A stretch of DNA of 39,899 nucleotides from Rickettsiales bacterium (lineage in GTDB: Bacteria; Pseudomonadota; Alphaproteobacteria; Rs-D84). Positions 1-39,899 of this stretch are shown here, in pieces (position 1 is the stretch's first letter; every line of letters starts with the position of its first letter). The stretch is taken from positions 1-39,899 of the forward strand of contig JAITCH010000003.1 in the NCBI GenBank assembly GCA_031283185.1, read 5' to 3'. Both the position numbers and the translations under genes were made by a program. The notes beneath the pieces are model-generated. The model saw only the letters and a list, made by a program, of their open reading frames with translations. It was not told the origin of the DNA and searched no databases.

Positions 1-3
1 CCC

Positions 4-1341
<1,338 letters not shown>

Positions 1342-1350
1342 AGCAGTCCC

Positions 1351-2658
1351 TTATGGCAGAAGAGGCGACCAAGACGGGTCGGTCGCATGTCCCGGGGTTT
1401 TTATTTCATATTCGTTATGCCCGGTTATATCAACCGACATCAATCGGCTTGCGCGTTCGGTATCGCTTACTTTGTCCGTAACGGAATATACTACGCGCCG
1501 TCCGTTCGGAGCCCACGAAGGGGATTCCATAAACCAGCCGGACGACAGGATTTTTTCACCCTTGCCGGTTGGCGACATAACGCCGATTGAAAAAGTATCT
1601 TTGCTCATTTTTGTAAATGCGATCATATCGCCGCGCGGAGACCAGGCGGGCGTTGCGTATCTTCCTGTGCCATAAGATATGCGAGTATCTTCCAGTGTGG
1701 CGAGATCCAGGACATGAATTTGCTGCGATCCCGATCGGTCGGAATTGAATGCCAATTTTTTCCCATCTGGCGAATATGAAGGCGAGGTATCAATGCCGTC
1801 ATAATAAGTAAGTTGTTTCAAGATTTTTGTATTCAGATCAAATTCGTAAAGATTCACGAATGTTCCATCAACCAAACTCATTGCGACTTTTTTCCCATCC
1901 GGCGAGAATTGCGGCGAAAAAGTCATACCCGCAAACCGCCCAAGTCTGCGCTGTTCGCCGTTGTTAAGATCCAAAGTCCAAACGGACGGATCATCGTCCC
2001 TGTATGAAAGGAAGACAAGGGTGTGCATATTCGGGGAAAAGACAGGCGATAAAACATTCACACCTGCGCCCGAAATATATCTGAAATTATATCCGTCGCT
2101 GTCCATAATGGCCAGCCGTTTGTTGCGGTGATCAACCGGGCCGGATTCTGCGATGAAAGCGATTTGCGTGTCGAAATATCCGCCTTCGCCAGTTAGCCGT
2201 TTATAAACTTCATCCCCCATTATATGAGAAAGGCGGCGTTTGGATTTTATTGTGGCGACCAGGCTTTCTGCTTCGATCTGTTCGCCGCTTTCAACATCCC
2301 ACAGGAAGAATTGCAGGCGGAGTTTATTGCCCTTGCCGGATGAAAGTTTTGCCTGGACAAGCGCGCGCGCCTTTATTAATGACCAATGTTCGAAAGAAGG
2401 CATTTCGCCGAACTTCAAGTTTTCTGGAAAACTATCCGGGTCAAGGATTTTGAACAGCCCGGTTTTCTCGAAATCGTTCTTTAATATCTTGGTAAGTTCC
2501 GCCGCGTCCCCGGACAGGTTTTTGCTTTCCGCTTCAAAATTAATGATGGCGATTGGGATTTGCGGGGCGTTTCCAGCGACTATATCCACGACCAATTGCG
2601 CCCGCGCCTGTGAAAAACAGGCTAAAAACAATGCGAAACAGATTATTTTCTTAAACAT
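1351..2658 (-). CDS. tolB: Tol-Pal system beta-propeller protein TolB
   Basis: A periplasmic 435-residue protein of the Tol-Pal complex, which links the inner membrane, peptidoglycan-bound Pal and the outer membrane during cell division. A signal peptide (about residues 1-20, cleaved after AQARA-like SQARA) precedes the N-terminal TolB domain, which contains PIAIINFEAE. The C-terminal half is a beta-propeller with repeated blades carrying SPNMHTLVFL, SPDGKKVAMS, SPDGKKLAFNSDRSG, SPRGDMIAF and APNGRRVVYS (PD40/WD40-like repeats). Length is normal for the family. The gene starts at 2658, 53 nt from the start of the divergent rluC gene, so the two share a short promoter region. The usual partners tolQ, tolR, tolA and pal are not in the window. 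A GT61 gene follows it closely. Confidence 0.95.
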   Translation of the reverse strand: MFKKIICFALFLACFSQARAQLVVDIVAGNAPQIPIAIINFEAESKNLSGDAAELTKILKNDFEKTGLFKILDPDSFPENLKFGEMPSFEHWSLIKARALVQAKLSSGKGNKLRLQFFLWDVESGEQIEAESLVATIKSKRRLSHIMGDEVYKRLTGEGGYFDTQIAFIAESGPVDHRNKRLAIMDSDGYNFRYISGAGVNVLSPVFSPNMHTLVFLSYRDDDPSVWTLDLNNGEQRRLGRFAGMTFSPQFSPDGKKVAMSLVDGTFVNLYEFDLNTKILKQLTYYDGIDTSPSYSPDGKKLAFNSDRSGSQQIHVLDLATLEDTRISYGTGRYATPAWSPRGDMIAFTKMSKDTFSIGVMSPTGKGEKILSSGWFMESPSWAPNGRRVVYSVTDKVSDTERASRLMSVDITGHNEYEIKTPGHATDPSWSPLLP

Positions 2659-2675
2659 TTATGGATTTTAATACT

Positions 2676-2704
2676 TTGACAGGGAAAAATCAATCGCTTA
2701 TAAT
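2676..2704 (+). promoter_or_regulatory. Perfect sigma70 promoter for rluC, leaderless
   Basis: TTGACA (2676-2681), a 17-nt spacer, then TATAAT (2699-2704): exact consensus hexamers at optimal spacing. The expected transcription start is about 2711-2712, and the ATG of rluC is at 2712, so the mRNA would have essentially no 5' leader. This also rules out the upstream in-frame ATG at 2661 as the main start. Confidence 0.8.
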
Positions 2705-2711
2705 TGGCAAA

Positions 2712-3656
2712 ATGACTAAACAAATACAACCGCTTAAAGTGCCCGCGACTATGGACGGCGTAAAACTGGATAGATTCCTGCTTCGCGCCTTTCCTGCGAT
2801 GCCAAAGCCTTTGTTCTATAAACTTTGTCGGACGGGCGAGATTCGTATAAATTCTCATCGCGCCAAAGGTGCAGAGCGTTTAGCAGGTGGCGACCAAGTT
2901 CGTGTTCCGCCTGTTTTATCCGATATGAAAAAAATTGAACTCCAAAGAACCGAAGACGGATCTAAATTTGATCTTGCCGATTTGGAAGTTCTTCGCCGCG
3001 CAATCATATATAATGACGATTCCTTGGTGGCGTTTAACAAGCCCGCTGGGCTTGCCGTCCAGGGCGGAACGAATGTGAAAAAGTCTATGGATAAAATGGT
3101 GTCCGCATTGTTTCCAGATGCGGAGATGCTGCCAGTGCATAGATTGGACAGAGAAACGAGCGGCGTTATTATATTTGCAAAAAATTTGGCGGCTGCGCGG
3201 AACTTGTCCGAACAACTTCACGATAAGACGGCGGAAAAAGAATATCTGGCGATTCTGGCGGGCGATGTTAAAAACAAATCCGGGCGCATAGAAACTTATG
3301 TGGCAAAAACCGGCAGCGATAGCGATCCAAAACTTGCCATAACGGAATATGAAGTATTGGGCGCGGTGCCTGGGCAAATGACGCTTGTTCGTTTTCGTCC
3401 AAAAACCGGGCGCACGCATCAACTGAGAATTCATTCGTCCAAAGAATTAAAGGCGGCGATATTCGGAGACGGACTTTACGGATTTAAGAAAGATGCGGAA
3501 AAATACGCGTTTGGGAAATGCCCAAAGGAACTTCACTTATTGGCGCGAAAATTATCCATATCGCATCCATTGACGGGCGAACGATTGGAATTGCAGGCCA
3601 AGGTTCCGGAATTTATGATGCCCGCGGTTCAGAATTTAGGGGGCGTAAATGATTAG
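2712..3656 (+). CDS. rluC: RluA/RluC-family large-subunit pseudouridine synthase
   Basis: Converts uridine to pseudouridine in 23S rRNA. From the ATG at 2712 the protein has 314 residues. An N-terminal S4-type RNA-binding domain (KLDRFLLRAF...RTGEIRIN) is followed by the catalytic domain with the motif HRLDRETSG (about residues 143-151), whose Asp is the family nucleophile, and RTHQLRIH towards the C-terminus. The start at 2712 is preferred over the ATG at 2661 because a consensus promoter lies between them. There is no Shine-Dalgarno site, as expected for a leaderless message. The last codons overlap the next gene by 8 nt, implying translational coupling to the AsmA-like protein. Assignment to RluC rather than RluD is by overall look and is less certain than the family. 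Confidence 0.88.
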   Translation: MTKQIQPLKVPATMDGVKLDRFLLRAFPAMPKPLFYKLCRTGEIRINSHRAKGAERLAGGDQVRVPPVLSDMKKIELQRTEDGSKFDLADLEVLRRAIIYNDDSLVAFNKPAGLAVQGGTNVKKSMDKMVSALFPDAEMLPVHRLDRETSGVIIFAKNLAAARNLSEQLHDKTAEKEYLAILAGDVKNKSGRIETYVAKTGSDSDPKLAITEYEVLGAVPGQMTLVRFRPKTGRTHQLRIHSSKELKAAIFGDGLYGFKKDAEKYAFGKCPKELHLLARKLSISHPLTGERLELQAKVPEFMMPAVQNLGGVND

Positions 3657-5745
3657 CAAGTTTCGCCAGAAACGGCGGCGCGTTCTTCGGTTTTTCAGAT
3701 TTCTTAAACACTTCACATTTTGGTCGCGTATGGTTATGCTGTCATTTATGGCCGCAGCCGTGTCGTTCGGCATCTTTATATACAAGGTTGATCCGAACGA
3801 TTACAAAGACAGAATAATTTCCGAAATTGAAAGTGCAGGAATTGATGTAGATGCAAAGGGAAGCATATCTTGGGAAGTATCATTTCGCCCAATCATAGTA
3901 TTCGAAAATGTCGCATTGACTGCGCCCGGGGCAAAGGCGACTATGTCAAAACTTCTTGTGAAAATAAATCTTATATCCCTGTTTCGCGAGCGCGCGACCA
4001 TCGAACAAATTTCCATCAACAATCTTAATTTGGAAATTTTGGAAAACGGAAATAATAAAAAGAGCAGCGCAGTAGAAGGCGGCGGCGACAGGATTATAGG
4101 AAACATTCCCGCGCATGAAATAATGCTTAGGAATCCGAAAGTGAAACTGAACGGCGAGACATATAATCCGCAGTTGTTGCGATTGACATTGGAACGCCGG
4201 GCGGATGCCGATGTGGTCGCACTTAAAATTATCCACGCGGGCGAAGTTTATGATGCGCGCACTATAATGGCCCCGCTTAATTCGGATCGCAAAGTCTATC
4301 CAGTTCGCGCGACCATACAGGGCGGCGGGATAAACCTTACGACCGATATTGCGCTGGAACAAAATAGTCTGGTTCCGATTAGTTTCAAGGTACGCGGCGC
4401 AGTCCGCGATATGGGCGGAGTGTTGGTGAAACTTGGGGCGGACGCGCCGAAAATTATGCCGTTTAATATAACTGCTGGTGGCGGGTTTGGACACGGCTCG
4501 CTCAAACTTAGCGAGTTTTCCGTTCAGAATTCTACGCTTCGCGCGGGCAGTGGAATAAATATATCCGGCGATATAAATTGGGGCGCGCCGCGCGGGAAAT
4601 TAAATGTAAAATTAAAATCCGACCGCCTTGTCCTTGGCGAAGTTTTCCCTGATCTTTACGGCGGGCCTAAAACAAAATGGATTCACCCAAACAGGCCGCT
4701 TAACGCGTTTAAAGATACGCCGATGCCGATTGCTATGCTGAAAACTTGGGACATTGCGGCGGACTTGGATTTGAAGTCGCTGAATGTTTATAGGAATTTA
4801 ACCATCCGAAATTCAGCAATTAAATTTAATTGGAAAAATGCTTCGGGCGCGGCAAAGATTGATGCGGGCATAGCGGGCGGCAAGGTCGCGGCGGTAATAC
4901 TCGGCGATATAGACGGGGATGAAATTTATGCGTCCGCAGCGGGGCGCGGAACGGATATTATAACCGGCAAGATCTTGGATGAAATAGAGCAGACTGAATT
5001 CCTGTCGCGCTTGCCATCGGACTTTGAGTTTGCATTAAAAGCGCGCGGAGGAAATTTATCACGGATTATGTCGACCGTTTCGGGACCCGTGCAGGTCTAT
5101 TCCACAGGACGCGGCTACGCGCATCGCGGTATGGCGACTTATTTATACGGCCAGGATTTGCTGACATCATTGGGCGAAGATGTTAAGAATTTATTCCGCT
5201 CTAATAAGGACGAAGATCAGATTCGTGTGGACTGCGCCGCGCTTAATTTGAAAGTGCGTAAAGGCGTGGTGTCAACCCGGCGCGGGATTGCGGTTGAATC
5301 AAATGTGTTTAATGTGAATGTCGCGGGCGATGTGGATTTGGGGGCAGAGAAAATAAGGGCGACTATTTCATCTCGCCCTGTGTCGGGTCTTCGCCTTAGC
5401 GTTACGGGCGATTTGATAAGTCTGATAGAGTTTGAAGGGAACCTAGCGGAGCCGGATATAAAATTAAATCGATCGGGCTTGCTGAATAAAGTCGCGGTTG
5501 GCGCGATGGCTGGAATCGCGCTTGCGCCATTGACGGGCGGTGCGAGTATAGCGGTGGGACTTGGAGCAGGGTGGCTGGGTGGAAATTTGATTTCAAGTTG
5601 GTTTGCGGATAATAATCCGTGCAAGACTGCGATGTCTCAGGACGCCGCGCCGATGGATCGGAATGATACGAAGTTTATGAGAATGCCTTTGGCCGAAAGC
5701 GCGGCAGAGATATTTGATGATGTCCGTGTTAGGTTGAGTAAATGA
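3649..5745 (+). CDS. AsmA-family envelope protein
   Basis: A 698-residue protein with a basic N-terminus, one transmembrane helix (about residues 27-45: MVMLSFMAAAVSFGIFIY) and a long periplasmic, beta-rich region. AsmA-family proteins are inner-membrane-anchored and are implicated in outer-membrane biogenesis and lipid transport. The family signature is the N-terminal pattern after the helix, with the repeated strand-rich segments typical of AsmA (SISWEVSFRPIIVFENVAL, and KLSEFSVQNSTL further on). Near the end a Gly/Ala-rich hydrophobic stretch (about 620-650) could be a second membrane-associated segment. It overlaps rluC by 8 nt and is followed after 14 nt by a LysE-type exporter, so the three genes probably form one transcript. 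Confidence 0.75.
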   Translation: MISKFRQKRRRVLRFFRFLKHFTFWSRMVMLSFMAAAVSFGIFIYKVDPNDYKDRIISEIESAGIDVDAKGSISWEVSFRPIIVFENVALTAPGAKATMSKLLVKINLISLFRERATIEQISINNLNLEILENGNNKKSSAVEGGGDRIIGNIPAHEIMLRNPKVKLNGETYNPQLLRLTLERRADADVVALKIIHAGEVYDARTIMAPLNSDRKVYPVRATIQGGGINLTTDIALEQNSLVPISFKVRGAVRDMGGVLVKLGADAPKIMPFNITAGGGFGHGSLKLSEFSVQNSTLRAGSGINISGDINWGAPRGKLNVKLKSDRLVLGEVFPDLYGGPKTKWIHPNRPLNAFKDTPMPIAMLKTWDIAADLDLKSLNVYRNLTIRNSAIKFNWKNASGAAKIDAGIAGGKVAAVILGDIDGDEIYASAAGRGTDIITGKILDEIEQTEFLSRLPSDFEFALKARGGNLSRIMSTVSGPVQVYSTGRGYAHRGMATYLYGQDLLTSLGEDVKNLFRSNKDEDQIRVDCAALNLKVRKGVVSTRRGIAVESNVFNVNVAGDVDLGAEKIRATISSRPVSGLRLSVTGDLISLIEFEGNLAEPDIKLNRSGLLNKVAVGAMAGIALAPLTGGASIAVGLGAGWLGGNLISSWFADNNPCKTAMSQDAAPMDRNDTKFMRMPLAESAAEIFDDVRVRLSK

Positions 5746-5759
5746 GGAGCAAATAAAGA

Positions 5760-6365
5760 ATGGAAAATTTCATAGTCATTTCCGGGATATTTTTGCTCGG
5801 CGCGATGAGTCCGGGGCCAGACCTTATAATCACTATGCGGCAAAGCCTGTTAAACGGCCGCTTTGCTGGAATTCTTGCCGCCATTGGAATTTTCTTTGGC
5901 TGCTGTTTAAATGCCATAATATCGATCGCCGGTCTTGGCTTGATAATTTATCAATCAGCAATTGCATTTGGTATATTGAAAATTATCGGCGCGTCATACT
6001 TGATTTATCTGGCGTATAATTCATTCAAGTCCAAGGGTATAAATATCGAAAAAGAAAAGCAACAGGAGACAAACAAGAAAGAGAATCCATTTCTTATTGG
6101 ATTTTTGACGAACGCATCCAATCCAAAGGTCATTTTATTTATGCTCGCGCTGTTTCCGATTATAGTCCCGCCGGAAACTTCTTTGGCAATTAAGGCGGGT
6201 TATGGATTATGGTATGCGGTGGTAGTTTCTGGATGGTTTGTTTTTGTGTCGTTTGTATTTTCTAATGTCCGGGCGCGAATGATATTTTCACGGGCTTCGA
6301 AATATATAGATTATTCATTCGGAATAATCCTAGCAATGTTGGGAATAAGACTTTTGTTTATGTAA
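5760..6365 (+). CDS. LysE/RhtB-family amino-acid exporter
   Basis: A 201-residue integral membrane protein of the LysE/RhtB superfamily, which exports amino acids or related metabolites from the cytoplasm. The N-terminal motif GAMSPGPDLI (about residues 13-22) is the hallmark, followed by about six hydrophobic helices. FLTNASNPKVILFML is the second conserved family segment. Length is standard. A GAGGAG ribosome site lies between the AsmA stop and this ATG. The substrate cannot be inferred. Immediately after the stop codon lies a relic of a small HTH gene. Confidence 0.88.
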   Translation: MENFIVISGIFLLGAMSPGPDLIITMRQSLLNGRFAGILAAIGIFFGCCLNAIISIAGLGLIIYQSAIAFGILKIIGASYLIYLAYNSFKSKGINIEKEKQQETNKKENPFLIGFLTNASNPKVILFMLALFPIIVPPETSLAIKAGYGLWYAVVVSGWFVFVSFVFSNVRARMIFSRASKYIDYSFGIILAMLGIRLLFM

Positions 6366-6384
6366 GGCCGCAGCATCAGGATTT

Positions 6385-6486
6385 ATTAATAGTATATCCA
6401 AGATACTTCGTGCTAACAACTGCGACCTGATGGACTTTGTAAGGATATATATGAAATCACTAGAACGACCCGAAAAGAAAAAATAA
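6385..6486 (+). pseudogene. Relic of a small HTH repressor gene (3' part only)
   Basis: Reading from 6385 to the TAA at 6484-6486 gives a 33-residue tail containing NSISKILRANNCDLMDF. It is nearly identical to the C-terminal third of the intact HTH protein encoded at 10057-10314, both at DNA level and in frame. No matching 5' half is present: homology begins about 20 nt after the LysE stop. This is a duplicated and truncated copy, or the scar of an excised element beside the tRNA-Thr gene. Confidence 0.8.
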
Positions 6487-6549
6487 GTCTTGCGTTTTCA
6501 TTGAATTGCGGAACGGGTAGAGCGGCTTGTTCCGTCATAAAAATTGACC

Positions 6550-6577
6550 TTGCATTTTTCGGCTTCTTGCGTATAAT
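6550..6577 (+). promoter_or_regulatory. Promoter of tRNA-Thr
   Basis: TTGCAT (6550-6555), a 16-nt spacer and TATAAT (6572-6577), ending 11 nt before the tRNA 5' end. Confidence 0.6.
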
Positions 6578-6588
6578 TCCCTAAATTC

Positions 6589-6662
6589 GCCCCCATAGTA
6601 TAGTGGTAGAACAGATCCTTGGTAAGGATCAGGTGCAAGTCCGATTCTTGCTGGGGGCACCA
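6589..6662 (+). tRNA. tRNA-Thr (anticodon GGT)
   Basis: The acceptor stem GCCCCCA pairs with TGGGGGC. Discriminator A is followed by an encoded CCA (6660-6662). The anticodon stem GATCC/GGATC encloses the loop TTGGTAA, giving anticodon GGT. The T arm is GCAAG/CTTGC. The D stem is weak, with one mismatch, but the other helices are perfect. It is flanked upstream by an HTH gene relic, hinting at past integration nearby. Confidence 0.93.
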
Positions 6663-6712
6663 CCTTTCGCTTATTATTTTAGTCTTGACATCTTCTTCTC
6701 CTTTTTTAAGGA

Positions 6713-7453
6713 TCACAAATACATAACCAATAAAACTGCGCCTAGGGCAAGGCGGTAAATCGCAAATGGCGCAAACGAAAACTTCCGCACAAATCCCAGC
6801 ATCAACCTTATCGCCAACAACGAAAATACCGCGCTGAGTGCCATCGTGATTCCTGCCGCCGACCAATTAACGCTCTCGGCACTGCCGAGTGCCTTTAACA
6901 ATTCATATCCGCCCGCCGCCGCAATCGCAGGCATCGACATCAAAAACGCAAAATCCAAGGCATCCGCCCGCGACACTCCCCTTGCCCGCATCGCCGTTAT
7001 TGTAATTCCGCTCCGCGACACCCCAGGTATCAAGGCCGCCACTTGCGCGAGGCCTGCGATAAACGCTGTTCCGTATGATACTTCGCGCCCGGATTTTCCG
7101 AATCGGTCAGCGACATAAAGCAGCGCGCCGAACACTATGGAATTTATTGCAATAATCACAATCCCGCGCGGCGGGTCTATAAACAACCCCAGCAGCAGCA
7201 CCGGCAGAAACGACAATGAAATTTTCATCATCAGCGGATTTCGGAAATCCAATAATTCCACAATCCTTGCCCGGTAATGCCACATTACCGCCAATAACGA
7301 CCCGACATGAACCGCAACATCAATGAACATCCCCTGGTCTTCCGCGCCCATAAAGGACGGCAACAAGGCCAGATGCGCGGACGAACTGACCGGCAGGAAT
7401 TCGGTAAAGCCTTGGAGTGCCGCCAGCAGAACCATATAGTCGAACGAAAGCAT
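6713..7453 (-). CDS. uppP: Undecaprenyl-diphosphatase UppP (BacA)
   Basis: Dephosphorylates undecaprenyl diphosphate at the membrane to recycle the lipid carrier of peptidoglycan and other glycans; overproduction confers bacitracin resistance in other bacteria. The 246-residue polytopic protein has both family motifs: QGFTEFLPVSSSAHL (about residues 14-28) and GVSRSGITIT (144-153), which supply the catalytic Glu, Ser and Arg residues. It is slightly shorter than the usual 260-270 residues. An AGGTG ribosome site precedes the ATG. It is divergent from aspS, with only 62 nt between starts, so the promoters overlap. Confidence 0.95.
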   Translation of the reverse strand: MLSFDYMVLLAALQGFTEFLPVSSSAHLALLPSFMGAEDQGMFIDVAVHVGSLLAVMWHYRARIVELLDFRNPLMMKISLSFLPVLLLGLFIDPPRGIVIIAINSIVFGALLYVADRFGKSGREVSYGTAFIAGLAQVAALIPGVSRSGITITAMRARGVSRADALDFAFLMSMPAIAAAGGYELLKALGSAESVNWSAAGITMALSAVFSLLAIRLMLGFVRKFSFAPFAIYRLALGAVLLVMYL

Positions 7454-7462
7454 TTTTACACC

Positions 7463-7490
7463 TTTACTTTTTGGATTTTGTCCGTATAAT
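7463..7490 (+). promoter_or_regulatory. Promoter of aspS
   Basis: TTTACT (7463-7468), a 16-nt spacer and TATAAT (7485-7490). An AAGGA ribosome site at 7505-7509 precedes the ATG at 7516. Confidence 0.6.
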
Positions 7491-7515
7491 ATACCCCATA
7501 CTTTAAGGAAAAATT

Positions 7516-9282
7516 ATGAACATTTCAAGCAAATACAGAACCCATACCTGCGGCGGAATATCGGAAAAAGATGTCGGGGCAAATGTCGTCTTGTCCGGCT
7601 GGCTGCACAGGAAACGCGACCACGGCGGATTATTATTCGTTGATTTGCGCGACAATTATGGAATAACGCAATGCGTTGTTGACTTGGCGGATAGCGCGTT
7701 GGCTGGCGTGGAAAAAATCCATCCTGAATCTGTAATTACCATCCGCGGATCTGTTGTGCTTCGCACCCCAGACCAGATTAATGACAAGATTCCGACCGGG
7801 CGGGTTGAGGTAAAAGTTGCGAATGTTGAGGTTTTGACCGAGGCTGCCCCCTTGCCGTTCCAAGTCTTCGGCGAAGAAGAAACAAATGAAGAACTACGGC
7901 TGACTTATAGATATTTGGCGCAGCGGCGCGACCGGCTTCACGCGAATGTTCTGGGTCGCAACCGCATAGTGAAATTCATCCGCGACAAGATGTGGGGCTT
8001 GGGCTTTTCGGATTTCCAAACGCCGATACTTACGGTGTCCAGCCCGGAAGGCGCGCGCGATTTCCTTGTGCCTTCGCGTTTGCATCACGGCGAATTTTAC
8101 GCGCTACCCCAAGCCCCGCAGCAATTCAAGCAGTTGCTGATGCTTGGCGGATTCGACAGGTATTTTCAGATTTCGCCGTGCTTCCGCGATGAAGATTTGC
8201 GCGCCGACCGATTAATAGAATTTTATCAGTTGGATGTGGAAATGTCTTTTGCCGAAGTGCCGGAAATTCAGAAAGTTTTCGAAGAAGTTATAACCTCAAC
8301 AATTCGTGAATTCGCGCCGAATGTAAAATTGTCGGATAAAATTCCGCATATTTCGCACGCAGAGGCGGCACTTAAATACGGCAGCGACAAACCTGATTTG
8401 CGAAACCCGATTGTTATTGCAGATGTGTCGGAAATTTTTGCCGCGTCTGACTTTGCGATATTCGCTGATGCTGTTAAGGGCGGCGCAGTTGTGCGCGCGA
8501 TTCCCGCGCCAAACACCGCCGACAAACCGCGTTCTTTCTTTGATAAAATGGGCGAATTTGCGACCAAGGAATTGGGTCTGGGCGGACTTGGATATATAGT
8601 CTATGCGCCGGGCGAAGCGAAGGGTCCCGTTGCAAAAAAGTTGACCGCAGAACAAGTCGCTGCGATAAAAACCGCAGCGGGCGCAAAGGACGGCGACACC
8701 ATATTCTTCGTCTGCGATAAAAAATATGAAGCGGCGAAAGCCGCGGGAAAAATCCGCATAAAACTCGGCGAAGATTTGGGCTTGATTGATGCGTCCGAAT
8801 ATAAACTCTGTTGGGTGGATGATTTCCCGATGTATGAATTGAATGAAGAAACCGGCGCGATAGATTTCGGACATAATCCATTCAGTCTGCCCAAGGGAAG
8901 TTTGGACGGCAACCCGCTTGAAATTCTGGCAAACCAATATGATATGGTTTTGAACGGTTGGGAAATTTGTTCGGGCGGACTGCGCAACTATAACCCGGAT
9001 ATGATGATTAAGGCGTTTAAGATTGCCGGTTATACCGAAGAAGATGTTAAGACTAAATTTTCAGGGCTTTGGACTGCGTTCCAATATGGTGTTCCTCCGC
9101 ACGGCGGATTTGCGGCAGGGATCGATCGCATAGTTTGTATATTACTTGGTGAGCCAAATTTACGGGAATGCGTTGCGTTCACGACCAATCAGCGCGGACA
9201 AGATTTAATGCTTGGATCGCCGCGGGCAGTATCTGAATTACAACTTCGCGAAGCCCATATACAGATTCGGAAAAAGGGTTAA
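7516..9282 (+). CDS. aspS: Aspartate--tRNA ligase
   Basis: A class II aminoacyl-tRNA synthetase that charges tRNA-Asp. The 588-residue length is standard for the bacterial type. The N-terminal OB-fold anticodon-binding domain ([23 protein letters not shown], in two parts) is followed by the catalytic core with motif 2 ([11 protein letters not shown]), a GAD insertion in the middle, and motif 3 ([11 protein letters not shown]). In many alphaproteobacteria this enzyme is non-discriminating and also charges tRNA-Asn; whether that applies here cannot be told. It is a single gene with its own promoter. A long hairpin overlaps its stop codon. Confidence 0.97.
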
Positions 9283-9297
9283 ATCCTTTTTCGAATC
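9264..9297. terminator. Hairpin shared by convergent aspS and OMP gene
   Basis: GATTCG and AAAAAGG pair with CCTTTTT and CGAATC, with one bulged G and a 7-nt loop that contains the aspS stop codon. The sequence beyond has no long T run, so termination may rely on the T-rich arm itself. The gene on the other strand ends at 9299. Confidence 0.5.
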
Positions 9298-9298
9298 A

Positions 9299-9940
9299 TT
9301 AAAACTCATATCTTAATCCGATGGTTGCATTCAACAGCCGAAAGTTTTCATCATAAATTTTTGTCAGCAGAATTCTTGCGCCGACATCTGCTTTCAAATT
9401 TTTAGTTATATCAATTCCCACTCCGCCACCAACTCCATACATAAATGATGTTTCAAAGTCAGAGCGTTCACGAAAGACGGGATTTTGGCTGCCGCCATTA
9501 GTCTGTCCACATTTGCTAATAGATGAAGCATCGTATGAACACTGCTCTTGGCTTTCTGAATTAAATTTCGCAAATCCAAGACCAGCCCCTACATACGGCC
9601 TTAATCGGAAACCTTTCATAAAATCAACATACCCGTTCACAAGGTATGTTTCAATGGTGCGATCTAACTTGGTCATTTGCCAGTGTTCATCGGACACATA
9701 TTCAAATTGTTTGTTATAATTTTGGGTTCCAACTTCCAATTCGCCGCGCCAACTTAAAATCTTGTTGGCCCCGATTACCGCACCGAATGCGCCGGAAAGA
9801 GCCAGACTTGTCGGAGTATCGTTCACATCTTGGAACCGGGTCGCGCCAATTTTTCCAGATAGATATGCTTGCGGAGCGGCCATCAAATCAGCATTAGGAA
9901 TTAGTGCCAATGCAGATATTATCGTGATGAATTTTTTCAT
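9299..9940 (-). CDS. Outer-membrane beta-barrel surface protein
   Basis: A 213-residue protein with a signal peptide (about residues 1-22, ending ADLMAA), a run of alternating hydrophobic beta strands, and a C-terminal Phe (GLRYEF), the usual signal for insertion by the BAM complex. It fits the OmpA-N/opacity-like 8-strand barrel families: strands such as RPYVGAGLGFAKF and FMYGVGGGVGIDI are typical. A loop region contains two Cys (QCSYDASSISKC). The start is placed at MKKFIT (ATG at 9940). The longer in-frame start beginning MRGGGGG is translated from a poly-G tract and is unlikely. That G16 tract lies 4 nt before the ATG, where the ribosome-binding site should be, so expression may change with tract length. 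It is divergent from an HTH regulator gene. Confidence 0.82.
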   Translation of the reverse strand: MKKFITIISALALIPNADLMAAPQAYLSGKIGATRFQDVNDTPTSLALSGAFGAVIGANKILSWRGELEVGTQNYNKQFEYVSDEHWQMTKLDRTIETYLVNGYVDFMKGFRLRPYVGAGLGFAKFNSESQEQCSYDASSISKCGQTNGGSQNPVFRERSDFETSFMYGVGGGVGIDITKNLKADVGARILLTKIYDENFRLLNATIGLRYEF

Positions 9941-9944
9941 ATTT

Positions 9945-9960
9945 CCCCCCCCCCCCCCCC
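9945..9960. repeat. G16/C16 tract at the OMP ribosome-binding site
   Basis: Sixteen consecutive C on the plus strand, which are G16 in the mRNA of the outer-membrane protein, separated from its ATG by AAAT. The tract takes the place of the Shine-Dalgarno region. Length change would alter ribosome docking or spacing without changing the coding frame. Confidence 0.9.
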
Positions 9961-10029
9961 GCATACAAAAATCAAGTGGAATAATTTAGGAATATCTCCC
10001 GCTAGAAATCCGCTGTTGGTTCCACCATA

Positions 10030-10041
10030 ATTCCTAGGAAT
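10030..10041. promoter_or_regulatory. Palindromic operator candidate ATTCCTAGGAAT
   Basis: A perfect 12-bp palindrome lies 15 nt before the HTH gene and between it and the divergent outer-membrane protein gene. A half-site TAGGAAT recurs at 9987-9993. The position suits autoregulation by the HTH protein, perhaps with control of the barrel gene too. Confidence 0.45.
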
Positions 10042-10056
10042 CAAAAAGGAGAGAAT

Positions 10057-10314
10057 ATGACACATAATGATGTATGGAATGCGATTGATGCTTTTGCAAA
10101 GCATCATAATAGAACGGTATCTTATCTGGCGGGGCATTCTGGATTAGATGCAACTACTTTTAATAAGAGCAAGAGATTTACCAAGCACGGACAAGAGCGT
10201 TGGCCTTCTACTAATAGTATATCCAAGATATTAAAGGCAAACAATTGCGACCTGATGGACTTTGTAAAGATATATATGAAGTCTTTGGAAATGCCGAATA
10301 AAAAGAAAATGTGA
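10057..10314 (+). CDS. Small HTH transcriptional regulator (phage-repressor-like)
   Basis: An 85-residue protein that is essentially one helix-turn-helix domain. The pattern VWNAIDAFAKHHN, then LAGHSGLDATTFNKSKRF, then RWPSTNSISKIL matches the N-terminal DNA-binding domain of alphaproteobacterial LexA/CI-like S24 repressors. The S24 peptidase domain that normally follows is absent, so it cannot self-cleave. An AAAAGGAGAG ribosome site precedes the ATG. A perfect palindrome lies just upstream, and the divergent neighbour is an outer-membrane protein gene. Its 3' third is duplicated as a relic at 6385-6486. It is probably a repressor. Its target genes are inferred only from proximity. Confidence 0.8.
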   Translation: MTHNDVWNAIDAFAKHHNRTVSYLAGHSGLDATTFNKSKRFTKHGQERWPSTNSISKILKANNCDLMDFVKIYMKSLEMPNKKKM

Positions 10315-10344
10315 TAAAATCCTCTTTGAAAGAAGAGTAGATTA

Positions 10345-10740
10345 TTATTCCCAATCCACGGCGTTTATGGTGCGTTTGGCTGGAATACAATCGCTTTGCG
10401 ATTCATTTGGAATCATAATCATCTGTCGGCCATCTTCGTCCTGCACGGGTTCGCAAAATTCGCACCGATTGCCGCGCGATACCTGCATCTTATTACAAGG
10501 CTGACATTTGCCGTCCTTGGTCTGAAACTCATTCGGCTCGCACTCTACATTCGGATTCATCCATTCCTTTGAATCAATACACTCGGTTTGATCAAAATTC
10601 GGAATCAGAATTACTTTATTCCTTTCCGGGCAGAATTGGCATTTATCCCCGACCTTAATCTGAGTTTTATTGCATTCCACCGCTCTTGCGTCATTCGCAA
10701 AAATTATAATTGCAAAAATCGCGGCGGCAATTTTAAGCAT
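10345..10740 (-). CDS. Secreted Cys-rich repeat protein of unknown function
   Basis: A 131-residue protein with a signal peptide (about residues 1-20, ending NDARA). The mature part is built from modules of about 40 residues with spaced cysteines: CNKTQIKVGDKCQFC, CEPNEFQTKDGKCQPC and CNKMQVSRGNRCEFC. The Cys pairs suggest disulphide-stabilised small domains in the periplasm or outside the cell. I do not recognise a named family. Its ATG overlaps the pgsA stop by 8 nt (ATGCTTAA), so it is translationally coupled to pgsA and uvrC despite no obvious functional link. Another small Cys-containing secreted protein lies at 29982-30410, not obviously homologous. Confidence 0.75.
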   Translation of the reverse strand: MLKIAAAIFAIIIFANDARAVECNKTQIKVGDKCQFCPERNKVILIPNFDQTECIDSKEWMNPNVECEPNEFQTKDGKCQPCNKMQVSRGNRCEFCEPVQDEDGRQMIMIPNESQSDCIPAKRTINAVDWE

Positions 10741-11296
10741 TCTTTAATTTCCGAATTGCGTCAAATGTATATTTCGCCGCCGACCCGACAGACAGCAATG
10801 TCGCCACGGACAGCATTCCAAGTGCCGTGAACAGAACCGATTCCTGCGCTTCAATCATAAAGTCATTCATATATATATAGAAGAATATAAAGAATATCGT
10901 TAGCGAGATTAATTGTGCGATTGTTTTTATCTTGCCCGTTTTATCCACCGGCAGTTCTAATTTCTGCGAACCCATAAATTCGCGCAATCCCGAAACATAT
11001 AAATCCCGGCAAATCATTATTACGACAAGCGTTATACACAGCGGCGTCTGCACGGCAAGTATGGTTATTATCATTGATGTGGTCATTAATAACTTGTCGC
11101 CGATGTGATCAATTACGCCGCCCAATTTGGACACGCAGTTATATTTCCGCGCCAGCCATCCGTCAAAGAAATCGCTGGCGGCCGCTAGGACGAACAATAT
11201 CAACGCCGCGCCCCATAATTGAAAAAACATCAGCGGCAATAGAACGAATGCCGATATTATTCTAAATATAGATAAACCATTAACGAATGCTTTCAT
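10733..11296 (-). CDS. pgsA: CDP-diacylglycerol--glycerol-3-phosphate 3-phosphatidyltransferase
   Basis: Makes phosphatidylglycerophosphate, the committed step to phosphatidylglycerol and cardiolipin, in the inner membrane. The CDP-alcohol phosphotransferase signature DG-x2-AR-x8-G-x3-D-x3-D is complete (DGWLARKYNC through GGVIDHIGD, about residues 46-68). There are several transmembrane helices. Start choice: the ATG at 11296 has an AGGAG ribosome site 8 nt upstream, whereas the longer in-frame ATG at 11323 would contain that site inside its coding region. The uvrC-pgsA neighbourhood is conserved in alphaproteobacteria. Confidence 0.93.
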   Translation of the reverse strand: MKAFVNGLSIFRIISAFVLLPLMFFQLWGAALILFVLAAASDFFDGWLARKYNCVSKLGGVIDHIGDKLLMTTSMIITILAVQTPLCITLVVIMICRDLYVSGLREFMGSQKLELPVDKTGKIKTIAQLISLTIFFIFFYIYMNDFMIEAQESVLFTALGMLSVATLLSVGSAAKYTFDAIRKLKNA

Positions 11297-11321
11297 AATT
11301 TTTACTCCTACTAATTTCGTC

Positions 11322-11374
11322 ATTCCCGCGAAGGCGGGAATCTCAAATTGTATTAAGTGGTCGGCGAAGCCGAC
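11322..11374. repeat. Two short palindromic repeats between uvrC and pgsA
   Basis: ATTCCCGC-GAAG-GCGGGAAT (11322-11341) and GTCGGC-GAA-GCCGAC (11360-11374) are perfect stem-loops in the 59-nt stretch between uvrC and the pgsA reading frame. The first resembles common REP-like intergenic units beginning CGTCATTCCCGC. They may modulate mRNA stability within the operon. Confidence 0.6.
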
Positions 11375-11382
11375 GCAACATT

Positions 11383-13122
11383 CTAAATCATATCAGGATG
11401 AAAGAACAAGAAGATTTTTTCCGCTTGTTCTTTTGATATTCCGGGCGCGGATGCCAGGGCGGCGGCGGTCGCATCCTTTATCAAATCCAGGCTGCCGAAG
11501 TGCGACATCAAGGCTTTACGCCGCATCGCGCCGATTCCGTCAATTTCGGACAGGACGGATGCGCCCGCAGATTTTGCCCGGCTGTGCCGATGGAAATTTA
11601 TTGCGAACCGATGGGCTTCGTCCCGCACCGCCCCAAGCAGTAAAAATAGCGGCGTGCCTTTTTCCAGTTTTTGCTCCGACCCGTCCGGCATAATAAAATG
11701 CTCGTCCCCCGACCGAACCTCGCCCTTTACCACCCCCAAAACCGGAACGGACAGGTCAAGTTCCGACAGGACTTTACGCGCCGCGTTCCATTGCGCCCGC
11801 CCGCCGTCAACTATTATAAGTGTTGGCAGCGAATTGTCGGTTTTCGCGCGGGCATATCTACGCGTCAAAAATTCCTGCATCATTCCGATGTCATTGCCGG
11901 CGACTGACCCATCTTCCAACTTGAAATGCCGATATTCTTTTTTCGCAAAGCCCTCGGACGCAAAGACTATCATTGCTCCGACTGGATTTTTCCCGAACAG
12001 GTGCGAATTATCAAACACATCCGCGCGGCGAAGTTTTATGTCCAGCCATTTTTCCAATTCCGCAATCGGTTCCGCCCATTTTTTTATCTTGGCCGCAAAG
12101 AATTTTTCATCTGCCGAAATCTGCGCGCATATAAGATTCGTGTGGTCATCAGTCTTCGTGATAATTTTCGCATCAAGCGCATCTGAAATTTCCGGCGCGG
12201 TTTGGATGTTGGTTATTATGTCCGCGTCAACTTTCTCGCCGTCATAAAATTGTAAAATCGCCGCGCCAAGTATTTCGGATTCAGTCATATCGCCGGTTTG
12301 TTTCGGCCGGATGATTTGGGAATATGTCCAGGCTCCGCCACGAAGTTTTGCAATTCCAACCGCGCCGTTTTCCATAACAAAATAATCTGCATTCCGCGTA
12401 TTCATCCGCCCCGCCTGGGCAGTTGTTTGTAAAGATTTCAGTTGGTCGCGTAGCGCGGCGGCCTTCTCGAAATCCTGCGTCTCACTCGCCGCCTGCATTT
12501 TTGCATTAAGCCCTTTTGCAAGTTCTGTTGAATTTCCCGACAATGTTTGCCGCGCCATTTTAACATCATTTGCATAATCTTCCCGACTGATTTTTCCGCA
12601 GCACGGCGCGCCGCATCTTTTGATTTGATACAGGATGCACGGCCGCGCGCGGTTCTTCATTTCCGCATCCGTGCAAGTCCGCAGCATCGCCGTCTGCTGC
12701 ACCAATTTTATAGTATCGTGAAGTGCCGATACAGACGGATATGGTCCAAAGGTGTCGCGCCCGCCAACTACCTTTGCGCGGAATTTCAGCAGACGAGGGA
12801 AGTCCGATTTCGTCAGACTCAGCATCGGATACATTTTATCGTCGCTCAGCAGAATGTTGAACTTTGGCCGTTTATGTTTTATGAAATTTGCTTCTAATAA
12901 TAAAGCGTCAATTTCGGTCGGCGTGATTTTTATTTCAACCTTTGCGACTTGGGAAACCAGAAGAGCAAGGCGCGGATTTAGCCGGGCGGGATCGGCGTAT
13001 TGATGAAGGCGGGCGGATAAATCCTTGGCCTTGCCGACATAAAGCAGGACTCCGTTCTGGTCAAAGAACTGATATACGCCAGACTGGCGCGGGGCGTTAA
13101 GAATCAAGTCCTGGAATTGCAT
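11383..13122 (-). CDS. uvrC: Excinuclease ABC subunit C
   Basis: The incision nuclease of nucleotide excision repair, working with UvrA and UvrB. Domain order is complete in 579 residues: N-terminal GIY-YIG nuclease (SGVYQFF and LLYVGKAKDLSARL, about residues 14-42) for the 3' cut, a Cys-containing region (RPCILYQIKRCGAPCCG), a UVR motif near residues 195-235, the RNase H-like C-terminal nuclease (DVFDNSHLFGKNPVGAMIVF onward) for the 5' cut, and terminal helix-hairpin-helix repeats (LSEIDGIGAMRRKALMSHFG). It is slightly shorter than the usual 600-620 residues. It is the first gene of a leftward operon with pgsA and is divergent from a pilin-like gene. Confidence 0.97.
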   Translation of the reverse strand: MQFQDLILNAPRQSGVYQFFDQNGVLLYVGKAKDLSARLHQYADPARLNPRLALLVSQVAKVEIKITPTEIDALLLEANFIKHKRPKFNILLSDDKMYPMLSLTKSDFPRLLKFRAKVVGGRDTFGPYPSVSALHDTIKLVQQTAMLRTCTDAEMKNRARPCILYQIKRCGAPCCGKISREDYANDVKMARQTLSGNSTELAKGLNAKMQAASETQDFEKAAALRDQLKSLQTTAQAGRMNTRNADYFVMENGAVGIAKLRGGAWTYSQIIRPKQTGDMTESEILGAAILQFYDGEKVDADIITNIQTAPEISDALDAKIITKTDDHTNLICAQISADEKFFAAKIKKWAEPIAELEKWLDIKLRRADVFDNSHLFGKNPVGAMIVFASEGFAKKEYRHFKLEDGSVAGNDIGMMQEFLTRRYARAKTDNSLPTLIIVDGGRAQWNAARKVLSELDLSVPVLGVVKGEVRSGDEHFIMPDGSEQKLEKGTPLFLLLGAVRDEAHRFAINFHRHSRAKSAGASVLSEIDGIGAMRRKALMSHFGSLDLIKDATAAALASAPGISKEQAEKIFLFFHPDMI

Positions 13123-13133
13123 TTAACTCGCCT

Positions 13134-13162
13134 TTGTGGTATCATTATCCAAATGATAATGT
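13134..13162 (+). promoter_or_regulatory. Pilin promoter with inverted repeat between -35 and -10
   Basis: TTGTGG (13134-13139), a 17-nt spacer and TAATGT (13157-13162). The spacer carries the perfect inverted repeat TATCATT-ATCCA-AATGATA (13140-13158), an operator-like arrangement. The region is shared with the divergent uvrC start. A GGAGG ribosome site follows at 13170-13174. Confidence 0.5.
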
Positions 13163-13179
13163 AATTTGCGGAGGTTGCA

Positions 13180-13656
13180 ATGTATAAATCAGAATCAGGT
13201 CGTTCAATGATAGAAATGCTGGGCGTGCTGGCGATTATGGCGATAATAACGGCGGCGGCGGTTACGATGTGGCCGCGCCTTATGAATCAGACTTCGCGGA
13301 TGAAGGTGCAGGACGATGTTTATACGATTTCATTGGATGTGCGGAAATTGATGTCGGGGTATGAGGATCTTAGTAATTTGGACGGAAATATGGTGTTCAA
13401 GGCGATTGGTATGTCGCAGAATAATCCTTATGGCGGCAAGTATGAAATTGCGGTGGATTCGGCGAATGCGCGGCAGTTTGTGGTGTCGATTACGGGACTT
13501 CCGACCAAGGATTGCGAGTATTTCAGATTGGCTGCGTGGCGGGATTCCGTGGATTATACCAAGTCTAATGGCAAGCAAAGCGGCGCGATAGCGATGCCGT
13601 CTGATTGTTCAGACGCGGCGGGAAATAATACGATTGCGATTACATTTGCCCAGTAA
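13180..13656 (+). CDS. Type IV pilin-like / pseudopilin protein
   Basis: A 158-residue protein with a type IV prepilin leader: a short basic N-terminus ending SESG, then R-S-M-I-E-M-L-G-V-L-A-I followed by a hydrophobic helix. Prepilin peptidase would cut after Gly7, placing the invariant Glu at mature position 5. The globular part has two Cys (CEYF and SDCSD) that could form the C-terminal disulphide loop seen in pilins. A strong GGAGG ribosome site is present. It stands alone, with its own promoter and a Rho-independent terminator, and has no pilus assembly genes nearby. It could be a major or minor pilin or a type II secretion pseudopilin. Confidence 0.82.
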   Translation: MYKSESGRSMIEMLGVLAIMAIITAAAVTMWPRLMNQTSRMKVQDDVYTISLDVRKLMSGYEDLSNLDGNMVFKAIGMSQNNPYGGKYEIAVDSANARQFVVSITGLPTKDCEYFRLAAWRDSVDYTKSNGKQSGAIAMPSDCSDAAGNNTIAITFAQ

Positions 13657-13664
13657 TTGAATGA

Positions 13665-13697
13665 GCCTCGCCCGGCTTTGCGCCGGGAGAGGCTTTT
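13665..13697 (+). terminator. Rho-independent terminator of pilin-like gene
   Basis: A GCCTC-G-CCCGGC stem pairs with GCCGGG-A-GAGGC around a short TTTGC loop and is followed by TTTT. It ends 44 nt before the next gene. Confidence 0.8.
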
Positions 13698-13702
13698 ACA
13701 AT

Positions 13703-13731
13703 TTGCAAATAGGCATAAAATCTGATATAAT
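13703..13731 (+). promoter_or_regulatory. Promoter of the Ala-rich protein, near-leaderless
   Basis: TTGCAA (13703-13708), a 17-nt spacer and TATAAT (13726-13731). The predicted start site is about 13738 and the ATG is at 13741, so the leader is at most a few bases and holds no ribosome site. Confidence 0.7.
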
Positions 13732-13740
13732 TTTTTTATA

Positions 13741-14691
13741 ATGAAGAAATTTAAGTCGCGCACATTTTTGCTCAACCCCCCCCCGCTAAGTCCTTGTTAT
13801 AGGCTGTATTTTTCATTCATAATAATTTTCGGATTGTTCTTTTCAATCCCAGCATTGGCAGAGGGCGATGCCGCGCCTACACCTGCTGCCGCCGCACCTG
13901 CGGAAACTCAAAGCCAGCTTTCAAAAGATGTCAACCGGGTTTTTGCAAAGGAATTGGCAGAAGATGCCGCGAGAGAAGCCGCGAAGGCGGATACGAAAAA
14001 AAGAAAGGATGACTGCTTCTTGGAAAAAGGCGATAGTAAAGAAGTCTGCGATAATTTCGCAAGAAACCGCGCTAAAGACACAGAAGAAGGGCAAAATTCC
14101 GGCTCAGCAGCCCCAGCACCGATGGCGCGCTTTGCGGGTGCAACGGCCACGCAAAAGGCGATTGACGATTTCACCAAGAATTTTGATGCCGCGCTTGCGA
14201 ACTTGGATTCGGTTGATAAAATCGCTGGTGTGGAAAAAATGTTGGATCAATTTCCAACGACTATGGCGGCACTTGGAATAGAAATTATGTTCGATGGAGA
14301 AGAAGAGGCGCAGGGTCTGATGAACATTGATGCCGCGCAAGTAAAAGATTGGTTGGAAAAACATCCGCGGGCAAAAAAGTTTTTGGAAAGCGACAGGGGG
14401 CAATCCTTGATGAAAAAATATGCGGAGAAATATAAAGTGGATCCGGCTGCTTTGGCTAATATAAAAAGTGAAGTCGGATTGAAAAATGCTAATGCTGGCA
14501 AGACGGCGGATGCGGCGGCTGGCGCGACTGCTGGTGCATCTTCTTCTCCCACAAAACAGGTTGGGGCTCGGTCGTCATCCAAAACATCGTCTGGTGGCGG
14601 CGGAATGAGCCTGGGTCAAGGAATGACAAAACTTGACGCTGGAATTGCAGGTCTTGGTGGCAAAACCGGGACATTCGTAACTCCAATGTAA
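13741..14691 (+). CDS. Secreted Ala/Lys-rich protein of unknown function, with C9 tract
   Basis: A 316-residue protein I do not recognise. An unusually long N-terminal signal region (about residues 1-40) has a basic start, a hydrophobic core (YFSFIIIFGLFFSI) and a likely cut after PALA. The mature protein is rich in Ala, Lys and Glu, mostly helical, with two Cys (DDCFLEK and KEVCDNF), low-complexity Ala/Pro segments and a Gly/Ser-rich tail. Nine C in a row at 13776-13784 encode Asn-Pro-Pro-Pro before the hydrophobic core. Loss or gain of one C would abolish the protein, so it could be phase-variable. The message appears almost leaderless. Probably periplasmic or surface-exposed. Confidence 0.7.
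   Translation: MKKFKSRTFLLNPPPLSPCYRLYFSFIIIFGLFFSIPALAEGDAAPTPAAAAPAETQSQLSKDVNRVFAKELAEDAAREAAKADTKKRKDDCFLEKGDSKEVCDNFARNRAKDTEEGQNSGSAAPAPMARFAGATATQKAIDDFTKNFDAALANLDSVDKIAGVEKMLDQFPTTMAALGIEIMFDGEEEAQGLMNIDAAQVKDWLEKHPRAKKFLESDRGQSLMKKYAEKYKVDPAALANIKSEVGLKNANAGKTADAAAGATAGASSSPTKQVGARSSSKTSSGGGGMSLGQGMTKLDAGIAGLGGKTGTFVTPM
13776..13784. repeat. C9 tract inside the signal-peptide coding region
   Basis: Nine consecutive C within codons 12-15 of the Ala-rich protein gene. A one-base slip shifts the frame upstream of the hydrophobic core. Confidence 0.85.
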
Positions 14692-14767
14692 TAATAATCC
14701 AACCGAAAAGAAGTCTTCGAACCCATTCCAGAACAAAACAAACTAATAAATTGCCTTATATTTCCGC

Positions 14768-14796
14768 TTTACACTTTACGATTTCCAATCTATAAT
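14768..14796 (+). promoter_or_regulatory. Promoter of infC
   Basis: TTTACA (14768-14773), a 17-nt spacer and TATAAT (14791-14796). The predicted start is near 14803, giving a leader of about 19 nt that contains AAGGAAAG. Confidence 0.7.
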
Positions 14797-14821
14797 CCCC
14801 GCATAACCAAAAGGAAAGCCG

Positions 14822-15379
14822 ATTTTTAACAAACCATTTAACAGAAACGAAGGCCGCCGTCCGGCAGGCCCAAAAATGAACGAATACATTACCGCGCGGG
14901 CAGTATTGCTGGTTGATCAAGACGGCAAAAATGTCGGAACCGTTCCTACCAGCCAGGCTCTTGAAATGGCCGAAGCCGCAGGGCTTGATCTGGTTGAAAT
15001 GAACGGGACTTCTACTCCTCCTATCGCCAAAATTATGGATTACAGCAAGTATAAGTATGAACAGAAAAAGAAGGCGTCCGAGGCTAAAAAACATTCCAAA
15101 CAATCCGAATTAAAGGAAGTCTGGATAAAACCGCTTATCCAGGAACACGACTTTGAGATTAAAATGAAAAAGGCCGTGGAATTTTTGGCGGATGGACATA
15201 AAGTCAAAATTTCCGCTTGGGGCAAGGGCGATCGCAGAATGTTGCGGAACAAGGAACTTGTTGCGACTATATTGAAACGGGCTTCGGATTATCTGGCGGA
15301 TAAAGCGGCGATTGATGCCGGGACGGGCAAGGATGCGGGCAATCGCAGTTCCATAACCGCCACCCCCAAAGCGAAATAA
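14822..15379 (+). CDS. infC: Translation initiation factor IF-3, AUU start
   Basis: Binds the 30S subunit, keeps subunits apart and proofreads start codons. The core is unmistakable: RAVLLVDQDGKNVGTVP, LDLVEMNG, KIMDYSKYKYEQKKK and the C-terminal domain with KVKISAWGKGDRR. The first in-frame ATG (14876) would trim the N-terminus to MNEYIT. An ATT at 14822 gives a further 18 residues typical of the family (FNKPFNRNEGRRPAGPK), has AAGGAAAG 4-10 nt before it, and lies about 19 nt after a good promoter. An AUU start is the classical infC autoregulation device in other bacteria, so the longer form of 185 residues is preferred. rpmI and rplT do not follow here. Confidence 0.9.
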   Translation: MFNKPFNRNEGRRPAGPKMNEYITARAVLLVDQDGKNVGTVPTSQALEMAEAAGLDLVEMNGTSTPPIAKIMDYSKYKYEQKKKASEAKKHSKQSELKEVWIKPLIQEHDFEIKMKKAVEFLADGHKVKISAWGKGDRRMLRNKELVATILKRASDYLADKAAIDAGTGKDAGNRSSITATPKAK

Positions 15380-15403
15380 TTTAACCACCATTTGTTTTGT
15401 GTC

Positions 15404-15458
15404 ATCCCCGCGCTCGGGGTCCCCACGAACTTGTTCGTGGGGTGGGGATGGCGGGGAT
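15404..15458. repeat. REP-like nested palindrome after infC
   Basis: Outer arms ATCCCCGC and GCGGGGAT enclose a perfect inner hairpin CCCCACGAA-CTTG-TTCGTGGGG. It begins with GTCATCCCCGC, like widespread alphaproteobacterial intergenic palindromes. It could act as a transcription or RNA-stability barrier. A smaller hairpin GTCGC/GCGAC follows at about 15473-15491. Confidence 0.7.
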
Positions 15459-15525
15459 ATTTTGTCATAAGCGTCGCGTCCACCTTGCGACAAAATTCCC
15501 CCACCTTGTCCGCCCGGCTAAGGAT

Positions 15526-15554
15526 TTGTTTTTAACTTAAATTTATGATATAAT
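15526..15554 (+). promoter_or_regulatory. Promoter of the 574-residue envelope protein
   Basis: TTGTTT (15526-15531), a 17-nt spacer and TATAAT (15549-15554). An AAGGGG ribosome site lies shortly before the ATG at 15581. Confidence 0.65.
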
Positions 15555-15580
15555 GGCTTTAATAATCTAAGGGGATTCCA

Positions 15581-17305
15581 ATGCTCAAAGCAATTCTTGG
15601 ACTAATGGCGATTTTTATGGCGACTGCGGCGGATGCGGCTGTGCAGACTCGGGCGGCGTTGCGGCAAAGTCCGCGCGCGGCGAATGCAGGGGTAGAAAAT
15701 CTGGTTCGTGCGACTACGGAGTCTGCGGCGAATATCACGCCAGTTTCGGTGGTAAATCCGAATTCCGGGAATGTTATGACGGAAGAAACATTAGAAGACG
15801 GGACGACACTTTATACGGATTCTGCGACTGGCGAAAAGTTTGTTATGTCCGAAGAGGGCAAGTTGATTTCTTATATTGATGAAGATGATCGGATTGTGCC
15901 GCAATTGGGTGTTTCGGTGAAAGAGGCGCGGGATGCTTGCGAGGCGATAGAGACCTTTGGATATAATGGCGAATTCAATGAATTGACTTATGAATGTATG
16001 GTTCCGATTGTCGGGACGAACTTCGGCAAGGTCATAAAGAACAGCGATGGGGACGCAGTGGCGCATTACCCGTTTGGAAGTGGAGTGCAGTGTAATGCCG
16101 GGATATTCGAGAATATCAGTGTGATGAGACGGACAAGCCAGTATGTGATTCCTGCGATGATAGTCGGCGGCGCAGGGATCGGCGCAGGCGTTGGGTATTT
16201 GGTGAAGAATAAGCAATCTTCTGCCACGGCGAATGTTGTCACAACTAACACCAGCACCGCCGGACAAACAACCACAGCAAGTCAAACACAGGCGAGTGGT
16301 GCAGGCACAAATTCAACTCAAACCACTGCTAGTGCTAATGACTCCAAAGAACAAATTGCGAAAGATTTAGAGATATTAGCGAATAATGTTTTTAATGGCA
16401 GAGTAGACCTTTATTGTAAGTATTTACCTGCAAAAATGATTGATGCAATCGAAGAACTCTTGCAAACTAGTGGTAGCGAAAAATTAGGGTCCCAGACAGT
16501 GAATTGTTTGGGTGAAAAAGAATTTTTAAGACCAGATAAAAAAATGAAAAATCCCGCTCTAAGCCTAGCAGCATGGGTTTCTAGATTTGACAATGACAGA
16601 AGATTGCTTGAATCTCAACTGGCAATAGAAGAGTTCAAAACAAACACAAACTGTGCAAACGCAGTTAAAGTAAAAGAGTTCTTTGATAAAAATAATGGAG
16701 AAATCAATGTCGAATATGTGTCTCTTTCTGCTGCAAAATCCCGTCCGGCAAATCAGAAGGGTTGTTTGAATAAGAATGTAGCAGAAGAAATGATTGCTAT
16801 TACATATAAAGGCAAGCCTTATGGGTCGCTTCAAGTTCCAAATGACCACGTAAAAACAGCAGTGGTAAATAACTTAAAAACACTTTCTACTGGCGTTGGC
16901 GGGACTTTTAATAATGATAAGTTCATTGACGCAATAATTAAAGATGCAAGTGATGCACGGCTCAGCCAGCTTCAAACGATAACGAATAGAATAAAAAATG
17001 CCAAATTGGGTTCAAAAGAAAAAGATGATCTTGAAAAGAAAATTGCAGAATTAACATCGCAAATTGAGAACGATAAGAAAAAAATAAAAGGCACAAGCAT
17101 CGGCTCGTTTATAGACAAAGCCCTTGGAAATCAAATGGTAACAGGTGCATTGATTGGTGCGGGTGCGGGCGCAGTTGGCGGACTTATCTATTATTTCGTA
17201 GAGGGTTCTAATACCAAGTGCGAGGTTGGCGATTTCAAGACTATGAATTTATCCGAAACCTATCGTATGCCATCATTCCGCGACTACCTCTCCGGCAAAA
17301 GGTAA
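15581..17305 (+). CDS. Mosaic cell-envelope protein of unknown function
   Basis: A 574-residue protein without a family I can name. A signal peptide (about 1-19, MLKAILGLMAIFMATAADA) is followed by a region with two Cys and a glycine-rich hydrophobic segment (about 188-210, PAMIVGGAGIGAGVGYLV). A Thr/Ser/Gln-rich linker (about 215-250) and a Lys-rich domain with several Cys come next, then a coiled coil (about 460-512, DDLEKKIAELTSQIEN). A second glycine-rich hydrophobic segment (about 519-540, ALIGAGAGAVGGLIYYFV) sits near the end. Codon use shifts from GC-rich in the first third to AT-rich in the middle (about 16200-17100) and back at the end, as if the central domain had been exchanged. 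Probably inner-membrane anchored with the central part exposed. Confidence 0.65.
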   Translation: MLKAILGLMAIFMATAADAAVQTRAALRQSPRAANAGVENLVRATTESAANITPVSVVNPNSGNVMTEETLEDGTTLYTDSATGEKFVMSEEGKLISYIDEDDRIVPQLGVSVKEARDACEAIETFGYNGEFNELTYECMVPIVGTNFGKVIKNSDGDAVAHYPFGSGVQCNAGIFENISVMRRTSQYVIPAMIVGGAGIGAGVGYLVKNKQSSATANVVTTNTSTAGQTTTASQTQASGAGTNSTQTTASANDSKEQIAKDLEILANNVFNGRVDLYCKYLPAKMIDAIEELLQTSGSEKLGSQTVNCLGEKEFLRPDKKMKNPALSLAAWVSRFDNDRRLLESQLAIEEFKTNTNCANAVKVKEFFDKNNGEINVEYVSLSAAKSRPANQKGCLNKNVAEEMIAITYKGKPYGSLQVPNDHVKTAVVNNLKTLSTGVGGTFNNDKFIDAIIKDASDARLSQLQTITNRIKNAKLGSKEKDDLEKKIAELTSQIENDKKKIKGTSIGSFIDKALGNQMVTGALIGAGAGAVGGLIYYFVEGSNTKCEVGDFKTMNLSETYRMPSFRDYLSGKR

Positions 17306-17378
17306 TCAGTTATATTTTTCATCATTGGTCAGTATTAATTTGTGGCCGCACACAATGGCAGCGATCCAGGATATTAAG

Positions 17379-18113
17379 ATGATAAAGTCGTCTCCGGAAC
17401 AAATCAAACGGATAACATCAATTCTGACTAAATGCTTGCGGTTGCCATTTTATGATGAGAATGTGCCGGGTGCCTTACTTGAATATGTATTTGCTCAGGT
17501 GCGCGCGGCAAAAGTATTAAATACATATGATTTTGTTGATGTTATTGATAAGAAAAACAAAATTGGCTGGCAGGTTAAATCCACCAAAAATACCACACCC
17601 GTTACTTGGAAACGCGCTAAAATACCAAATTCTGATATGCTGATAAACGCATCTTTTAAGTCAGACAAAGGCTTGCAAAACTTGGGCGATGCAATTATTG
17701 ATTTTTGTAATAGCCATGCTGTGGAGAGTATGAAAAAATATGATCTTGACTATATTGGATATGTCCGATTGATATTATTTAAGAATAAAGTGCTATATTT
17801 TGAACGCAAACTATGCGATAAAAAGAATCCGGTTGTTTTTGATAAATCAAAGTATGTATGGCATTGATCAAACAAGAAAAACACAACTAAAAAAGAGCAG
17901 TTGCAAGCATTACATGGAACAGATACAAAAACAGGCAAGAAAGTATGGGCGTGGCATGGTCTAGGTGAAGATCAACTGCACTTTTGTGGTGAAAAAGACT
18001 GGTGGATTACGCAAGGTTCCGATTGCCCGTTTGCCAATTTGAAGATGCCTGATTCTGATGAAAAGATAGATACAGAGACTTTTCTGTCTTGCTTGGATAA
18101 ATTTTTAAAATAA
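17379..18113 (+). pseudogene. Restriction-endonuclease-like gene broken by in-frame TGA
   Basis: From ATG 17379 (AGGA ribosome site at 17368) the frame encodes 162 residues and stops at TGA 17865-17867. The same frame then continues to 18113 with coherent protein (LQALHGTDTKTGKKVWAWHG, GEKDWWITQG). The upstream part has a PD-(D/E)xK-like pattern: LLEYVFAQ, a DFVDVI strand, then GWQVKSTKN. The downstream WAWHGLGEDQLHF resembles the C-terminus of type II restriction enzymes I recall, but I cannot name one. Replacing TGA by TGG would restore about 244 residues. Other genes here end with TGA (for example 5743-5745), so recoding is not supported. Its last 127 nt are duplicated at 23195-23321. Confidence 0.65.
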
Positions 18114-18158
18114 ATGCTTGCCCATAACTTCTGATAATAATGGCGGAGCGTATAGGAA
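17987..18158. repeat. 172-bp direct repeat, copy 1
   Basis: Matches 23195-23366 with two mismatches seen by eye. It covers the 3' end of the endonuclease-like gene, a short spacer and the tRNA-derived attachment core. Identity stops sharply on both sides. Confidence 0.93.
18136..18158. other. Attachment-site core, copy 1 (att1)
   Basis: 23 bp identical to the end of the tRNA-Ser(GCT) gene at 27236-27258, including the complement of CCA and part of the T arm. It marks the left boundary of island segment A. Confidence 0.85.
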
Positions 18159-18330
18159 GCGCCAAAATCTAAGTCCTTTACAAAAAACCTTGGATTTCTA
18201 ATCTTTTCCGTTTTCCGCCAAATCTTTTTTCTAAGAAATGTTAAGCACTTTTTGACTAATTGTTATACACTTCTCGTTAGACATAGCAATTATACGCTGA
18301 TTTTTGGCATTTGTAAATGTTTTATTTTTA

Positions 18331-18359
18331 TTTACTTGTCCTGGCAAGATAGGTATAAT
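18331..18359 (+). promoter_or_regulatory. Promoter of the cytosine methyltransferase
   Basis: TTTACT (18331-18336), a 17-nt spacer and TATAAT (18354-18359). ACTTGT (18334-18339) and ACAAGT (18360-18365) form an inverted pair bracketing the promoter, a possible self-regulation site. The 18159-18330 stretch otherwise shows only integrase-arm-like sequence. Confidence 0.55.
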
Positions 18360-18393
18360 ACAAGTGAAGGAATTGAATTGAAGGAGAAACCAC

Positions 18394-19740
18394 TTGAAAC
18401 TGGCGGTTGGCAGCATCTGTTCGGGTATTGAAGCCGCATCTGTGGCATGGGGTGGCCTATGCGATTTCAAATGGTTCTCTGAAATAGATACTTTCCCTTG
18501 CGATTTTTTGAAATATAAATATCCTGATACACCGAATGTTGGTGATATGAACAATATATCAGGACTTATAAAAGACCAAAAAATAACCCATGTGGATATG
18601 ATTTGTGCAGGGACGCCATGTCAGGCATTTTCCTTGGCCGGTAAGAAACAAGGGCTAGAAGATGATCGTGGGAATCTAACCCTGGCTTTGATTAATATAC
18701 TTCGTGAAAACGACAAATTCCTTGAAGATGCAGGAAAGGAAAAAACAATCTTGTTTTGGGAAAATGTGGAAGGCGTTTTGAAAGATAAAACAAATGCCTT
18801 TGTTCAGTTTGTATCTGCTTTATCTGGCAGCGATGAGTTGTTGCCAATCAAATGTTCGCAAGCAGGTTTAATTTATGGAAAAACGCGAAATGTGGCCTGG
18901 CGCATACTAGATGCAAAATACTTTGGTATTCCACAACAACGGAAGCGTATATATTTGCTTGCCGGTGGTAAAGATTTTCATCCGGAAAATATATTGTTTG
19001 AATTCGCTGATGAATTCCCCAAAGAATCAACCAAACAGCATGACAAATTCTTTGAGATAGACGGGCATAAAATTGAAGTATTTAGGGAATATACAGACTG
19101 TTTGTATTCTGCTTATGGCACGAAATGGAATGGAAATGCAGCGGCCTATAATGGTTCCTTGTTTGTATTCCAAAATGATAAGTTGAGAAGATTAAGCCCC
19201 TTGGAATGTGAACGACTTATGGGATTCTCTGATAACTATACCGATGTTGATTTTGCATCGCCCACCGCAAGGTATCAAGCGGTTGGAAATTCCTGGGCTG
19301 TTCCTGTCGTCAAATGGTTAGGGAATAGATTATTTAATGGCCATAAAGAAGAGTTTTTTATTAACCACGATAATCACATGGATTTATGGTCAAGAAAGCA
19401 AGAATTCAAAAACGATATTGTATATTACGATTTGACAGACAGCGTGAAATTAAAAGACGGTTTTATAAATACTTCTGTCATGCCCAACAATATCATTCCT
19501 TTTGATATTAGAAACATAATAGATGTGCATTGTTCCAAGAAGTTTTATATATCGCCTGTTGGGTGTCATGGAATACTGCGCCGCGCCATTGAACGAGATT
19601 GCAAAATCAATGAACGGTTGAGACGCGCATTGACTATTGTTTCAAGCCAATGGGAACCCGAAGAAATTGAGAGAGTATCCAGGGTTCAACCTAGGGGAAG
19701 TTTCTCGCAAAGACAAACCGCAACGGTTAGCCCTTTTTAA
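18394..19740 (+). CDS. DNA (cytosine-5)-methyltransferase
   Basis: Transfers a methyl group from S-adenosylmethionine to C5 of cytosine in a specific DNA site, protecting against the paired nuclease. The conserved motifs appear in order in 448 residues: motif I SICSGIEAAS (7-16), motif IV GTPCQAFS with catalytic Cys76, motif VI ENVEG (123-127), motif VIII QQRKR (181-185), a short target-recognition region, and motif X RYQAVGNSWAVP (293-304). The start is TTG with AAGGAG 8 nt before it. The C-terminal extension (about 305-448) has an ILRRAIERDCKINERLRRAL segment seen in phage-type enzymes. It converges on the endonuclease gene with a 14-nt tail overlap. AT-rich, inside island segment A. Confidence 0.95.
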   Translation: MKLAVGSICSGIEAASVAWGGLCDFKWFSEIDTFPCDFLKYKYPDTPNVGDMNNISGLIKDQKITHVDMICAGTPCQAFSLAGKKQGLEDDRGNLTLALINILRENDKFLEDAGKEKTILFWENVEGVLKDKTNAFVQFVSALSGSDELLPIKCSQAGLIYGKTRNVAWRILDAKYFGIPQQRKRIYLLAGGKDFHPENILFEFADEFPKESTKQHDKFFEIDGHKIEVFREYTDCLYSAYGTKWNGNAAAYNGSLFVFQNDKLRRLSPLECERLMGFSDNYTDVDFASPTARYQAVGNSWAVPVVKWLGNRLFNGHKEEFFINHDNHMDLWSRKQEFKNDIVYYDLTDSVKLKDGFINTSVMPNNIIPFDIRNIIDVHCSKKFYISPVGCHGILRRAIERDCKINERLRRALTIVSSQWEPEEIERVSRVQPRGSFSQRQTATVSPF

Positions 19741-20620
19741 TCAGTTTGTTTAATTCTTTCCGCCATGATTCAATATCATACCAAGGGCATCCGATACATC
19801 CACTTTCGGCTACTTTGCCAATTTTAGCACTGCATTTCCAATCTTTACCGCCTTTGGAGTAATAATCAATTCCATAGATGGTTCCCCGCTTGCCTGTTTG
19901 ATAGCAATTCCGACATATTTCTCTTTTCTGTTGATTGCGTTGGTTTGACAGCAATTGAAAATCTTTTTTGATTTCTTCCGCAGTCATGCTCTCTAAACTG
20001 TCCCGTTTAGTATCCAAGTCCCAACGAATTTCGGGGAACTTGTGATCGGGCAACAAGGATTCCGGTTTTACCGTTCTAGCTTCAAAAGCATCAAAAGAAT
20101 TCAATATTTTGATAATTTTTTGCCTTAACTCTGGCGACCATGTTTCATAACCAGAAACACCGCCACGCTTGATAGGCAACAACATGATATGGGTCTTATT
20201 CTTTTTGCACTTTGGGCACTTCATATTTGTATTCGTGGCCAGTGTATATCCAAACTCTTTAATATCTTGGATTCTGCGCGCCCAATTTGGATTCTTTGGC
20301 AATGTGCAATCTACACAGCACCAACCAAAATTTTTGCTTAATATATCAAAAAATGGTTTTGTTGTTTTTGCACCGGATTTTTTCTTCCAAAATTCGGTCT
20401 GTTCCGTTTTCCATGCGTCCCAATTTGCGGGATTCACTTCGTCATAAACTTTTTGCAAGTATTCGTCAATTTGGTCGTCGCTAATATCAATGCCGGTTCT
20501 GCGATATTCGGTCGGAACAGACAAAGACAATTCTTTGTTGCCATATTTGAACACTACATCCACATACTTTTCAGATGCTTTGCTGTGGCTCCGAATACCT
20601 AAGATTTTGATATTTTTCAT
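19727..20620 (-). CDS. Type II restriction endonuclease, HNH-like
   Basis: A 297-residue protein, very probably the nuclease partner of the adjacent methyltransferase. The C-terminal half holds an HNH/beta-beta-alpha-metal pattern: PDHKFPEIRWD (about 184-194), NQRNQQKREICRNC (about 221-234) and a Cys cluster CSAKIG...GCIGCPWYD, with C-x2-C pairs likely to bind zinc. The middle has another zinc-ribbon-like pair set (CCVDC and CPKC). Arrangement is convergent with a 14-nt overlap, a common layout for restriction-modification pairs. An AAGGAA ribosome site precedes the ATG. The recognition sequence is unknown. Confidence 0.8.
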   Translation of the reverse strand: MKNIKILGIRSHSKASEKYVDVVFKYGNKELSLSVPTEYRRTGIDISDDQIDEYLQKVYDEVNPANWDAWKTEQTEFWKKKSGAKTTKPFFDILSKNFGWCCVDCTLPKNPNWARRIQDIKEFGYTLATNTNMKCPKCKKNKTHIMLLPIKRGGVSGYETWSPELRQKIIKILNSFDAFEARTVKPESLLPDHKFPEIRWDLDTKRDSLESMTAEEIKKDFQLLSNQRNQQKREICRNCYQTGKRGTIYGIDYYSKGGKDWKCSAKIGKVAESGCIGCPWYDIESWRKELNKLIKKG

Positions 20621-20711
20621 GAGATTTCCTTGGACTTTTCTTTACAAAAGAGTGTATCATAGTTGGTAGTAAAAAATCAAGGATAAGGTTTTATTAAAAT
20701 TGTGGGACTTG

Positions 20712-20749
20712 TGGATTGATTTTAATTGACAAGAAACTATATAATTGAG
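20712..20749 (+). promoter_or_regulatory. Probable promoter of the OLD-family nuclease
   Basis: A TTGATT hexamer near 20721, about 18 nt, then TATAAT before AACGAGGTGCCAACATG. A second -35-like TTGACA lies closer but at poor spacing. Confidence 0.4.
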
Positions 20750-20772
20750 AACAAATATAACGAGGTGCCAAC

Positions 20773-22599
20773 ATGAAACTTATAAAAGTTGATATTTCAA
20801 ATTTCAGGTCTATTAAAGAAACTTCTATTAATTTCAATGATAGTTGTATTATTTTAGTCGGCGATAATGAAGCCGGAAAATCAAACACATTAAAAGCACT
20901 CGCCGGCGGTATAGATAAATCATTATATGCTGTTTCACCCCAAGATAAACGCAAGTCATTATCAAGCGAAACTATCGACGAAAATAATTTTTATATCCGG
21001 TATGTTTTTGAATTAAATGTTGAAGAAATCGTTGATTCTCTGGATTGGGAAAATAAGCCGGGGCTATTTGAATATGAAGGAAAAAATTTATCCCTTCATC
21101 AGTTTATTAAAAAATTCTTCTCTGTTGCTTCATATAAAACCAATATCGCAACTCAGAAATCGTTTGCCACATATTGGAGTCTTCCAGAAGATAAAATTGT
21201 CGTGAAAAAGGATTTTTATATAGTTAAATCAGAATTTACAGATGAAAAAGGTAATGCGATTGAAAAAGACTCACTAACGACTATAAATAATGAGCATACA
21301 TCAGATACGGCTTTGACGCTAAAAGAGTATATAGAAATTATAGGTAGTGCGGCAAAAGATTATATTACTGAAAATCTACCAGAAGCATATTTGTGGCGAT
21401 ATGATGATAAATATTTGTTGCCTAATTCTGTATCTATTACTGATTTTAGAAACAACCCCGATAATTATCTGTCGTTAAAAAATATTTTTGGATTATCTGG
21501 CCTGTCTGATATTGACGATGCTTTTAATCAAGCCAAAGCAACCGATGGGAGTGAAGATTATATAAATCTTCTTGAAAGGGTGTCTCGGAATGCCACCGAA
21601 GCATTTAGTAAAAAGTGGGGCCACTTCAAAAAAATTGAATTGGATTTGAGAAAAGATGGCGATAATATAATAGTAAAAGTAAAAAGTAGCAGTAATGTAA
21701 GATATGATATGTCGGACCGAAGTGATGGATTTAAACGATTTATAAGCATACTATTGGTATTATCAACGCAGGTGGATACCGAAGAAATTAAAGACGCATT
21801 TATATTTATAGATGAACCCGACAACAGTTTAAGTCCAAGCGGCTGTAAATACTTGCGTGATGAATTATTGGCAATATCTCAAAAAAACATTGTGGTTTAT
21901 ACAACTCATAGCCCATTCATGATAGATAATGGACGGGTTGGAAGACATATAATGTTGCAAAAAGATGATAAAACAGACATTACTTCATTTGAACTCGCAA
22001 CCCCAGACACATATGGCAAAAATGAATTATTATTGCATGCGCTCGGAACATCAGCATTTGAATTTATATGTGATAAAAACTTATTATTTGAAGGTGAAGG
22101 TGATTGCAAAATGTTTTTGGTTGCGATGCAATCTACATCAAATAAAACAATCATTAAGAAATTTGAAAAAATTGGAACATCTTTTGCACATGGGGCACCA
22201 TCTATTAAGAATATTACCCCCGTTTGGAATTTAGCAAAGAAGAAGCTAACTATATTCACAGATTCTGATGAATCATCAAACACGGCGAGAGAATCATACA
22301 AGACAGAAAAAGGGTATGAAGCAGATGCCTGGCTTACATATGAAGATTTAGGCGGACAAAGACACGAAACTATTGAAGATTATATAAATGACGACCTATT
22401 AAAGAAAGCATTAGAGCATATAAACAGCGATATTGACATTGCGACCCGTGAAACTAAAAAAGTTATGCAATTTTTGGAGACATTATCAAAAGATAATAAA
22501 AAATCATTTAAGGAATATATTTACGATAATTTGAAACCAACTAATATAAAGGCAGAATATTTTACAATAATACTAAAAAATCTGGCCGATAAATTGTAA
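20773..22599 (+). CDS. OLD-family ATP-dependent nuclease (ABC ATPase plus TOPRIM)
   Basis: A 608-residue protein. Walker A GDNEAGKSN (30-38), a signature-like DMSDRSDGFKRF, Walker B FIFIDEPDNSLSP (about 342-354) and the His switch THSP (about 377) form an SMC/RecF-type ATPase split by a long insertion. The C-terminal part is a TOPRIM domain, with LLFEGEGD (about 437-444) for the metal-binding Glu and FTDSDESS (about 494-501) for the acidic pair. This is the OLD nuclease architecture, known from phage P2 Old and from GajA of Gabija, which cut DNA during phage infection. No helicase gene follows directly. The UvrD-type helicase lies 1.5 kb away across an attachment site. It has its own promoter and is AT-rich. 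Confidence 0.88.
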   Translation: MKLIKVDISNFRSIKETSINFNDSCIILVGDNEAGKSNTLKALAGGIDKSLYAVSPQDKRKSLSSETIDENNFYIRYVFELNVEEIVDSLDWENKPGLFEYEGKNLSLHQFIKKFFSVASYKTNIATQKSFATYWSLPEDKIVVKKDFYIVKSEFTDEKGNAIEKDSLTTINNEHTSDTALTLKEYIEIIGSAAKDYITENLPEAYLWRYDDKYLLPNSVSITDFRNNPDNYLSLKNIFGLSGLSDIDDAFNQAKATDGSEDYINLLERVSRNATEAFSKKWGHFKKIELDLRKDGDNIIVKVKSSSNVRYDMSDRSDGFKRFISILLVLSTQVDTEEIKDAFIFIDEPDNSLSPSGCKYLRDELLAISQKNIVVYTTHSPFMIDNGRVGRHIMLQKDDKTDITSFELATPDTYGKNELLLHALGTSAFEFICDKNLLFEGEGDCKMFLVAMQSTSNKTIIKKFEKIGTSFAHGAPSIKNITPVWNLAKKKLTIFTDSDESSNTARESYKTEKGYEADAWLTYEDLGGQRHETIEDYINDDLLKKALEHINSDIDIATRETKKVMQFLETLSKDNKKSFKEYIYDNLKPTNIKAEYFTIILKNLADKL

Positions 22600-22643
22600 A
22601 TGTTTCGCTAAATTTGCCCCTTGGTTTTGTTATTCGTTTATTT

Positions 22644-22922
22644 TTATAATGCGATATAATCTTGGGCTTTCTTAATTTTACAGCGATTTTTCGGACTTGT
22701 TTCCGGCGTGGAAATAGGATGATTGCCCTTGTGATTTTCTAAATTCGCGCCGTGGTTAAAATTTTCTGTCGTGGCTGATACTTTATAGCCCAGACCTTCA
22801 AGAGCGGCCTATTTTGTATCTGTGGATTGATGCAGGCCGTCCTGGTCTTCCGAGGGTGATGCCGACGTCCGCAAATTCTCAAAAAGGTCAAAAATAAGCA
22901 AAAAAGTGCCAAAAACAGCCAT
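22644..22922 (-). pseudogene. Possible decayed short gene
   Basis: Reading left from an ATG at 22922 gives 37 residues (MAVFGTFLLIFDLFENL...) to a TAG at 22809-22811. The same frame stays open for another 54 codons (AALEGLGYKVSATTENF...) to a TAA at 22644. Base composition is more GC-rich than the genes on either side. No family is recognised, so this may be chance. Otherwise the 412-nt stretch 22600-23012 shows no gene. Confidence 0.3.
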
Positions 22923-23012
22923 TTTCTTGGCTTGTTGGGGCGTTTTTTAATTCGCGAAGGCCAAAATCCACGACATAATTATATTAGAAACAAACAAAAA
23001 AGGAGTTTCAAT

Positions 23013-23321
23013 ATGAAAAAACAATATCGCAACTGGTTAATCGAAAACGGATTTAGCCTCTACACGCCGACTTACAAGCCCAGCACAGTTTATGACTATT
23101 TGCGCGGCCTGCGTCGTGTTTGCATTGAAGAAAATATGACGGTTGATATGGTTGCAGCGAACATCGACAGCCTTGTCATGAAATATCAACCCATTGGTGA
23201 AAAAGACTGGTGGATTACGCAAGGTTCCGATTGCCCGTTTGCCAATTTTAAGATGCCTGATTCTGATGAAAAGATAGATACAGAGACTTTTCTGTCTTGC
23301 TTGGATAAACTTTTAAAATAA
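23013..23321 (+). CDS. Chimeric ORF: unknown N-domain joined to endonuclease tail
   Basis: A 102-residue ORF with a good ribosome site (AAAAAAGGAG) before the ATG at 23013. Residues 1-60 (KKQYRNWLIENGF, then PSTVYDYLRGLRRVCIEE) resemble a conserved helical N-terminal segment found in assorted small or mobile-element proteins. From residue 62 (GEKDWWITQGSD onward) it is the same as the tail of the broken endonuclease gene at 17988-18113. The junction coincides exactly with the left edge of the 172-bp repeat, so recombination fused two unrelated coding sequences in frame. Function is doubtful. It may be only a scar. Confidence 0.5.
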   Translation: MKKQYRNWLIENGFSLYTPTYKPSTVYDYLRGLRRVCIEENMTVDMVAANIDSLVMKYQPIGEKDWWITQGSDCPFANFKMPDSDEKIDTETFLSCLDKLLK

Positions 23322-23366
23322 ATGCTTGCCCATAACTTCTGATAATAATGGCGGAGCGTATAGGAA
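23195..23366. repeat. 172-bp direct repeat, copy 2
   Basis: Second copy of the repeat at 17987-18158, offset 5208 bp, two mismatches seen by eye. It ends with the attachment core. Confidence 0.93.
23344..23366. other. Attachment-site core, copy 2 (att2)
   Basis: The same 23 bp as at 18136 and at the tRNA-Ser end. It separates island segments A and B. Confidence 0.85.
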
Positions 23367-23390
23367 CGAGACCTTTACACAAAAAGCAAG

Positions 23391-23404
23391 GAAATCTAAC
23401 CTTT
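23391..23404. other. Integrase arm-site candidate (left arm of segment B)
   Basis: GAAATCTAACCTTT occurs here, and its exact reverse complement lies at 27145-27158 near the other end of segment B. A related sequence (GGATTTCTAATCTTT) sits at the matching distance after att1. Inverted arm sites inside the two core sites are typical of tyrosine-integrase elements. The rest of 23367-23597 carries a repeated GCATCACACTTT and no gene. Confidence 0.55.
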
Positions 23405-23597
23405 CTCGCTTTCCGCCTGTCTTGATTTCAATGAAATGCATCACACTTTTGGCTTACTTGCATCACACTTTCAATCATCTATGGCTATTTTAATGCGTTT
23501 TTAGGGCAAAGTAAACATATTTTTGGCTAAAATTCAATATTGTAATGATAAAATTATGAATGTATAATAGGTGTTATGGAAAGCATAAGGATTTGAT

Positions 23598-24065
23598 ATG
23601 AAAAAATTACTTTTGATATTCTGTTGTTTGTTTATAACAAATATAGCAATTGCTGATACAAGGGTAAATGTGGAAGTGTTAAATGTTCGTTCTTGTGCAG
23701 GGGCTCATTGTGATGTTGTAGGAAAATTAAAAAGATATGACAAGGTGATTGTAGAAAAATACTCTGGGGAATGGGCTAAGGTCAAGACAAGTAAAGGAAA
23801 CGGATTTGTTATAAAAACTTCTCTACGTTCAGAATCGTATAACTCAGGTATTACGGCTGAGGATATTGGTGCTTTTATACTGATAGTATTTGGGATAGGG
23901 ATTGGATTATTGGTATTGTTTGCTCCTTCGTTAGTGGCTCGTAATAATAAAAATGGGAATAAGATTTTTTGGATAAATCTGTTATTGTTCTGGATTCCTT
24001 TTGTATGGTTGATTTTACTGATTGCGGCCTTATTAGGCGAGCAAAAAGAAAATGGTAAAAAATGA
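23598..24065 (+). CDS. SH3b plus superinfection-immunity-like membrane protein
   Basis: A 155-residue protein with three parts. A signal peptide (1-19, ending NIAIA) is followed by a bacterial SH3 domain (about 21-75, with VNVEVLNVRSCAG and GEWAKVKTSKGNGFV), which usually binds cell wall. Two transmembrane helices follow (about 92-112 and 123-147). The stretch FAPSLVARNNKNGNKI and INLLLFWIPFVWLILLIAAL resembles the Imm superinfection-immunity family first named from phage T4, whose members block DNA entry by a second phage. The stop overlaps the helicase start as ATGA, so the two are translationally coupled. The function as an anti-phage partner is inferred from domain type and context. Confidence 0.65.
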   Translation: MKKLLLIFCCLFITNIAIADTRVNVEVLNVRSCAGAHCDVVGKLKRYDKVIVEKYSGEWAKVKTSKGNGFVIKTSLRSESYNSGITAEDIGAFILIVFGIGIGLLVLFAPSLVARNNKNGNKIFWINLLLFWIPFVWLILLIAALLGEQKENGKK

Positions 24066-26596
24066 TTTTTTTACAAATCTTCACTCTATCGCACATATTA
24101 CAGGTGATACTGATAATCCCTGTGTTGTGGATTTTGTTATCATTACGTAATAAACATAAAAAAGACGAATTATTAAAAATTGCGACTATTGAAAATAATA
24201 AGATTCAATCAGATAAAATAAAGTCTGATATTACTGATAGTCTGAGTCAATTTGACTTTATGGGTGCAGATACAAAATTTCAGAATCAGAATTATATAAA
24301 TCAAAATGATTATAATGAATTAAAAATAAAGTATGTATATGATTGGTTCAAGAAATGTGTGTCTTATGATAAACAACCCTATGAACTAGACTATCAACAA
24401 GTTCAAGCGGTTATTGATAATCATAAAAATTCGTTGGTGGCTGCTCGTGCAGGTTCTGGAAAAACACGAGTTCTTGTGGCTAAAATAATATTCTTAGTTG
24501 CTAAATATAATATCAATTCTGACAAGATTGTTGCTTTTGTCTTTAACAAGGACGCAAGTAGAGAAATAAATACTCGTCTTATGTCTATTTTAGTGGAAGG
24601 CAAAAAAATCATAAAATCTGAAATTGCTATAACATTTCACGCATTTGCATATAAAATAGTTTACAAAGATAAAAAGAATGATATTGGGGAAATTTTAATT
24701 GATCCTGACAGGACGCATTTCATTCAAGATATTGTTAAAGAAATCCCCAGTGATAAAATTTATAAATATTTTAGAGACGAAACATTAAATATTGATAAAC
24801 AAGGTTTTGATGATGATAAAAAGTTTTACGATGCTTTACGTATCAAAGAATATGAGACTCTTGATGGGAAATGGGTCAAGTCTGAATCAGAAAAAATAAT
24901 CTGTGATTTTCTGTTTGAACACGATATTACATATTATTATGAACAAGAGTGTTATATGTATAGTGCGAAAAAGATTGCACTTAGTAATTGGTTAAATTTT
25001 TTTAAGGAAGGTAAAGATTCAATTAAACCTGACTTTTATCTTCCTGACTCTAAGTTAGTATGGGAACATTGGGCTATAACAGGAAAAGAGAAAGAACAAG
25101 AAATAGAACGTATAAATAAAAGTGGTGTAATTGGTTCATACGAAGAATACAAAAGAAGTATGGACTGGAAAAAGATTTTTTATGAACGCAAATGGATTGA
25201 CTCTAATAAACTATCTGATAAGGGTGCTCAACAAATTAAAGATTGGAAAGGATTGATACAGACTAATAGAAAAAACAAGGAAAGTCGGGAAAAGTTTGAG
25301 GAACGATTAAAACAAATTCTTGAATCACACGGGGTAGTGGTAGAGAAATTACCACAAGAACAATTGATTGCAAAGGTTTTGGACAAGCAGACTAACAGAT
25401 TTACAAAAATAATTGTGTCATTTATAGACAGGGCAGAACAGGGGTATCTTTGGAATATAGACGCATTAAAACAAGATATTAAAAGATTTAATAAATCTGA
25501 TTCAAGAACACAGGACTTTTTAGAGTTTGGATTAGATTGTTATACTAAGTATATAAAATGCTTATCAAAACAAATTGCTCCTAAGAATAAGGAATATGCT
25601 CGTTATAGTATGGATTTTGCTCAGTTAATGACTAATGCGGCAAGTCAATTAAGAAGTAGAAATTCAGATTCAATAATTAAAAATAAAAAGTATATTTTAA
25701 TTGATGAATTTCAAGATTTTTCTAAAACATTTCTTAACTTTATAAATGCAACAAAAGCATTAAATAATAATTTTAATTTAATGTGTGTTGGTGATGACTG
25801 GCAAGCAATAAATCGTTTTGCTGGTTCTGATGTTGAGTATTTTCAGAACTTTGAAAATTACTTTACACAAGATTGCACTCGTTTAGAAATGAATACAAAT
25901 TATCGTAGTAGTAAAAATATTGTAGATAATGCTAAACATTTTATAAAAGAAAGTTTAGGGGAGAAAAGTGATTTTGTTGCTCATTCTAAAAATCTGGGAA
26001 AAATTCTTTTATTAAATATAAATGATGTATTTGTTGAATTGAGGACTGGGTATCATAATGACGATTTCTTAAAAAGTGTAATGACTATATCAAAGGATAG
26101 AGCACCTGAGAAAAAATCAGTTCAGTATATAAAGGCGGCTGCGTGGATTATAAATAATAATAAAGATAAGAATATTAAAATATTACACAGAAACAATAAT
26201 ACATCTTTCTCTTTTATGAGTATAGAAAGATTTTATAAAAAATTAAAAGAAGTGTGTGTTAAATATAATATACTTTCAACAAAGGATTTTGATAAAAGGG
26301 TATCAATTAGCACTATAAACTCTGCAAAGGGTCTTGAATCTGATGTAGTGATATTATTGGAAGTGGACGATAGTATAATTCCTCACATACATCACGATAC
26401 AAATTTATATGAAATATTTGGGGAAACTCCTGTCGTTTCTATTGATGATCAGAAAAGATTATTTTATGTGGCAATAACAAGAGCAAAAGAACAATTGTGG
26501 GTATTGCACGATATTGAAAACATTTCACAATTTATAAATTATATGGACAAAGGATTATTGATACGACAGGACGCAAGTAAAATTAAATTATTTTGA
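24062..26596 (+). CDS. Membrane-anchored UvrD/Rep-type helicase with embedded nuclease-like domain
   Basis: An 844-residue superfamily 1 DNA helicase. All main motifs are visible: Walker A ARAGSGKT (about 127-134), motif II LIDEFQDF (about 545-552), motif III GDDWQAINRFAG (about 577), motif IV MNTNYRSS, motif V STINSAKGLE and motif VI FYVAITRAKEQ (about 802). Between motifs I and II lies an insert with SESEKIICDFLFEH (about 273-287) and KPDFYLPDSKLVWEHW (about 322-337), a PD-(D/E)xK/Vsr-like nuclease pattern. The N-terminus is hydrophobic (about 9-28, SHILQVILIIPVLWILLSL), predicting anchoring in the membrane. It overlaps the SH3b-Imm gene by 4 nt. Very AT-rich. Probably a defence protein that processes incoming DNA at the membrane (inference). 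Confidence 0.8.
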   Translation: MIFLQIFTLSHILQVILIIPVLWILLSLRNKHKKDELLKIATIENNKIQSDKIKSDITDSLSQFDFMGADTKFQNQNYINQNDYNELKIKYVYDWFKKCVSYDKQPYELDYQQVQAVIDNHKNSLVAARAGSGKTRVLVAKIIFLVAKYNINSDKIVAFVFNKDASREINTRLMSILVEGKKIIKSEIAITFHAFAYKIVYKDKKNDIGEILIDPDRTHFIQDIVKEIPSDKIYKYFRDETLNIDKQGFDDDKKFYDALRIKEYETLDGKWVKSESEKIICDFLFEHDITYYYEQECYMYSAKKIALSNWLNFFKEGKDSIKPDFYLPDSKLVWEHWAITGKEKEQEIERINKSGVIGSYEEYKRSMDWKKIFYERKWIDSNKLSDKGAQQIKDWKGLIQTNRKNKESREKFEERLKQILESHGVVVEKLPQEQLIAKVLDKQTNRFTKIIVSFIDRAEQGYLWNIDALKQDIKRFNKSDSRTQDFLEFGLDCYTKYIKCLSKQIAPKNKEYARYSMDFAQLMTNAASQLRSRNSDSIIKNKKYILIDEFQDFSKTFLNFINATKALNNNFNLMCVGDDWQAINRFAGSDVEYFQNFENYFTQDCTRLEMNTNYRSSKNIVDNAKHFIKESLGEKSDFVAHSKNLGKILLLNINDVFVELRTGYHNDDFLKSVMTISKDRAPEKKSVQYIKAAAWIINNNKDKNIKILHRNNNTSFSFMSIERFYKKLKEVCVKYNILSTKDFDKRVSISTINSAKGLESDVVILLEVDDSIIPHIHHDTNLYEIFGETPVVSIDDQKRLFYVAITRAKEQLWVLHDIENISQFINYMDKGLLIRQDASKIKLF

Positions 26597-26627
26597 TTAT
26601 TTAATGTCATAAAAATCACATTTTTTA

Positions 26628-27101
26628 TCACCGAATTTTTTGCGAAAAAAGTATTGTATTTTTGTTTTTATACGTGATACTATTTCTGGCTTTTCTTGAA
26701 AACTGGCTGATTTCTGGGGATTTTATCAGTTTTTGGCATCTCTCAAATTTGAGGCAGGGTTCATTATTTTTCTTTTGATGTATATCCTCAACTTTATTCT
26801 TTTTAGAAAGTCTTGCAGGGGTTGCAAACGGATTTTCAATATTGAGTGTCTGACCTGATTCAGACTCAAAAATGAGTCCTTTGTAAAGACGTTCTAGGTC
26901 AGTAAAAAATGACGTTGGCATTGTCATAACAAGCATATCCTTAACTTTCTCACGTGCCTCAAAGTAGTTAGTGGTGTGTAAAGATGTTCGTTTATAACGT
27001 CTTTTACCATTAACTCTTGGTGTTTCTATGATAAAATAAAACGTTCCGTTTCGCAACCACAGATTGTTTTTTGCATCACAATATGAATCACACTTTTTCA
27101 T
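26628..27101 (-). CDS. Truncated tyrosine-type integrase (N-terminal part only)
   Basis: A 157-residue ORF reading away from the tRNA-Ser gene, with its start 140 nt from the tRNA 3' end, where integrases of tRNA-targeting islands normally lie. The N-terminal portion, LWLRNGTFYFIIETP, KRRYKRTSLHTTNYFEAREKV, resembles the arm-binding domain of phage-type integrases. The core-binding and catalytic domains (with R-H-R-Y) are missing: the frame ends in low-complexity sequence just 31 nt from the helicase stop. The element could therefore no longer move by itself. An alternative reading is a small DNA-binding protein with an integrase-like N-domain. Confidence 0.6.
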   Translation of the reverse strand: MKKCDSYCDAKNNLWLRNGTFYFIIETPRVNGKRRYKRTSLHTTNYFEAREKVKDMLVMTMPTSFFTDLERLYKGLIFESESGQTLNIENPFATPARLSKKNKVEDIHQKKNNEPCLKFERCQKLIKSPEISQFSRKARNSITYKNKNTILFSQKIR

Positions 27102-27144
27102 CGTCTGTCCTTTTGGTCTGACGATTGAGGGGTGTAAATGTCAA

Positions 27145-27158
27145 AAAGGTTAGATTTC
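27145..27158. other. Integrase arm-site candidate (right arm of segment B)
   Basis: AAAGGTTAGATTTC, the exact reverse complement of 23391-23404, lies between the integrase remnant and the tRNA gene. Confidence 0.55.
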
Positions 27159-27235
27159 TAAGGATAGTCCATAAAAAACAGGAACAGGACTATCAACAAA
27201 AAAATCCCACAAAAACGTGAGATTTTCAATGAATC

Positions 27236-27258
27236 AATAATGGCGGAGCGTATAGGAA
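27236..27258. other. Attachment-site core at tRNA-Ser 3' end (att3)
   Basis: The original copy of the 23-bp core, covering the end of the tRNA gene and 5 nt beyond. It is repeated at 23344 and 18136. Confidence 0.85.
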
Positions 27259-27329
27259 TCGAACCTATGGACCGGTATAACCCGGTCACGGTTTAGCAAA
27301 CCGCTGCATTACCGCTCTGCCAACGCTCC
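27241..27329 (-). tRNA. tRNA-Ser (anticodon GCT)
   Basis: On the minus strand the acceptor GGAGCGT pairs with ACGCTCC, then discriminator G and an encoded CCA (27243-27241). The anticodon loop TTGCTAA gives GCT. The long variable arm GACCGG...CCGGTC is diagnostic of a class II tRNA. T stem ATAGG/CCTAT. Its 3' end is the integration site of the tandem islands to its left. Confidence 0.96.
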
Positions 27330-27338
27330 GTGAATCCG

Positions 27339-27367
27339 ACTATACATTTGACTTCCGCATTTTGCAA
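27339..27367 (-). promoter_or_regulatory. Promoter of tRNA-Ser
   Basis: On the minus strand TTGCAA (27367-27362), a 17-nt spacer and TATAGT (27344-27339), 10 nt before the tRNA 5' end. Confidence 0.65.
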
Positions 27368-27376
27368 GTCCATAAT
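27348..27376 (+). promoter_or_regulatory. Promoter of the candidate SRP RNA
   Basis: TTGACT (27348-27353), a 17-nt spacer and CATAAT (27371-27376). The predicted start at 27383 coincides with the first G of the folded RNA. It interleaves with the divergent tRNA-Ser promoter. Confidence 0.6.
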
Positions 27377-27382
27377 CCGTCC

Positions 27383-27456
27383 GGGCGGACGAAAGCCCGG
27401 ATTAGTCGGTCAGGGGGAAACCAGCAGCCGAATTCGCGGCCTTTCGGGTCGCCCAC
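27383..27456 (+). ncRNA. ffs: Candidate signal recognition particle RNA (4.5S)
   Basis: The element GGTCAGG-GGGAAACC-AGCAGCC (about 27408-27429) matches the universally conserved helix 8 of bacterial SRP RNA, which binds the Ffh M domain: UCAG on one side, AGCAG on the other, closed by a GNRA-type GAAA loop. Outer helices GGGCG/CGCCC and CGAAAG/CTTTCG close the molecule. The apical helix is one pair shorter than in E. coli and the whole RNA is short (about 72 nt). A promoter predicts the 5' end exactly. The remaining 27457-27561 shows no gene. Confidence 0.68.
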
Positions 27457-27561
27457 TTTGCCAGTTATAAATTAATGTATTATGCGATGCTTGCCACACC
27501 TACTACTGGTCATTAATCTACTATCCGGCATATGCCGTGCGAAAGACATAGTTATCGCTTA

Positions 27562-28032
27562 TTAGCATCCATCTTCGTTGTTTTTTGTATTAAACGGTAA
27601 GTAATGAGTGGCAATTTCTACCTGTTCTTTTGTGCCAATCCATTCGCTATCTACATATTCCCACTCTACCCAGCACAAATCAATAATGTTTTTTATAGAT
27701 TCTTTGCTACTATCTTTTTTGCTATCTTCCAAAAATTTTTTTATCCTATTTTGCACGGAAGAGGATGTGTGATCGCCCCTAAGATGATCACTACAAATCC
27801 TATTCGATAATTTTTTCGACAATCCTATATAAACCAATACCAAATTTTTCAATACATCTATTTTCTTTTCCAATTTATCGACATTAATTTTTTTGCCACA
27901 TAATTTCAATAAAGTCTCTTTGGGCATATATATTTTATATATTCCAGGTTTTTTCGCTGGTCTGTTATCTGGCTTGATATTTTTATCTTTACGCATATCG
28001 CCCATATTTGTAAGTTTGCTAATCTGTCCCAT
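27562..28032 (-). CDS. GIY-YIG nuclease-family protein
   Basis: A 156-residue protein with a single GIY-YIG domain: KKPGIYKIYMP (about 28-38) and LVYIGLSKKLSNRICSDHL (about 71-89), where the Arg and the preceding GIY/YIG elements form the active site, and a later Glu in WIGTKEQVEIA. Small stand-alone members occur in mobile elements and as nucleases of unclear role. The start is uncertain because Met occurs at residues 1, 10 and 13. It is much more AT-rich than clpX, which it follows by 27 nt on the same strand, so it looks like a recent insertion between the SRP RNA and the clpPX operon. Confidence 0.7.
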   Translation of the reverse strand: MGQISKLTNMGDMRKDKNIKPDNRPAKKPGIYKIYMPKETLLKLCGKKINVDKLEKKIDVLKNLVLVYIGLSKKLSNRICSDHLRGDHTSSSVQNRIKKFLEDSKKDSSKESIKNIIDLCWVEWEYVDSEWIGTKEQVEIATHYLPFNTKNNEDGC

Positions 28033-28059
28033 ATTAGCCTTCTATGATTGTTATATCGT

Positions 28060-29316
28060 CTATGCGGTTTTCTTTTCTTCGCGCAGGACTTCAATCGGGG
28101 GAATTTTGCCCGTTACAACATCTTTATTAATTATAATCTCTTCTAAATTCTTTTTATCCGGGGCATCAAACATTGATTGCAATAATAATTTTTCTAATAT
28201 GGATCGCAGACCCCGCGCGCCGGTTTTGCGTTCCAACGCAGTCTTCGCAATTTCTTCCAAAGCATCCTGCTTGAAACTAAGCGCGACATTATCCGCCGCA
28301 AGCATCGCCTGGAACTGCTTTATAATCGCATTGCGCGGCTCGGTCAAAATCCTGACCAATGCCTTGGCATCCAAGTCCTCCAATGTCGCCATAATCGGCA
28401 TACGACCGATAAGTTCGGGAATAATTCCGAATTTCACCAAATCTTCCGGCGTTGCGTCCGCCATCAAGGTTTTATCTGCGCGCTCTTTCTTGCTGGCTAC
28501 TTCCGCACCGAACCCGAGACCCGGGCGATCGTTTTTGCGCGCGGCGATAGTCTTTTTTATTCCGTCAAACGCGCCGCCGCAAATAAAGAGAACGCCGCTT
28601 GTATTAAACGAAATTAATTCCTGTTGTGGGTGTTTGCGTCCGCCCTGCGGAGGAACCATAACGACCGTGCCTTCGACGAGTTTCAGTAATGCTTGCTGAA
28701 CGCCTTCGCCGGATACATCGCGCGTCAACGATGGGTTTTCTGACTTGCGCGAGATTTTATCAATTTCGTCTATGTAGATTATTCCGCGTTGTGCTTTTTC
28801 AACATTAAAGTTCGCGGCTTGAAGTAAGCGGGTTATGATGGTCTCTACATCTTCGCCGACATAGCCGGCCTCGGTAAGGGTTGTTGCATCGGCGATGGCG
28901 AACGGGACATCAATAATTTTGGCGAGGGTTTGCGCGAAAAGAGTTTTACCCGTTCCGGTTGATCCGATTAAAAGTATATTTGATTTTTGGATTTCGACAT
29001 CGGAAGTATTTTGCAAAAAGTGCCGCTTATAGTGGTTATAGACGGCGACCGAAAGAGTTTTCTTTGCCAGTTCCTGCCCGACTATGTATTGGTCCAGGAT
29101 ATTGTAGATTTGTTTCGGAGTGGGAAGACCGCCGCTGGCGGCGACATTTGCCTCGATTTCTTTTTGCGTTGCTTCGCGTAAGATGTCGGAACATAGTCCG
29201 ATGCATTCATCACAAATCGTAACGCTGGGACCTGTGACAAGTTTTTTAACTTCAAATTGCGCTTTGCCGCAGAACGAGCAGGTTTTAATTGTCGGGGGTG
29301 TGTTATTTTCGCTCAT
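28060..29316 (-). CDS. clpX: ATP-dependent protease ATP-binding subunit ClpX
   Basis: The AAA+ unfoldase that feeds substrates to ClpP. From ATG 29316 it has 418 residues: the C4 zinc-binding domain (Cys 13, 16, 35, 38 in CSFCGKAQF and TICDECIG), Walker A GSTGTGKT (118-125), Walker B YIDEID (181-186) and the sensor region with [11 protein letters not shown]. The upstream in-frame ATG at 29337 lies inside clpP and gives non-conserved residues, so 29316 is chosen. It starts 1 nt after the clpP stop, so the two are coupled. In other alphaproteobacteria ClpXP controls the cell cycle by degrading CtrA and other regulators. Confidence 0.98.
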
Positions 29317-29317
29317 T

Positions 29318-29905
29318 TTATCTGCTCGCTTTATCAAGAATGTTGTCTATGATTCCGAATTCTTTGGCCTCAACCGCGCTCATAAAGTTGTCGCGTTCCA
29401 TCGCGGCCTCGACGATTTTCGCGGACTTGCCCGTCCAAGCGGACATTTTTTCAATAAGACCTTTTTTGGTTTTGGCCATCCGTTCTGCGTGAATGGAAAT
29501 GTCGGATGCCTGACCGCTGAATCCTCCGAGGGGCTGATGAATCATAATGGTAGAGTTTGGAAGTGCGAATCGCTTGCCCTTTTCGCCCGCCGCCAAAATT
29601 ACTGCACCCATACTGGCGACCATACCCATAGCGATGGTGGAAACGGACGGCTTTATATATTGCATTGCATCAAGTATTGCATATCCTGCGGCGACATCTC
29701 CGCCGGGAGATTGAATGTAGAGGTTTATATCTGCGTTTGGATTTTCGGATTCCAAAAGGAGTAGTTGAGCGATGATAATGTTTGCCATTGCTGGTTCTAT
29801 TTCACCACCGAGGAGGATGATACGATCGCGGAGGAGGCGGGAAAAGACATCAAAGGATCGTTCACCCTTTGGCGTGTCTTCGATTACCATAGGAATTAGA
29901 GGCAT
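29318..29905 (-). CDS. clpP: ATP-dependent Clp protease proteolytic subunit
   Basis: A serine protease forming a double-heptamer chamber with ClpX or ClpA caps. The 195-residue protein has the complete catalytic triad: Ser98 in GMVASMGA, His123 in MIHQPLGG and Asp172 in ERDNFMSA. The usual short N-terminal propeptide is present. An AAAAGGA ribosome site precedes the ATG. The trigger factor gene (tig), often upstream, is not here. A strong promoter lies just upstream. Confidence 0.98.
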
Positions 29906-29931
29906 AAAAAATCCTTTTGATTGTTATAGGA

Positions 29932-29960
29932 ATTATACCACGATTCGGCGGGAATTTCAA
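29932..29960 (-). promoter_or_regulatory. Promoter of clpP-clpX
   Basis: On the minus strand TTGAAA (29960-29955), a 17-nt spacer and TATAAT (29937-29932), 26 nt before the clpP ATG. Confidence 0.7.
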
Positions 29961-29981
29961 ACGGCATTATAACAAATTGGG

Positions 29982-30410
29982 TTAAAACTCTAACAATCGG
30001 ACTTGGCCTGGATTCCATTTGGATTGCGGTGTGCGGAAAATCAGCCACATCAAACCAACAAACAACGCGCTGACCCCAATCGTCATAATCAAGGCATTGT
30101 TCTTGCCATTTATTATTGAATTGGATTTTTTAGACGCGGGCTTTTTGAAACCACACCATCGCTGTTCATAAAAAACATAAACCGGCGTGTCAGCGAGGCA
30201 AGCTTCGCGTTCTTCAACAGATGGATACGCCCATGCGGCACCGCAAGGCACAGGATCCCCAACCTTATAAAGATCATTGCATTTTTCAAAACTTCCATCT
30301 GGCTTTCCAGAACATTCTTCAAAATGAGTTCCATATGCAGTTTGGCAAAGATCCGCATATACGGATGGCGGAATTAATATCATAAATAAAAAAACTGGTA
30401 GAATTTTCAT
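29982..30410 (-). CDS. Small secreted/membrane Cys-containing protein, unknown function
   Basis: A 142-residue protein with a signal peptide (1-19, ending SVYA), a Cys-rich periplasmic part (CQTAYG, EECSGK, KCNDLY, PCGAAW, EACLADT, RWCGF, seven Cys) and a C-terminal transmembrane helix (about 106-125, ALIMTIGVSALFVGLMWLIF). I do not recognise the family. The layout suggests an inner-membrane-anchored periplasmic domain with disulphides. It lies upstream of clpP on the same strand but outside that operon's promoter. Confidence 0.65.
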   Translation of the reverse strand: MKILPVFLFMILIPPSVYADLCQTAYGTHFEECSGKPDGSFEKCNDLYKVGDPVPCGAAWAYPSVEEREACLADTPVYVFYEQRWCGFKKPASKKSNSIINGKNNALIMTIGVSALFVGLMWLIFRTPQSKWNPGQVRLLEF

Positions 30411-30445
30411 ACCTAAGGCTACAAAATTCCAGCCCGTCTAGTCAA

Positions 30446-30682
30446 TCAAGAATTCTGCTTATCGGATTCTTCGATATTGACCAACGCATAAAGTGTTGCG
30501 GTTATAAGGGTCTGATACGGAATGCCCTTTGATTGCGCCAGTTCTTTTAATTTTTCCGTAATGATTGCCGGGATACGCATATTAATAACTGAATCGCTTT
30601 TATGGAAAGCGCGGAACACGGCATAGTTTTTCAACATCTCGTCCGCGTTCATAATGAAAAGTTGTTGCAGCATATTGTTCAT
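30446..30682 (-). CDS. Ribbon-helix-helix (CopG/BrnA-like) DNA-binding protein
   Basis: A 78-residue protein whose C-terminal half, VINMRIPAIITEKLKELAQSKGIPYQTLI, has the ribbon-helix-helix pattern in two stretches: a beta strand, a helix, then the GIPYQTLI turn and second helix. Such proteins are often antitoxins of the BrnT-BrnA type, but no toxin gene adjoins it. The start could be any of three early Met codons. A 12-bp tandem repeat just upstream (30710-30739) is a plausible binding site for self-regulation. Confidence 0.72.
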   Translation of the reverse strand: MNNMLQQLFIMNADEMLKNYAVFRAFHKSDSVINMRIPAIITEKLKELAQSKGIPYQTLITATLYALVNIEESDKQNS

Positions 30683-30709
30683 ACCCCAATCTTATAACGA
30701 TTTTTTAAG

Positions 30710-30739
30710 ATGTCAATATAAATGTCAATGCAAATGTAT
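30710..30739. repeat. 12-bp tandem repeats, candidate RHH operator
   Basis: ATGTCAATATAA, ATGTCAATGCAA and a partial ATGTATAT follow one another with a 12-bp period. They lie between the divergent ribbon-helix-helix and DUF2147 genes. Cooperative binding to short tandem repeats is typical of CopG-like repressors. Confidence 0.55.
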
Positions 30740-30822
30740 ATACACAAATTTTAGACTGGATTCCGGGTCGGATGGGGTTTATTATTCCGGGGTCTAGCGA
30801 AAATGAACAAAGGAAAAATAAA

Positions 30823-31356
30823 ATGAGAATGAAAACTTTAATAATGGCCGCAGGTGCGGTTATGATTGCAACTGGTGCAAATGCAGCGATGCCGTTTGTC
30901 GGCCTGTGGCAGACGATTGATGACAAGACAAAAAACGCGAAATCAATTATCCGTCTTTATGAATGCGGCGAAGAATTGTGCGGCCGCGTTGTCGCGCTGT
31001 ATGATTCAGAGGGCAGGGCGATTTCGGAAACTTTGTCTAATCCGACTCGCATTGCGGAAGAGGTCAAGGGCAAACCGAAGATGGTCGGCCTGGATGTCAT
31101 TTGGGGTATGAGCTGGAAGGACAAAGACGCAGAGTATTCTGGTGGCAAGATAATGGATCCGAAATCTGGGGATGTGTATTCTTCGGTTATTTGGCAGGAA
31201 AAGGACGATGCGAAAACCGGGACGCTGCGCGTGCGCGGGCAGTTAAGGTTTGTGCCATTGGGTCGGACGCAGGTATGGAAGACTGCGCCACAAGGCTTGC
31301 CGAAAGACATTGTCAATTCGGATGCCTCGACCTGGACCCCGAACATTATAAAGTAA
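30823..31356 (+). CDS. DUF2147 family secreted protein
   Basis: A 177-residue protein from ATG 30823 (ribosome site AAAGGA). A signal peptide (about 1-21, ending ATGANA) is followed by a DUF2147-type domain: FVGLWQTIDDKT, a Cys pair (ECGEELCGRVV), the segment PKMVGLDVIWGM, YSGGKIMDPKSGDVYSS and the terminal beta strands LRVRGQLRFVPLGRTQVW. The family is a small periplasmic lipocalin-like fold of unknown function, common in alphaproteobacteria. The in-frame ATG at 30772 would put 17 non-signal residues in front and is rejected. A strong hairpin terminator follows. Confidence 0.88.
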   Translation: MRMKTLIMAAGAVMIATGANAAMPFVGLWQTIDDKTKNAKSIIRLYECGEELCGRVVALYDSEGRAISETLSNPTRIAEEVKGKPKMVGLDVIWGMSWKDKDAEYSGGKIMDPKSGDVYSSVIWQEKDDAKTGTLRVRGQLRFVPLGRTQVWKTAPQGLPKDIVNSDASTWTPNIIK

Positions 31357-31382
31357 GCATAGCGATTGCTAAGTCCACTTAG

Positions 31383-31409
31383 CGGGTGGGGGTCAAAAAA
31401 CCCCACCCG
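31383..31409 (+). terminator. Rho-independent terminator after the DUF2147 gene
   Basis: CGGGTGGGG and CCCCACCCG form a 9-bp stem around a GTCAAAAAA loop, followed by AATTATTTTAT. Confidence 0.7.
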
Positions 31410-31424
31410 AATTATTTTATCAAC

Positions 31425-31453
31425 TTGACTTTATGTATCTTATATGATACATT
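31425..31453 (+). promoter_or_regulatory. Toxin-antitoxin promoter with palindromic operator
   Basis: TTGACT (31425-31430), a 17-nt spacer and TACATT (31448-31453). The perfect inverted repeat ATGTATC-TTATAT-GATACAT (31433-31452) fills the spacer and -10, so a bound antitoxin would block the promoter. Confidence 0.65.
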
Positions 31454-31474
31454 ATGTAAATGGAGAGCGAAGAT

Positions 31475-31780
31475 ATGGTTGTCAGGATAATACACACGCA
31501 AGACTTTATGGATAAATTTCAATCAATCCGGGACTTGGAATTATCTACAATCATAACTACGCGTCTAAGTCGGGTTGCACAAGGAAACTTCGGAGATGTC
31601 AAATCAATCGGTGGAGGGTTATCAGAACTAAGGATTCATTATGGCGCGGGATATAGAATCTACTATATAATGCGCGGCAGAGAAATAATAATTTTGCTCT
31701 GTGCAGGTGGAAAATCCGACCAGAAAAAAGATATTAAAAAAGCAAAAATCCTAGCAGAGGAGTATGAAAATGAAAACTAA
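31475..31780 (+). CDS. RelE/HigB-type toxin (addiction module killer protein)
   Basis: A 101-residue toxin of the RelE/ParE superfamily (Gp49/HigB-like), which typically cleaves mRNA on the ribosome. Family features are the stretch RLSRVAQGNFGDVKSI, GLSELRIHYGAGYRIYYI, LLCAGGKSDQKKDI and a C-terminal AKILAEEY helix. Start: ATG 31475 has GGAG 8 nt upstream and matches the usual N-terminus. ATG 31460 falls right at the predicted transcription start and would be leaderless. It overlaps the antitoxin gene by 17 nt, and the toxin-first order is normal for this group. Confidence 0.88.
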   Translation: MVVRIIHTQDFMDKFQSIRDLELSTIITTRLSRVAQGNFGDVKSIGGGLSELRIHYGAGYRIYYIMRGREIIILLCAGGKSDQKKDIKKAKILAEEYENEN

Positions 31781-32081
31781 ATTCAAAGAACTTGATTTCG
31801 CGGAACTTATAAATACCGAAGAAAAACAGGCTGCGTATTTAAATGCGGAACTTAAAGAAGGGGATCCTTTTTATGTAAAACTCGCGCTTGCCAATATCGC
31901 TCGCGCTCGCAATATGACTGAACTTGCGAAAAAAGCGGGTGTTCCTCGCATAAGTCTATATCGTGCATTATCCAGAAATGGAAATCCGGAACATGCGACT
32001 ATTGAAAAAATCGCGGATGCTTTGGATATGCGTCTTATGGTTGTTCCAAAAAATGCGCGTGTGGAATTAAGGCCGCAATAA
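31764..32081 (+). CDS. HTH antitoxin (addiction module antidote protein)
   Basis: A 105-residue antitoxin paired with the preceding toxin. The C-terminal two thirds form an XRE/Cro-type helix-turn-helix: ARNMTELAKKAGVPRISLYRAL and NPEHATIEKIADALDMRLMV in sequence. The N-terminal segment DFAELINTEEKQAAYLNAEL is the toxin-binding part typical of the family. GAGGAG precedes the ATG, inside the toxin gene. It probably represses the operon through the palindrome at 31433-31452. Confidence 0.88.
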   Translation: MKMKTKFKELDFAELINTEEKQAAYLNAELKEGDPFYVKLALANIARARNMTELAKKAGVPRISLYRALSRNGNPEHATIEKIADALDMRLMVVPKNARVELRPQ

Positions 32082-32151
32082 ATCTCGTGCGAAAAACAAT
32101 AATAAATATCTCAAAAAATCCATCGTTGTCGCAATGCCGAATTAATAATCT

Positions 32152-32307
32152 CAAAAAACATTAGGTGCATCGCGTTTGCGAGGATAGAACGCCCAATATC
32201 AAGGAAAGCCGGGGGCGAAGTTGGCGTCTGCCAATGAGTGTGCCCCCGGTTTCCGAAGATAGTGGGCGTTATAGACCGCAAACGAAAAATGCGCCTTATG
32301 TTTTTTG
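32152..32307. repeat. 156-bp rod-like inverted repeat (structured RNA or bidirectional terminator)
   Basis: The two halves pair almost end to end: CAAAAAACAT/ATGTTTTTTG, AGGTGCAT/ATGCGCCT, CGTTTGCG/CGCAAACG, AACGCCCA/TGGGCGTT, TATC/GATA, GGAAA/TTTCC and CCGGGGGC/GCCCCCGG, topped by a small TTGGC/GCCAA hairpin. The A6 and T6 at the ends give a T run after the stem on both strands. It separates the convergent antitoxin and 32308-32646 genes. It may be a bidirectional terminator, an independent non-coding RNA or a palindromic mobile repeat. The 6S RNA also has a rod shape, but its large central bubble is not evident. Confidence 0.75.
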
Positions 32308-32646
32308 TCATTGCCTCTCAATGATATGGCCTTCCATGTCGGCTAGACATTTCCGCCCGTCTATATTTGCGACAAATCGTCCGTCTGAATAGACCTTTAT
32401 CCCGCGTTGTCCGTGAATCAAGACTTTATCCGTTCCGATCAAGTCTGCCCGCGATCCGTGCAGCAATTTATCCCAATACTCTGAAATGCCATTACACGAA
32501 TCGTTTCTGTATGGTGCGATGACGAGTCCTCCTCGTTTTCTGATTGCCTCCATATCATATTTGTATTTATTGTTGCGGATGATATATGCCTGATAAGGTG
32601 ATAGGTGCATTGCCGCCATAATTTTTTCCAAATCAAAGAAAAACAT
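32308..32646 (-). CDS. Hypothetical protein
   Basis: A 112-residue protein from ATG 32646, chosen because GGGAG lies just before it. The longer ORF upstream adds 24 hydrophobic residues without a ribosome site. No family is recognised. It has no signal peptide from this start, a mixed alpha/beta composition and a basic middle (IRNNKYKYDMEAIRKRGG). The C-terminal part HGQRGIKVYSDGRFVANIDG reads like a small beta hairpin domain. Its stop codon abuts the large inverted repeat. Confidence 0.5.
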   Translation of the reverse strand: MFFFDLEKIMAAMHLSPYQAYIIRNNKYKYDMEAIRKRGGLVIAPYRNDSCNGISEYWDKLLHGSRADLIGTDKVLIHGQRGIKVYSDGRFVANIDGRKCLADMEGHIIERQ

Positions 32647-32752
32647 AGTAAAACTCCCATTATTTTCAATGAGGATTATTAAAAATCGGATGGCAATCTT
32701 CAATCGGAAGATATTCACAGGAATAAAAATGATGGATTAAGTGGGAATTGTC

Positions 32753-32780
32753 TTGACTTTTTCTGCCAACACTATATAAT
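32753..32780 (+). promoter_or_regulatory. Promoter of the str ribosomal operon
   Basis: TTGACT (32753-32758), a 16-nt spacer and TATAAT (32775-32780). Transcription should start near 32787, leaving a leader of about 145 nt before rpsL. Confidence 0.75.
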
Positions 32781-32823
32781 TAGTTCACTTTGATACAAGT
32801 CAAGTTTCAAGGTAAAAACACAA

Positions 32824-32892
32824 GAAAACCAGGGTTTTCAGCGGATTTATAAACCAGTCCCTCGGGGGTGGAATAAATCCGAAAGGGTTTTC
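32824..32892 (+). promoter_or_regulatory. Structured rpsL leader with alternative pairings
   Basis: GAAAACC (32824-32830) can pair with either of two identical GGTTTTC segments (32833-32839 or 32886-32892). Between them GGATTTAT (32843-32850) and ATAAATCC (32873-32880) form a perfect 8-bp stem. Mutually exclusive folds suggest a regulatory leader, perhaps sensed by a ribosomal protein of the operon. No described riboswitch is recognised. Confidence 0.5.
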
Positions 32893-32931
32893 TTATGCGA
32901 AAGAAAATAAAATAAAAACAAAGGGTTATTG

Positions 32932-33306
32932 ATGCCAACCATCAACCAACTGATTCGGAAATCCAGAAAAAGCAAAATTAGCCGGGATAAAGTTCCAGCG
33001 ATGCAGGAAAATCCGCAAAAGCGCGGTGTTTGCACTCGTGTTTATACGACGACTCCGAAAAAGCCGAATTCGGCGTTGCGGAAAGTTGCGCGTGTTAAAT
33101 TAGTGAACGGGATGGAAGTTACATCATATATACCTGGCGAAGGGCATAACTTGCAGGAACATTCTGTTGTTATGATCCGTGGCGGACGCGTAAAGGACTT
33201 GCCGGGTGTTCGTTATCATATAATTCGTGGCGTATTGGATACACAGGGTGTATCTGCGCGTAAACAGGCTCGCTCTGTATATGGTGCGAAGCGCAAAAAA
33301 GCATAA
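32932..33306 (+). CDS. rpsL: 30S ribosomal protein S12
   Basis: A decoding-centre protein, 124 residues. [13 protein letters not shown] at the N-terminus and [11 protein letters not shown] (where streptomycin-resistance mutations occur in other species; here the wild-type Lys is present) are diagnostic. [29 protein letters not shown] is in the C-terminal half in its normal form. The ATG at 32932 with AAAGGG before it is preferred over the TTG one codon earlier. First gene of the str operon. Confidence 0.98.
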
Positions 33307-33316
33307 GGAATAAGGA

Positions 33317-33784
33317 ATGTCAAGACGCAAAGCAGCAATAAAGCGTGAAATTCTCCCGGATGCCGTGTATGGCAATCTTGTGGTGGCGAAGTTGGTTAAC
33401 GCCATTATGGAGGATGGAAAAAAGGAAGTAGCGGAAAAGATAGTTTATGGCGCGTTTGAGAAATTGAAAAGAATTCAGAAAGACGAACTCCGCGGGTTTT
33501 TGGATGCGGTTGATGCGGTAAAGCCATCTGTTGAGGTCAAGGGTCGCCGTGTTGGCGGTGCGACATATCAAGTCCCGGTAGAAGTTTCATCGACCCGGGC
33601 GCAGACGCTTGCATTGCGCTGGCTGACAAGTTTGGCGAAAAAGCGCGGCGAGCGGTCAATGGAAGACAGGTTGTTTGGCGAACTCAGGGATACATTGGCG
33701 GGCAATAGCGCGTCAGTGAAGAAAAAAGTAGATACACATAAAATGGCGGAGGCTAATAAGGCTTTCGCTCATTTTCGTTGGTAA
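33317..33784 (+). CDS. rpsG: 30S ribosomal protein S7
   Basis: A primary 16S rRNA-binding protein that nucleates the 30S head, 155 residues, normal length. [15 protein letters not shown] and [16 protein letters not shown] are family signatures. It starts 10 nt after rpsL with AAGGAATAAGGA before the ATG. In E. coli S7 represses this operon. Whether it acts on the leader here is unknown. Confidence 0.98.
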
Positions 33785-33811
33785 TTCACAAGGGAAGGAT
33801 AGGAAGAAAAA

Positions 33812-35893
33812 ATGTCTGTTGGTAAAAATGTTCCTCTTAATATGTATAGAAATATCGGCATTATGGCTCATATTGATGCTGGTAAGACGACCACTTCGGA
33901 ACGCATACTTTTTTATACCGGCAAAACTTATAAGATAGGCGAAGTGCATGATGGCGCGGCGACTATGGATTGGATGGCGCAGGAACAAGAACGCGGAATA
34001 ACGATTACCAGTGCGGCGACTACTTGTTTTTGGCGCGATCATCGGATTAATTTGATTGATACCCCGGGCCATGTGGACTTCACGATGGAAGTGGAGAGAT
34101 CCTTGCGCGTGCTTGACGGCGCGGTTGCGATATTCGAGTCTGTGTCGGGTGTTCAGCCGCAGACTGAAACGGTTTGGCGTCAAGCGGACAGATATAATGT
34201 TCCGCGCATTTGTTATGTTAATAAGATGGATCGCATTGGCGGCGACTTCTTTCGTTGTGTGGATATGATTCGTGAGCGGCTGGGTGCAAATCCGGTCGTT
34301 CTTAATATGCCGATTGGAAACGAGAATGATTATAAGGGTGTTGTTGACCTTGTGAAAATGAAGGGCTTGATTTGGGAAGATGAATCTGGCGCGAATCCGA
34401 CTGAAATTGAAATTCCCGCAGAATTAAAAGCCAAGGCGGATGAACTTCACGGCAAATTGATAGAGGCGGCCGTTGAAATGGACGATGCCGCGATGGAAGC
34501 GTATATGGAAGGTAAAGAGCCGGATGTAGATACGCTGAAAAAATTAATTCGCAAAGGAACTATAAAGCAGGCTTTCGTTCCGATATTGAACGGGTCTTCG
34601 TTCAAGAACAAGGGCGTTCAGCCATTGTTGGATGCTGTTGTTGATTATTTGCCTTCGCCGGAAGATATTCCTGCGGTCAAGGGCGTGAAGATGGACGGCG
34701 AGACTGCGGACGCAAGGCATCCTTCATTGACAGAGCCGTTCTCGGCGATGGCGTTCAAGGTTGCGAATGATCCGTTTGTAGGTTCATTGATGTTCATTCG
34801 TGTTTATTCCGGGAAATTGAATTCGGGTTCGTATGTTTATAATGCGACCCGGGACAAACGGGAACGCGTAGGTCGTATGTTGTTGATGCACGCGAATACC
34901 CGCGAAGAAATTAAAGAGGCCGGTGCGGGCGACATCGTGACCCTCGTTGGTCTGAAAGATACGCTGACTGGCGATACGCTTTGCGATGAAAATAAGCCGA
35001 TTATATTGGAAAAGATTCATATTCCAGAGCCGGTTATGGACTTGGCGATTGAACCGAAGACCAAGGCTGATATTGAAAAGATGTCGCTGGGCTTGCAGGC
35101 GTTGGCGAAGGAAGATCCTTCATTCCGCGTTAAGACCGACCAGGAATCCGGGCAGACTATTTTGTCTGGTGTTGGCGAATTGCACCTTGAAATCATCGTG
35201 GACAGATTGATGCGCGAGTTTAAGGTAGAGGCGAATGTTGGCGAACCGCAGATTGCATACCGCGAAACAATTCGCAAATCCATTACTCGGGAATATACGC
35301 ATAAGAAACAGACTGGTGGATCGGGTCAATACGCGCAGGTCAAAATTATGTTTGAACCTTTGGAACCGGGATCGGGCGAAGTGTTCGAGAATAAGATTGT
35401 GGGCGGATCGGTGCCAAAGGAATTCATTCCGGGTGTGGAAAAGGGCATAAAGATTGCGAAACAAACTGGTGTGATTATTGGTTATCCGACTATTGATTTC
35501 AAGGCGACTTTGATTGATGGAAAGTATCACGAAGTTGACTCTAATGTATTGTGCTTTGAAATTGCATCGCGGGCTTGCTTCCGCGAAGCGATTGCAGATG
35601 CGTCCCCGAAATTGCTGGAACCGATTATGAAACTCAGCGTTACTACTCCGGAAGAATATGTCGGCGATATTATTGGCGACTTGAATTCCCGTCGCGGCCA
35701 GATAAACGGCATGGAAATGCAGTTTGGCGCGCAGGTCATTGATGCGTGTGTTCCGCTTGCGTCAATGTTCGGATATGTAAAGACTTTGCGGTCGTTGTCG
35801 CAGGGTCGGGCAAGTCCGTTTATGGAGTTGTCGCATTACGCCGAAGTTCCGGGGAATGTAGTTGACGAAGTCGTCAAAAAGCATAAGAAGTAA
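33812..35893 (+). CDS. fusA: Elongation factor G
   Basis: The translocation GTPase, 693 residues. The GTP-binding motifs are intact: AHIDAGKTT (G1), the RGITI switch I segment (G2), DTPGHVDF (G3), NKMD (G4). Domains II-V follow with [10 protein letters not shown] and the C-terminal [21 protein letters not shown]. Ribosome site AAGGATAGGAAG. In the str operon between rpsG and tuf. Confidence 0.98.
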
Positions 35894-35937
35894 TTTTAAG
35901 TAAAAACGAAACAAAACCACTGCCAAAGGAGGAAACT

Positions 35938-37125
35938 ATGGCAAAAGAAAAATATATCAGAAGCAAGCCCCATGTCAATGTCGGCACGATTGGCCATATT
36001 GATCACGGAAAAACGACCACGACAGCGGCGTTGTGCCACTTTTATGGTATTGGCAATGACAAGAATAAGGGCGTTGATAAAATTGACGCGGCACCCGAAG
36101 AAAAGGCTCGTGGCATAACGATCAATACGGCGCATGTTGAGTATGAAACCGCCGGTCGTCATTATGCACATGTCGACTGCCCGGGACATGAAGATTATAT
36201 TAAAAATATGATTACTGGTGCGGCGCAGATGGACGGCGCGATCTTGGTTGTTGCGGCGACAGACGGCCCGATGCCTCAGACTCGTGAACATGTGTTGTTG
36301 GCGCGTCAGGTTGGTATTCCGAATATCGTTGTGTTCTTGAACAAGTGCGATATGGTCAATGACGCGGAATTGTTGGACTTGGTTGAAATGGAAGTCCGCG
36401 AATTGTTGTCAGCGAACAAGTTTGACGGCGATAACGCGCCGATTATCCGCGGTTCTGCATTGTCGGCTTTGGAAGACAAATCGGACGGATTGGGCAAGGA
36501 AGCGATTGATAACTTGCTGAACGCGTTGGATACATATATTCCGCTGCCGCAAAGACCGGTTGACAAGCCGTTCATTATGCCGGTTGAAGATGTGTTCTCG
36601 ATTTCTGGTCGTGGAACTGTTGTGACGGGCCGTATTGAAGCGGGCGTCATAAAGGTTGGCGAAGAAGTTGAAATCGTTGGCTTGAAGCCGACACAAAAGA
36701 CCGTCGTAACTGGCGTTGAAATGTTCCGCAAATTGTTGGATCAGGGTGAAGCAGGCGACAATGTCGGCTTGTTGCTCCGTGGAACGAAGAAAGAAGAAGT
36801 AGAGCGCGGCCAAGTTCTGTGCAAACCGGGATCAATTACCCCGCACACAGAGTTTGAAGCAGAGTGCTATATTTTGACGAAAGAAGAGGGCGGCCGCCAT
36901 ACGGCGTTCTTCTCGAACTATCGTCCTCAGTTCTTCTTCTCGACAACTGATGTTACGGGAACGATTGAATTGCCAGCAGGCAAAGAAATGGTTCTTCCGG
37001 GCGACAACTTGAAGTTCAATGTCAAGTTAATTGCTCCGATTGCGATGGACGAAGGCCGTCGCTTTGCTATCCGCGAAGGCGGAAGAACGGTTGGTGCCGG
37101 TGTCGTAACGAAGATAATCAAATAA
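35938..37125 (+). CDS. tuf: Elongation factor Tu
   Basis: Delivers aminoacyl-tRNA to the ribosome, 395 residues. The motifs [29 protein letters not shown] and NKCD are all present. A strong AAAGGAGGAA ribosome site fits high expression. One copy is seen here. Many proteobacteria have a second elsewhere. Confidence 0.98.
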
Positions 37126-37149
37126 GAAAAAGTGAAAGGGAAATAGGCC

Positions 37150-37458
37150 ATGTTGTCCTCTATAATAAGAATAACGCTGCATGCTTTTGATCACCGGGTT
37201 CTGGTGTCGTCTGTTGATGAAATTGTAAAGACGGCTAAAAGAACCGGGGCTGAGATTGCGGGGCCTGTTTCCCTTCCGACTAAGATACAGAAATTTACTG
37301 TCAACCGCTCGCCTCACATAGACAAGAAGTCTCGTGAACAATTCGAGATACGCAATCATAAACGCGTAATTGATATAGTTAATCCAACCCCTCAGACTGT
37401 TGATGCCTTGATGAAGTTGGATTTGGCGTCCGGCGTTGAAGTGAAGATAAAATTATAA
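37150..37458 (+). CDS. rpsJ: 30S ribosomal protein S10
   Basis: 102 residues, with [16 protein letters not shown] at the start and [20 protein letters not shown] in the middle, both diagnostic. In E. coli S10 is also a partner of NusB in antitermination. First gene of the S10 cluster, 24 nt after tuf with no visible terminator, so str and S10 genes are probably co-transcribed. Confidence 0.98.
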
Positions 37459-37474
37459 GAAAGGCATAAAGAAT

Positions 37475-38221
37475 ATGAAACGCTCAGGATTAATAACAGA
37501 AAAAGTCGGTATGACGCGCCTTTATGACGCGGCGGGTGTATCCACGCCAGTTACCGTTTTGGCGGTCAAGGATTGCACTTGTGTCGGGCAAAGAACGATT
37601 GCGACTAATGGCTATGTTGCGGTGCAGTTAGGCTTGAACGAGGCCAAGGACAAGCATATGTCGAAACCAGAATTGGGTCATTGTAAGAAACAGGGTGTTC
37701 GCCCGTTCCGCAAGGTCTCGGAATTCAGGGTTTCGGAAGATTGTCTTATCCCGGTCGGGACGAAAATGTCCGCCGGGCATTTTGTTGCCGGTCAGTTTAT
37801 TGATGCCGAGGGTGTGTCCAAGGGTAAGGGTTTTGCAGGTGCGATAAAGCGGCATAATTTCGGCGGCGATTGCGCGACACACGGCGTGTTAAAGGCGCAT
37901 CGTTCATTGGGCGGAACTGGTATGCGCGAATGGCCGGGTCGTGTGTTCAAGGGCAAACGGATGGCGGGACAAATGGGCGCGGAAAAAGTGTCAGTGCAGA
38001 ATCTGAAAGTCTTTGGATGTGATTTGGAAGATAATTTATTGTTTATAGAGGGCGCGGTTCCGGGGGCAAAAGGGTCATATATAATTGTTGCGGACGCGGT
38101 GAAAAAAGAAATGCCGAAAGATTTGCCGATGCCGACCTTGATGAAAAAGGTAGAAACGGCGCCGGTTATTGAAGAATCTCCTGTTGCGGAAGTTGCCGCA
38201 GAAGAGAAGGTGGGTGAATAA
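37475..38221 (+). CDS. rplC: 50S ribosomal protein L3
   Basis: 248 residues. The core has RSGLITEKVGMTRLYD and FAGAIKRHNFGGDCATHG, then RSLGGTGMREWPGRVFKGKRM in its usual place. The protein is about 35-40 residues longer than E. coli L3 because of an acidic Glu/Val/Ala-rich C-terminal tail, as in some alphaproteobacteria. The stop overlaps the rplD start by 1 nt (TAATG). Confidence 0.97.
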   Translation: MKRSGLITEKVGMTRLYDAAGVSTPVTVLAVKDCTCVGQRTIATNGYVAVQLGLNEAKDKHMSKPELGHCKKQGVRPFRKVSEFRVSEDCLIPVGTKMSAGHFVAGQFIDAEGVSKGKGFAGAIKRHNFGGDCATHGVLKAHRSLGGTGMREWPGRVFKGKRMAGQMGAEKVSVQNLKVFGCDLEDNLLFIEGAVPGAKGSYIIVADAVKKEMPKDLPMPTLMKKVETAPVIEESPVAEVAAEEKVGE

Positions 38222-38847
38222 TGCAGTTAGATATATTGAATTTTGACGGGAAATCCGTTGGCAAGCAAAGCCTGAATGACGCGATATTTGGTATTGAGCC
38301 ACGCGCAGACATTTTGCATCGCGTTGTGGTTTGGCAGGATGCGAACAAGCGTTCTGGTAATCACGCGGCCAAGACGATTTCGGATGTTTCCGGGACGACC
38401 AAAAAGCCGTTCAAGCAGAAAAAGACGGGTCGTGCCCGCCAGGGATCCTTACGCAATCCGCATCAAAGGGGCGGTGCTGCATCGGTTAGCGCGCCGAAAG
38501 TCCATTCGCACGCGATTGATCTGCCGAAGAAAGTTCGCGTTCTTGGATTGAAGATGGCATTATCGTCCAAGGCGAAAAATGGCACCTTGATAATTTTGGA
38601 TTCGGAAAAGATGATGGCTCCGAAAAGCGCGACATTGGCGAAATCGTTAAAGGCATTGAAATTGTCGAATGTTTTGTTTGTTGGCGGCGATGCGCTGGAT
38701 GCGAATTTCAAGAAATCGGTTGCGAATGTTCATAATGTGGATGCGTTGCCGACCATTGGGTTGAATGTAAAGGATGTGTTGAACCACGGGTCTTTGGTTA
38801 TTACAAAGGACGCGGTTGGCGCAATAGAAAAAAGATTGGGGGCGTAA
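38221..38847 (+). CDS. rplD: 50S ribosomal protein L4
   Basis: 208 residues. RSGNHAAKTISDVSG, then KPFKQKKTGRARQGSLRNPH is the conserved loop that reaches the exit tunnel. In E. coli L4 represses the S10 operon. Coupled to rplC by a TAATG overlap and to rplW by a 3-nt gap. Confidence 0.97.
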   Translation: MQLDILNFDGKSVGKQSLNDAIFGIEPRADILHRVVVWQDANKRSGNHAAKTISDVSGTTKKPFKQKKTGRARQGSLRNPHQRGGAASVSAPKVHSHAIDLPKKVRVLGLKMALSSKAKNGTLIILDSEKMMAPKSATLAKSLKALKLSNVLFVGGDALDANFKKSVANVHNVDALPTIGLNVKDVLNHGSLVITKDAVGAIEKRLGA

Positions 38848-38850
38848 GAG

Positions 38851-39171
38851 ATGGCGGACAAGAAAGAAAAGAAAGTTATGGCGACCCCGCGGACATTTGA
38901 TGTCTTGCGTTGCCCGATAATTTCGGAAAAGGCGGCAGCCTTGGCCGAACATAATGGCCTGGCGTTTCAGGTTGCGACAGACGCGACCAAGAAAGAAATC
39001 GCGCAGGCGGTAGAGACGCTTTATAAGGCGAAGGTAAAGAAAGTAAATATCGTCCGTATTCAGGGCAAGATCAAGGCGTTCAAAGGCAGATCTGGCGCGC
39101 GGAATATGGTAAAGAAAGCGTATGTTATTTTGGCCGATAATCAAAAAATTGATGTTATGGCCAAACTATAA
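38851..39171 (+). CDS. rplW: 50S ribosomal protein L23
   Basis: 106 residues, near the tunnel exit where SRP and trigger factor dock. [18 protein letters not shown] and [19 protein letters not shown] are family features. Usual position in the S10 operon. Confidence 0.96.
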
Positions 39172-39182
39172 GGAAGAGTGAA

Positions 39183-39899
39183 ATGGCATTAAAGCAATAT
39201 AAACCTAATACTCCTGGAACCCGCGGCCTTGTGCTTGTGGATCGTTCTGGCTTGCATAAGGGTGCGCCGGAAAAGTTGTTGACGACTGGATTAAAATCCA
39301 AGGGCGGCCGTAATAATTTTGGTCATATAACCGTTCCGCATCAGGGCGGCGGGCACAAGCGTAAGTATCGCATCATAGATTTCAAGCGCAAAAAGTTGGA
39401 CATTCCGGCAAAGGTTGTTCACTTGGAATACGATCCGAACAGAACGGCGTTTATCGCGCTTATTGAATACAAGGATGGCGAAAAGGCGTATATTCTCGCG
39501 CCGCAGAAATTGGCAGTTGGCGATACCGTTATGGCAGGCGCGGGCGCGGATATAAAGCCGGGCAATGCGTTGCCGTTAAAGAATATGCCGATTGGAACCG
39601 TGGTGCATAATGTTGAACTCAATCCGGGCGCGGGCGGACAACTTGCGCGTTCAGCTGGGTGCTATGTGCAGTTGATGGGTAAGGATGGCATATACGCGCA
39701 GATTAAAATGAATTCGGGCGAACTCAGAAAAGTTCTGTCGGATTGTATGGCGACCGTCGGTGTTGTGTCGAATCCTGATCAGCGCAATGTCAGTCTTGGT
39801 AAGGCTGGCCGTGCAAGATGGCTTGGCATTCGCCCCAGCACCCGTGGTATTGCGATGAATCCTGTGGATCATCCGATGGGTGGTGGTAATGGAAAGTCC
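39183..39899 (+). CDS. rplB: 50S ribosomal protein L2 (partial, runs off window)
   Basis: Open from ATG 39183 to the window end, 239 codons without a stop, of about 275 expected. The translation begins [20 protein letters not shown] and contains [20 protein letters not shown], then [11 protein letters not shown] earlier, typical of L2, which supports peptidyl transferase assembly. The end reaches the conserved HPMGGGNGK segment, whose His is important for activity. A GGAAGAG ribosome site precedes it. Confidence 0.97.

Follow-up and report, generated by a model that had tools for sequence, protein, structure and literature searches.

Organization of the locus

The window, by which we mean the whole 39,899-nt stretch of DNA analyzed here (Rickettsiales bacterium, Rs-D84; GCA_031283185.1, JAITCH010000003.1, positions 1 to 39,899, forward strand), contains two plus-strand open reading frames encoding a small SH3b protein with two membrane helices (SH3b-TM-TM) and a UvrD-type helicase (Table 1). 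The stop codon of the first overlaps the start codon of the second in an ATGA, which makes translational coupling of the two genes likely, and this anatomy is as the initial annotation had described it.

Table 1. Coordinates of features in and around the SH3b-helicase unit
Feature	Position	Strand	Basis
Third repeat copy, bounding neighboring restriction/OLD unit	18136..18158	+	Repeat search
Left att-like direct repeat (AATAATGGCGGAGCGTATAGGAA)	23344..23366	+	Repeat search
SH3b-TM-TM protein, 155 aa	23598..24065	+	Pfam SH3_3, hydropathy
SH3b domain, residues 27-72	23676..23813	+	Pfam match
ATGA overlap (SH3b stop/helicase start)	24062..24065	+	Sequence; no clear Shine-Dalgarno ahead
UvrD/HelD-like helicase with inserted nuclease domain, 844 aa	24062..26596	+	Pfam, NCBIfam, structure model
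Predicted N-terminal membrane helix, residues 8-26	24083..24139	+	Hydropathy; missing from nearest clade
Walker A, ARAGSGKT, residues 128-135	24443..24466	+	Alignment, motif check
Endonuclease I-like PD-(D/E)xK domain (putative), residues ~252-405	24815..25276	+	Alignment, profile, model; E277, D324, E335, K370
Helicase motif II, IDEFQD, residues 547-552	25700..25717	+	Alignment, motif check
Integrase stub, 157 aa	26628..27101	-	DUF6538-like N-terminal part only
Right repeat copy, at 3' end of tRNA-Ser gene	27236..27258	+	Repeat search
tRNA-Ser (GCT), integration site	27241..27329	-	tRNA call

A 23-bp direct repeat, AATAATGGCGGAGCGTATAGGAA, occurs three times in the window, at 18136, 23344, and 27236. 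The latter two copies define a single att-bounded unit of 3.9 kb that comprises the SH3b gene, the helicase gene, and an integrase stub, and in which the SH3b and helicase genes are the only intact cargo; a search of all frames at 26628-27101 returned no integrase catalytic domain. The GC content of the unit is 28-30% (about 29% in the helicase gene), compared with 46-49% in most host flanks. The preceding repeat-bounded unit (18159-23366) contains a C5 methylase, an IceA-like restriction enzyme, an OLD gene, and a small ORF, so that the island is composed of two or more abutting units. The proposal of a tRNA-borne island is therefore upheld and sharpened by the three repeats, and the restriction and OLD genes reported nearby are indeed present, but they belong to the neighboring unit and not to that of the pair. 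The 3' part of the small ORF (22932-23321) and the att repeat that follows it are duplicated in nearly identical copies of ~170 bp (17986-18158 and 23194-23366), which suggests that the first two units were joined by recombination at tRNA-Ser. As an empty-site comparison, the clpP/clpX region does not adjoin tRNA-Ser in genomes G001 and G003.

The helicase core and its membrane anchor

The downstream protein belongs to the UvrD-type superfamily 1A (SF1A) helicases (107.3 bits against a cut-off of 23), with Pfam matches to UvrD-helicase (1.5e-30) and UvrD_C (3.3e-19), intact motifs I-VI, and a full-length structure model (pLDDT 82) that matches PcrA/UvrD. It resembles helicase IV and UvrD, Rep, and PcrA in motifs and fold, and its motif III, VGDDWQ(A/S)I, is that of the helicase IV branch; it differs from these enzymes in carrying a nuclease-like insert and an N-terminal membrane helix. 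The latter, already proposed in the initial annotation, is predicted from a Kyte-Doolittle mean of 2.26 over the 19 residues 8-26, whereas the highest hydropathy among the homologs classed as non-anchored is at most 1.66. A basic stretch, RNKHKK, directly follows the hydrophobic residues and suggests that the body of the helicase would be cytoplasmic.

Since the pairing of an OLD nuclease, GajA, with a UvrD helicase, GajB, defines Gabija (PMC10568477), and since the island likewise holds an OLD gene (20773-22599) and a UvrD-type helicase, the two could be regarded as a dispersed Gabija system, and GajB is in fact the top PADLOC model for the helicase (1.9e-40). However, the GajB models align with separate segments of the common helicase core, most of them have only ~500-635 positions as against an 844-aa protein with an insert and an anchor, and the best models for the OLD protein are Old, the top match, and AriA rather than GajA. 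Moreover, the genes are not adjacent but lie 1.46 kb apart, separated by two ORFs and an att repeat. We rejected assignment to Gabija on these grounds and regard a dispersed form of the system as hardly credible.

The inserted nuclease-like domain

Between motif Ia and motif II, the helicase core is interrupted by some 310 residues (approximately 205-515), the central part of which carries the nuclease-like features. In an alignment of 47 homologs, from which three rows from plasmid records were left out, S274, E277, Y293, E294, P323, F325, E335, and Y363 are invariant and D324 and K370 nearly so, and the insert is conserved across phyla. When compared with the PDB, the insert profile matched four chains of T7 endonuclease I (E 0.0016-0.0089) and nothing else, placing E277, D324, and E335 of the insert over the corresponding E, PDF, and E of the phage enzyme. 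Individual inserts matched Phage_endo_I in 9 of 47 cases (best 1.3e-4) and DUF1064 and TPD in three cases each; the window's own insert matched no Pfam family.

In the AlphaFold2 model of the insert (pLDDT 79), the elements run helix-strand-strand-strand-helix-strand, which is the order of the PD-(D/E)xK core, at moderate model confidence and with a first strand of two residues in DSSP. The top Foldseek matches of this model were mostly PD-(D/E)xK nucleases (PvuRts1I, McrC, AbaSI, Vsr, and cap-snatching enzymes), with a best E-value of 0.22 and no single match significant. The insert has in common with T7 endonuclease I and other PD-(D/E)xK enzymes such as Vsr, PvuRts1I, and McrC the glutamate of helix 1, the YE and PDF motifs, the second glutamate in strand 3, and the order of helices and strands, although the sequence likeness is weak and the domain is here embedded in a helicase. 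A further difference is that the position of the ExK lysine is occupied by an aromatic residue, W337, for which the near-invariant K370 in the next helix may stand in. From the conserved residues, the T7 endonuclease I match, and the models, we conclude that the insert likely has a PD-(D/E)xK nuclease fold with a putative nuclease activity, in agreement with the annotation of a PD-(D/E)xK-like insert.

The insert profile also found a domain, at 1e-9 to 4e-14, in proteins of ~930-1270 aa from relatives (L243:4690-8478, L244:4836-8582, L245:7284-11099, and L246:8550-11336) that begin with (V)QHxSIRxPWxDNG or a similar motif and form a separate family whose nuclease domain is similar. In Saccharibacteria (L110-L114 and L125), the homologs are short, at ~510-600 aa, and the search for a PDF motif in them was negative; upstream of several lies an ORF of ~470-490 aa that may encode the remaining half of a protein that has been split.

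Distribution and genomic context of the helicase family

Homologs of the helicase are present in bacteria and archaea. Within the host order, the insert was found in 8 of 201 genomes, four of which, namely that of the window, G120, G171, and G167, encode close relatives, while the remaining four encode proteins of ~930-1270 aa of another kind. Searches of plasmids and phages by tblastn with the helicase returned only distant solo helicases, which across most of their length are no more than ~28% identical, and a scan of viral contigs with the SH3b protein and with the helicase gave no matches for either. Because raw PADLOC counts around the homologs (386 versus 5 families) are inflated by redundant models, we instead scanned 20 neighbors drawn at random from the two genes on each side of the homologs, at a threshold of 1e-8. 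Six of the 20 matched PADLOC, compared with no more than 6 among 112 control genes, which came from arbitrary regions of six same-class genomes, all of them complete or long, whose taxa were not matched to those of the homologs (Fisher p = 0.003). Not all of the six are strong and specific matches, and with only four of them counted p rises to 0.045. Many homologs have no recognized defense neighbor. Three members of the window's own clade share its helicase and insert architecture and sit in BREX, Shedu, or restriction contexts: one lies between PglZ and BrxL (L121), one overlaps a preceding SduA gene by 4 bp with BrxL nearby (L098), and one comes after PglX (L099). Unlike the window helicase, none of the three has an anchor, and their companions are these defense genes rather than an SH3b gene. 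The locus at L121:1998-12314 is BREX-like, with the helicase-nuclease homolog behind an N6/N4 methylase.

An N-terminal hydrophobic helix is present in 18 of the 63 homologs in our tree, on which the anchor label changes at least nine times, six of these changes being forced by well-supported branches. The window helicase sits on a long branch of its own in a group with 18 proteins that lack an anchor (support 100), apart from the anchored clades, which are archaeal or from Bacteroidota, Bacillota, and Spirochaetota. Because of this grouping, its anchor is most simply explained as a separate acquisition, with the reservation that this is a quick tree on which changes cannot separate gain from loss.

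The helicase could alternatively be of the helicase IV type and act in DNA repair or replication restart, serving the upkeep of the island rather than defense. DNA helicase IV (NF008276) is its best NCBIfam match, and an N-terminal extension also occurs in several non-anchored homologs; however, the score of 178.5 bits is far under the cut-off of 543. The conserved nuclease insert, the enrichment of defense genes among the neighbors, and the accessory rather than core distribution of the helicase, which has a close relative in so few genomes of the order, likewise argue against a role in island upkeep, which we consider quite unlikely. A search of the literature for this helicase-nuclease architecture yielded no description; the main text of a 2026 survey of BREX diversity (PMC12839542) has no mention of UvrD, PcrA, or superfamily 1, and SF1 appears once, in the title of a reference. 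Helicases with an endonuclease I-like insert are a widespread, defense-associated family that is unnamed in the libraries and papers searched.

The SH3b protein and its relation to the helicase

The SH3b-TM-TM protein consists of a signal peptide (residues ~1-19), an SH3b domain with a Pfam SH3_3 match of 32.2 bits against a cut-off of 27 (1.3e-7), and membrane helices at residues ~90-108 and ~128-146, as predicted from Pfam and hydropathy. No PADLOC family matched it at E 0.1. Its closest homolog, in genome G011, is 72% identical, with dN 0.19, dS 1.33, and dN/dS of about 0.14 between the two, which indicates that the gene is maintained by selection. The G011 gene lies 45 bp downstream of a tRNA-Leu gene and persists with no helicase beside it; at this locus (L198:9386-10569), where GC is below that of the surroundings, it is convergent and overlapping with a gene for a membrane-anchored NERD protein. 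Another SH3b-membrane protein is encoded in G114 (L199:7330-8220), on the same strand as and 158 bp downstream of a tRNA-Tyr gene. SH3b genes thus seem to accumulate behind tRNA genes; the tRNA-Leu and tRNA-Tyr genes beside them showed no direct repeats. The third full-length SH3b-TM2 homolog, in G272, is 40% identical and also stands without a helicase, and tblastn against plasmids found no full-length SH3b homolog.

The helices of this protein had been likened to the T4 Imm superinfection-immunity family, which raises the possibility that it blocks DNA entry alone as an Imm protein, the helicase being unrelated cargo. The C-terminal part of the protein does match Imm_superinfect (PF14373), and purifying selection on the gene and the location of two relatives directly downstream of tRNA genes are compatible with such a role. 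Nevertheless, the match reaches only 16.4 bits in the window, far under the gathering cut-off of 27.9, and 19.9 bits in G011, also under it, and membrane hairpins are of low complexity and match easily. Imm-like small proteins are, moreover, scattered across 31 of 60 relatives, with only eight above the cut-off. The likeness is therefore no pointer to DNA-entry exclusion, and we think a stand-alone Imm function very doubtful.

The initial annotation proposed that the pair could recognize envelope or incoming DNA and degrade it at the membrane. Read as a dedicated two-gene system, this would mean that the SH3b protein detects damage to the envelope or the entry of a phage and guides the anchored helicase-nuclease to incoming DNA. 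The ATGA overlap, the predicted membrane location of both proteins, and their status as the sole intact cargo of one att-bounded unit are all consistent with such a system, as is the NERD gene adjoining the G011 homolog, itself a membrane-anchored gene of nuclease type, and membrane sensing by DNA-targeting systems has precedents in Zorya, Kiwa, and SNIPE (PMC12904381). On the other hand, when SH3b profiles were run against all six frames of 123 loci with scored helicase homologs (the best 80 loci when 84,980 genomes were scanned, along with viral and plasmid loci), the only match was in the window itself. Three of the 183 genomes of the host family, the window's among them, have an SH3b relative, and across these genomes and the 201 genomes of the order searched for the insert, both genes occur together only in the window's genome. 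The helicases of G120, G171, and G167 have neither an N-terminal anchor nor an SH3b neighbor, the latter two lying on short or cut contigs. Only one of the three full-length SH3b-TM2 genes is accompanied by a helicase, and the NERD gene of G011, being convergent, is not cotranscribed with the SH3b gene. With the partner gene beside the helicase in a single genome, a conserved two-gene system is not supported and we judge it unlikely, whereas the gene overlap and the shared att unit leave room for a lineage-specific partnership, in which the two proteins may act together here. That the pair belongs to no named system did stand, as PADLOC (2023) gave no matching system.

Several membrane-anchored homologs from Bacteroidota and Treponema (L011:2888-6172, L026:3864-7124, and L149:6765-10334) have a gene no more than 15 bp upstream that encodes a probably secreted protein, unlike SH3b. 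The small proteins upstream of the L118, L149, L102, and L026 helicases gave no Pfam match and are thus not SH3b partners in disguise.

Discussion

We lean toward the view that the helicase is a self-contained effector against mobile DNA, for which the SH3b protein is not an obligate partner. The enzyme would combine a UvrD/HelD-type motor with a built-in endonuclease I-like PD-(D/E)xK domain, be a member of a widespread accessory family carried by defense islands, and have gained its N-terminal membrane anchor in the window's lineage. It would translocate on DNA, unwind it, and cut it with the inserted domain. If the anchor was gained in this way, unwinding and cutting of foreign DNA would probably take place on the cytoplasmic side of the membrane, with the anchor holding the enzyme at the point of entry of phage or conjugative DNA. 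In this view, mobile islands would carry the SH3b-TM-TM protein as an envelope protein in its own right, maintained by selection; here it shares an operon with the helicase, and it may help the helicase or simply be co-expressed with it. Should this be correct, motor, nuclease, and membrane anchor would be united in one chain, as a one-protein version of Zorya, Kiwa, or SNIPE. The family is common, with BREX, Shedu, and restriction neighbors and repeated gain or loss of the anchor, and it is unnamed in the sources searched; it therefore offers a testable family of effectors regardless of how the SH3b pairing is eventually judged. We speculate, as a long shot, that SH3b-TM-TM proteins are exchangeable envelope sensors for different anchored nucleases, the UvrD-endonuclease I protein here and TM-NERD in G011, and that repeated anchoring evolved to strike entering DNA.

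The nuclease of SNIPE is of the GIY-YIG type. DUF4041 and GIY-YIG Pfam matches were sought in both proteins of the pair and neither was found. SNIPE, which carries DUF4041, is a membrane-bound nuclease that acts at phage DNA injection, and in Zorya, Kiwa, and SNIPE alike membrane localization is a means of specificity (PMC12904381). By analogy, the predicted anchor on a putative DNA nuclease in the window could confer specificity in the same manner, with the difference that a helicase motor is present. The pair is also similar to Kiwa and Zorya in comprising a membrane component and a DNA-acting cytoplasmic component, but the SH3b protein matches no PADLOC model, KwaA, ZorA, and ZorB included, and, unlike those systems, the SH3b and helicase genes do not form a conserved two-gene unit. 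Outside the att-bounded unit, between tRNA-Ser and clpX, the window contains a gene with a GIY-YIG domain (27562-28032; GIY_YIG_2, 37 bits).
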